This document shows positions 1 through 64,000 of a stretch of DNA of 64,000 nt, in pieces (the first letter of the stretch is position 1; every line of letters begins with the position of its first letter). Both the position numbers and the translations under genes were made by a program. The DNA comes from Halichondria panicea (taxonomy: Eukaryota > Porifera > Demospongiae > Suberitida > Halichondriidae). Location: the NCBI RefSeq assembly GCF_963675165.1, contig NC_087380.1, forward strand, positions 3,401,803-3,465,802, written 5' to 3'. Under the pieces are notes generated by a model. It was given only the letters and a program-made list of their open reading frames with translations, did no database searches and was not told the DNA's origin.

Positions 1-493
1 ACAGTGCATATAGTACCACTACCTGTTCTCAAATATTTCAGCATGCCGCCTCCAGTCTGGTTTAGTTGTTCCTTAGTTGCTGTGCAAGTCATACATGATA
101 ACAACATCACTATGCATTATATTTCTGGTATGTCACCAGCCGAGGGTTTGCACTTTAGTGCTCTAGTTGTGGTTGTAGTGCTGAATATACCTTTCTGTGC
201 AGAAATATAGTATTTGTAAGTGCCTAAAATTTACATGCTTTTAAAACTCACAGACAGACAGTTTCTTTTCAGTTTAGTTTCTTTTCAGTTTAGTGTGTTA
301 GTGGTTGTTGCGTACAGTGGCACATACCGTAAATATATACGCTATATAAGAGAGGCTATTACAATATTGCAATAAATTATAGTCTCAAGTTCCCACGTAC
401 AGCTCTCAGGGCCTGCATTGGGGATTGTACCTCATTTACTGTCGTGTCACAGTGTCCTTGCATGAACTGTATTCATACATGGCCTGTATATAG
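1..493. other. upstream sequence, probably WRN-like intron
   Basis: No exon is recognised before 494. The stretch is AT-rich, contains two copies of a short 'agtttctttt' run near 258-285, and ends in a plausible acceptor (AG at 492-493). It most likely belongs to an intron of the WRN-like gene whose 5' part lies outside the window. Confidence 0.4.
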
Positions 494-2251
494 GAGGAGA
501 TCGCTGAGCGAAGGATTATTTCTCCTGACACCGTCCTGAGCCACCTGGCCGGTGCCTTGGAGGCTGGCTACATTGTGGATTACAGAAGAGGTGAGATTGT
601 TTTGCTATCTTTGCAGACTCTCATAAAATTATGGCTTAATTTTTCTCTTCTGTATGATTGTGTACAGACATGTAGTGCGCATGTACTCATTAACAGTCTT
701 CCACATCCACTGTTTCTTGTGTGATTTGCTTTAGTGCTAACTTTATGAATGTTGCAGCTGGTCTATCTGAAGATATGGAAGAGCAAATCACACGTGCCAT
801 CAGGAATGAACCCATCTTCTCAGGTATAGTGTAGTTAGAGTGGGATCAGCTACGCAGTACGGTTTTTAATATGTTTTGTGTGTAAAAATTCAGTTTAGCT
901 CTAAACGGTGGCCTAAATGTTCTTTCTGCTCTTAATTCTTAGTGTAGTATGTAGTTTAATGGTTTATGCAGACATTTCCTAATGAGGGAGCATCGTGTTC
1001 TATTTGAAGTAAGTTATTAGCCTATACAAATATGAATGTCAGTTGTAAGACTACAAAATCTCCGAATAAGTGGCTCCCTCTTATATAAAATACATATACC
1101 AATGTATACAGCTATGAATTAAGGTTACTATTAAAGATTACTATTAAAGACCGGCAGTAATTTTAGCATTTTCAGAATTTCTCTGTTTTAGGGCACTAAA
1201 TTTTGTGAATTTGCCAGCAATTTAGCACAATATTTGTCAAAAGATGTATGTATAAATATGAGTTTTAAGGTTGAATGGAAAGAATGGAAAGTTTGGAGTC
1301 AGATATAGACTGGCTAGCTTACTCATAGCGTTTAATAGAAAAAAGAAAAACATTGAAATTCAAAGGTGGTTTTATTATATAATTTAGCGTTAAAAATTAG
1401 TTAAAAATTCGAAAAAAAATTGGTTCTCGTTTATAATAGGTAGCCTAGCTCCTTTTCCCCATAGACATAAGCAAGCTCCAATCCATCATGAAGCAGCTGC
1501 AAGAAACTGTTGACAAAGATGGCCTTTTAACCTATGGACACCTAAAGCTGACGATAGCGGTGATAACCGTTAAGACGGGGTTTATTCGTCCGGGGAAGAT
1601 ATCTGGAGTCCCCACTCACATGGCTAATGTTTCACCACCACAGGTACTATTATATCTAGGCTATAATACCTTTCAATTTTATTGTTAACGTATAGCGTCT
1701 GTATATATAGGGCAAATGCTGTGATACAAAATCTATACGAAAATAAAACTGAGATTTTTAACCTCGTTTGATTAATTATCAAGTGTGGTTTAACGTGTCA
1801 TATCTTGTAGGCAAAACTCACATATTTTACTTATAACCACCCACCCACCCCACCTACACACAACACACAGAGCTCCTCCATCGTAGCCTCTATAGCAGAC
1901 ACTCCTTCCTCTTCCTCACACTCGACCACAGTCACAGCTCCACTACCCATCTCACAGCCGACCACAGCCACGGCTCCACCACCCATCTCACAGCCGACCA
2001 CAGTCATGGCCATCTCACAGCTGACCACAGCCACACCTCCACCACCTATCTCACAGCCGACCACAGCCACAGCTCCACCACCCATCTCACAGCCAACCAG
2101 AGCCATGGCCATCTCACAGCCGACCACAGCCACAGCTCCACCATCCATCTCACAGCCAACCAGAGCCAAGGCTGGCAAGAGAAAACTGCCCGGAAATTTC
2201 GGATACACCTCTCGGTACAAACCAAAAACTAAGAACAAACGATTCTGGTAA
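494..2251 (+). CDS. WRN: Werner-type RecQ helicase (WRN-like), C-terminal exons only
   Basis: Four exons at 494-590, 758-823, 1465-1643 and 1811 (or 1871)-2251 splice in consistent phase and end at TAA 2249-2251. The product has the C-terminal helix-turn-helix seen at the end of WRN: EEIAERRIISPDTVLSHLAG, then AGLSEDMEEQITRAIRNEPI and DISKLQSIMKQLQE. In vertebrate WRN this region has the same pattern (IAESRILPLMTI..., AGLTPEVQ...IRNPP, DMSKISLIRM). The helicase, RQC and HRDC parts must lie upstream of the window. The last exon is mostly a tandem repeat coding for ISQPTTATAPPP units, followed by a basic tail (GKRKLPGNF...KPKTKNKRFW) that resembles the basic C-terminal region of WRN (nuclear-localisation type). 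The role by family is ATP-dependent DNA unwinding in replication and repair in the nucleus. The start of the last exon is uncertain because both acceptors keep the frame. A generic RecQ paralogue is the alternative. Confidence 0.82.
1921..2168 (+). repeat. in-frame coding minisatellite, 36-bp unit with 30-bp variants
   Basis: Tandem copies of a unit beginning 'ccatctcacagccgaccaca' code for I-S-Q-P-T-T-A-T-A-P-P-P, with shorter variants coding I-S-Q-P-T-R-A-M-A. All units are multiples of three, so the WRN-like frame stays open. The reverse strand is also open over this repeat by chance. Confidence 0.9.
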
Positions 2252-2600
2252 TTAAACAGCTTTCATATATTCATATACTCTTTTCTGACAACTAATGCGT
2301 TGGTTTATTATTACTCTTCCTTCATATTTTATCAATCCATATATGAACTGTATCTATAATTTATACAAAAACTTAAATTTATAGATCAACCTAAATTTAC
2401 GTCTCTTTTGTTCATAATTATGATTATTATTGCTCTTCCCCTATTTCTAATCATTAATTTATCATCCACGAATCATAACTGTATATATATACACAAACTT
2501 GAATTTATGAATGTACATCTCTCTTTGTTCATATACAATGTTTTTGAAATTATAATACTGATTAGAGTGTAAAGAAACCATAATCTCATAGTTACTGGGC
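2252..2600. other. AT-rich 3' flank of the WRN-like gene
   Basis: No ORF or RNA gene is seen. The stretch is rich in TATA and ATTAAT runs and probably includes the 3' untranslated region. Confidence 0.4.
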
Positions 2601-2664
2601 TAGCCTCGATTCCAGGCCGCTCTCAATTGAGAAAGAGGGGCTGGAATCGAGGCTATTACTGGGC
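2592..2664. mobile_element. 55-bp hairpin mini-MITE with perfect 9-bp target duplication
   Basis: The element at 2601-2655 is a foldback: 'tagcctcgattccaggcc' at 2601-2618 pairs with 'ggctggaatcgaggcta' at 2639-2655. It is flanked on both sides by 'ttactgggc' (2592-2600 and 2656-2664), an exact 9-bp direct repeat. The same termini recur at 35420-35482 and 63508-63574. It has no coding capacity. A 9-bp duplication is typical of Mutator-like transposition, but the family assignment is inference. Confidence 0.85.
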
Positions 2665-3190
2665 TATCAAGGAAGGAAGCAGACCAGAGGATCGAGAAGA
2701 GATAATTTATATCAACACCAAGATTTAAAAATTAATGTGTATTTTACTGTGTACGCTGCATGTGCTGGAGTTCGCTCCTGATGAATATGGTGCATGGTTA
2801 TGTTGCTTTTGGAATGGGTAAACTATAGCCATATCATACAGAATAACATAATAAATACAGAATAATGATTGTCCTACTTATAATTTTGAGAACAAATAAT
2901 TATATCTACTTCATATCTCACTCACTATAATTATAACAAACAGTTTAAAGATCACAAATCAGTACGCAGAGTCAGGAGTGCACTCCAGTCCTGGCGGAGT
3001 GTAGATCGATATACAATTAGCTAAATAAAGGAAATGGGACAACTGCAGTGCGCTCTCGTGTAAATTGACTGATGTTATATAATTGTGATGATGTCCAGGG
3101 GACCCCAACACTATGACATCGTGTTACTAGTGAGCATAAAATTAATGCAATTTTGCAATTTTGAGCGCTTCACAAAGTAAATCGCAAATA
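2665..3190. other. intergenic, nothing recognised
   Basis: AT-rich sequence with no supported gene. A non-conserved stretch near 2975-3010 has slightly higher GC but no ORF of note. Confidence 0.4.
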
Positions 3191-3946
3191 CAGTAGACTC
3201 TCGTTAATCCGGCCACCCTTGGGACCATGCAGCTTGGCCGGAATAGCGAGGTGGCCGTACTTCAGATAATTAGCCGCGGCTTAAAAACGACCTTACCTCA
3301 AATATAATCACTGATTTGCGGTTCTTGTCTCGAGGATAATGAAAGATAATGAATCATTCTGCTCTCTATTGAAGTGTAATCCAATTTTATTTACTAAACC
3401 ACACCCAAAACATCATATCCGGCCGTAATACAAAAACGTTATTCGGGACAGCCAGCACTGGCCGGTAAACGGAATAGAGAGTGGCCGTACTTCAGGGTAG
3501 ATGGGCGTGCCCGTCCCCGGCCATAAAAATGGGGGGACAGGTTTCAGCCCTATCTAGCATTTGTTCTGCTGTTCCCGTACTAACTATGAATATAGTTAAT
3601 ATTAGCCGCGCCTCTAACCACAGAGCTCAGCTTGCTGCAGAGAAGGGGAGGGGCTGGGAAGCCAAGGAATGCATTACGTAAGAACTATACAATCTGATTG
3701 GTGCTGAAATATATTACGTAAGCAGTCTGCAATCTGATTGGTGCTGCATGATTTTCTGCAGCAGAACGAATGCTAGATAGGGCTGAAACCCGTCCCCCCA
3801 TTTTTATGGCTGGGGACGGGCACGCCCATCTAACTTCAGGGTGAGTTTTGTTCAGTAAACATAGAGGTAGCATTCCGTGCCAAGCCAAATGGCCGGTATA
3901 TCGAGGTGGCCGTACTTCAGAGAGCCGGAATAGCGAGAGTCTACTG
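3191..3946. mobile_element. TA-flanked pogo/Tigger-like MITE (outer element)
   Basis: Starts CAGTAGACTCTCGTTAATCC and ends with the inverted counterpart (rc CAGTAGACTCTCGCTATTCC). A TA dinucleotide lies on each side (3189-3190 and 3947-3948). Terminal CAGTAGACTCTCG with a TA duplication is the pattern of pogo/Tigger-class Tc1-mariner derivatives. Internal copies of 'tggccgtacttcag' occur near both ends. It carries no transposase. A second foldback is inserted in it at 3498-3832. Confidence 0.85.
3489..3841. mobile_element. 335-bp foldback MITE nested in the outer MITE, 9-bp target duplication
   Basis: The element at 3498-3832 begins TAGATGGGCGTGCCCGTCCC and ends with its inverse complement. 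Terminal inverted repeats run about 75-80 bp, to roughly 3574 and 3759. The flanking 'acttcaggg' is repeated exactly at 3489-3497 and 3833-3841. The centre holds two related 'gcaatctgattggtgctg' type segments. The nested order shows it inserted after the outer element. Confidence 0.88.
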
Positions 3947-3948
3947 TA

Positions 3949-6600
3949 TACCATGCAATTGTTGTATGACGTCACAGTCCGCCAGAATGCAACGATTAGT
4001 ATGCTGATTAGGCTGATTCGCACACTAGGTCTTTCACCTGCAATATACTCTTTAGTAACCTAATACTGATAACTGGTTTTGGTATTGTTTTAAAATTACA
4101 AGAATTTTCGTAACCAACACATTTACTAAAGGCAGTTGCTTACAGCCATCATTTATATACCGATCATGTTTTTAGCCATTGTTTTTACATTCCGAGCTGT
4201 GAAGAAACTGCGTGCTTGTAGGAAAACATTGACCACTGAGACACACTCAGACAATGAGTTTTTAGAGTATCTCGATATCTTAAGTGGTGAAAAAGTTCTT
4301 GAAGAAACTGATGTAGAACTTAGCACTTTCCATAATAGTTACAAACAATGTGAGACGAACTGAAAATGTGTAGTGAATTCGCATTCCACACACTATATAC
4401 ATGTAATTATTATAGTTGTTCACACGGATTTTTTTTCTCTTATATTAGACTGTAATGTATATCCATTCATTCAGACATTCACACATGACATGCTTGCATG
4501 TTCTTTTATTGATTCCTGTCTTACAATCAAAGTTGGCATGAGCAAGAGCGTATAAAGAGAAGAGGGCATGCAACTCGCAATGTATACTGTGTATGTGTCG
4601 TATTATTGATGAGTCAGCAGGATATTCTATATTTAGCCAACCGATCGAGGCTAGGCTATAGTCTAGAGTATAAAGTGCACCTTATTGGGAAAGAAAGTAC
4701 TGTAGGTGCTGATATAAGCATAAACGTTTGTGAAAAGCTGTTTTAAGAACAGGGGATATAATTATGTACTATAACAAATGATATAGCTAGGTCTGTCTTC
4801 TACGTTTGGCTAGCCTGACTTCTTTCTCTTCAGCTGTTTCTTGGTCTCTTGCTTGCCTCTCTCGATCCCTCATTCGAAGCCTTTCTTGTTTGCTTTTGTA
4901 GTCAGTATGCGCTATGCATACAGTTGTGCAAAATACACGCGGAATACATGAAATTGGTAAGGACCGCGTGTGTAAAAACCAGCTATCAGGCCGTACCGTA
5001 CGTACCATTACATACGTAGACTACGTCGTAGTAAGGTAAATCATAGATGATACAGTACTGACGTGAATGTGAAACGTTTCCGGATTCCGGTATTCTGCTT
5101 GAAGCTATCATAGTAACGAGCATATCCGAGGTAATTTACTAGTTTCCGTAAATTAAGCAATTTGATCCAAATAAACGCCGAGGAAATTATCGAGGTTATA
5201 CCAAGCAGCTGTGTAAGTGAGTTGGCAGAACTGGCCAGAGACAGATAAAAGAGAATCTATGTATTAACAGAAAGGATATTGATGCTGCAAGTGTATTAAG
5301 CGAAGACAGTAGTAGTGACTGTGAGGAGGTAGAATGAGTAGAGGAAGTACAGTCCAGTGCAAGATGATATTAACTATTCTATAATTAGTCTAGTAAATAG
5401 TCTATAATTATTATTTTATAGTAGATCTACCCCTGTACCCATGTAATTATATCCAAAAAGCAAGCCACTCAATGTTGGTAGCATGCATGTAGATCAAAAG
5501 AAGTGTGGCTGACTCGTAACACTAGCATGAGATAAGCAAACGGGTGAAATTGTTGATGATCTGTACGTACGTGTACGTATACATGCTAATAATTATTATA
5601 ATAGTCTTGAGAGTATTAATTTATAGTACACGATAAACTGTTTCTTGATCGTTTACGAAGTGGCTGTGAGAGAGACACATTCCAACTTGCCGGTTCGAAA
5701 TTCCTATACAAGTGTAGATACACGGCACTTGAAAAGAGGTTGGACGTTAATGCTGTCTTCACCGATGGTGTTGCCTAGAGAAGTAGCACTCGAGTAGGTC
5801 CTGGGATAAATTTCACTTGATAGTATAATTAGCTAACATTTGGCAATTGATATCTTAGCTCAGCGAAAGACAACACTGCAATTTGGAAAGTTAATGACAT
5901 GTACATGTACGTGTGAACTTATTGATAGAAATCATAATTGTAGTTGTAATAAGAACGTAGCATTAATTTTTGTTTAACAGTACATGTACATGGATTTTAC
6001 ATATTTTTCTTGAGGCTGTATTTTTCCAATAACTTTACTGTATGCTTAGTTAATAGATTCTCCTGCTGCATCAATACACGAAGGTTTTCATCAGCTAAAT
6101 ATGCAAAAAGTAGGCTCAACAGGTTTAGAAATAACCTCACGCAAAAAGTGCAACTAACTCATGCTTTAGCCCTTTCTATAGCACTTAAACTTTCATAACA
6201 GTTGTCAAACATAGATTCTCCTCGTAGTTTACAGTGTACTTCAAGTATTACTACTGAATGGTAACCTGAATATTTACTGTCCAAGCCAAAAATCTCACAC
6301 AAAGTATTTTTACAGGAAAATTTATGCTAAAATATGATATTCTCCCATGAGCTTAGAGAAACTAGTCTTACCTACAAGCCCACTGCAAGTATCAATGTGT
6401 GCCGGTCATTTTCACCAGTTTTCAGACACGGAACACTGTTTACTACGCTCTGGTTGCTATATAAACATGACAGTTACAGGGTTTCTAACATAATCTGCTC
6501 GTTACGATGATAGCTTCAGACAATTCCCGTGGACCCCTCCGGATACTAGGCCGTTTCACATCCACGTCAGTACTGTATCATCTATGGGTAAATAGAAAAA
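3949..6600. other. gene-poor stretch with two unconvincing small ORFs
   Basis: No known gene is recognised. A small ORF at 4136-4363 (+) begins with a hydrophobic segment (IYIPIMFLAIVFTF) and an acidic tail, and could be the last exon of a membrane protein, since 'cag' acceptors precede it. An ORF at 4787-5008 (-) ends in an arginine-rich segment (ERLRMRDRERQARDQ... RLAKRRRQT) like low-complexity segments often seen in invertebrate transposon proteins. Neither has homology I can name. The rest is AT-rich. Confidence 0.35.
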
Positions 6601-6602
6601 AC

Positions 6603-7975
6603 TTTTTTTTTTTTTTCTTATTGCAAGTGAGAAGACAAAAGACAAAAGACAAAACAAAAAAAACAACAAAAACATGTGACATAATTTTATAAAGTTCCTG
6701 GGTGAAAACACATGTTTCAGACCGATAGCACCCGGCCTTCTTGAGTTGCTAGGTCAATAGTGCCAGTGTCTAAGGCCTTCCATGGTGTGGTGGTGGTGAA
6801 TGACTTCCTAGAGCCTCTGATGCACATAATCTCTGATCTTATGAGGGGCAAATTTAGCCTACACCTCATCCAATTCAGAGTTGTGCTGTATGTTTTGTCA
6901 TGTTTCTCTGCCAGCATTAAAGCTAGTTTCTTGTAGACAATATCTGCAGCCGGACCCATATCTCCAGCAGCAGAGAAAACCAAAGGCGTAAACGATCCAT
7001 GTTCGACTTCTCTTACACGCTGTTCATAAGCTCTCTTCTTCTCCATCTCGTTTCTTCTGTAGCTCTGGGCCATGGTGGAGCGGCGATAGGTAGGTGCGTA
7101 CGGGTTGAAGACCCTGACATCAAAAAATGCACTCTGTCTATCGTTGCTCCAGAAGCTCTCCAGGGCCACAACATCAAGGCGAGCCCCATCCTCGCGGTTG
7201 GTTGTCCTAAGTTGGAACTGCTCTTCCGTCACAGGCTGTAAGGTTGGTTCAATACCCACATCTGGACATACTTCGCTCATAAGATTTGCTGTGATGTTGC
7301 GTATTTCATTATGTCTTATTGTTGGAAATCCTCCCCTAGAGCAGCTGAGTGCATGCTCTACTGTGAAGTGAAGTCCACAGACACAGTGAGAGGGTAGGTT
7401 CTGAGGCCGCCAGCCGTACCTGAGGCAAAGAGCATCTCTGAAGGCTCCCTTGTGTAGCATGAAACCATGCTCTGCAATAGGCAGCGCTGTTATCCAGCTT
7501 GAGGTACCTTTCTCTGAGCATATTCCAACCATTTTTTCAAATTGTTTGGTAGTTCTTCATTTAGCTCACTTGCTGTCCTGGCTTCCATCTGTCGGCGGAA
7601 TTTTTTGGCATTGTTCCTCAGTCTGGCTTGCTCTTGCTTCATTGTAGGTTCGTATATATCGGATTGGTCAAGTATCAGGCTGACTAGTGGTGCTGAGATT
7701 GACATGCTCATCGTGAACTGACCAGGGCTTGTTTCACACGGGTTTGCTATACCAAGTCCCCCATGGCGGGCTGGGAGTGCCATTATAAAAAACTGCCATA
7801 CAAAACTAGGGTGACGCAAGCGCCATGGGGCAAGCGACGCATCCAACTCTGCTGAAAGATATTGTGCAAATGACACCACATCTTGTGGCAGGTTGATGAC
7901 ATGGTCTGCGTATTCATACTGTCCAAGTGGTAATCGATAGATGGACATTGTTGGCATGACTGCAGATTATAGATA
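6603..7975 (-). mobile_element. 5'-truncated non-LTR retrotransposon with restriction-like endonuclease domain, copy 1
   Basis: On the minus strand a reading frame from 7957 runs through SIYRLPLGQYEYADHVINL..., breaks by a frameshift near 7500 (WLEYAQRK followed in another frame by GTSSWITALPIAEHG), and ends at 6717. The second part has a Cys/His cluster (CVCGLHFTVEHALSC) followed by GARLDVVA...FFDVRVFNP, the spacing of a PD-(D/E)xK endonuclease core (D...DxR). A poly-T run at 6603-6616 is the poly-A tail of a minus-strand insertion. No reverse transcriptase is present in this copy. A near-identical copy is at 52711-53592. Naming it to an R2/CRE-like or other clade would need the full element. 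Confidence 0.75.
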
Positions 7976-8029
7976 TAAACAGCATCTTGGATTGAACAGC
8001 AGAGTGTTCAAATAGAGGCATATCGGGAT

Positions 8030-9057
8030 TCACTTTGTATGCCTCTGCCTGCATATGTTATCTACAATAAACCTAGGTAAAGTATTCCAGTGAGTAATAA
8101 CTTCTATAAAAAAGGAAGACTTGTGTGCAATAGTGCTTACATATGGCTTAAAAAGTGGTTTGGAGTGCGGGAAACGGGGTGAGGGTGAGGCGTGAAGAGG
8201 TTGGAGGGTATGCATGAATTGTTATTAATAGCATACTTTTAGTTTTTGTATTTTTCTTCTGATGGTAAGCGGCAACCAGTTTAGTTCTTCTATAGTAGGA
8301 TATTGTACGGTTCCTTCCATTTGCCCGTGATCACCCTGCCAGCGAACTTCTGAACATTCTCTAGGGCCAAGTTATCAACTGAGCTCCGAGGGTCCCAGAT
8401 CGCACAGCAGTACTCTAGTTTGGGGAGGGTAGTGGTCTTATAGATTTGGTGTCTTAATTTTGCCGGGGCATGTCGGAGGTGCCTACGCATCATGCCAAGT
8501 TGTCTTTTGGCCAATTTGCATACGGACCTGATGTGGTCAGACCAAGTAAGATTGCTGGAGATTGACACACCAAGGTACTTCACACACTTGCTGGGGGAAA
8601 TTGTGTGGCCATTAACAGTTACGTTGATGGCAGGTTGTCTTCTACATCTTGTGATTGGAATTAAGGAGCTGGGTTTTGGAGTGATTGGGGCTGAGACCTT
8701 GCTCACTGATCCAGGTCATGATTCTATCAATGATATCCTGTTGGAGGTCTTTTACATCAGTTTGGTTATCAATAGGTTTGAATAAGAGTATATCATCAGC
8801 GTACAGGGCGAGCTCTGTGTCTTGGGACAGGTGTACATCAGTGATTGAGTTCATAAAGATGTTGAACATCAGAGGGCCCAGATAGATCTTTGAGGGACTC
8901 CTGATGTTACCCTGGTTGGGTCCGAAGTGCATCCCTCTAGAACAACTCTCTGGCTCCTGCCTGTTAGGTAGTCTTTAAACCATGTGAGTAGTGGACCTGA
9001 GATGCCCATCTTTGAGAGGGATGAGATCACTATGTGTGTGAAATTATCAGGTTTCAA
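8030..9057 (-). pseudogene. broken LINE reverse transcriptase (YADD), CR1/L2/Jockey type
   Basis: Minus-strand fragments in three frames read in order from 9057: FTHIVISSLSKMGISGPLL..FKDYLTGRSQRV (finger/palm), GPLMFNIFMNSITD...ALYADDILLF (palm with catalytic Y-A-D-D), KYLGVSISSNLTWSDHI (thumb, typical KYLGV motif), LRHQIYKTTTLPKLEYC, and a tail HWNTLPRF. Frameshifts or a stop lie at about 8870, 8700 and 8290. The 5' end is truncated at about 9060, in the sequence directly before the HYI exon at 9101. The family role is reverse transcription of its own RNA; this copy is dead. Confidence 0.88.
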
Positions 9058-9100
9058 GGGAGTTGAGTTTGGAGCTGATGTCTTTCAACTTCTTCAAAAG

Positions 9101-10954
9101 AGGAGCTGGTGAAGGCTAAGGAGAGAGCTGGGGTGGAGGTTGTGGGACTGTGTGGACCTAATGGTGAGCTCAGCAGTTGCTATGGGGGATATATAACATA
9201 GCCTGCAACTTGCTTATTGCAAAAGGGGAGGGGTTGGCCTGAGGAATGATTGTCAGGCAGTACTCTGACTGCATAGAAGGAAGATGATTGTGAACATTTA
9301 ATATTGTTTTAGCTGCTAATGAGATTTTCTGTATTTATACTGTCTTTCCTCCCTTCGACATTTGTGTTTTCAAGCCTGTATATAGAGCCCCAGTGTTGTG
9401 TTGTCTGGTTACCACCCACTCTATGTTACCCCACCCACCCACCCTATGTCACCCCCTGCCCACCTACTCTATGTCATCCCCTGCCCACCCACCCTATATT
9501 ACCCCCCTGCCCACCCACTCTATGTCACTCCCTGCCCACCCACCCTATGTTACCCCCCTGCCCACCCTATGTCACCCCCTGCCCACCTACTCTATGTCAT
9601 CCCCTGCCCACCCACCCTATGTTACCCCCCTGCCCACCCACTCTATGTCACTCCCTGCCTATCCACCTTATGTTACCCCCCTGCCCACCCTATGTCACTC
9701 CCTGCCCACCCACCCTATGTTACCCCACCCACCCACCCTATGTCACCCCCTGCCCACCTACTCTATGTCACTCCCTGCCCACCCACCCTATGTTACCCCC
9801 CTGCCCACCTACTCTATGTTACCTCCCCCACCCATCTACAGGATCCCCTGGAGAGTACGGGGTGGCAGCTGTGCCTGGGAGAGAGGAGGATTTCAAGACA
9901 TTCCTGAGCACTGCCATTGAGTATGCAGTGGCTCTCAAGTGCCCACGGTACGTAGTCTAAAGTGCATGACAATTACGCTTTACACAATTTTTTTAGAGAA
10001 GCATACATTTTTATCTATCCCCACTCTCTCCTCCTTTCCCACTATCTCCCATTCTTTCCCCCCTTCGTACCCACTATCCGCAATCTTATATAGCTGCTAG
10101 CAATGCGATGTATGGCTTCAGGGATTATGTTTGTGCCCCCAGGGTGCATATGCTGACTGGGGCAGTTGATCCTTCTATTCGTGACAACGCTGAGCAGACA
10201 TTCATTGCTAACTTGAAGCATGCAGCTCAAGAGTGTGCAAAGGTGAAACTCTTGTGTGCCTTTTATAAATTGACTACTTTTATTTGTTTTCCTCAGCATA
10301 ACATAACAGTCTTAATCGAACCCATCTCTGTGATACCCAACTACTTCTTGACACACCAGCAGCAGGGTAATGTGGATACATTAATCATATCTTGGTGATC
10401 ATTTACTATGTCCACTACATTGTATAGCTGTTGATATTCTCAAGAAGGTTGACTACCCAAATGTCAAGTTGGAGTTTGTAAGTTCTACCATATTTATCCC
10501 CCCCCCCCCAACCACACACACGCTTCACCCCACACTCCATGCAGGACGTCTTCCATGCACAGAGAATGGACGGCAACCTCACTGAGTTTCTCAGGAGCAA
10601 CCTTCAGTATGTAGGTATAAGCAATTCATAGCTACGTATTATATACTTGTTCTTTGCCACCCCCCCCCCCTTAGTTAAGGACTGCATGCATATACAAAAC
10701 TGCATTTTTGCTGGCTAGTTTATTGTCTTGTATGTGTGTGTTACAATGGCCTCATTGTGTTATGCAGGTCACATTCAGATAAGCCAAGTGCCTGGAAGAC
10801 ACGAGCCAGATGAAAAGGGGGAAGTTAATTTCCCCTTCCTCATTGATACCCTGCAGTCTATATGGGTTATCAGGGGTGGTTGGCGTGCGAGTACATTCCT
10901 GCCACAACAACCGAGGAGGGACTTCACTGGACCAAGAACTACATCGGAAAATGA
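9101..10954 (+). CDS. HYI: hydroxypyruvate isomerase, 5' exon(s) missing, frameshift in last exon
   Basis: Exons at 9101-9163, 9842-9947, 10143-10242, 10297-10366, 10428-10477, 10545-10614 and 10768-10954 join in correct phase. The product follows HYI of the xylose isomerase-like TIM-barrel family: ELVKAKERAGVEVVGLCGPN, YGVAAVPGREEDF, CPRVHMLTGAV, LIEPISVIPNYFL, LEFDVFHAQRMDGNLTEFL, VGHIQISQVPGRHEP and ACEYIPATTTEEGLHW. The metal/active-site Glu (LIEP), Asp/His (DVFH) and late Glu (CEY) are all present. In the last exon the frame changes by +2 near 10858-10863 ('ctatatggg'), so the conserved tail GYQGW...TKNYIGK with TGA 10952-10954 is out of frame. The N-terminal exon is not found. The LINE fragment ending at 9057 sits directly upstream and may have displaced it. 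Real disruption and sequencing error are both possible. Confidence 0.88.
9412..9836 (+). repeat. minisatellite in HYI intron, 'cacctatgtcaccccctgcc' type units
   Basis: About 420 bp of tandem 18-28-bp C/T-rich units (cccaccctatgtyaccccctgcc with variants) fill the intron between HYI exons 9101-9163 and 9842-9947. Higher-order blocks alternate 'cacctactctatgtcatccc' with 'cacccaccctatgttacccc'. All three forward frames are open because of this repeat, so the proline-rich ORFs here are not genes. Confidence 0.92.
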
Positions 10955-11281
10955 AGACCAACTATTGTTGATGCCACTCTACAATAATATTGCAAGTACA
11001 TGTAGTTTTGTGAGATAATGATCACTGCATGTACACATTTATAAAGATGAGCTGCAAATCAGTACAAATCATAATGAGTAATGATTTTTGCATATCATTC
11101 ACAGTCAAATGGGTAGTAATAAAATCAAGACCAGCCAATTCCAGCTAGCCACTTCACTGTTCCACTGTTCTCTATATTCTTGCTAACATTCTCCACAGTA
11201 CTTGTGTGTGTGTGTGTGTGTGTGTAACATTTAGTAAGTATATTGTTGTATATTTAACTTTCAATACTTCTCTCTTTCTAG
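10955..11281. other. spacer between HYI and the ATM-like block
   Basis: Only 327 bp separate the HYI stop from the first ATM-like exon. It contains a (TG)n run at about 11203-11224 and no promoter that can be recognised. This short spacer means the ATM-like block has no room for the large N-terminal part of ATM. Confidence 0.6.
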
Positions 11282-12236
11282 ACATGTGCGTATGCTCCAG
11301 GCTCATAGCAGTGAGGACGAGATAGCCATGGGTAACAATCTACTGGGGGAGAAGCAAGACTTCCTGGAGAAGGCGCTACACAACTACATCCTCTGCCTCA
11401 AAGCTGGCGTGAGTCTAACCATGCATTGGTGGTAGGATATCTCATGGGGACTGAACTTTTTTGTGATATCGTCAATTAAAGTTGTGGCCGTTCAAAGATG
11501 CTTTATTTACTATACCAGGAAATGCACTCCTGCTAGTAAATATAGCGGTCTATTATGGGCCCAAAATTACAAGAGCTTATCATCTAGACTGCTAATTTCT
11601 TGGATTATTATTCGTGCAGATCATCTACCGGACGGCTCTGGACCATCCCCACCATTGCTTGTACAGTATCCTGGCTCTGAGCAATGCTAGCAAGGACGAC
11701 AAGTTCTCCAGCTCTGGTCATGTGAGCGGCAAGAACTCAGGGAGAACCAGTCATCTCAGTCGCAAAGAAGGGAGTGGACGTTTTGTGGATGAGGTCTGTC
11801 ACCACTTGCCTTCACCGATAATTCTCTATTTTTACTTACTTTCATGCCCATCATATGTACATGTATGTACAGTAAGTACTACAGCACAGTACAGTACAGT
11901 AGGTGTCATCTTAGATGTAGATGGCGTCTATTTTCTATTGATACTATGCCATCCCTTGAAGACACGCAGTTACTCATGTATTGTGGCTATTACGTGCATG
12001 CTTAACGAAAGTGTTTCCTTTCCCCTCAGGACAAAGTGAAGGCTGCAAGTGGCCTGATCACAAAGCTTCGCAAACGGAACCCTGCTCTGATCCAGTCTGC
12101 CGAGCAGCTGTGTGATATATGCCTATATGGACCTGGCCTACCACGATGTTTCGACCATGAAGAACCAGAGAGGACCGTTCCCCCTACCCGCCAACTGCCC
12201 CCTCCTCAAGCTCACCAAGAGGGGAGCAGCCGTGCC
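11282..12236 (+). pseudogene. ATM: ATM-like kinase gene fragment, FAT-domain exons
   Basis: Three exons are readable: 11282-11408 (HVRMLQAHSSEDEIAMG... EKALHNYILCLKAG), 11620-11793 (IIYRTALDHPHHCLYSILAL) and 12030-12236 (VKAASGLITKLRKRNPALIQ, then AYMDLAYHDVSTMKNQRG in another frame). They follow the FAT region of ATM (the [30 protein letters not shown] and [20 protein letters not shown] segments). The roughly 65 residues that should lie between the first two exons (LCSLW...YKFLPLMYQL) are absent from the 211-bp interval. A 4-bp AT insertion at about 12114 breaks the frame. The last exon stops matching at about 12236, where TRAF-type sequence begins. The block is therefore a rearranged fragment. 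ATM is by family the DNA-break-activated PI3K-like kinase. Confidence 0.88.
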
Positions 12237-13327
12237 ATTGTCACTCATCATCATAGTCACCCTTTAAAAAAGAGGTAAGCCAACAAACCCGTTTCATCAA
12301 CGTCAATGTTTAGTTTGAATCTGTACCCTCCTGGGTAGTTATAGAAAGGTTCACTGTACCAACTACATGTATCATCTTCCTCTGGCTGAAATGTCTTGAA
12401 TTCGGAAAGAGTAAGCTTGTGACAAGTGAATAAGCCGATAGAGTATCTAAGAAACGAACGATTAGCCTCTATGATGTTTAGCTTCATTGCTTGTTGCTGA
12501 AACTTTGCATCGAAAGTTTCGGTTTGGTTTTGTAGTTTGGTATCAAAATATTCTTTTTGCTGATCAAGCTGAGCTGCGATTTTGTCAGTCATCTGCTGTT
12601 TCAGCTCGACAATCTGTTTATCTTTCTCCTCTATTTTTTGGTGTAGCTCTCTCGTGAGTCTCAGGTTGAGGAGGGTGGCTGTCATGAGGTGATGTTGGGC
12701 ATTCTCTGTCATGTGACCTGCCAGATCTCTTCGAGGGACCTTCACGTCACATCCAGTACCAGCAAACTCACACTCCACTAGTTGTAGGGAGCACTCCAGC
12801 AGGTGGCTATCAGCTTGGCAGCGAGGGACAGTGCAGATCTCACATTGGTTGGGACAAGGCAGGGGGTAGTTGGCACAGTTGGGGGTGTGGTCAGTTGATC
12901 CGGTCTCGTAGATCGATTCATGATCACAATATTGGCACTTCCAGGGACGTTTTAGACAGGAGGTAGTGTGGTGGTTCAGGTCTCCCAGTTCCCCCGTCCA
13001 CTCACACCCACTCTTTTTGTGGAGACAGTAAACCTTAAGCTTGTTGATACAATTGCGTTTAAAAAACTTGTCCTTGTGAGTAGCAAAATTGTCTTCTTTG
13101 CACATTGGACAAGGCTTTCGTTCTCTTATGAGTCTGTTGGCAGCTTGCTGGGAGATGTGATGGCCACAGCATGACGTTTGGTGTGCCTCAACAAGTAGCT
13201 CAAAACTCACAGGACAGAAGTAGTCTTGGTCAGGCTGCTCGACAAAGTCATAGTCTAGTTCAGCTGTTTTGTTAGTGGGAGGTTCTTGAACAACATGAGG
13301 TGGTGATGACTGATCTGGTTCAGCCAC
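12237..13327 (-). pseudogene. TRAF-like gene, copy 1, MATH domain truncated
   Basis: A 356-residue minus-strand frame from ATG 13327 to 12257. It holds a degenerate RING (CPVSFELL...CCGHHIS...CPMC, about residues 37-77), TRAF-type zinc fingers (CLHKKSGCEWTGEL..HH..SC, CPNQCEICTVPRCQ, LVECEFAGTGC) to about residue 210, a coiled coil (residues 225-285) and the start of a MATH domain (KLTLSEFK...PGGYRFKLNID). It is shorter than the 451-residue copy at 16843-18198. The frame shifts at a homopolymer near 12260, and homology to copy 3 ends about 20 bp further on, at the junction with the ATM fragment. The RING lacks the second and other cysteines of the standard C3HC4 set. TRAFs are cytoplasmic adaptors in receptor signalling; ligase activity is doubtful here. 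Confidence 0.8.
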
Positions 13328-13553
13328 ATAACAAGCTTGAATATTGTTTGGTGATATTGTCAGTCAGAGATTCTTATGAATACAATTACACTTGCCTGCA
13401 CATACAGTCATGTAGCTATACTATAAGTGTTGGACCTGATCTGACCATGCAATGAATTTGCCGCTTATACATCTCCTGCCATTATGCTAAAAATGCATTT
13501 GTCCATATTTGATGCAATGTTCACATGCTCTAAACACTATAACTCACTCACAG

Positions 13554-14512
13554 GGAAAGGATGATCTACGTCAGGATGCAGTCATGCAACAAGTGTTTGT
13601 GCTGGTCAACCGACTGCTCAAGAAGGAGCCCACCACCAGCAAGAGGAGGCTCTGTGTCCGCACATATATACAAGCAAGAGTTCATTCCTAATGAACTCTT
13701 GATACAAGGTAGACTGAGTATATGGTACAAGCAGTATAATGACAATAGATTGGAGTTGAATGGAGCAGAAGTGCTCTTTTGATTATTGGTTATTTTCTTT
13801 GTTTCCTCCAGGTGATCCTGTTGTCCCAGCGCTCGGGTATTGTAGAGTGGTGTGAGGAGACGTGTCCTCTGGGGCAGTATCTGATTGGCCCCCCTAGAAA
13901 CCACCAGCAGGGGACTCACCATTGCTACCAACCCAAAGACTGGTCATCAATGGACTGCAGAAAGAAACTTACTGTGAGTCAGACCATTGTACCTACGGCA
14001 GCAGTACCATTTTAAACTCAATTCTGTTTGTAGACCACTTTTGTACATGTACTATACATGTAGGTGATTTCCCTCTCGTCCTAATATTACAGTCCTTGTG
14101 TCTATACCCTTGTTTTCAGGCAGCTGCTAGTGACCGGAAATCCAAGATCAAGGTCTTCTCTGAGATCTGCCGCCACTTTGTTCCTGTGTTCCACCATTTC
14201 TTTATGGAGAAGTTCCCCAGTCCCCCTCAGTGGTTTGAGGGAGGCTCACGTACACCAGGAGTGTGGCAGCCTCGTCCATCAGTGAGCCACACACTGTACA
14301 CACTGTATTATATATATTACTGTACACTGCTCCTCTTACTTATACCAGGTGCTCCTGGTTAAATACTGTGTACATGAAATTTTTAATAAGACACTTATTG
14401 AATGTATTTGTTACTGCAGTGAGCTATATATACCTTCTTGGTCTGGGTGATCGTCATGTACAGAACATTCTGATTGACAAGAACACAGCAGAGTTCATTC
14501 ACATTGACCTAG
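13554..14512 (+). pseudogene. ATM: ATM-like kinase domain exons
   Basis: Exons at 13554-13708, 13812-13973, 14120-14281 and 14420-14512 carry the PI3K-like catalytic core: [64 protein letters not shown] and [20 protein letters not shown] (catalytic loop D-R-H-x-x-N) then HIDLG (D-x-G-like metal site). Defects are a 27-bp palindromic insertion in the first exon (13675-13701) that brings a stop, and a frameshift between WFEG and RLTYTRS at about 14240. There is also a 6-bp enlargement ([10 protein letters not shown] for SYILGLGD) at 14425. The next exon that should follow (activation loop, C-lobe, FATC) is absent; a HEAT-region exon follows instead. Confidence 0.9.
13668..13708. mobile_element. 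27-bp palindromic insertion with 7-bp duplication in an ATM exon
   Basis: The insert 13675-13701 has arms CAAGAGTTCATT and AATGAACTCTTG around a 3-bp centre. 'atacaag' flanks it at 13668-13674 and 13702-13708. The duplicate exon at 18456-18576 lacks the insert and one 'atacaag', so it is the empty site. Confidence 0.85.
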
Positions 14513-14684
14513 GTGAGTTATTCATAACAAAAGCTCTGTATACAATACCATCACGTCATATCATTGAATCTCCATGCACACGTCTGTATACATACATGTA
14601 GTTACTTGTGTAGCTCTGTAACTATTATGAATAGTTGCTTAACTTGTGGGCTATTAACCACCACCGGCCATTGCTGTGAGCTAG

Positions 14685-15334
14685 GTGTCTCGCTGTCTGG
14701 GGAAGATAGGACCCACTGACCTCGGCTGTATCGCCATACCAGTACACAACGGGAAACAAGGTGATTGTAATTTAGGATGAAAAAATTAGGCTATGTATAA
14801 AATGTTGTCGTTTATCTTATATATACATTGTATGATCACTTTTCATTCAGAATGAAGTTATGTACACATGCATGTATATTTATACTCTCTATATGCAGAT
14901 GCATTTTTTACTCAATCTGATGATATCACAGTAACTATTCTACATAAACTCAGACTGCTACTAAAAGACAAGCAGTGAGTTCAGTGTTTAGTTAGTCAAC
15001 TACATAGCTTTAAGCCAAAGTCTGAGTCCGTTGTTTGTTAGGTAGTTTTTCTTTCAAATGTGCTAGGACCGGGGTAGAACTTTCAAATAGTTTTATATTT
15101 AGGCGCTTCTTTGAACTCTGTCACCTTGATCACCGAATTAATTAATACATGCATGTACATATATATTATTACATTAGGTTGTTGTCATTTATCTTATACA
15201 TTGTATAATCCTTTTTCATTCAGTATTCCTATTATATACTCTATGCAGGGTCATTTTTTACTCAGTGTGATGACATCACAGTAACTATATATTCTACATC
15301 AACTCGGACTGCTTCTACAAGACAAACAGTGAGT
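14685..15334 (+). pseudogene. ATM: ATM-like HEAT-region exons, misplaced downstream of the kinase exons
   Basis: 14685-14760 reads VSRCLGKIGPTDLGCIAIP, matching the ATM helical-repeat segment that has CLGEIGPIDFSTIAI in vertebrates. 14899-14974 continues in perfect phase (DAFFTQSDDITVTILHKLRL). A decayed duplicate of the second exon, with the same flanks, lies at 15249-15330 ('tcattttttactcag...'). In ATM these residues precede the FAT and kinase regions, so the order here is wrong. The phase after the kinase exon (phase 1) does not fit this exon (phase 0). Confidence 0.75.
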
Positions 15335-15347
15335 TCAGTGTTTATAG

Positions 15348-16588
15348 TCAAATCACTTTGAGCCAGAGTCTGAACTTTATTTCGTTGTTTTTTAAATAGT
15401 TTGTTTCTTCCAAATGTGCTATGGGGTAAAAATTGGAGCAGATAGTTTGATATTGAGGCACTTCTTTGAACTCTATCACCTTGGTCACCGAATGGTGCCC
15501 ATGGTCTTCTTCTTGGTTGAGCATATCCAGTATCATCGTGAGCTTTAGCGGCCAGCGTAGCTGTTTGTCATAGTTGCCTTTAAGCAGCTTGAGAAAGGCT
15601 GTGAGGTGTGTGCCCCCAGCTTCCCCATGTCCAATGGTGTCAATGTTTAGTTGGAACTTGTACCCTCCTGGATAGTTGTAGGAAGCTTCACTGAGCCAGC
15701 TACCATCACTTCCCGCTCCCTGATATTGATTGAACTTAGTGTGTATGACAATTGAATGTTGATAGTTGGATAGACGTTTCTAACTGCTGTTGAAGCTTGG
15801 TATCAAGATTCATTTTTTGCTCTGTCATTTGCTGTTTCAGCTCAGTAATCTGTTGATCTTTCTCCTCCATTTTCTGATGTAGCTCTCTCGTGAGTCTCAG
15901 GTTGAGGAGGGTGGCTGTCACGAGGTGGTGTTGGGCATTCTCTGTCATGTGATCCGTCAGATATTTTCGAGGGACCTTCACGTCACATCCATTACCAGCA
16001 AACTCACACTCCACTAGTTGTAGGGGGCACTCCAGCAGGTGGCTATCAGCTTGGCAGCGAGGGAGGGTACCGATCTCACATTGGTTGGGACAGGGCAGGG
16101 GATAGTTGGTACAGTTGGGGGTGTGGTCAGTTGGTCCAATCTCATAGATCGATTCATGATCGCAATACTTGCACTTCCAGGGACGTTTTGGACAGGCAGT
16201 GGTGTGGTGGTTCAGGTCCCCCAGTTCCCCCGTCCACTCACACCCACTCTTCTTGTGGGGACAGTAAACCTTAAGTTGGCGAACTTTTCTTTTAAAGAAT
16301 TTGTCCTCATGAATAGCAAAGTTATCTTCCTTGCACATTGGACAAGGGCTTTCGTTCTCTGATAAGTCTGTTAGCAGCTTGCTGGGAGATGTGATGGCCG
16401 CAGCAGGACGTTTGGTGTGGCTCTACAAGTAGCTCTAAGCTCACAGGACAGAAGTAGTCTTGGTCAAGCTGCTCGACCAAGTCATAGTCTAGTTCAGCTG
16501 CTTGCAATTGATCGTTAGTGGGAGGTTCTTGAACAACATGAGGTGGTGACTGATCTGGTTTAGCCACATAATAGTTCTCTGGTGCCAT
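15348..16588 (-). pseudogene. TRAF-like gene, copy 2, frameshifted
   Basis: Minus-strand pieces: 16588-16322 (start MAPENYYVAKPDQS, degenerate RING to CCGHHIS), 16338-15736 in another frame (MCKEDNFAIHEDKFFKR, TRAF zinc fingers, short coiled coil), then 15735-15348 with a MATH remnant (YPGGYKFQLNID..., ending EIKFRLWLKV). Frameshifts are near 16330 and 15735, and part of the coiled coil present in copy 3 is missing. It lies between the ATM HEAT exons and the next ATM remnant. Confidence 0.85.
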
Positions 16589-16711
16589 GTTGAGCGATAT
16601 AATTATATATGCATGTATCTAGCCTACAGCACATGTACAGAATCATGTGATTCATTTAAAACCTCGAGTCTGGGTTTGCCCACGTTATGAATATCGTTTT
16701 TCCATTCTCAG

Positions 16712-16755
16712 TTACGCCAGTATGTGTGCATGGGCTCGGGCAGGAAGAGGAGGAG
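16712..16755 (+). pseudogene. ATM: possible ATM exon remnant (kinase N-lobe)
   Basis: Between an AG acceptor (16710-16711) and a GT donor (16756) one frame reads LRQYVCMGSGRKRRR. This resembles the ATM segment IIDCVGSDGKERRQL that directly precedes the KGRDDLRQD exon. The phase does not match the next exon at 18456 without an indel. If correct, the TRAF gene at 16843-18198 lies antisense inside this ATM intron. Confidence 0.4.
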
Positions 16756-16842
16756 GTAACTAGTCAAGGTGGTTCAGGAGTAAAACAAAATAATATTATA
16801 CTATACAGGAGTAAGTAGAAAAGTAAAACATTCATGTTCCTC

Positions 16843-18198
16843 TCAAGTTAATTTTAGCTCTAGTTTAAACTTGATGCTATCATTGTACAAGTATCGAGCA
16901 AATACCGGTTTTTTTGCCGCTGATTGTAGTCCATTCAGAGCGTAGTATTCTTTATTGATACACTTGTACTCTTCTCTTGCTTTCTCGTACTTGACTACAA
17001 TATCTCTGCATGTGTGATGATTGTTGTCTCCTAGCTGGTTGAGCATGGTTAGGCGTACTGTGACTTTTATAGGCCATTGTCGCTCATCATCATAGTCACC
17101 CCGTAACAAATACAGATAAGCTGACAAATGCGTACCAGCAGTTTCACCACATCCATTAGTGTCAATGTTTAGTTTGAATCTGTACCCTCCAGGATAGTAG
17201 AAAGGCTCACTAAACCAGCTACCGGCACCTCCCTTTGCCTGACATTTCTTGAATTCGGAAAGAGTAAGCTTGTGGCAAATGAAATGTTTTGCATTATCAA
17301 AATCTTTACTCTGTTTTTGGAGTTTATCTTCGATGTCTATTGCTTCTTGGTGCACTTCAGTGATTGTCTCTGAAAGTTTGAAATCAAGGTATTCTTTTTG
17401 TTGATCAAGCTGAGCTGCAATATTGTCACATTGCCCTACAAGATAGTTTGTGCTAGTTTTTTGCTCTGTCAGCTGCTGTTTCAATTCTAATATCTGTTGA
17501 TCTTTCTCCTCCATTTTCTGGTGAAGCTCTCTCGTGAATCTCAAGTTGAGGAGGGTGGCTGTCATGAGGTGGTGTTGGGCATTCTCTGTCATGTGACCCG
17601 CCAGATCTCTTCGAGGGACTTTCACGGCACATCCAACACCAGCAAACTCACACTCCACTAGTTGTAGGGAGCACTCTAGCAGGTGGCTATCAGCTTGGCA
17701 GCGAGGGAGGATACCGATCTCACATTGGTTGGGACAAGGCAGGGGGTAGTTGGCACAGTTGGGGGTGTGGTCAGTTGGTCCAATCTCGTAGATCGATTCA
17801 TAATCACAATATTGGCACTTCCAGGGACGTTTTGGACAGGCAGTGGTGTGGTGGTTCAGGCCCCCCAGTTCCCCCGTCCACTCACACCCACTCTTTTTGT
17901 GGGAGCAGTAAACCTTAAGCTTGTTGATAAAATTGCGTGTGAAGAATTTGTCTTCGTGAGTAGCTAAGTTGTCTTCTTTGCACATTGGGCATGGCTTTCG
18001 TTCTCTAGTAAGTCTGTTGGCAGCTTGCTGGGAGATGTGATGGCCGCAGCACGACGTTTGGTGTGGCTTAATCAGTAGCTCTAAACTCACAGGACAGAAG
18101 TAGTCTTGGTCTAGCTGCTCGACCAAGTCTAGTTCAGCTGTTTGATTGTTGGTAGGAGCAGCTTGAATATCGTTTGGTGATGCCATTTTTAGGATCAT
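16843..18198 (-). CDS. TRAF-like protein, intact copy 3
   Basis: A single uninterrupted frame of 451 residues. It has a degenerate RING/U-box-like start (FCPVSLELL... CCGHHIS... CPMC, residues about 33-77), TRAF zinc fingers about 90-215 (CSHKKSGCEWTGEL, CPNQCEIGILPRCQADSH, CEFAGVGCAVKVPRRDL) and a coiled coil about 225-305 (ELHQKMEEKDQQILELKQQL). A full MATH/TRAF-C domain spans about 310-451 (PGGYRFKLNID, YLLRGDYDDERQWP, IKFKLELKLT). TRAF-family proteins trimerise through the coiled coil and bind receptor tails through MATH. The first-zinc-pair cysteine is Ser and CGHHIS replaces CGHxxC, so normal RING zinc binding is unlikely. It is intronless and sits antisense between two ATM exons. Confidence 0.88.
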   Translation of the reverse strand: MILKMASPNDIQAAPTNNQTAELDLVEQLDQDYFCPVSLELLIKPHQTSCCGHHISQQAANRLTRERKPCPMCKEDNLATHEDKFFTRNFINKLKVYCSHKKSGCEWTGELGGLNHHTTACPKRPWKCQYCDYESIYEIGPTDHTPNCANYPLPCPNQCEIGILPRCQADSHLLECSLQLVECEFAGVGCAVKVPRRDLAGHMTENAQHHLMTATLLNLRFTRELHQKMEEKDQQILELKQQLTEQKTSTNYLVGQCDNIAAQLDQQKEYLDFKLSETITEVHQEAIDIEDKLQKQSKDFDNAKHFICHKLTLSEFKKCQAKGGAGSWFSEPFYYPGGYRFKLNIDTNGCGETAGTHLSAYLYLLRGDYDDERQWPIKVTVRLTMLNQLGDNNHHTCRDIVVKYEKAREEYKCINKEYYALNGLQSAAKKPVFARYLYNDSIKFKLELKLT

Positions 18199-18455
18199 GT
18201 GATATTGTCAGTTTATAAACCACTATAATTATAAGTACAATCTTATGAATACAATTAAAGAAGTTGAACATGATTGCACATAATTATAATTATACAGTAC
18301 GTAATTACAGTTAAGTGTCGAACCTGTGTAGCTATAAAGATTAACGATCTGACAATGCTAATTATATAGTATAGCTGCCATATGCTGGATGTAGCATTAT
18401 CCCTATTTGGTGCAATGTTCACCCATGCTCTAAACACTATAACTTTTCCTCACAG

Positions 18456-18576
18456 GGAAAGGATGATCTACGTCAGGATGCAGTCATGCAACAAGTGTTT
18501 GTGCTGGTCAACCGACTGCTCAAGAAGGAGCCCACCACCAGCAAGAGGAGGCTCTGTGTGCTCACATATATACAAG
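18456..18576 (+). pseudogene. ATM: duplicate ATM kinase exon (GKDDLRQD)
   Basis: Reads GKDDLRQDAVMQQVF...TSKRRLCVLTYIQ, almost identical to 13554 onwards but without the palindromic insertion. The following exon (VILLSQRSG) is not found downstream. The end 'acatatatacaag' puts the donor in a phase that does not join VILLSQRSG; a 4-bp TATA gain would explain this. About 270 bp upstream of it and the TRAF gene beyond correspond to the arrangement at 12237-13554, so the TRAF plus exon unit was duplicated. Confidence 0.88.
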
Positions 18577-18756
18577 GTAGTCTGAGTATATTGTACAGGC
18601 GCTGCAGGTATATGTATATAGTAGTGTACGTATAGTAATATGGTATTGAAGGACTCCTTATCACCACAATTGTGAACTTTCTACTATCATCCGATATAGT
18701 TTGCTTGTACTTGGAAATGTCCATTCCATGCATATCCCCCATGTGTAGCACATAAT

Positions 18757-19103
18757 TACGGTGGCCCTGAGAGCTACTAGTAGTTGACATTCGAAGTAGG
18801 TACAGTGGAACCCCGGACACCTTTGAGGAACAATGTTTTGACCTTTATACAGAGGTGGCCTTTGTTGAGAGGTTGTTTTATGCACAAACTGTTCATTTGG
18901 GACCTGGGTGCCTCCATGGCCGTTATATAGCAACTGGCCTTTATTCAGAGGTGGTTGTTAACAGAGGTTCCACTGTAGTTGGCTTAGCTACTTAGCGTTC
19001 GAAGTGGGTAGTTGGCCTTTAAAATATACTTTGAAAGCTAAGTAGCTAAGCCAACTACCTACTTCGAATGTCAACTACTATATTAGCTCTCAGGGCCACC
19101 GTA
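18757..19103. mobile_element. foldback MITE (TACGGTGGCCCTGAGAG termini)
   Basis: The left arm tacggtggccctgagagct plus 'tagttgacattcgaagtagg' pairs with the right arm that ends 'ctctcagggccaccgta' at 19103. The flanks 'cacataat' and 'tacataat' are an 8-bp near-duplication with one mismatch, suggesting a hAT-like insertion. Another MITE (18803-18975) has inserted into the left arm. Confidence 0.75.
18803..18975. mobile_element. CAGTGGAACC-type MITE, TA target duplication
   Basis: Starts cagtggaaccccgg and ends ggttccactg, with TA on each side. Degenerate relatives ('ggtggcctttgttgagaggt... acaaactg') occur at 29109-29310, 39915-40050, 54836-54930, 57047-57160 and, as a single end, at 45972 and 63262. 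A Tc1/mariner-pogo derivative is likely. Confidence 0.8.
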
Positions 19104-19157
19104 TACATAATTATATACTGCATGCATGCATGTTGTTAAAATGGATGTATTATATAT

Positions 19158-19383
19158 ATACCGTATAGCGGGTATTTTTCGGGGGACAAAATATTCGTGA
19201 TTCAGTAATTAATCTTGAGACATTTCATGGGTAGTATTTTCGTGGTTGGAGTTTGCACTACAGGTAAAGGTAGGCAAGGTCGCTTCATTCGTGGGTAAAA
19301 TATTTGTGGTCACTCGTCACTGGTCAGACCTTCAATCATGAAAACCATTTTTGCCCCGCGAAAATTACCCTCTATACGGTATA
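19158..19383. mobile_element. TACCGTATAGCGGGTA-type MITE
   Basis: Terminal inverted repeats TACCGTATAGCGGGTATTTT and the inverse ending CTATACGGTA. Related copies are at 23650-23782, 24117-24183, 28389-28457, 42610-42787, 43215-43638, 51366-51400, 60030-60217, 60649-60735 and 63420-63657. Flanks are TA-rich. Internal sequence is non-coding. Confidence 0.85.
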
Positions 19384-19480
19384 TAATTATAGCTCAATAG
19401 AAAGTATAGGCTATAGCTGGAATAAAACTATAATACCAGTAGTCATAATAACGGATTATAACAACGGGACAAAAGATGGA

Positions 19481-20871
19481 TGTATTGATTTGATTAGCTA
19501 TGTATATCATTATAATTACGTCACCACTGACTATCATTTTACTATCTATTTGTACAACATATCTTGTTCACGTCTGGTGACTTAGTCAGCCACATGTTAT
19601 ATTATGAAAAGGTGAAACAAAGTGAAGTGAAGTAAATATACGTGCTATTCCACCAGAGCTGTCCACCTCGACCTAGTCCAGGACATGACAGCGGAGACCT
19701 TCATAAGAAGTTTTAGACGTTTCACAGCTAGACGAGGAACGCCAGCTATAATGATTTTTGAGAACGCAAAAACATTTAAGGTGGCATCAGTTTCGATATC
19801 GAGCATATGTGAACGACCAGAAGTGAAGAAATTCTTCAGTACTGTACATGTGCAAGGGCAATTTAATCTTGAGAAGGCCCCTTGGTGGGGTGGAGCTTTC
19901 AAACGCATGATAAAGTCTGCAAAACGATGCCTAAGAAAATCCATAGGAAAAACCTGTCTGACCTTTGATGAGCTACTAACTCTTGTGACAGAGGTGGAAG
20001 GGGTGCTAAATTCAAGACCCCTTACTTACATTTACTCTGATGATGTTACAGAGGCCCTGACACCATCTCACCTACTGGTCGGATATAGGATCCTCTCTCT
20101 CCCAGATGCCACAGAGCATGAGACTCACGATGAGGACTATTCTCCTGAGAACCTCACCCGAAGAGCGAGTCATCTCGCTAGAACGCTGGATACATTCTGG
20201 AAGCGATGGAAACAGGAGTACCTGTTAGAATTAAGAGAATTTCATCGCACTCGCCAACAAAGGGGAGCCACCTATACTCTTCAGGTGGGCGAAGTTGTGA
20301 CAGTTTACGATGAAGGACACCCACGAGGAATGTGGAGATTGGGAAGAATTGAAGAGCTCATCCCAAGCTCAGATGATAAGCTTCGTGGCGTGCGTATAAG
20401 GGTGATATCCAAAGGAGGGCAGGTCAAGATAATTCGGAGACCTGTCCAACACATATACCCGCTAGAAGTTCGTACTGATCCCCAAGAGACACAGCACACG
20501 AATGTGAGTGATCGCCCAACTGAGAACGTCGTTGTTCGAGCACGTTCGACTACAAATGCCGATCGCCCAACTAAGAATGTCGTTGTTCGGGCACGTTTGA
20601 CTCGAAAGGCCGCTTTGCAAGCCAAAGATCGGATTACTGAGTGTTTGATCGAAGATGATGAACTAATTAACTGATTAACTGTATATACATGACTGTGTGG
20701 AACAGCACCCTGTTCAACAGGGGGAGTGTATTGATTAGCTATGTATATCATTATAATTACGTCACCACTGACTATCATTTTACTATCTATTTGTACAACA
20801 TATCTTGTGCACGTCTGGTGACTTAGTCAGCCACATGTTATATTATGAAAAAGTGAAGTGAAGTAAATATA
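19481..20871 (+). mobile_element. BEL/Pao LTR retrotransposon with large internal deletion
   Basis: Near-identical direct repeats starting TGTATTGATT at 19481-19640 and 20727-20871 are the LTRs. A purine tract (caacagggggag) directly precedes the 3' LTR, as expected for the plus-strand primer. The internal region holds only the 3' end of pol; gag, protease, RT and RNase H are missing. The integrase frame starts right at the 5' LTR edge, so the deletion joins the LTR to mid-integrase. No clear target duplication was found. Confidence 0.88.
19641..20674 (+). pseudogene. BEL/Pao integrase C-part plus DUF5641 domain
   Basis: The frame reads STRAVHLDLVQDMTAETFIR (integrase core), then WWGGAFKRMIKSAKRCLRK, and LNSRPLTYIYSD...LTPSHLLVGYR (typical BEL/Pao integrase). 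DUF5641 follows (FWKRWKQEYLLELRE, GEVVTVYDEGHPRGMWRLGR, RPVQHIYPLE). A repeated tail (RPTENVVVRAR, RPTKNVVVRAR) ends at TAA/TGA near 20674. The ATG at 19685 is only an internal methionine. It is missing the N-terminal integrase zinc finger and everything before it. Confidence 0.9.
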
Positions 20872-21119
20872 TAGCAAGTAGACAGCTATAATAGGCAAGT
20901 GTAATAGAGATCCTGGCCAGTTAAGAATCCACTACAATGGATTCGCTAATTATAAAGACTGAGAAGTTTAATTAGACAAAATAATAAACAATCGTAATGC
21001 ATGCATTCAAGGGCTAAGAAGGTTCTTCTATTACACACGTAATAATTATATACACCAAATTAAAGAGTTAGGGCTACATTATTGAAACTTGGAAACAAAA
21101 CACTTCAACAACATTGGTG
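20872..21119. other. short AT-rich spacer
   Basis: No feature is seen apart from the probable 3' untranslated region of the minus-strand gene ending at 21120. Confidence 0.4.
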
Positions 21120-22841
21120 TTACTTGCTTATTGAGGTTTTTGGGGAATTGTATTGTGGGTAGTTCTCAGCATTAACAAATCTGTCCGGCAACTCGTTATC
21201 TTCCATCGTTGCTTTCTTTTCATTACAACAACAACCACAATATCTCTTGTACCTTTTGTACACACTGTAAACAATGAACACTGCAAAACATCCTTGGGGT
21301 ACAGAGACTAGAAAAAGGGATGCACTCGCAAGCAAGATGCTACTAAAGTGGAGGTACAGACTATGAAATCCGAACGATAGGGCCAATAAAAAGATGAGCA
21401 GAGATTCAATCACATTGTCAATAACTTTCTTGTAAGGACGAGCTACAGCCACAAACATGGCGAGAGAGAAAAGAAGAAATGTGGACAATGAGGTCAACAA
21501 AAATCTATGGGATCTCGAAACTAACAAAAAGATCACCCGTGATAAAATTAGCAGAATGGGGTACATGACCACAAGATACTGAAAATTACAACGAGAGCCT
21601 TCAGTAGTACCGTCTTTATAAGTGGAGGTAAAGTCATCGAAAAATGCTTTGAAGTAGAGGAAGATTTGAGTTCGACAACAACGCTTCAAGCAAAGCTTCA
21701 TGCACTTCAGTGGATAGCAACCAACCAGTGCGATAACAGTGATGGTAATAATGGAGAACACAAGAGACAGAACGAGCAGACCAGGATCAGGGTAAGGAGA
21801 GGACGGATCTACTCGTAGCGACGTTTCCACTTCGCCAGCTGCACAAAGATTGAATACTTTGGAAACAGTAAAACTTGTAGAAACAATAGAAATAATGTTA
21901 GATAGTGAAAATAAGCAGAAATTGACGAATACATTCACAATTGAGCTCTTGTGGTCCCATAACTCCCTTGTGGAGATGAAACATCTACGAAATGGCTTCC
22001 AGAAGATTACCACGGGCTTAAAGTTTCGCTCATGAAGCATATAGAGTACAAGTGTCAAAGCAATGAGAAACAAGGGGTAGACTGACACCAAGTATTGGAG
22101 GTACACAAAATGGATATTAGTGAAAGATGTACTGACGCAGAAAGGTGGCAATACAGACACAAAGTTAAGACTCCAGATACCGTTAAGCAACTCAACAGCA
22201 TAGAAACAAAACTGACCAACTACACTCAGGTTATTTCTAGCTATTATAACACTTTGTGTAGACATTATCCAAAATACAATTTGACTAAAAAACACGAAAC
22301 ACCTGAAAGGAGCTTTAGCAAAGGAGACCTGCCACACCAAGTTGATCAAGTAGAAGATGGTGACAGGTCCAAATTGAAGCAAGAAGAACAGCACCCACCA
22401 CCCAGCAGTGTTATCAGGGCACTCAGCACAGACGTATTCCAACGACAATGGAGCCACACCAAATCCTTCCATACATCGATGACACAGAATTCCTTTTCTT
22501 TTGAGGGGATAACAAAACACAGTATCTAGATCATGATCGGACAAACTTGACGGTAACTCCACAGCATAGTCAGACACATTCGGGTAATTGTATGGACATG
22601 CACCAACAGACACGCTGTCATTATGATCAATGCTCAAACAGTTTGAGATATCGAGAAAAGTAGTTTGATTGTCACAAGAGAAGAAGTAAGGGAGGTCAGA
22701 TCTGCACACACACTCTGAGCCCATTGCTTGCATCCATGGAGGGCAGTTCAGTTGCAGGTTACAGTATTCAATAGTGTTTTCATTCAAGCTAGACACACAA
22801 CTTGAAGAAATCAAAACCAGCAAAATAGCAGCAACAGCCAT
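21120..22841 (-). CDS. secreted-domain plus ten-pass membrane protein, copy 1
   Basis: A single-exon frame of 573 residues. It has a signal peptide (MAVAAILLVLISSSCVSS) and a cysteine-rich extracellular domain about 20-140 (CPPWMQAMGSECVC, CHRCMEGFGVAPLS, CAEC). About ten hydrophobic segments follow from residue 145 (GWWVLFFLLQFGPVTIFYLI ... FVFFSQIVFWIMSTQSVII ... LLILSRVIFLLVS ... IESLLIFLLALSFGF), then a cysteine-rich basic stretch (YKRYKRYCGCCCNEKK) and a short acidic tail. An RPYKKVIDNVIE motif lies in a late loop. I do not recognise a named family. The RPY...N-x-x-E pattern and Cys-rich ectodomain recall the multi-pass modules of large orphan receptors in sponges and choanoflagellates, but that is a weak impression. 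Its paralogue is at 24816-26525, head-to-head. Confidence 0.8.
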   Translation of the reverse strand: MAVAAILLVLISSSCVSSLNENTIEYCNLQLNCPPWMQAMGSECVCRSDLPYFFSCDNQTTFLDISNCLSIDHNDSVSVGACPYNYPNVSDYAVELPSSLSDHDLDTVFCYPLKRKGILCHRCMEGFGVAPLSLEYVCAECPDNTAGWWVLFFLLQFGPVTIFYLINLVWQVSFAKAPFRCFVFFSQIVFWIMSTQSVIIARNNLSVVGQFCFYAVELLNGIWSLNFVSVLPPFCVSTSFTNIHFVYLQYLVSVYPLFLIALTLVLYMLHERNFKPVVIFWKPFRRCFISTRELWDHKSSIVNVFVNFCLFSLSNIISIVSTSFTVSKVFNLCAAGEVETSLRVDPSSPYPDPGLLVLSLVFSIITITVIALVGCYPLKCMKLCLKRCCRTQIFLYFKAFFDDFTSTYKDGTTEGSRCNFQYLVVMYPILLILSRVIFLLVSRSHRFLLTSLSTFLLFSLAMFVAVARPYKKVIDNVIESLLIFLLALSFGFHSLYLHFSSILLASASLFLVSVPQGCFAVFIVYSVYKRYKRYCGCCCNEKKATMEDNELPDRFVNAENYPQYNSPKTSISK

Positions 22842-23086
22842 TAGCAGCTTATGAATGTACTAGATCTAGCTATACGAACTGAACATGCATGCACTTTGGA
22901 GCAGCTGCTCTTACTCATAGTCCATATTTGATACCAATTGACAATGAAGTATTGTATACACTGAAAGTGTAGTCCACACTATAGTGGCATCTTTGTTCTA
23001 TATTTGTGCTGTATGTTTGGACTAGAACAATCTCCTACTATATATGCCATGTCATGTTACAGTTGCCTACATTTTAGGGCTTTTTC

Positions 23087-23216
23087 CAAAGGAGTCCGAC
23101 ATGCGTGCACGAATCACTACAAGTTCAGTGCATTTGGCCTGGACATTATCACATGACCGCAATGACATCAATGCACTGAACTTGTAGTGATTTGTGCACA
23201 CATGTCGGACCTCCTC
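23087..23216. mobile_element. foldback MITE with 40-bp arms
   Basis: tccgacatgcgtgcacgaat...ttcagtgcat pairs with atgcactgaacttgtagtga...catgtcgga. The loop is about 45 bp. No clear direct repeat is seen at the edges. Confidence 0.8.
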
Positions 23217-23897
23217 TGGGCTTTTTTGGTTGGCTACAAAAAGTATTTCTAGCAGTATAACTATTATTTCTACTGTAACTTTGTAGACATTATTCAAATC
23301 ACCCCCCCCCCCCCCCCATGTGTAGCACATACTTTTAGAATGGATAAAAATTTAGAACACGGAATGGATATACAAATTAACGCAGCTGAACAATTGGAAA
23401 TAACTATGAGAGAATTTACATAATTATACTGGACAAGGGCAGATCCAGGATTTTGCTAAAAATTTTACTGAGAATTTACTAGCTACTGTAACATGCAGAG
23501 AGAACTGTGTACTGCATGCATGTGTTGCCATGACAGGTTAGCTACCTGTAAAAAAACAAACTGCTGTAGTTTAAAAATGATCACACTTTAATAACACTTA
23601 CTTTCGTTACTAAGGATTTTTTTCGAGGAGAGCAGTTCAAATGACCACACTCCCTACAGTAGAGAGGTTTCAATACCGGGTTTAAACCAATTTTTCGAGG
23701 CACTAAATGTTCGTGTTTCTGGGTCAATCCTCGAAAACCTCGAAAATGCCGTGCCTCGAAAATAACCAGCTATATACGGTATACACATGTGCACTCATGC
23801 ACTGATGCTTTTTGTGGCTGGTTACCGAAGATTCTTGTTGTAATTTGTGGTCATGTATCCCACAAGTCGTCGAGTGATTGTGAACGAATAGAGATAT

Positions 23898-24045
23898 TTG
23901 AAGCCTCCAATGTACTCACTTCTTTTACTCTCTCTCGCCATGTTTGTGTCTCTAGTCAGCCCCTACAAGAAATTTATAGAGATCGAATCTCTGCTCCTCT
24001 TTTTATTGGCCCTATATCGTTCGGATTGCAAGGTCTGGATGTACC
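23898..24045 (+). pseudogene. remnant of the ten-pass membrane protein gene
   Basis: Reads MYSLLLLSLAMFVSLVSPYK then ESLLLFLLAL, the counterpart of MYSLLLFSLAMFVSLGRPYK...ESLLIFLLAL in the gene at 24816-26525. The conserved RPY is SPY and a short deletion removes the IDNV part. A smaller piece resembling 'ttggataatgtctacacaaa' of that gene is at about 24436-24460. Confidence 0.75.
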
Positions 24046-24815
24046 TTCATTTGTATGGGTTGCCAGGTTGCCGGTTGCATGTTTAAAATCCACCCACTGT
24101 ATCGGTCTCACGATTACAGTATAGCAGGTAATTTTCGTGCGACCACGAATATTTTGACCCCCGAAAATTACCCGCTATACGGTAAAAATTAATAGGTGCA
24201 CACTTCACTAATAGGATTATGGGTGTGGCATTTGCTAAAGCGTGAGTATGCATTCTAGCAGCTCTACCCCTGCTTGCGCACTGTGCACTGCCACGGGGTA
24301 ATTAGCAATTAATCCATCTCTTGTCCGGGCTCCCGTTGTTATAATTATTCCCAATTTGTTCAGCATTTTATTTGTTTCCATGGAGCTATCGATTCCAACA
24401 ATACGTGCTACACATGGGAGGATATGATATTCGATAATTTTTGGATAAGGTCTACACGAAGTTACATAATAATCTTGTTGTAGACTAGCCCCATGAAAAA
24501 TATATATAGACTAGAAGTGCAATTCAATCCAAAATTGTGTTTGCACTCCAATATAAACTATGTATAATTATAAGTAAAGGTATACAGTCATGCATACGTA
24601 CTACATACTGTATAATTTAACATTGTACAAATACATCAGCAGGAGAATGTTCTAGTCACCTCGTGAGATTTCGTAAGAGCTGCACAATTGATGTACAAAT
24701 AAAGAACACTGATGTTATTGTAGTGTATACATTCTCAAATATGGTATAATGATATAAGAACAGTCGCTCCAAGTGTTGAGTGTGTAGCTAGTACATTCAT
24801 ATAGACTATAAGCCA

Positions 24816-26525
24816 ATGGCTGTTGCTGCTTTCCTGCTGATTGTAATTTCATTAAGTTACGTGTCTAGCTTAAATGAAAATACTACTGACTACTGTAATC
24901 AACTGAACTGCCCTCCATGGATGCAAGCAATGGGCTCAGAGTGTGTGTGCAGGACTGACCTCCCTTACTTCTTTTCCTGTGACACTAACATAGCCTACAT
25001 TGATATCTCTAACTGTATGAGCATCGATAATGATACCGTGTCTGTTGGTGAATGTCCATACAATTACCCGAATGTGTCTGACTATAATGTGGAGTTACCG
25101 TCAAGTTTGTCCGATCATGAACTAGATACTGTGTTTTGTGATCCCCTCAACAGAGAAGGCATTCTGTGTCATCATTGTAAGGAAGGATTTGGTGTGGCTC
25201 CATTATCATTGGAATACGTCTGTGCCGAGTGCTCTGATAACACTGCTGGGTGGTGGGTGCTGTTCTTCTTGCTTCAATTTGGACCTATCACCATCTTCTA
25301 CTTGATCAACTTGGTGTGGCAGGTCTCCTTTGCTAAAGCTCCTTTCAGGGGTTTCGTGTTCTTTAGTCAAATTTTCTTTTGGATAATGTCTACACAAAGT
25401 GTTATAATAGCTAGGAATAACCTGAATGTAGTTGGTAAAGTTTGTTTCTATACAGTTCAGTTTCTTAACGGCATCTGGAGTCTTAACTTTGTGTCTGTAT
25501 TGCCACCTTTCTGTGTTAGTACGTCTTTCAAAAACATCGATTTGGTGTACCTCCAATACTTTGTGGCAGTTTACCCCTTGTTTCTCATTGCTTTGACACT
25601 CGTACTCTATATGCTTCATGAGCGAAACTTTAAGCCTGTGGTAATTCTCTGGAAGCCGTTTCGTAGATGTTTCATCTCCACAAAGCAAACGTGTGACTGC
25701 AAGAGCTCAATTGTGAATGTTATCGCCAATTTCTGTTTATTCTCATTGTCTAACATTATTTCTATTATTTCTACGAGTTTTGATGTCTCCGAAGTATTCA
25801 ATCTTTGTGTAGCTGATGGCGAAGTGGAAAGGTCGTTATGGGTAGATCCGTCCTCTCCTTACCCTGATCCTGGTCTGCTCTTTCTGTCTCTTGTTTTCTC
25901 CATTATTACCATCACTGTTATCGCACTGGTTAGTTCCTATCCACTAAAGTGCATGAAGCTTTGCTTGAAGCGTTGTTGTCGATCTCAAATCTTTCTATAC
26001 TCGAAAGCATTTTTCGATGACTTCACCTCTAGTTATAAAGACGGTACTAGTAAAGGCTCTTGTTTTAATTGGCAGTATCTTACGATTTTGTACCCCGTTC
26101 TTCTGATTTTATCACGAGTGATGTTTTTAGCTGTTTCGAGAACCGATAGATTTTTGTTGCCTTCAATGTACTCACTTCTTCTATTCTCTCTCGCCATGTT
26201 TGTTTCTCTGGGTCGCCCCTACAAGAAGGCTATTGACAATGTGATCGAATCTCTGCTCATCTTTTTATTGGCTTTAGTATTTGGATTTTTTAGTCTATAC
26301 GTGTATTTTGAGCATATCTTCCTTGCGTATGCGTCCCTTTTTCTAGCAACTGTACCCCAGGGATGTTTCGTAGTGTTCATTGCTTACAGTGTGTACACAA
26401 GGTACAAGAGATATTGTGTCTGTTGTTGTAAAAAAAAGAAAGAAATGGTGGAAGATATTGAACTGCCGGACAGATTTGTTAATGCTGAGAACTACCCACA
26501 ACACAATGCCCCAAAACCGCAATGA
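24816..26525 (+). CDS. secreted-domain plus ten-pass membrane protein, copy 2
   Basis: A single-exon frame of 569 residues, collinear with the protein at 21120-22841 and clearly its paralogue. It has a signal peptide (MAVAAFLLIVISLSYVSS), a Cys-rich ectodomain (CPPWMQAMGSECVC, CHHCKEGFGVAPLS, CAEC) and about ten membrane spans. RPYKKAIDNVIE lies before the last spans, then YKRYCVCCCKKKK and the tail ELPDRFVNAENYPQHN. The ATG at 24816 is the first in frame and directly precedes the signal peptide. The function is unknown. The intronless structure in a region where other genes have introns could mean retrocopy origin followed by local duplication. Confidence 0.82.
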   Translation: MAVAAFLLIVISLSYVSSLNENTTDYCNQLNCPPWMQAMGSECVCRTDLPYFFSCDTNIAYIDISNCMSIDNDTVSVGECPYNYPNVSDYNVELPSSLSDHELDTVFCDPLNREGILCHHCKEGFGVAPLSLEYVCAECSDNTAGWWVLFFLLQFGPITIFYLINLVWQVSFAKAPFRGFVFFSQIFFWIMSTQSVIIARNNLNVVGKVCFYTVQFLNGIWSLNFVSVLPPFCVSTSFKNIDLVYLQYFVAVYPLFLIALTLVLYMLHERNFKPVVILWKPFRRCFISTKQTCDCKSSIVNVIANFCLFSLSNIISIISTSFDVSEVFNLCVADGEVERSLWVDPSSPYPDPGLLFLSLVFSIITITVIALVSSYPLKCMKLCLKRCCRSQIFLYSKAFFDDFTSSYKDGTSKGSCFNWQYLTILYPVLLILSRVMFLAVSRTDRFLLPSMYSLLLFSLAMFVSLGRPYKKAIDNVIESLLIFLLALVFGFFSLYVYFEHIFLAYASLFLATVPQGCFVVFIAYSVYTRYKRYCVCCCKKKKEMVEDIELPDRFVNAENYPQHNAPKPQ

Positions 26526-27790
26526 TTATTGGTGCTATTTGAACTTTGATTTGCATGTGGTCTATACCAAGTTTTGTATTTTTTGTTTGTTTGTATGTGT
26601 TGTGTGTGCAGTAGAATACAAGGTTTTTCTAATGAGCGCACAGCTCTTGTGTCTTTCCCCTAGCAAGCAGATCTCTTGTCCTGCAGAGGCGGATCCAGGG
26701 TTAATTTGTTGGGTTCGTACGTACCACCCTTCTAGTAAGTTCTTATATATAACTTTTGAACTTATACCCTGATAAAACAAGCTAGCTATAGGGAATGTAA
26801 TGCTATAGAGTCTATTAACAAACACTATACAGGGTGTCATGCATATAGGGGAAAAGGGAGGATGTCCCCCTCTCGCTCCAATTCCTCCCCCCCCCTAAAA
26901 TTTGGCTACTAGTTGTGTATGACTGAGTGTCCATAGCTGGCAATGTTACATACTAACAAAATAATGGTTGACCTTTTTTTTACGTAGCTGGTTACTTTTC
27001 AAAAGCATGCCGTATTTTCCCCAGGCCATCTACCCCCATGGCCATCTACATCAAAATCCTGTATGACACCTGATAGCTCTAATAATGTATACCGCACTTA
27101 TTATGTGATCAGTGTATACCGGGATTACCGGCCTTAAGAATCTACATGCAGGCTGCTTTACAATTACGATAAGGTGGCCGGTGCTAAGCTTTGGTTTCTC
27201 GAGAAAAGAAAGACATTTCAGCGTCTTCACAGAATATGGTGATAGTGCTCTGTGCATGCATTGATGACCATGATGTGGCATGCAGTCTAGGATCAACACC
27301 AAGCTCATTACAGCGAACGCATGCTTCTAATAATTTATGCCCATGCTAACAATAACAGTGAATCCTTATACCATATACATGTATACAGTCCATAAAACTT
27401 ACAGAGTCACAGATATAGTGATCGACGGCGTGTCACAGTTGGTGTAGAGCGTTCCTTATATGGACATCAATGTTTTACACATTGTGGTGTCACACATTGT
27501 AGTGAAATGCCAATTCTGCTTTAGGAAGCAAAATTCAAAAGCAAATGGCTTACACGAAAAAAAGCATTAGGATAAGATGGAGAATAGTGCATCCGACAGA
27601 TCAGGCTGCTTGGACTGTCTTATCAAAGTGTTGCCAAGTTGATCCACTGTTTGTAGAATAGTACTAACGCTTTTTGTGGATAATGCAAAGATTCTGCAAA
27701 TTAAACCCTGTACCACAGTTAGCTTATCGTATAGAACTCACATTAATAAAAATTGATTTGTACAACACATCTATTAGAATGGTACAACAA
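26526..27790. other. intergenic, no gene recognised
   Basis: Contains a single end of a GGCGGATCCAGG-type repeat at about 26688-26705, a poly-C stretch near 26886-26897, and AT-rich sequence. An ORF overlapping the 3' end of the membrane protein gene (26380-26772) is a shadow. Confidence 0.4.
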
Positions 27791-30268
27791 CTAACTACTA
27801 ATCAATGTTATTTCGGTAATCTCTGGCCTATAATAATGTCTGAATGGTAACATGTAATAAACAGTTCCAGGACTCACATGCACAAACACACTTGGTCGTG
27901 GTTCATACAGACCAACAAAAAATGGATTGTACAAATATATAAACGGAATTGCCGGAAATATCTGTCCTCCATGGGTGTGTCCTGAGAGTACTAGTCGTAC
28001 ATCGTTCCACATGATAGCTTCTACCGCTGCCCAAGGCTGATGGGCCAGTACAATGGTTGGTACCCCCTCCTTTCGACCGGAGAGCGCAGTGTGGAGGTCC
28101 ATACTATGAGAGCCATACCTGCATGCAGGAAAGAGTGGACGTATGCATGTGGCTTCATATTGGAACAGATAATCGACAGTGCAAATTAGTTCTACAGTAT
28201 TGATAAAGAATGTAATTATGTGAAGCTATATATAGCTCAAGGTCTCTTCCAAAATGGGGGATTCCGACTTAAAAGCAGTAGTAATTCGCACAACAGAGCT
28301 GCATTGTACGGTGTATCAATTCTTTTTGAAACTGAATCAGAAAACTCGTCTGTTAATTTGTATAAGCAAAAGACTACAACATAGTTGATACCGTATAGTA
28401 AGTTATTTTTGTATGATGGAAATGTTCGTATTGAAGAATCATACGAAAATTACCGCAATTGATTTAACGTCACTATCCGAGCTGTAGCTGCACAACAATT
28501 AAAACTACAAACTATTTAAATGGCTCGTTCGTACGAAAATGTAAACGAAAGGTATGTCTCACCTCATTTTTCTGGTTTCAATGTCCTCAAGACCAGCCAG
28601 ATACAATCCTCTGTCACATGACTCTGTCCCGAGGTCACGTGATCTGTACAAACACACTCTTTTGTTCATGAGAGGCGTCACATTAAATTGAGGTATGAAT
28701 TTGATCCAGTTATCCACATCTCCAGTGTAATACTCGTGGTTCCCTAAGGAACAAAAGCCAATTATCATTATATGGAACGAAGAGTAACCACACGCTATAA
28801 AATGGCCAAGAACTCAGGTCCGGATTGAAACTACTAACTTCAATGAAAAGCAACCTCTCAGGAACGGCCACCTCTCTACTCCGTAGAATGAGTAGCTTTC
28901 TACCCCCTTTAGTAATAGAAAATAACCTCCCAGAATAGACAGCCACACCCAGAAATAGTAGAAAATTATTGCTGAGATACCATTATTTTGCACAATCATG
29001 AAAACCTAACTGTAGCTCGTCCCTACAGCCTTTTCAATTCTTGTATGAGCTAGAGAAGCAGTTAGCAATTAAAGCTAAAATACATGTGGATGGCAATTAA
29101 AACTTCTCAACGAACCACCTCTCTATAACGGCCAAAAGGCTGTTCCCCAATGGTGTCCATTTTATGAAGGTTCCACTGTAATTACTTATTGTACAGTCCA
29201 TACCTCTCTTAACATGCAACTACCCCTGAAAAAAGTCAATTGTGATATAAAGGCCAGGCACCCGGTCCCAAATGAACAGTTTCTGTACAAAGCAGCCAAA
29301 ATTTTTCCCGAAATGCTATGAAGGGGTTCTAGTTTATCTATCAACAATTCAACCTGTAGATCTACATCTACAATGCTACGACTTTGGGTAGCAATGATGA
29401 AAGAAACTCTAAATACAGTTATAAATCAAACCTGAATCTAAGGTTGATACCGTCATTATAGATCATAGATCATACCAGTTGAATAGAAGACTCCTTTTCT
29501 TGATAATATCTTCTTTAGTGGACTGGCTGCTTCTTTGAGAGCCTGGAAGTTAGAGTCGGCAAGGTCACCGGTGATGACCACAATGTCCGGATTTAGGGTG
29601 TTCACTTTGTCAACAATTCTCTCCATCACTCTCTTCCCAGTGAACGCCCCTAAATGTATATCACTGAGTTGTACAATTGTTGTCCCGTTAAGCTTACTGT
29701 TCAGTCCTTTAATGGGAACGTTCAAACGAACTATATTTATGCCACTTGCTCCAATTGCACCATACAAAATTAACACCAGTGCACAGATTAGAGCGAGTAA
29801 TGTACGGATCTTGATTTCACTTCTATCCATTGGAGAACTTCTAGTGTTTCCTCGTAACTTGGAGAATTGACGAAAAACGAAAGACATCATGTCGGAAATG
29901 GCCAGGCAGGTGGTTAGAAATACGACGGCCCCTAGACAGTAAGTGCTTATTAGCGAGAGTATGTGGGGATTACTGGAGACAGGGAGTACCACAAACACCA
30001 TGGTGATCAGGGACGTCAACAGAACGGCCAAAACAACAATCTTGAAAACAAAACCAAACGCAATGATGCTATTAGTTTTGATGACTGTGTTGAGTCGTTT
30101 CATGATGTATCGTACACTTACTATAGTTAGCAATTCGATGAAAATGAAGAGATGTGTTCGTACGATCTTGATCCTCTCTAGTCTTGTGAACACCCATGCC
30201 TCAAAGAGGCCTATGCACAACAACAGGGCAGCATACACAATCAAAGTCAAAACACTTGGGTACTTCAT
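27791..30268 (-). CDS. TMPPE: transmembrane protein with metallophosphoesterase domain
   Basis: Three exons, 30268-29476, 28743-28563 and 28118-27791, join in phase to about 433 residues, close to vertebrate TMPPE. About five or six membrane spans fill residues 1-180 (LTLIVYAALLLCIGLFEAW, IIAFGFVFKIVVLAVLLT, LLALICALVLILYGAIG). The calcineurin-like phosphoesterase domain follows with its full metal set: QLSDIHLG (D-x-H), VITGDLADS (GDxxD), GNHEYY (GNHE), LAHQP and LSGHTHGGQ (GHxH). Exon joints fall at STG|NHE and KMR|YGSHS, both in conserved segments. By family it is a dinuclear metal hydrolase anchored in a membrane; its substrate is not known. The introns hold degenerate MITE copies (28389-28457 and 29109-29310). 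Confidence 0.92.
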
Positions 30269-30521
30269 GATGGGCCCACTGCTGTTCTGTACTGTACCTG
30301 TATTACTGCACGTACGTTCGAGAAAAAACTGCTGAGTTGGGGTCTTCTTGTATTACTTTATGGGATATAAAATTATTCCCACTTGTCTCGTGAATCAGCC
30401 GCCCTTCTTTTGGGGCGGCTGATTCATGAGATTATCGACCCACATATGTGTACGTGTACGTGTACATGTGTTAGAGATCGAGAGCAGAGCTAGCTTATAT
30501 AGCTAGTTAGAGCACATTGCA
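30269..30521. promoter_or_regulatory. shared divergent promoter region of TMPPE and ZRANB2 with a hairpin
   Basis: The two start codons are 253 bp apart and point away from each other. A strong hairpin lies at 30388-30434: tctcgtgaatcagccgccc pairs with gggcggctgattcatgaga. No TATA box is obvious. The hairpin could be a small MITE or a regulatory palindrome; no target duplication was found. Confidence 0.5.
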
Positions 30522-33459
30522 AATGGCTGCCATGGCAAACAAAGCTCAGCCTCTCAACGATGGTGACTGGATCTGTTCTGACAAGAAGTAAGATAAATAT
30601 GTTTTGTATTTCGAGACTTCCTGTCTGTGTAATAATGTTTTAGACAACCCATAGTTTAATACTTTAATAGTAGTCCACACAAGTGCAGAATGTACCGTAT
30701 ACACCGCGTACCGCAATATACACCTACCTTATTTCAGCTGTGCTAATGTCAACTTCTCGTTCCGAGCCTCCTGTAACAAGTGTGGAAAAGGTACAGCTGC
30801 ACGTTTCTATTTTGATTTACTGTGTGCTTTTCAAATAATCCGCCCACAAAAAGTAATTACTTTTACAGACTACACATACAAAATTTAAATGTATGTGGGT
30901 TCCATGTTTAAGTGCGAAGGGTGCTCTGTATTTTCATGCACTTGGCCAAGTGGTTTATACATGTATGTAATGTGTCTATACTTCCCTCAGACAAAGGCAA
31001 AGTGGAGTACTTTCAGAAGAAGGGCACTGAGATTGGCAAGCAGGCGGCCACCAAGAGTGGGGGCCTCTTCAGCGCCGACGACTGGCAGTGCTCAAAGTGA
31101 GACCTTGTAGACAGGAGGGTGTTTCCCCTTTTCATGGCAACGTTACACACAATTGTAGAGACACGGGTGTTTTCCCTTTTAAAGGTTGTAGACATGCAGG
31201 GCATTCATCCTTCGGCAAGTTTTATATGTAGGCAGTGTGTCTTTCCCTCACAGTGTTGTTATCATAATGGACGTAGTGCAGCCAGTAGAGGCTTAGAAAA
31301 TGGTTTGTGTATTGTCAATACATGCACCTTCCTTTTCATGCAGTCTTTATGTTACGTTATATGTGCTTACAGTTTGTGGGATTCTGAACTGGACACCTAA
31401 TTGGTTCATACCCATACAGGTGTGGGAATGTGAACTGGGCACGAAGGACCGACTGTAACGTATGCAACGAGCCCAAGTTTGGAACAATAGAGCCAAGGAC
31501 GGGACTGGGTGGAGGCTATAATGAAAGAGACGGTGTTGAGTACTTACAGAGAGAAGCGTCTGATGATGAGTACGATGATGTGAGTGGTAGAATAGCAGCC
31601 ATTTGTTATTGGACCAATGGAACTAAAGTTATGGCTGTTCAAAGATACTCTATTTAACGCTTTTATGTTGAAGTGTGCATGAAAGCCTTTGTATATGTAC
31701 GAATTGTGACTGAGTTTGAGACACTCTGTGGTAGAGTTTATAAGAAAGACCCTTATCATACCATCCATTCTTACAACCTTACTCGATCCACACCCACAAA
31801 CGTTGAACTGTTATTAGACATTCGTCTGTACACATCGAATCAGTTGCTACACTTTATGCATGGGGTTCTCCTCTCTACAGTTCGGTCGCAAGAAAAAGAA
31901 GAAGAGGAGAGGGTCTTTGGAGCAGGAGAGGGAGGTGGTGAAGGAGACAGTGAGCTCAGAAACCAACGTGCCAATCGTCTCGTCAACCTCTATGGAGGAG
32001 GAGGAGGTATGTCCTTCTCACAGGTTACCATATTTTTTACTTTAGTTGCTGAACAGTTGTGTTTAACATGCACATTAGGCTGTAGTATAGTGCCAGAAAA
32101 ATAGAAATCGTCATAAATTTTAATTACACGGAGATTGCACGTAGAAATATTATAATTGACAAATCCCCGACATCCATTAATAGTGCTGGGCTTCTTTTAC
32201 TTTTTAATGTGGTGCTCTTTGCCAATTACAATTTGTCACCTGTAAACACACTATCTCCCCCTCTCGATCCCCACTGCACACATACAGTTAATCACACTGT
32301 GTACCCCCTCCTCCCACCCACCCACATACCGTCTACCCCCTAGGGGCCCCAACACACAGTAATCACACCATATTTCCCTCCCCCACCCACACAGTAATCA
32401 CACCGTATTTCCCTCCCCACACACAGGAGGAGGAGGACAGTGACGATGAGGTCGACCTCTCTAAGTATGATCTAGTGGATGAGAGCAATGACGAAGATAA
32501 TGCAGCCACTGACCAAAAGAACTGCAGTAAGTTCAATGTGGCTGAAAGTAAATATGCAGTCAGTGCGGGTTAGCGAGTTAATTTTCACCAGCTTAAAATG
32601 TTCTGCCACCCACTGGGAGCAAGTAAATTTCCTACTTGCATCTTGTCGATCACCCACTTAGTATTTGGAATCCACATTTTCACCCACTTTTGCAAAATCT
32701 TGAAAGAAACTCTGCTAGGGATTTTGTTCTACAATTAGTGGTTAGACAAAGGATATAATTACGTGATTCTATACATGTATACTGTCAGAATAGGGAACTT
32801 TTAGAAAGCACATGTGAGGTGGTGATGTGTTTTCCGATGTAATTGTTTCTTATTTTCTGGTAGATATGGACCTCTCCAAGTACCCACTCCAACCTGACTA
32901 TCGTGAGAGTGAGAGCAAGAATAGAACTCGAAATCGATCAGAGGACAAATCTTCAGATAGACAGAAACAGCACTCGTCTCACTCTCCGTCCAGTCGTTCT
33001 CGATCCCCTCGTTCTAAACACAGTCGGTCAAGATCTCGCGATCGAGGAAGAAAGAGAAGTCGAAGTAGATCTCGCAGTCCGAGACGCAAGAGAACCTCGC
33101 GTGGATCTAGAAGCCGATCCAAGTCTAGAAATCGTCAGCAATCTAATTCCTCTGGAAGCGATCGAGGAAAGGGTCGAAGGTCATCTCGGAGCCGTAGTCG
33201 TAGCAATGAACGAAGGAGGGAGAGACGTAAACCTTCTCGAGAAAGAAGCAGATCAGTCTCTCGCGATCGAAGGCGATCCAAATACCGTTCCAGATCAAAC
33301 AGCCGAGACAGGAGACGAAACAGGCGTAGGCGGTCTTGTTCCGGTAATAGGAGTCAGTCGAGGTCACGTTCCAGAGATCGTAGGAGGAAGAGGTCCAGTT
33401 CCAGAGATAGAAGGAGAAGTCACCGGTCCCGTTCCAGATCCAAAGATCGCTATCGATAG
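30522..33459 (+). CDS. ZRANB2: zinc finger Ran-binding domain-containing splicing protein
   Basis: Seven exons: 30522-30587, 30738-30790, 30991-31096, 31420-31579, 31881-32006, 32427-32526 and 32874-33459. Two RanBP2-type zinc fingers are present: DGDWICSDKNCANVNFSFRA...CNKC and ADDWQCSKCGNVNWARRTDC..C. They are followed by the family's KFGTIEPRTGLGGGYNERD and FGRKKKKK stretches, acidic segments with DLSKY repeated twice (EVDLSKYDL, MDLSKYPL), and a long RS domain of about 170 residues. The order and motifs match ZRANB2 (ZNF265), which binds AGGUAA-like splice sites and interacts with spliceosomal factors in the nucleus. A candidate poly-A signal AATAAA is at 33690-33695. Two other frames are open over the RS part only because of its repetitive codons. 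Confidence 0.95.
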
Positions 33460-34053
33460 CTGTGTTGAGTAGGTGTTGCGTTGGTAATGGTAACAGGTTC
33501 CCGTAATTAGACTAACTACTTGATCTGTATTTGATAATAATTATACCCACGTCATAATTATTCCAAAATCAACTATAGTGCTGTTTGCCATAAATAATTA
33601 TTACAATGTATATACAGTATTAATGTGCGTGCACTTTTAATACGAGATTCTTATTTTGGCCCATCTAATGTCTAGCTGCACTTTTGTTAAATAAATTGGC
33701 TTATAGAATGTTCTTTTTTCCATATGCACACACCTCAGAATCAACGATGACTCTTAGGACTCGTACGATGTTCTAGTTTCTTTTTTGTTGTTTTTGGTTA
33801 TAATTTATTGTCACACATAATTATTGTATTGTACATGTATAATACTGTGTTGCCTATAGGCATTTGGCGTATATACAATTAATTATGAATGACCAGCACT
33901 GTGGAAAAAATCATCAATTTGAAAAGACAAGAAATAGTAAACATAGGTATTATACATCGTTAATAATTATGAAAAAAATGCCATGGCATATGGATAAATA
34001 ATTATAGGGAACGAGCAACAGTTGAAAACGTACAGTAAGTATACAGTCAATTT
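33460..34053. other. convergent 3' region between ZRANB2 and GLIS
   Basis: AT-rich untranslated or intergenic sequence between two convergent genes. It includes AATAAA at 33690-33695 for ZRANB2. No further feature is seen. Confidence 0.5.
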
Positions 34054-37000
34054 CTACTGTGCAGTGAACTCAGGAATGGAGTAATATCCGTTTTCAGGAT
34101 GCACTTGTAGCTGAGAATACTCACTTGCACCTAAACCAACGGCCTCAGCATAATTAGGAGGGGGTTGGGAGTAATGACCAGTCGGGTACATCGAGAGCCT
34201 CACGCCGTTGCTGTACTCAGGTTGTGGAGGGGAGTAGACCACTTGCATGGGGCTGGAGGGGTCGGAGCTGTACATATGGTCGTCTGAAGTTGGTTGCTCG
34301 GATACAAACACGCCTTGAGAGACTACGAGATGGTGAGCAGGATTCCTAGTGGGCGAAGCTTGAGACATGTGATGTACAGTTGCCAAGGGAGCTGCGTGAG
34401 ACAGCTGATAACCATTCTGTGAGATATTGTGGGAGTGAGAGAGCGTATTTGGGTAGGAGGTTAAGAGGGGTGGAGGTGGGTGGTTCGGTGCAAACACAGA
34501 GTTCATTGGGTGTCCACTTGACAATGGGTATTGGGCGAGGTGTGGATTAGGCTCCGTTTTGATTGGTCTGAGTTTCTCACGGGGAGGTGGTTTGTTAGTA
34601 ATCGATTTCCTTGGTTCAGAGACAGTTAGCGATTGTACTGTGAGGCAGTTACCTAGCTGTTCAGTACCGTCTTCTTGCCGAGGCTGTGTGTGATTGGATG
34701 CATGGGTATAAAGTTATAATATTGGCCACTATGTACTTGTAACAAAAATTGAATGGTTTGTAATTTAATTTGCCTACACGTATATAATTATGCTAAAATT
34801 AATACTCATTAAGGCATGCGCATTGCGGTACGCTATATATAGGAGGAACAAAGAGCAGTAACACAGTTACTAATATTCACCTTCTTCCGTTCTTGCAGAT
34901 GTGACTTTGTATGTTTCCTCAGAGAGCTTGGGTCAGTGTAGCGTTTAGTACAGCCAGGGTGAGTGCACACATAGGGCTTCTGTATGACAACCAGCGTGCA
35001 AGCATTATATAAAATGCAGAATGACTTTATCAGCTATATCTATATTGCTCTGTATTTTTAAGGACAAATCAGTGCAGCTAAAACGATCAACATTGTAAGC
35101 ACATAATACATGCGTGAACCGGGTACTTGGATGAGTGCAGCTTATTACATATAGACGTACCTGGTCAATGTGAGTCTTCTGGTGCTTGGACCTGTCGGAT
35201 GAGTTAGAAAATGATTTGTTGCAACCAAAGAACTGGCAGGTGTACGGCTTCTCTCCCGTATGAGTGCGGAGATGGATCTTAAGATTCTCCAGACGAGAGA
35301 ACGCTTTGCAGCATCCTGGATACTGCAACAGGAATATTAATTTAGCAACAATTTAATAATAAAAGCTTCCACTATAACTATAAAAAGTACCGTGCACACA
35401 TACATAGTAGACATTGGTATAGCCTCGGTCCCAGGCCGATTTTTCTCCGAAAGGGAGAAAAATACGACCTGGGACGAGGCTAATATTGGTATATGGATAT
35501 TCATTAGCAGTATTTCCAACAGTAATTGGCCAGTTTAAGTATTCATTGCAACAACTATGGTGGCCAATTAAATCCTACTTAGAATACAGGTGCAGTGTGT
35601 TTACTCCTAGGGTAGTATTCATTGCTGCTATAGACCAAGGCTGCAACTATTCATTGAGAAAGCCGCTGTCCGTCTATAGCTCATAGTTGAAGTGCTGGTA
35701 GGGAGCCGAGTATGAGACTTTTCCTGCATAAATATAGCTAATACTCTCTACTATAATTATAGGCAATAATTATATCTACTACATTTTTGACAACTATACT
35801 ATACTACATGTATGAGTGCTTATCCGATGTTACTCTATATACATGCATGAGGTGGGATCAAGTATATGATTGGGTTGAAACTATAGAAAATTGAGTAGTA
35901 TACTGAGGAGTAGAGATTGTATAGGCATACAGGAGCCCATAAATAGAGAGACCTCTCTATTTATGGGCTCCTGGTATATATATAGAATACATATGTGGCA
36001 CAGCAGTTTGAGTTGGTTCTCTAGTTTACCACAATCCACTTGATCATTGTGTGTTCAGATTACTATCTTGGTTACACCCAATCTGATAAAGCTTGCATGC
36101 ATTACACAGCATAAACCATGATATGCCAGTGTCATGAAAACTTTTCTACAAAATCAGGCTGGGGATTGAGGCCCCTATAGTGCTGTTTTTTGATTCACTG
36201 TGTTCACTTGGCATGATCTAATAACTGTAAGCTGGGTACCTAACAAAAATTCCAAGTGCACAAACATACACCTTGTATGCATGTGTGCGTGCACTTATTC
36301 AAAGGTGACAATATGACAGTGTGCATGAATGAACTACCGAACCTTAGGTCACACCTCAGGCAACAATAACAGCTGCCCATGATTAGGGTAAAAGTGTAAA
36401 GGGTAAACAGATTCATGTCACTTTTAGTCTAGCGAAGACCATGGACATTGGTATAGTAACACAATCCGTTTATGGAGGGAAACGGTCAATATACACAATT
36501 TTCACGCTTGACCAAATTGTCAAGTACTGCGTTATTGTAAACAAGTCGCTAGCTTTACCACAAAAATCCTAGACAGGTCATCAAGCCCTCTCTCATGCAT
36601 GATTTCCTTCAACTGGTAAACACCAAGCTCTCTTAAGCTTCCATTGAGCAGGTGCAACTCCCTTGCCACTGCTTATATAATCGTACACCTATAACATATG
36701 ACTATACGTACATACATAAGAGCCAGATGCTATCGTAAAAGGATATAATCCAAAATACGAAGTAGCTAATTGCTCGGTAAAAGCTGGGAAGTAAAACAGG
36801 CAGAATGCATGGGTGGCATTGTTTTGGATAAGGTTACACAAGGCCATTAATGTCTAAGAGAGACGAATAAAACAAAGGCAACGAATCACAAACACAGAAT
36901 TCCAGCTCAAGTGGAGAGAAGCACAATTCAGTTAGGGTTCTCAAAAGTTCAATTCAAAAAATGTGAAGCATCGTCAACTATTTAAAGGTCATATTGCGTA

Positions 37001-38348
37001 ACCATTGCTGCTATACTATTCTTAGGATAGTAGTAGGTTACCAGCTGAAAATCTGCACTTATAATACACAAACTATCAATGGGGCTTTACTAGTGCATGC
37101 ATGCATGTAAGAGGGACTTACTGTGCACTTGTTAGGCTTTTCACCAGAGTGGATCCGCATGTGAATGAGCAGCTTGTATCGAGCATTAAATGGTTTTTTC
37201 TTTCGAATACATGCTTTCCACATACAGGTGAAGTCCTCAGATTTTCCTTTTTCCACATGTCGACTCTCGATGTGCTGGACCAGATCCTCTTGCTCATCAC
37301 ACATCTGGTTGCAGCCCTCCCACAAACACACATATGGTTCCATATCATCTCTCGGTTGGTTAGAATGAGTTGATGTTGAGTGCGAGGTCATGCTACAGTT
37401 GCTCCTAGGGCTCAGATGGTCATAATATTCGATGGGTTGAGCAGCGGAAACCTGGTGTACTGCAAGGTTACTTGGCTGCTCATTTCCTGGATAGCTGTAT
37501 CTCAATAAACTTCTCCGACGGTGTTCCGTGAAAGTTATTTTGTTGGTGATGGTAGTGTCCATTGATCCATCCAGATTTTGGTTTTGTTCGATTGAAGTCT
37601 TTTGTTTTTGCAAGCGATAGTGTCCTGGAGCTCCGGGGATGGGTTCGACTTGTCCATTTGGTGGCATTGGGAACATTGCTGCTGTAAGAGAGGAACGATA
37701 CAGATCACTGAGTAGGTCAGAGTGAGGTGAACTTGAGAGAGCTCGCTTTCTGGAGAGATGGTGAGTCGAGCTGTGTGGACTCAACAACGAAGGGAAAGAA
37801 GGAACTTCACTGATGCCAGAGCCAAGATATGGAGACAGGGAGTTTATTGGTGGGATTGCAGAAGAAAAATCATCCAGATCTGTGTTACTACCGGAGATGC
37901 AACTAGACAACTGAGGAAGAAGTGAACGTTGTTGGGCTCTTAATTTGCTTTGAGGGCTGAGGTAGGGATTTTGCTCAAATGATGCATCCTGATCGTGACT
38001 TGGTTTTCTTGTTCTCTGAAAGCATAGAGTATTTGGAGCTTCTCGTCTCGTATGGGCACACTGCATCAAATTATTCTCCTGTTTGATACAAGCAGCCAGA
38101 TCTTGAGGTCCTTTGCAAATAGTCTGCTTCATTGGAGGATGGCCTTCACCTAGTACATTTCTTTGCAAACTCAGGTGTGGTAACGTGCAGTTATCGTCTC
38201 CAGATTTTTCCCCGTTAGAGAGCTGCAAGTTGTTGGTAACATCGGCGCAATGTTCTGATGAAACTGTGGGGTAGCCATTTTCTGCATGAAACAGTACAGG
38301 TGCAGCTATCTTGTACTGCAAAGGATGCCCAGATAAGTGGTTGTCCAT
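34054..38348 (-). CDS. GLIS: GLIS-type (Gli-similar) Kruppel zinc finger transcription factor
   Basis: Four phase-0 exons, 38348-37122, 35322-35161, 34979-34881 and 34683-34054, give about 705 residues. Exon 1 codes a long low-complexity N-terminal region. Five C2H2 fingers follow: [80 protein letters not shown] and [20 protein letters not shown]. These match the GLIS/GLI/ZIC arrangement, with GLIS best because of [20 protein letters not shown]. The C-terminal exon has LRPIKTEP, a psi-K-x-E SUMO-type site, then a Pro/Ser/Tyr-rich tail. It acts in the nucleus as a DNA-binding regulator. Which GLIS1-3 orthologue it represents cannot be decided. Intron 1 (35323-37121) carries two hairpins. Confidence 0.93.
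35411..35491. mobile_element. 63-bp hairpin mini-MITE in GLIS intron 1, 9-bp target duplication
   Basis: The element 35420-35482 starts tagcctcggtcccaggccg and ends cgacctgggacgaggcta. The flanks are 'acattggta' (35411-35419) and 'atattggta' (35483-35491), a 9-bp repeat with one mismatch. It is the same family as 2601-2655 and 63508-63574. Confidence 0.85.
35931..35975. repeat. perfect 20-bp-arm palindrome in GLIS intron 1
   Basis: caggagcccataaatagaga pairs perfectly with tctctatttatgggctcctg around a centre of a few bases. It may be another very short foldback insertion. No flanking direct repeat is evident. Confidence 0.8.
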
Positions 38349-38690
38349 TTTTAGATCTCTGTATGTGTGTAATAAAGTAGGGTGAATACAAGCAAGACCT
38401 AGTACCTGTAGTTAGCAGATCAAAAAAAGAGTTTTACAGTCATTACAATAATTAATGCATAGATGTAGACTAGATCTCTAGCATGCTAAAAAATAATATT
38501 TGTCTTACCTTATCCAAATTGCAAGTGCTTGCTTTGCAGAGAATGGCTGAATGATCAGCTTACTGTACTGACAAGGTACATGTACAGCTTTGGACAACAA
38601 CATGTACCTGACTAGACCCTCCCCCTACAAAAAGCCACAAACCTATGAATTCGATTAGAAAGGTCAACACGTGTTGACCTACTCAGAGAT
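38349..38690. promoter_or_regulatory. divergent promoter region of GLIS and GFER
   Basis: 342 bp separate the two start codons. It includes a palindromic 'caacacgtgttgac' (38667-38680) just upstream of the GFER ATG, containing CACGTG, an E-box core. Whether the E-box is used is inference. No TATA box is seen. Confidence 0.45.
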
Positions 38691-40312
38691 ATGGCCACTG
38701 CACAGGAGCTCGAGCTGGAGAAAGATGGAGTTTCTAGTGGAAAGACAAGCTCTCAGCCTTCACAGTCTCACTTCACAAAACAGCCGGGAAAGAAATGTCG
38801 GGTCTGCACTGACTTCAAGACATGGACAAAAAGGAACCCTGTAAAGCAAGCCGCCAAGAAAGTAAGATACACCCCACCCCCCTTTTTATATATGCCTACC
38901 TCTGTACTGTAGATGAATCTATGTCTACCAAACTAAAATATATATCGGCACTAATCTTATATTTGAGAGGCGTTTAAATCTTAAAGTAATAACATTTTTT
39001 GCATGCAGGAGCGTGATGATTACAGGGGTTGCCCGGTGGACAGGGAGGAGCTTGGTAGAGCTACGTGGACTTTCTTGCACACAATGGCAGCGTATTACCC
39101 CGACCATCCCTCGGGAGAACAGAAGAAGGAAATGACGCAGTTCATCGATCTCTTCTCTCGTTTCTACCCGTGTGAGGACTGTGCTGAGCATCTACAGAAG
39201 AGGTTAAAAAGTGCTGTGTGTGTCTAACTAGATTAGGCCATTAGCAGGGACGTATGATAGTAGCTATGCCTAATTTTAGGCCAATTTCTTTTGTTCTACC
39301 ATAGATAAAGGAAAGAGAGGGATTGGAAACGGAAGTACCCTTGAATGAACATCCGCTTTACCCCGCGGTTCAATTGATGCTTGGCTTGTGACCAAGCTGT
39401 AAGGGGCGTGGCTTGCGAGGTAGCCAAGTTGATTCCTATTTATACGTAAGCCACTAGCAAATTTGCTCATTCTGTGCAGCTCACTTCTGATTTATCCCTA
39501 TTTTAGAAGTTATGACCAGGACGCTTACACGTACCCTTTAAAGCTATAACTCTACTTGAATATTTACCCTTTCACTGGGTGTGGTCAGTCATAGCTACAT
39601 TATAAATTGCTGAAGGAGATTATGTCTCGAGGAAACACAACTTTCTTATTTTGAGCAAGTTACCTGGAAAAAATAGGCAAAACACGGATAGTTTTTGAGG
39701 CACTATATAATGTTAAATGGTCAAGTGCACCACTTCCGTTTCCAATCCCTCTCTTCCTTTATCTATGAATGGGCAATTTGGATAGTGTCTGAAATGAATG
39801 GTTAAAAAAATATTGTCCTTTGCATGGTTTCTTATTGAGAGTATAACGAGAAGGAATTCACAGTTTTGTGGGTTATTCCACCCTATTGGTTGACTTGGTT
39901 CAGCTATATTAAAGCCAGAGGTAGGTGGCCGGCCTTTGTTGAGGGGTTGTTTTAATTGTACAAACTGATCATTCAGGACTTAATTGATGTATGGCATTTG
40001 TATCGGCCTTTCTGCATGGGGTGGCTGTTAAGAGGGGTGCATGTAGGAAACTCATAGAAATTGAGTAAGTTCCTAGGATTCCACTTATTAAACTGTAGTT
40101 TTCAACATCACCCTCACACGTGCACAAACCTCCACCACCACACACACAGACTGGGAGTGGATCCTCCTGACGTCAAGGACAGAGTGAGATTCTCGAGATG
40201 GATGTGTGGGATGCATAATGACGTTAACAAACGATTAGGCAAAAGAACGTTTGATTGCTCCAAGATTGATGAACGATGGTTGGATGGCTGGAAAGATGGA
40301 TCATGTGACTGA
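38691..40312 (+). CDS. GFER: FAD-linked sulfhydryl oxidase ALR (Erv1)
   Basis: Exons 38691-38861, 39009-39202 and 40150-40312 splice in phase to about 175 residues. The Erv/ALR domain is complete: [20 protein letters not shown] (helix 1 with W), [11 protein letters not shown] with the redox Cxx[17 protein letters not shown] (CxxHNxVNxxLGK, FAD binding) and the terminal DGWKDGSCD. The N-terminal exon carries [12 protein letters not shown], like the CRxC of the long mitochondrial form. By family it reoxidises Mia40 in the intermembrane space. Intron 2 contains a foldback repeat. A candidate poly-A signal at 40447-40452 is next to the antisense stop codon of EARS2. Confidence 0.94.
39300..39766. 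mobile_element. foldback MITE in GFER intron 2
   Basis: catagataaaggaaagagag plus 'ggattggaaacggaagt' at 39300-39336 is inverted at 39731-39766. The same element is at 56437-56907 in copy B. Similar single ends occur at about 55396-55431 and near the EARS2 start codon (45797-45830). Confidence 0.85.
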
Positions 40313-40452
40313 TTTTTATATCTGTACGTGAGAGTTTCGATATTAGATATTAGAGTTGATGTAATTTATTCATGTTTCAGCTTTCAGCTTTCAGGAAAGA
40401 ATTTTGTTTTTTAATTAAAAATTAGCACAATGAATCACTCACAAATAATAAA

Positions 40453-45847
<5,395 letters not shown>

Positions 45848-46040
45848 TTACCGACATGTAGTGAAACCTCGAAAACTATCCGCTTTTCGCCGACGGTATA
45901 CGCTGCGCTGTTGTGTAGTTCGAAGAAGTTCTGAAAGAGTCAAACTCTGGAGTCAAACCAACTGGGTAACTACAGTGGAACCTCCCATAACAGACCCTCC
46001 CACTAGAGGACAACCTGTACATACGAAAGTTGTGTTTCCT

Positions 46041-47110
46041 TGAATACCCTAACATCAAAAACCGCTTCCTAAAATTAGATCATGTTTGTCATAAATACTG
46101 CAATCTGATTGGTTAGAGGAAATGTTCTATCCAATTTAGAAAATCATGTACTTCAATAGAAAATCATGTACTTCACTTAGAAAATCATGTACTGCCCTTT
46201 GCAGCTCACTTGGAAGTTTAGGGCAAATGGTAAATTGCAAAAAACCACTTGAGATAAGTTTACATAAGTAAGCCACAATACTATAGAACAAGGGACAAAG
46301 TTTAAATTTTGGAATGACCAGATCTTTATGTTTTGTTGTTGTAGTTTTTCATGCTATTTGTTGTAGCTCACATATAAGCTCACGTGAAGTTTTGGCAAAC
46401 AGTATTACTGTAAAATGCAAAAAACCACTTGTAACAGTTTACAGCACAACTTGGCCAAATCTCTATCTACAAGTACTCAGTTTGGGCTGTACGAGTAGCT
46501 TGATTACGAAATAAACTGCCTGTTCGTCTAGTTATTTTTTAAATTGTTGACTGAGAAACAGCCTGCTGCTGAACCAGTCTCCAATTCTCTGCCACAATGA
46601 CATAGTACGCCACTTAACTCCTCTTGGTAAGGATTAGTTTTTCATGGCTACCCAACCAGTAGTTTATGCTGAATACTGTACTAGGTATAGCTAGAGATCT
46701 ATATATCCACATAAAGATCTGAATCCAAAATTTTAACTTTGTTCCTTGTTCTATATAGTATTGTGGTTTACTTGTGTAAACTGTTACACTTATCTCAAGT
46801 GGTTTTTTGCAATTGACTATTTGCTCCAAACTTCCAAGTGAGCTGCAAAGGGCAGTAGCAAAGATTAGATAAGAACATTCAAATCTGATTGGCTAAATAC
46901 TCATGGTTGCTATGATCTAAAATGCTTAGACACTGTTTAGGAAGTTTCCACATGATTTAGAAGTCCTCAGGGCTAGTAGAACCCTCACTGCGTTCGGGAT
47001 ACTACAACCAGCCCTTTGGGCTTCTAAATCATGTAGAAACTTCCTAAACAGTGTCTAACTATTATATAGAACTGCCCATATTCAAAAACCGCTTCCTAAA
47101 AATAGAACTG
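46041..47110. repeat. nested inverted repeats
   Basis: One foldback has arms at 46194-46330 and 46718-46856 ('agctcacttggaagtttagg', 'caaaaaaccacttgagataa' inverted). A second one at 46929-47060 has arms cactgtttaggaagtttcc... and ...gaaacttcctaaacagtg. The phrase 'aaaaccgcttcctaaaa' recurs at 46059 and 47085. No coding sequence is seen. Confidence 0.75.
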
Positions 47111-49401
47111 CCCATATTCATTTAGCCAATCGGATTGCAGTATTAATTGTGACGCATTAGAGCATTACAGGAGTATAAAAACAGCTACTCTATACGAGTC
47201 TTCTTCAAGGGATCTTTTGAACACACTAGCACTATAACGTATCGTCTCAGCCCAGCTCTACCGTCTCAATACCAGCTAAGGCGTATGATCGTTGTTGCTA
47301 TGATCTAGTACTCCAGTCTTCCTAGTATTCTTCGAGGGATCTTTGGCACACAGTACCGTACCGTCTCTAAACGAAGCAGGTTCGTTGTGCGTTGAGGGAT
47401 CTTTCGCACACACTACCTTACTGTCTCAGCCCAGCTCTACCGTCATCTCGTCTCTCAACAAAGCAGGTTCGTTGTTTGTGTCGTGATTATAAAATGGTGT
47501 CTTGTTACTTTTTATCGCGGATTTTGCTGTATAATACGATGCAGTGTTCGCCCACGCAGTAGTTATCAGTAGTAAATCAAGCTTGTCTTGTCTGGTCATC
47601 ATTTTATATGCTAGATATTGCATGCTCTTTGCCAGTAAGGCGATTATCTATTTAAAGGAGGAAAGTGGCAGGGCAGCTCGAAACAATTTCTTCAAAACAA
47701 TGAACCAGTCATCGAGTTAGCTAGCGCTTGTGTAGAAGTACCTAGTAATAGAGATGTCAGACCGGAAGTAGTGCGTGGGCGTATTTTCGTACAGTAATTC
47801 AATGGTAAAAAACGGGACCAGAAAGTGAGTGAACAAGAAGGGCTTTCCGCAAGCCCTGGAAGAGTCTAGCAAACAACAGCTGTTCCCAGGGGTAAAAAAT
47901 AGCGTAGAATTTGATTTTTATAACAGTTTTTTATGATTTTAGCATTTGATGCTTGTTTTGTGTGTGATTTTTTCTCAAAGGTGATCATCATTTTGGCAAC
48001 CAAACATGAAAATGAACAAAAACACAAGTGAGCATGTCTTTCATCTCTAACTCTCTCCAGATTATGCAAAAAGTTGCTACAATAAGCTTTTATTTCTTGC
48101 GGAATCACATATTGCATGGATAGATGGGTGGAGCTGAGAATAGAAATGCAGTAAAATCAAGCCAAGTGTACCAATAGCTGTATTTATTTCTTAGAAGTTC
48201 TTAGAAGTTACTGAAAGTAATTATTGACGCAATCTGAAAGCCTCTGTTGAAAAGAAACAAGAAAGATTGGAGAGAATTCCAGGGACAACAATGTAATCTA
48301 CCAAAACTATTAAATTGCAAGAACTGATTCAATTTGCACACAAAAAAAGACAAGAGTAATCTACTGTATTAATTAGAAGCTGTCAACAGAGTTGTATCAT
48401 AGATTTATAGTTGTATAGCCTTAAATCTACATCACACTAAAAACGAATTATTTAGACCAAATGAAATTGACAGAAAAGTTGCTTATAAAGATCAAGAAAC
48501 AGATACTGAAGCGTAAGGTGGACATTGATGAGAGTTCTGAAACATGATACAATATACTGAAAAGATAGCATGGTTACTTTAAATCCAAAAGAACTCTCTG
48601 AAGCAGGAGACATCATATAGGGACATCATAAAGATATACATTACAGAAACATTATAAACTTCATAATAGATATCAAATGGTTACAATGTTAACTCCTGAG
48701 TCCTGAGTGTCCATTTCATACTTTTTTAAAAGAGAATAGACCAAGCGGTTCAGCAGATATGCTAACTTTAAGATCATTTCCGGTATTAACAACAAATTTC
48801 ATAAGTCCCGCCCAAGTACATTAAAATGCGGTAAATTTTTGTACGAATTTTTCCCTGACTAGTGTTCTTCAAAACGCTGTATCTCTGCATTCGCTTGACC
48901 AAATCCAGTGCAGTAAAGTTTTTCTGGTTTGCCTAGAGTGTTCAAAAGAGATAGTAATACATAGGAGTTAGAAATAGCAAAAATGAAAATCGGTCTGACA
49001 TCGCTACTAGTAAACTATGGCCTTTTTCTTCAGTTTGTAGATAGATAGGACCAAGAACTCTTCGAGTCGCCCTCAGGAATATCATAAGCTGCTGGTAGGT
49101 CACTGTTTATCGTCTAATATTTGACAAAATGACTAAAATCGGCAATGACCACACGATCTTTGTGGTAAATTTTTTGCCATCTACTTTTTCTGTCAACTGG
49201 TGTCTCGTCCAGCTCGCAATTTCTGTTGCTACGCACCAAACCTGGCCACGCCTCGGGCTTGGGCAATGAAGTCCAAGTTAGATAGACCACACCCACTCGT
49301 AGAATATGCGTCTTAGTAACCGCCTTGGTTACGGTTAGATTCCTCTGCTTTGCGCCTCGGGCTAACCGCAACCGCGGAGGTTACATAGACGCGCACGCGA
49401 G
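47111..49401. other. intergenic with a promoter-like duplicate, no supported gene
   Basis: At 47170-47290 a 'gagtataaaaacagc' TATA-like box precedes 'ccagctctaccgtctcaata', which resembles the promoter and leader of the gene at 49550. Internal repeats of 'agggatctttgrcacaca' and 'cgaagcaggttcgttgtg' type occur at 47210-47480. 48000-49100 is AT-rich with no ORF worth calling. Confidence 0.45.
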
Positions 49402-49408
49402 TATAAAT
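49402..49408 (+). promoter_or_regulatory. TATA box of the gene at 49550
   Basis: tataaat in 'gagtataaatagcagc' lies about 145 bp upstream of ATG 49550. The leader between them contains four near-copies of a 20-bp unit ('ccagctctatcatctcaacc') at 49465-49540. Confidence 0.55.
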
Positions 49409-49549
49409 AGCAGCTACATGTACTCCTCTTTTGCACAACTGTATTCTAGCTGTACCGACTCAATACCAGCTCTATCTTCTCAACCCCAGCTCTATCATCT
49501 CAACCCCAGCTCTATCATCTCAACCCAGCTATCTCAACTCAACTTGAAA

Positions 49550-50682
49550 ATGGCTTGTCCACCGACCAAAAAGATGAAAAGTCATGAAAGTAATGCTGTA
49601 GTAAACATATATTGTGTATGCACTTATACTTTTACCCATGCAGTGCCTTCATGGACTTCAATCCTGGAACCCCTGGACCTGAGTGCAGTTCCTGAGGATT
49701 TCCAGTAAGTACACTTTAGTTACATGGTCCATCTAGGATATGGTCCTTATCCTTGTTCTTTACTCAACAGTCTTGAGCAAGTACTTTCTCAAAAGTGCGA
49801 AGGAGCAGTGTTTATAAATCTTCAATACGACACACAAGAAATTGTGCTGCAGTGTATTCTTAAAGGAACAGTGGGCGAGGAATTAATTCCGCTCATCCTT
49901 CAATCTGTAGACGAAGTTCCACCAATTTCACCAAGAGATTCACTCAAAGAAAAAATTTTGAGGTACGAGCTCGCACCGAGTAAAGTGGCCGTACATGACG
50001 TAATGACTGCGTCAAAGGTAATTTGGCCCATACCTTCAATCCAACATGGGAAAGTCCGAACAATCTGATTGATTCAATTGTGGAAACGTTGGGCGAAATT
50101 CCCATTGACACAACGCTCTCAACCGACCAAGATAATATATCTACATTGAAAGCTGATTTAGAGTTCCATGCAAGAAATACTCTTTTTCTACAACAACAGA
50201 AAGCAGCTAGTTATCCCAGTCTGGCTCTTTGGTGCATTTATATTACTCGAACGTTGTCAAATCAATTTCGAGATAATACATACAAGTACGGAAATCAATT
50301 TTCTGTCGTACGCACGAGTAAGAGAGGACCGCCTGCACAAACAGACTCATGTGTAGTCCTGATAGGTTCGACAGTACCCCGATTTTTGTATGAATGCAAG
50401 CCACAACTCTCGCCGAATGTAGAGCAATTATCGTCAAAGCACATAATTGATCATCTCCTGCAAGGCTATTACTGTGTAAAACATTACAAGGTCTCAAAAA
50501 TGTTTGTCTGTTTAACCGATTTGGCCGATTGGCATTATATGCGAATAGAATTGAAAGATTCAAAAATAGCCATAACTGGGTATAAACATATTGCTGGAAT
50601 TAACAAAAAGAAGATTTCTACAACATCCCTAACCCTGCATACACAATTTATAGTCGGGATGGAAAGTTCAATGTGTCAATAA
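49550..50682 (+). CDS. unfamiliar protein with a nuclease-like ExK motif, one frameshift
   Basis: Exons 49550-49589, 49644-49704 and 49771 onwards are joined by introns of about 54-66 bp. The start MACPPTKKMKSHE is in good context. The third exon runs HLEQVLSQKCEGAVFINLQY...VHDVMTASK and then continues in another frame from about 50023 (AHTFNPTWESPNNLIDSIVE) to the stop at 50682. So one indel at about 50015-50030, or an undetected splice, splits it. The C-terminal half has DSCVVLIGSTVPRFLYECKP (D...ExK) followed by HLLQGYYCVKHYKVSKMFVC and LTDLADWHYMRIEL. This is the layout of PD-(D/E)xK nuclease-like domains known in eukaryotic Crinkler-type proteins, which often carry a kinase domain; a kinase fragment lies 1 kb downstream. 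Family assignment is tentative. Confidence 0.6.
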
Positions 50683-50705
50683 GAATTGTCATTGCACGTC
50701 CTACA

Positions 50706-50953
50706 CGTATTGTCATTGTTGTATTGTCATTGTTGTATTGCACTTTATTGTTGTAATGTCATTGTTGTATTTGTATTGCACTTTATTGTTGTAATGTCAT
50801 TGTTGTATTGCACTTTATTGTTGTAATGTCATTGTTGTATTGCACTTTATTGTTGTAATGTCATTGTTGTATTTGTATTGCACTTTATTGTTGTAATGTC
50901 ATTGTTGTATTGCTGTTGTAATTGTTGTATTGCACTTTATTGTTGTAATGTCA
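50706..50953. repeat. tandem repeat, 'attgtcattgttgtattgca' units
   Basis: About seven 34-42-bp units of 'ttgcactttattgttgtaat' plus 'gtcattgttgtatt' directly follow the stop codon of the gene at 49550, so they are probably in its 3' untranslated region. Confidence 0.85.
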
Positions 50954-51651
50954 ATGTGGCATAGATATCAGCCCCAGAATCTGTCCTGTTGGACCATAAC
51001 TACATGTACACTTAGTCCATTTGCCTATTGCCATGACCACTTTCCATTAAATTACATTGGATGCAAGTAGAAACCGCTAATAGTGTGAGCAAAGTACTTT
51101 ACTGAGTGCGCGTGCAGTCCACTGATGAGTCCCGGCACAATAAACATTAGGGACGAAAAGGTCTTGTATTCGACCTTCTGGGCTATACCAATGATGGATG
51201 ATCGACTTGATCGTCCGTTACTGTAAGTGTATGGCTTTTTGTCGCACTTTTCTGCAGCTCAAGCACACCTGTCCAGCAATATTTTCTCCATACAACGCCA
51301 AAAGCAGAGCAACGATATCGAAACAGAAATAGAAAGTGAATGACCTCGCGGTAAGTGTTTCACACCGTATAGCGGGTTACTTTTTGAGGCACTAACTTTT
51401 TGCGGATTGCTCAAACTAAACATTTCGCATTTCCAATTTGCTCACATCCTAATTGTTACTTCCCTGCCCCCTCAACAAACAAAGTAGCAGTTTCCTAGTC
51501 GTTGTCGTGGCACATGTACACACGCTGGCCAGTATCGAGTGTGACCTAGCAATCTTAAAGCTTTTTTGACACCACGCCAACATAATTTACGATTATTATA
51601 CTCTGAATTTTGGGCAACAAGCAACATTTAGTTATCTGGTACTCCGAACAG
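50954..51651. other. intergenic, one MITE end
   Basis: A single TACCGTATAGCGGGTTA-type end is at 51366. No supported ORF is seen. Confidence 0.4.
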
Positions 51652-51991
51652 GTTTGAGGACCAGAACGACTAACACAACACAGTTCACCAAGGTCGTCAT
51701 GCAGGCGGACATGAAGGCACGTTCTAAATTCATTCACTTCACCATTGTGAAGGTAAGTAACACATCTCATGAGCTAGACCAAGACTATCCCCATTTCTCT
51801 ACAAATTCTATACTAGCTGTACAACATAAGCGCCACCTTTAATCATGGAGGAGTTGCCCACAGAGACATCACGACAAGAAACATCTTGCTCAAGGATGAA
51901 TTTGGAAATTGCGTTGTGGCTGATTTTTTTGTCGCTTGTTGCAAAAGAATGGAACTATTTAGAATGGAGTATGGATCATTCTCGTTTTGAG
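51652..51991 (+). pseudogene. protein kinase fragment (HRD loop, altered DFG)
   Basis: Two exons, 51652-51752 (TTQFTKVVMQADMKARSKFI...TIVK) and 51817-51991 (LYNISATFNHGGVAHRDITT, RNILLKDEFGNCVVADFFVA), join in phase 0. HRDITTRNILL is the catalytic loop (H-R-D-x-x-x-x-N) of a tyrosine kinase-like family. The metal-binding DFG is DFF. The frame ends in TGA shortly after, overlapping a possible donor at 51991. The N-lobe with VAIK and the C-lobe are absent, so this is a remnant or a pseudokinase piece. Confidence 0.65.
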
Positions 51992-52076
51992 GTAAGTCTA
52001 GTCGTGTTGCTAGTACCGTACGGAAGATTTGGCGAGTATTATATTTGGCGAATGAGGCGGAATCTATCAACTGTTC

Positions 52077-52131
52077 CACGTGTGGGTGATGTAATCTACT
52101 TTCTTGATAGATTACATCACCCACACTTGGA
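52077..52131. repeat. 23-bp-arm hairpin
   Basis: ccacgtgtgggtgatgtaat... pairs with ...attacatcacccacacttgg with a loop of about 9 bp. It is in non-coding sequence downstream of the kinase fragment. Confidence 0.8.
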
Positions 52132-52439
52132 TTGTCAGTGTGCAAATTCCAAGCTTGTGACAGATACAGGAAGTCACGTTACTCCGCATACATCTGATGT
52201 ACAGTATGCCTACGTTCCATACTCTCTTCTCTATCATATACTCTTGATACATTGTATAGCCACAATTGAGAGGGATAGCTAGTGTTTGTAGGTATTAGAT
52301 GGTGCTTCTGTGTTACATAGAGAGTGTGTACATGCTTTTATAAATCACCAGGGGACCAGACAACACTAGGTCTTTGTGTAGCACAATAGTTCTGCTGAGA
52401 GACTACACTGTTGCTATAATCAGGTTACTGTAGTGAGTA

Positions 52440-53687
52440 CAGTGGTGGATCCAGGGGGAGATCCCAGGGTGCCACGGATCCCCCCTTTCAGTCTATAGCT
52501 ATGTGGCTTTAGTACAGCTACTAGCTAGCTATTTATCGGTTTTTGTAGCTATTGTAGTTTGATTCAATGATTGTACCTGTTGTTTTGACGTATCAACTGC
52601 CAAGAGAGTGTTCCAAGTCAATCTTTAGCCTAGGCGCTAGGCTAGCTAGTTGACTGTTCGCAGCAGTTTCACGCAGTCGAAGATGGGATTTCCCCTGGCT
52701 GAGAATGATACCTCAAGCTGGATAACAGCGCTGCCTATTGCAGAGCATGGTTTCATGCTACACAAGGGAGCCTTCAGAGATGCTCTTTGCCTCAGGTACG
52801 GCTGGCGGCCTCAGAACCTACCCTCTCACTGTGTCTGTGGACTTCACTTCACAGTAGAGCATGCACTCAGCTGCTCTAGGGGAGGATTTCCAACAATAAG
52901 ACATAATGAAATACGCAACATCACAGCAAATCTTATGAGCGAAGTATGTCCAGATGTGGGTATTGAACCAACCTTACAGCCTGTGACGGAAGAGCAATTC
53001 CAACTTAGGACAACCAACCGCAAGGATGGGGCTCGCCTTGATGTTGTGGCCCAGAGCTTCTGGAGCAACGATAGACAGAGTGCATTTTTTGATGTCAGGG
53101 TCTTCAACCCGTACGCACCTACCTATCGCCGCTCCACCATGGCCCAGAGCTACAGAAGAAACGAGATGGAGAAGAAGAGAGCATATGAACAGCGTGTAAG
53201 AGAAGTCGAACATGGATCGTTTACGCCTTTGGTTTTCTCTGCTGCTGGAGGTATGGGTCCGGCTGCAGATATTGTCTACAAGAAACTAGCTTCAATGCTG
53301 GCAGAGAAACAGGACAAAACATACAGCACAACTCTGAATTGGATGAGATGTAGGCTAAATTTCTCCCTCATAAGATCAGAGATTATGTGCATCAGAGGCT
53401 CTAGGAAGTCATTCACCACCACCACACCATGGAAGGCCTTAGACACTGGCACTATTGACCTAGCAACTCAAGAAGGCCGGGGAACTTTATAAAATTATGT
53501 CACATGTTTTTGTTGTTTTTTCTTGGTTTGTTTTTTTGTTTTGTCTTTTGTCTTTTATCTTCTCACTTGAGGTAAAAAAAAAAAAAAAAAAATTTACTGC
53601 ACCGGAAGTGGGCGTAACCCAAAAATTTGCGCTCCCCACACTTCGCGCTCGATAGTTTGGAACCCCCATTTCCTGGACCCGCCACTG
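52440..53687. mobile_element. CAGTGGYGGATCCAGG-type element containing a retrotransposon copy
   Basis: The left end cagtggtggatccagg (52440) is inverted at the right end (cctggacccgccactg, to 53687). 'gagta' lies at both flanks (52435-52439 and 53688-53692), a possible 5-bp duplication. The terminal motif is common in hAT-like MITEs. The interior is mostly the retrotransposon at 52711-53592, which has probably inserted into it. Confidence 0.55.
52711..53592 (+). mobile_element. 5'-truncated non-LTR retrotransposon with restriction-like endonuclease domain, copy 2
   Basis: The open frame 52650-53492 contains ITALPIAEHGFMLHKGAFRD, the Cys/His cluster CVCGLHFTVEHALSC and the endonuclease-like core GARLDVVA...FFDVRVFNP. 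It ends in a 3' region with a poly-A tail at 53574-53592. It is nearly identical in sequence to the minus-strand copy at 6603-7533 (one codon-size gap near DVVA(L/Q)). Homology begins at about 52711, so both are 5' truncated but at different points. The near identity points to recent activity of an autonomous copy elsewhere. Confidence 0.82.
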
Positions 53688-56086
53688 GAGTATGGTTTAG
53701 ACTTGGCTAGTAGCATAGTTTTGGGGTCTCTGCTTCATGCAACCTCCTCTAGTCACTGGCAGTGCCTGCCAACGTGTCAGTCTATATTAGCTGTAACTTC
53801 CTACACACCTCATTACACACGTTATACCTTTCTCATGCACAGATTCTGCTTGGATGGTGTACATTCTACCCGAGGGACTTGGAACTCGTTGTGGCATAAT
53901 CGGGATCAATGTACTCGCCTTGAAAAGTGGAATCCCTGGCAAACAAGTGGGCACTCTGAACATCTACAACCCCACTGACCCCACCACTCCTCTGCTGAGC
54001 TGGGGCCGTGACAAAATGGTGAAACAGGACAAAACAGGTCAGTGCTAGACTAGTATCATGCATGCCTTGTAAGACAGATAGTATGTGTACCCCACTTTAC
54101 AATTCCAACCAACAGTCTCCTCAGTATATACAGTGAGGTCAAAGTTGGATGAGTCCATAGCCCCCCAAAACAGAGGTGAATACACCCACTCACACACACA
54201 CACACACACAACCTCTACATTGCATGCGGCAGTTTTCTGGGTGGATTTAGCACGTTGCTCATATTTAGTCGAGGTGTCACCTTGTTTCCTGCTAGGAATC
54301 GTTCACTCGTACACTGTGTTTAAATTCCACATAGTACCATAATTATTGTGCTAGTCCCAAGTATTCTGTGGTTATTTTCGTGGTGGAAATTTCGTATTTA
54401 GAGCATTAATTAAACCTGTAAATAATTATGTGCAATAGGTTCTACGTCATATCAAGGGCCGTGCTACCTCTAGAAAATTTTCGAGGGTTTCTCTAGCCAT
54501 CGGCACGGCAACCCAAAGCACACGTAAAACATCCGCCTTCCCTTATCGATGCACATTACTTATTTTACGGAACACGGACAAAAAAATATACACGTTTGTA
54601 ACAAGATTCCGTTCATTTTAACATCATGTGTACCTACTCACTATATACACACATGTTTTACAATCCCATCATCATTGGTCATCATATTCTGGTTTTTACC
54701 CATCCATGTTCATTCTCAACAATTAAGCTCACACCAGTATGCTGCACCTCATGAGCTTCCGTACGTATTTTGTATTTATTATACGTGATCATGAATAATA
54801 TGAATTTGAATCCATGATAATTTATGCATGTAGTACCTAGTGGAACCCGCCACCTCGATCTGTACAACGGCCGTTTATATAAGAACCCGCGGCCAGGTCC
54901 CAAACAAACTACCCTCATTAAAGGCCACCCCTATAATTATAATTATAAGGCCATAATTATAACAGCCAAAATGTTGTTTTGAACAGTAAAGCTTGTCTAA
55001 AAGTATAGACTATACTGCAAACGTTTATGAACAGTAAAGCTTATCCATGGCATGAAACCATTCTATATATAGCACTTAGATACATAATAACCAAGTCAAG
55101 CAATGTCTTTTGCTGTTTAGGCTTCGCAGCAGGGAAAGAGAAAAGTTGACATGGAGTAATTCAACTATACTCAACAAAAACTAAAAACAGAGTAAAGACA
55201 GCAGACTTAGACAAGTTAGAGCTTGTCAGTGGTGTAAACTTACTTCTGTAGAGTAACCTCCCAGCCTCTGAGTGATCGCTAGTGGATAGGAGAGCTAGAA
55301 ACAGTTGAAATACAACCAGAGTACAGTCAAAACAAAAATAATCGCGAGCGCGAAATCATAACGTGGAGTGTTTCAACCATTTACACAGGGAGGCCTGGTC
55401 GTTTCCAATCCCCTTCCTTTTCAATCTATGGTTCTGTGCAGCACACCACTGCTCCTTTTAATGTTACATTCATTGTATCACAAAACCAGGCAGGTTTGAG
55501 AGGTGCTGCTGAATCTTGCCTTAGCCGTGCTCATTAGCTCCCCACACTCTATCTGACATCTACCACATGGCAACAAGCTGGCAACAAGCTGGATCTTGCC
55601 GGGATTCACACTGGGCAGACAATGCCATACAAGCACCACTTTTTCAGTTTGTCTGTTTACAACACAATAATAACATCTAAATAACATACAGGAAGAGGTA
55701 TTTTAGGCTTTGGCAACCAGAACATTGAACTGAGAATTGTCTCTGTATCAAACACTTATATACTGTCATTAGCTTGAGCCATTGTACGTGCTCGCTCTGT
55801 ATCAAAGCAAAAAAGCAAAATGAGACCACATAATTATTGTTAGCATAATAACATCTTTCATTGCAAAATAATACAAGATACAAACACTAGCTTACTGAAT
55901 ATTGAAGTGTTGTAGGTGCTGTACATGTAAATTATTGCAACACCCACTCAACCTAAAGTGAGTGGGTGTGGTTTGCGCATGCGCATTAGGTGTGTTGCTG
56001 AAAAAGCAGCCCAGTGAAATATTGAGCGGCGGATGGACCAGAAACAGAACCTCTTGTTGTGGCCTAATATATATTTTGCCAAAAGA
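53688..56086. other. intergenic with one candidate exon
   Basis: A well-bounded open exon at 53843-54037 (AG acceptor, GT donor) reads DSAWMVYILPEGLGTRCGII...NVLALKSGIPGKQVGTLNIY. I do not recognise it. A possible terminal exon ends SYTVFKFHIVP at about 54342. A (CA)n run is at about 54191-54213, a degenerate CAGTGGAACC-type repeat at 54836-54930 and a small hairpin (caacacccactca...) at 55939-55970. No other gene is seen. Confidence 0.4.
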
Positions 56087-56142
56087 TCGGCACTAATCTC
56101 GAGAGGCGTTTAAATCTTACAGTAATAACATTTTTTGCATGC

Positions 56143-57436
56143 AGGAGCGTGATGATTACAGGGGTTGCCCGGTGGACAGGGAAGAGCTTGGTAGAGCTAC
56201 GTGGACTTTCTTGCACACAATGGCAGCGTATTACCCCGACCATCCCTCGGGAGAACAGAAGAAGGAAATGACGCAGTTCGTCGGTCTCTTCTCTCGTTTC
56301 TACCCGTGCGAGGACTGTGCTGAGCATCTACAGAAGAGGTTAAAAAGTGCTGTGTGTGTAACTAGATTAGGCCATTAGCAGGGACGTATGATAGTAGCTA
56401 TGCCTAATTTTAGGCCAATTTCTTTTGTTCTACCATAGATAAAGGAAAGAGAGGGATTGGAAACGAAAGTACCCTTGAATGAACATCCGCTTTACCCCGC
56501 GGTTCAATTGATGCTTGGTTTGTGACCAAGCTGTAAGGGGCGTGGCTTGCGAGGTAGCCAAGTTTGATTCCTATTTATACGTAAGCCACTAGCAAATTTG
56601 CTCATTCTGTGCAACTCACTTCTGCATGATTTATCCCTATTTTAGAAGTTATGACCAGGACGCTTACACGTACCCTTTAAAGCTATAACTCTACTTGAAT
56701 ATTTACCCTTTCACTGGGTGTGGTCAGTCATAGCTACATTATAAATTGCTGAAGGAGATTATGTCTCGAGGAAACACAACTTTCTTATTTTGAGCAAGTT
56801 ACCTGGAAAAAATAGGCAAAACACGGATAGTTTTTGAGGCACTATATAATGTTAAATGGTCAAGTGCACCACTTCCGTTTCCAATCCCTCTCTTCCTTTA
56901 TCTATGAATGGGCAATTTTGGATAGTGTCTGAAATGAATGGTTAAAAAAATATTGTCCTTTGCATGGTTTCTTATTGAGAGTATAACGAGAAGAATTCAC
57001 TGTTTTGTGGGTTATCCCACTCTATTGGTTGACTTGGTTCTAAAGCCAGAGGTGGCCGGCCTTTGTTGAGGGGTTGTTTTAATTGTACAAACTGATCATT
57101 CAGGACTTAATTGATATATGGTATTTGTATCAGCCTTTCTGCATGGGGTGCATGTAGGAAACTCAATATAATGATAGAAATTGAGTAAGTTCCTAGGATT
57201 CCATTTATTAAACTGTAGTTTTCAACATCACCCTCACACGTGCACAAACCCCCACCACCACGTACACACACAGACTGGGAGTGGATCCTCCTGACGTCAA
57301 GGACAGAGTGAGATTCTCGAGATGGATGTGTGGGATGCATAATGACGTTAACAAACGATTAGGCAAAAGAACGTTTGATTGCTCCAAGATTGATGAACGA
57401 TGGTTGGATGGCTGGAAAGATGGATCATGTGACTGA
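56143..57436 (+). pseudogene. GFER: GFER copy B without exon 1
   Basis: Exon 2 at 56143-56338 ([20 protein letters not shown]... FYPCEDC) and exon 3 at 57274-57436 ([14 protein letters not shown]... DGWKDGSCD) are intact and joinable. The first exon and promoter are outside the duplicated block and no substitute is found upstream. Differences from copy A include FVGLF for FIDLF before the CxxC. Confidence 0.88.
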
Positions 57437-57570
57437 TTTTTATATCTGTACGTGAGAGTTTCGATATTAGATATTAGAGTTGATGTAATTTATTCATGTT
57501 TCAGCTTTCAGCAAAGAATTTTATTTTTTCAATTAAAAATTAGCACAATGAATGACTCACAAATAATAAA

Positions 57571-63136
<5,566 letters not shown>

Positions 63137-63325
63137 TTACCGACGTGTAGTGAAACCTCGAAAACTATCCGCTTTTTGCCAACGGTAAACGCTGCGCTGT
63201 TGTGTAGTTCGAAGAAGTTCTGAAAGAGTCAAACTCTGGAGTCAAACCAACTGAGTAACTACAGTGAAACCTCCCATAATACACCCTCCCACTAGAGGAC
63301 AACCTGTACGAAAGTTGTGTTTCCT

Positions 63326-64000
63326 TTAATGGCATAGAGATAATGAAGCATAGATCTACGTTATAGTAGAATAAGATTATTACACAACTTTCAGCAACTA
63401 CTAACTATAGGTAGATCTATAGTGGGTATATTTCGAGGGTATAAAATGTTCGCTGATTAAGCATGCACCGCCAATAATTTAATACTGCATGCATGCATGC
63501 GCAAAAGTAGCCTCGGTCCCAGGCCGATTTTTCTAGCGTTCAGTTGGAGACGGATCGGCCTGGGGTCAAGGCTAGCGCAAAAGCTGCTATTCTGCGAAAA
63601 TTAAATCCACGAAAACCTTTCTATAAACGGTCTTCGAAATATACCTGCTATACGGTGTACAAAATCGATCTCACAACTAGATTTACATGCAAGCAAGTTT
63701 GTTCGATACATTGATCCAGAGAATGGCTTTCTATTTGTGCTATACCCTCACCTGTAATGAAATTCAAGAATTGGCAGAAGGTTTTATATTATCTAGCTTC
63801 GTTCCCAGGTTCGTTTTTTCTCTATTGTATATAACGCTAGTTACACGTCACCACTAATTGATCAGCAGGGGTAAGATATATACATACAATAACATACAGC
63901 CCCAGGAGCTAGGTGCTAGGCATATACACAGTTTTCAAGCCTTTTCATTTGTCAAAGAAAGTAAGGCAATAGATCAGATACCAGGCCGTATTTTAATCGG
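63326..64000. other. terminal stretch, repeats only
   Basis: A degenerate TACCGTATAGCGGGTA-type MITE (about 63420-63657) contains the hairpin at 63508-63574. No ORF is supported to the end of the window. Confidence 0.5.
63499..63583. mobile_element. 67-bp hairpin mini-MITE, perfect 9-bp target duplication
   Basis: The element 63508-63574 starts tagcctcggtcccaggccg and ends cggcctggggtcaaggcta. 'gcgcaaaag' flanks it exactly at 63499-63507 and 63575-63583. It has inserted into a TACCGTATAG-type MITE, like the half copy inside the MITE at 43215-43638. Confidence 0.9.

Follow-up and report, generated by a model that had tools for sequence, protein, structure and literature searches.

The window analysed here, i.e., the whole stretch of 64,000 nucleotides of Halichondria panicea DNA (G000:C4:3401803-3465802), contains three short hairpins of 55, 63 and 67 bp, none of them assigned to a strand, each bordered by 9-bp flanking repeats as the initial annotation had described. 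Copy 1 (2601..2655) is a class A remnant of 55 bp enclosed between two exact 9-bp target duplications, TTACTGGGC, at 2592..2600 and 2656..2664. It consists of about 35 bp of left end and 20 bp of right end, a division judged by eye because the script runs into letters common to the opposite end. Copy 2 (35420..35482), a remnant of class B type of 63 bp, lies between the 9-bp repeats ACATTGGTA (35411..35419) and ATATTGGTA (35483..35491), which differ by one mismatch (8/9); it is apparently made of two left ends joined together, both sides matching the class B left end over 25 bp, and it was left out of the breakpoint counts. Copy 3 (63508..63574), a class B remnant of 67 bp, associates 25 bp of left end with 42 bp of right end between exact 9-bp duplications, GCGCAAAAG, at 63499..63507 and 63575..63583, and sits within another repeat. 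This host is a different palindromic repeat, TTTCGAGGGTATAAATGTTCGCGG and its complement (window 63400-63700), which also occurs at 43233-43294 and 60662-60721.

At the very end of the window, the inner box (63981-63987) and the loop of a longer class C copy occupy 63981..64000 on the minus strand (L098, position 169), the tip of this copy falling outside the window, at what would be position 64016. Seven matches to the 18-bp terminus, at most 3 mismatches being allowed, are present in the window, versus 0.09 expected from shuffles. Two of the seven (43495-43512 and 63794-63811) are single, diverged terminus-like sequences for which a relaxed scan of the window found no partner end; the same scan gave a further terminus pair at 3271-3338, which has no duplication (3/9 bases) and is taken as a chance occurrence.

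The genome searched comprises 131.5 Mb distributed in 39 contigs, and the exact terminus TAGCCTCGGTCCCAGGCC occurs 153 times per strand genome-wide. Pairs of exact 8-bp termini were sought over total lengths of 16-101 and 120-150 bp, and were counted together with the duplicates carried within larger repeats; they amount to 156 at 16-39 bp, 980 at 40-70 bp, 314 at 71-101 bp, some of which are neighbouring copies or composites, and 70 at 120-150 bp, where many of the pairs among the matches listed also appear by eye as neighbouring copies or composites. The reversed-pattern control gave no pair in any length range searched. The shortest copy among the matches listed measures 25 bp. Many copies of a 50-bp hairpin occur at G000:C1, at about 1.2-2.4 Mb, and several of these share the same flank, so that they are carried by a larger local repeat and do not represent independent insertions.

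Target duplications were read in a sample composed of 50 copies of 25-39 bp among the matches listed for contigs 1-3, 30 of the 50 copies of 40-70 bp among the matches listed for contig 1 alone (the 20 omitted copies being mostly of the repeated 50-bp type), and the three window copies. These 83 insertions fall into 59 groups according to their flanks, an imperfect grouping since L031 and L056 look related to other groups. The tabulation of flanks proposed in the initial annotation shows that the 9-bp repeat recurs: 35 of the 59 distinct insertions display it at 8 or 9 of 9 bases, all nine being conserved in 27, to which one insertion with an exact 10-mer and one with an exact 8-mer may be added, and the remaining 22 possess no duplication of 8-10 bp. 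Counted by exact duplications, the same 59 insertions consist of 27 with 9 bp, 1 with 10 bp, 1 with 8 bp and 30 with none. In the shuffled-flank control, matches of at least 8/9 were found in 16 of 11,590 pairings. Depending on the size of the copies, a 9-bp duplication accompanies 18/37 distinct insertions at 25-39 bp, 14/19 at 40-70 bp and 3/3 in the window.

Sites devoid of the element were recognized for two insertions. The joined flanks of copy 3 match 39 other places of the genome across the junction, out of 55 matches that also include two from the window and 14 short, partial ones; four of these places (L101-L104, 76-83% alike) were aligned and exhibit the copy 3 site without the element, with a single 9-mer region. 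Similarly, a 46-bp copy that lies inside a longer element (L002, 245-290) and shows an 8/9 duplication has its empty site in the relatives L001, L004-L009 and L012-L014, a set in which L006 overlaps L001 and for which one alignment was read. The paralogous empty sites of these two insertions, together with the recurrent 9-bp duplications, bear out the earlier view that the hairpins result from true DNA transposon insertions.

Longer copies share the termini of the hairpins. Copies of 548-785 bp carry 9-bp duplications (ACTATAATT, exact; AATTAAGCC/AATGAAGCC; AGTGAAACT, exact), and a helicase fragment from such a copy gave 150 scored matches in the genome. Two large coding copies, L015 and L017, were reached via far-apart helicase and ZAD matches. 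The first (L015, 877-6519) extends over 5,643 bp with the same termini and an exact 9-bp target duplication, GTGTTTACC, and the second (L017, 815-6906) over 6,092 bp with an exact 10-bp duplication, CCTCGCGCCC; L011 is also bordered by an exact 9-bp target duplication. In L015, DUF6589 is recognized in two ORFs (E 2.7e-31 and 1.9e-15) located on the same strand as a weak ZAD finger (E 3.9e-4, below the Pfam cut-off), and two ORFs of the opposite strand encode DEAD, Helicase_C and RecQ_Zn_bind domains that all exceed their cut-offs. In L010, the ZAD piece does pass the cut-off. L017 comprises ZAD and helicase matches and one DUF6589 match below cut-off, and L018, with one recognised terminus, contains DUF6589 and helicase domains. 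The helicase of the long copies also matches WRN and RecQ chains.

The DUF6589 profile has 92 matches in this genome and is called in none of 14 control genomes. Acidic motifs noticed by eye are common to the DUF6589 ORFs and would fit a DDE enzyme, and DUF6589 probably represents the transposase of the element. A phmmer search of one DUF6589 ORF against the PDB returned nothing at E up to 1, and two such ORFs compared with NCBIfam gave no match at E up to 0.1. Other DUF6589 matches, at G000:C3:3629098, C9:1650827 and C14:4797543, occur within open frames of 1,617-1,732 aa that perhaps belong to another kind of large element. In L017, an ORF located between the ZAD and DUF6589 parts (2653-3153) shows a weak, below-cut-off match to the Ulp1 protease (E 0.11). 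The ORFs of 300 and 222 aa found in L015 and L016, which are located on different contigs, differ by eye at few residues, which suggests a fairly recent movement. Finally, L013 (G000:C7:4542200-4550300) forms a large inverted repeat, whose ORFs at 557-1036 (+) and 7243-7719 (-) are almost the same and whose termini at 1777 and 6503 have flanks that mirror each other.

The ends of the long copies, among those listed, are built on one plan consisting of the 18-bp terminal repeat, a loop that varies with the class, and an inner box, GGCCTGG, subject to small variants. The distance from tip to inner box ranges from 29 to 56 bp in all but one of the ends listed: it reaches 37 and about 30 bp in class A, about 52 and 53 or 46 bp in class B, and 29 bp in class C and in the right end of L015. 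The exceptional end, in L012, measures 70 bp from tip to box and has a partly repeated loop. Between classes the inner box appears by eye less variable than the outer box, which suggests a protein-binding site rather than a hairpin kept for its pairing. All 74 inner boxes of the fetched loci have a terminus within 70 bp (74/74), a weak test since most of these loci were chosen by their termini.

In samples of classes A and B, to which the length-blind sampling applies, the short copies form a separate size class. The class A left 35-mer has 176 genome matches with at most 3 mismatches, and 67 of the 100 matches listed are exact. Among 40 of these 67 exact left ends that were fetched, 28 were read by eye as the start of a long copy and 9 as copies terminating inside 180 bp, the other 3 showing some different rearrangement. 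The nine short copies measure 52, 52, 54, 59, 63, 64, 67, 68 and 82 bp, the two 52-bp copies having common flanks. Adding L172 (67 bp), recovered via its right end, and copy 1 of the window (55 bp) brings the distinct short copies of class A to ten, with nine different lengths; 6/10 possess the duplication at 8-9 of 9 bases. When 70 exact right ends were paired with the left ends listed, 100 in number, a procedure blind to short copies with less than 26 bp of right end, 28 both-end copies resulted: five measure 59-82 bp, 23 measure 492-2,681 bp, and no length falls in between. In class B, ends whose copy length was unknown beforehand were fetched from contigs 2 and 3 (20 of the 24 counted as unknown among those listed); they gave 13 copies of 76-109 bp, 12 of them distinct, 3 copies of 511-572 bp, two of which have a common duplication, and 4 ends without a recognised second end. 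A duplication (9-mer at 8-9 or 10-mer at 9-10 bases) borders 10/12 of the distinct short class B copies, the second ends of L156 and L164 being accepted on sequence, without duplication.

The breakpoints of the short copies were located by comparison with ten reference ends, ambiguous cases being decided by eye. In classes A and B, and partly on visual assignment, no short copy clearly extends past the inner box and several stop exactly there, the apparent excess of up to 11 letters reported by the script consisting of letters common to the opposite terminus; no reference corresponds to the right end of L146, which was not counted. Class A left ends stop at 37, the box edge, in 7/10 and at 35 in 3/10, values of which the inner limit alone is informative because all of these copies except L172 and copy 1 were selected by their first 35 bp. 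Class A right ends stop at the inner-box edge in 3/10 (p 0.03 versus an even spread, post hoc and weak), and class B ends do so in 4/12 on the left (p 3e-4, also post hoc) and 4/11 on the right. L107 and L172, at different sites, both associate 37 and 30 bp, and L151 of class B associates 52 and 46 bp. Several sites whose flanks are distinct carry class C remnants of 47 or 58-59 bp, the 58-59 bp type (29+29) being present at four (L070 group, L077, L090 and L093). Where the two ends of a short copy meet, overlaps of 1-5 letters and fillers are seen. Judged by eye, about 20 bp beyond the inner box may be retained in C1:11388393 and C1:12965377, which are alike and perhaps derive from one event; C1:1498815 contains a long unrelated filler. 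In addition, one 25-bp sequence has five exact occurrences, and eight places carry it with one mismatch; the two exact copies with flanks read (L032 and L049) possess different duplications.

The differing junctions and lengths of the class A short copies, and the size gap that separates them from the long copies, give them the appearance of individually formed products. Accordingly, the part of the initial annotation that saw in the hairpins a family of short elements finds no support in class A, and the hairpins are mostly not one family multiplying as short units. In our judgement there is an even chance that they are donor-site scars, left upon excision by an AcademH-like cut-and-paste transposon. 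As we infer the cutting, unwinding and joining steps, cleavage of the leaving element would take place at the tip for one strand and close to the inner box for the other, the helicase encoded by the element would part the 29-56 bp located between the two cuts, and one strand would leave with the element as the other stays. After trimming and joining of the two tails that remain at the donor site, the target duplications would stand intact on either side of a scar of about 25-109 bp; the ends of the moving copy would be restored by repair. A more specific version, in which the transposase cuts at tip and inner box with an excision stagger of 29-56 nt, the strands are pulled apart by the element's own RecQ-type helicase and a scar able to form a hairpin stays behind at every departure, seems somewhat less likely than not. 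A stagger between tip and inner box would account for the unique trimmed joins between intact duplications, for the limit at the box and for the presence of a helicase.

Support for the donor-scar interpretation comes from the long copies, with their same termini, exact 9- or 10-bp duplications and encoded domains, from the duplications at 35/59 distinct insertions and the two insertions with empty sites, from the class A size gap, the preponderance of 76-109 bp copies among the class B ends, the nine lengths found among ten class A copies, the breakpoints at the inner-box edge and the edge-to-edge joins repeated at different sites, and from the 17-nt extensions that the P element produces by cutting inside its own repeat, as stated in the available part of PMC7776569. 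Against it stand the absence of a directly observed excision product, the lack, among the fetched loci, of paired duplicate sites of which one holds a long copy and its counterpart a short one, the 22/59 distinct sampled insertions without an 8-10 bp duplication, the two alike loci that perhaps run past the box, the filler of C1:1498815, the post hoc character of the edge tests, and the 25-mer found at five places with differing duplications, which could mean that short units move.

An alternative we consider unlikely is interrupted gap repair, in which flush cuts at the tips would be followed by copying of the ends from the sister chromatid, halted early, the short tracts being joined into internal deletions formed in place. 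Such a process is known in other cut-and-paste transposons and accounts for unique junctions, overlaps of 1-5 letters, fillers and intact duplications, and structure in the end could halt copying near the inner box. However, retained lengths including 100-490 bp would be expected, whereas none of the class A both-end copies falls between 82 and 492 bp, and the exact stops at the box edge require an added cause.

It also seems improbable that the hairpins are ultra-short mobile elements, a reading close to that of the initial annotation, produced by internal deletions and then moved and inserted by the transposase of the long copies. The 9-bp duplications of the distinct 25-39 and 40-70 bp copies, the exact 25-mer at five places, and the class C remnants repeated at distinct-flank sites speak for such elements. 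Nevertheless, nearly every class A short copy has its own junction, and the types that recur are those joined at favoured places (from one box edge to the other, or at a shared CGAG or GGCCTGG), which makes a repeated origin possible; movement of short units gives, moreover, no reason for the limit at the inner box.

A non-autonomous group of Mutator-like elements moved by a MULE transposase, the affiliation suggested in the initial annotation, agrees with the 9-bp duplication but is very improbable and largely refuted: long copies with the same termini, among them the coding one of 5.6 kb, carry genes for DUF6589 and a RecQ-type helicase, and the twelve ORFs or pieces scanned yielded no MULE domain. 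The hairpin shape and high copy number might recall a conserved structural RNA or protein-binding hairpin, a reading with next to no likelihood given the target duplications, the empty sites (decisive for copy 3), the continuity with protein-coding copies, the loops that differ between classes and the absence of any Rfam family at gathering score within the window.

If such staggered excision occurs, the short copies, roughly 1,450 in all, would in many cases belong to a fossil record of excisions from which the positions of the cuts can be read. An inner breakpoint common to independent remnants of two element classes would offer a readable trace of the cutting step and predicts cuts that can be assayed, and bears on how cutting occurs and why such DNA transposons carry a helicase. 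Tiny hairpins with good target duplications need not correspond to minimal mobile elements, which bears on MITE counts. DUF6589, named in no paper found in the one open-licence literature collection searched, gains a context as a likely transposase.

With respect to known systems, the AcademH lineage reportedly goes back to Kojima in 2020. According to the description given in a citing paper, as far as its available text goes, AcademH is a lineage of Academ DNA transposons that encodes a helicase and generates duplications of 9 or 10 bp, compared with 3 or 4 bp for AcademX (PMC10045372). The present element encodes a helicase (DEAD, Helicase_C and RecQ_Zn_bind in L015) and has duplications of 9 or 10 bp (9 in L015 and L011, 10 in L017), and an AcademH-like cut-and-paste DNA transposon fits better than Mutator. 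The likeness is drawn from helicase and duplication length; membership of Academ would also call for a DDD/E transposase, for which DUF6589 is the candidate here, so that we speak of likeness rather than of proven membership.

Kolobok transposons use TTAA as target duplication. KolobokH is a DNA transposon with a RecQ helicase, reported only from fungi in the accessible part of PMC9587614. The element shares the RecQ helicase but differs by duplications of 9-10 bp and varied sequence, for which KolobokH was rejected. The P element has a THAP-type transposase and an 8-bp duplication; here, no THAP match was found in the ORFs scanned and the exact duplications are mostly of 9 bp. Cleavage of one strand 17 bp inside the P element end, leaving 17-nt extensions (PMC7776569, available part), resembles the cleavage proposed here in that one strand is cut well inside the terminal repeat and end sequence can stay at the donor site. 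The element is not a member of this group, however: its duplications measure 9-10 bp, its proteins are different and the stagger proposed for it is 29-56 nt. Mutator elements share the 9-bp duplication and differ by the proteins of the long copies, which is why they were rejected. The short copies here share with non-autonomous MITEs the lack of coding sequence, the terminal repeats and the target duplications; the copies of 0.5-0.8 kb look like ordinary MITEs, whereas the copies of 25-109 bp, in classes A and B, were mostly not amplified as units.
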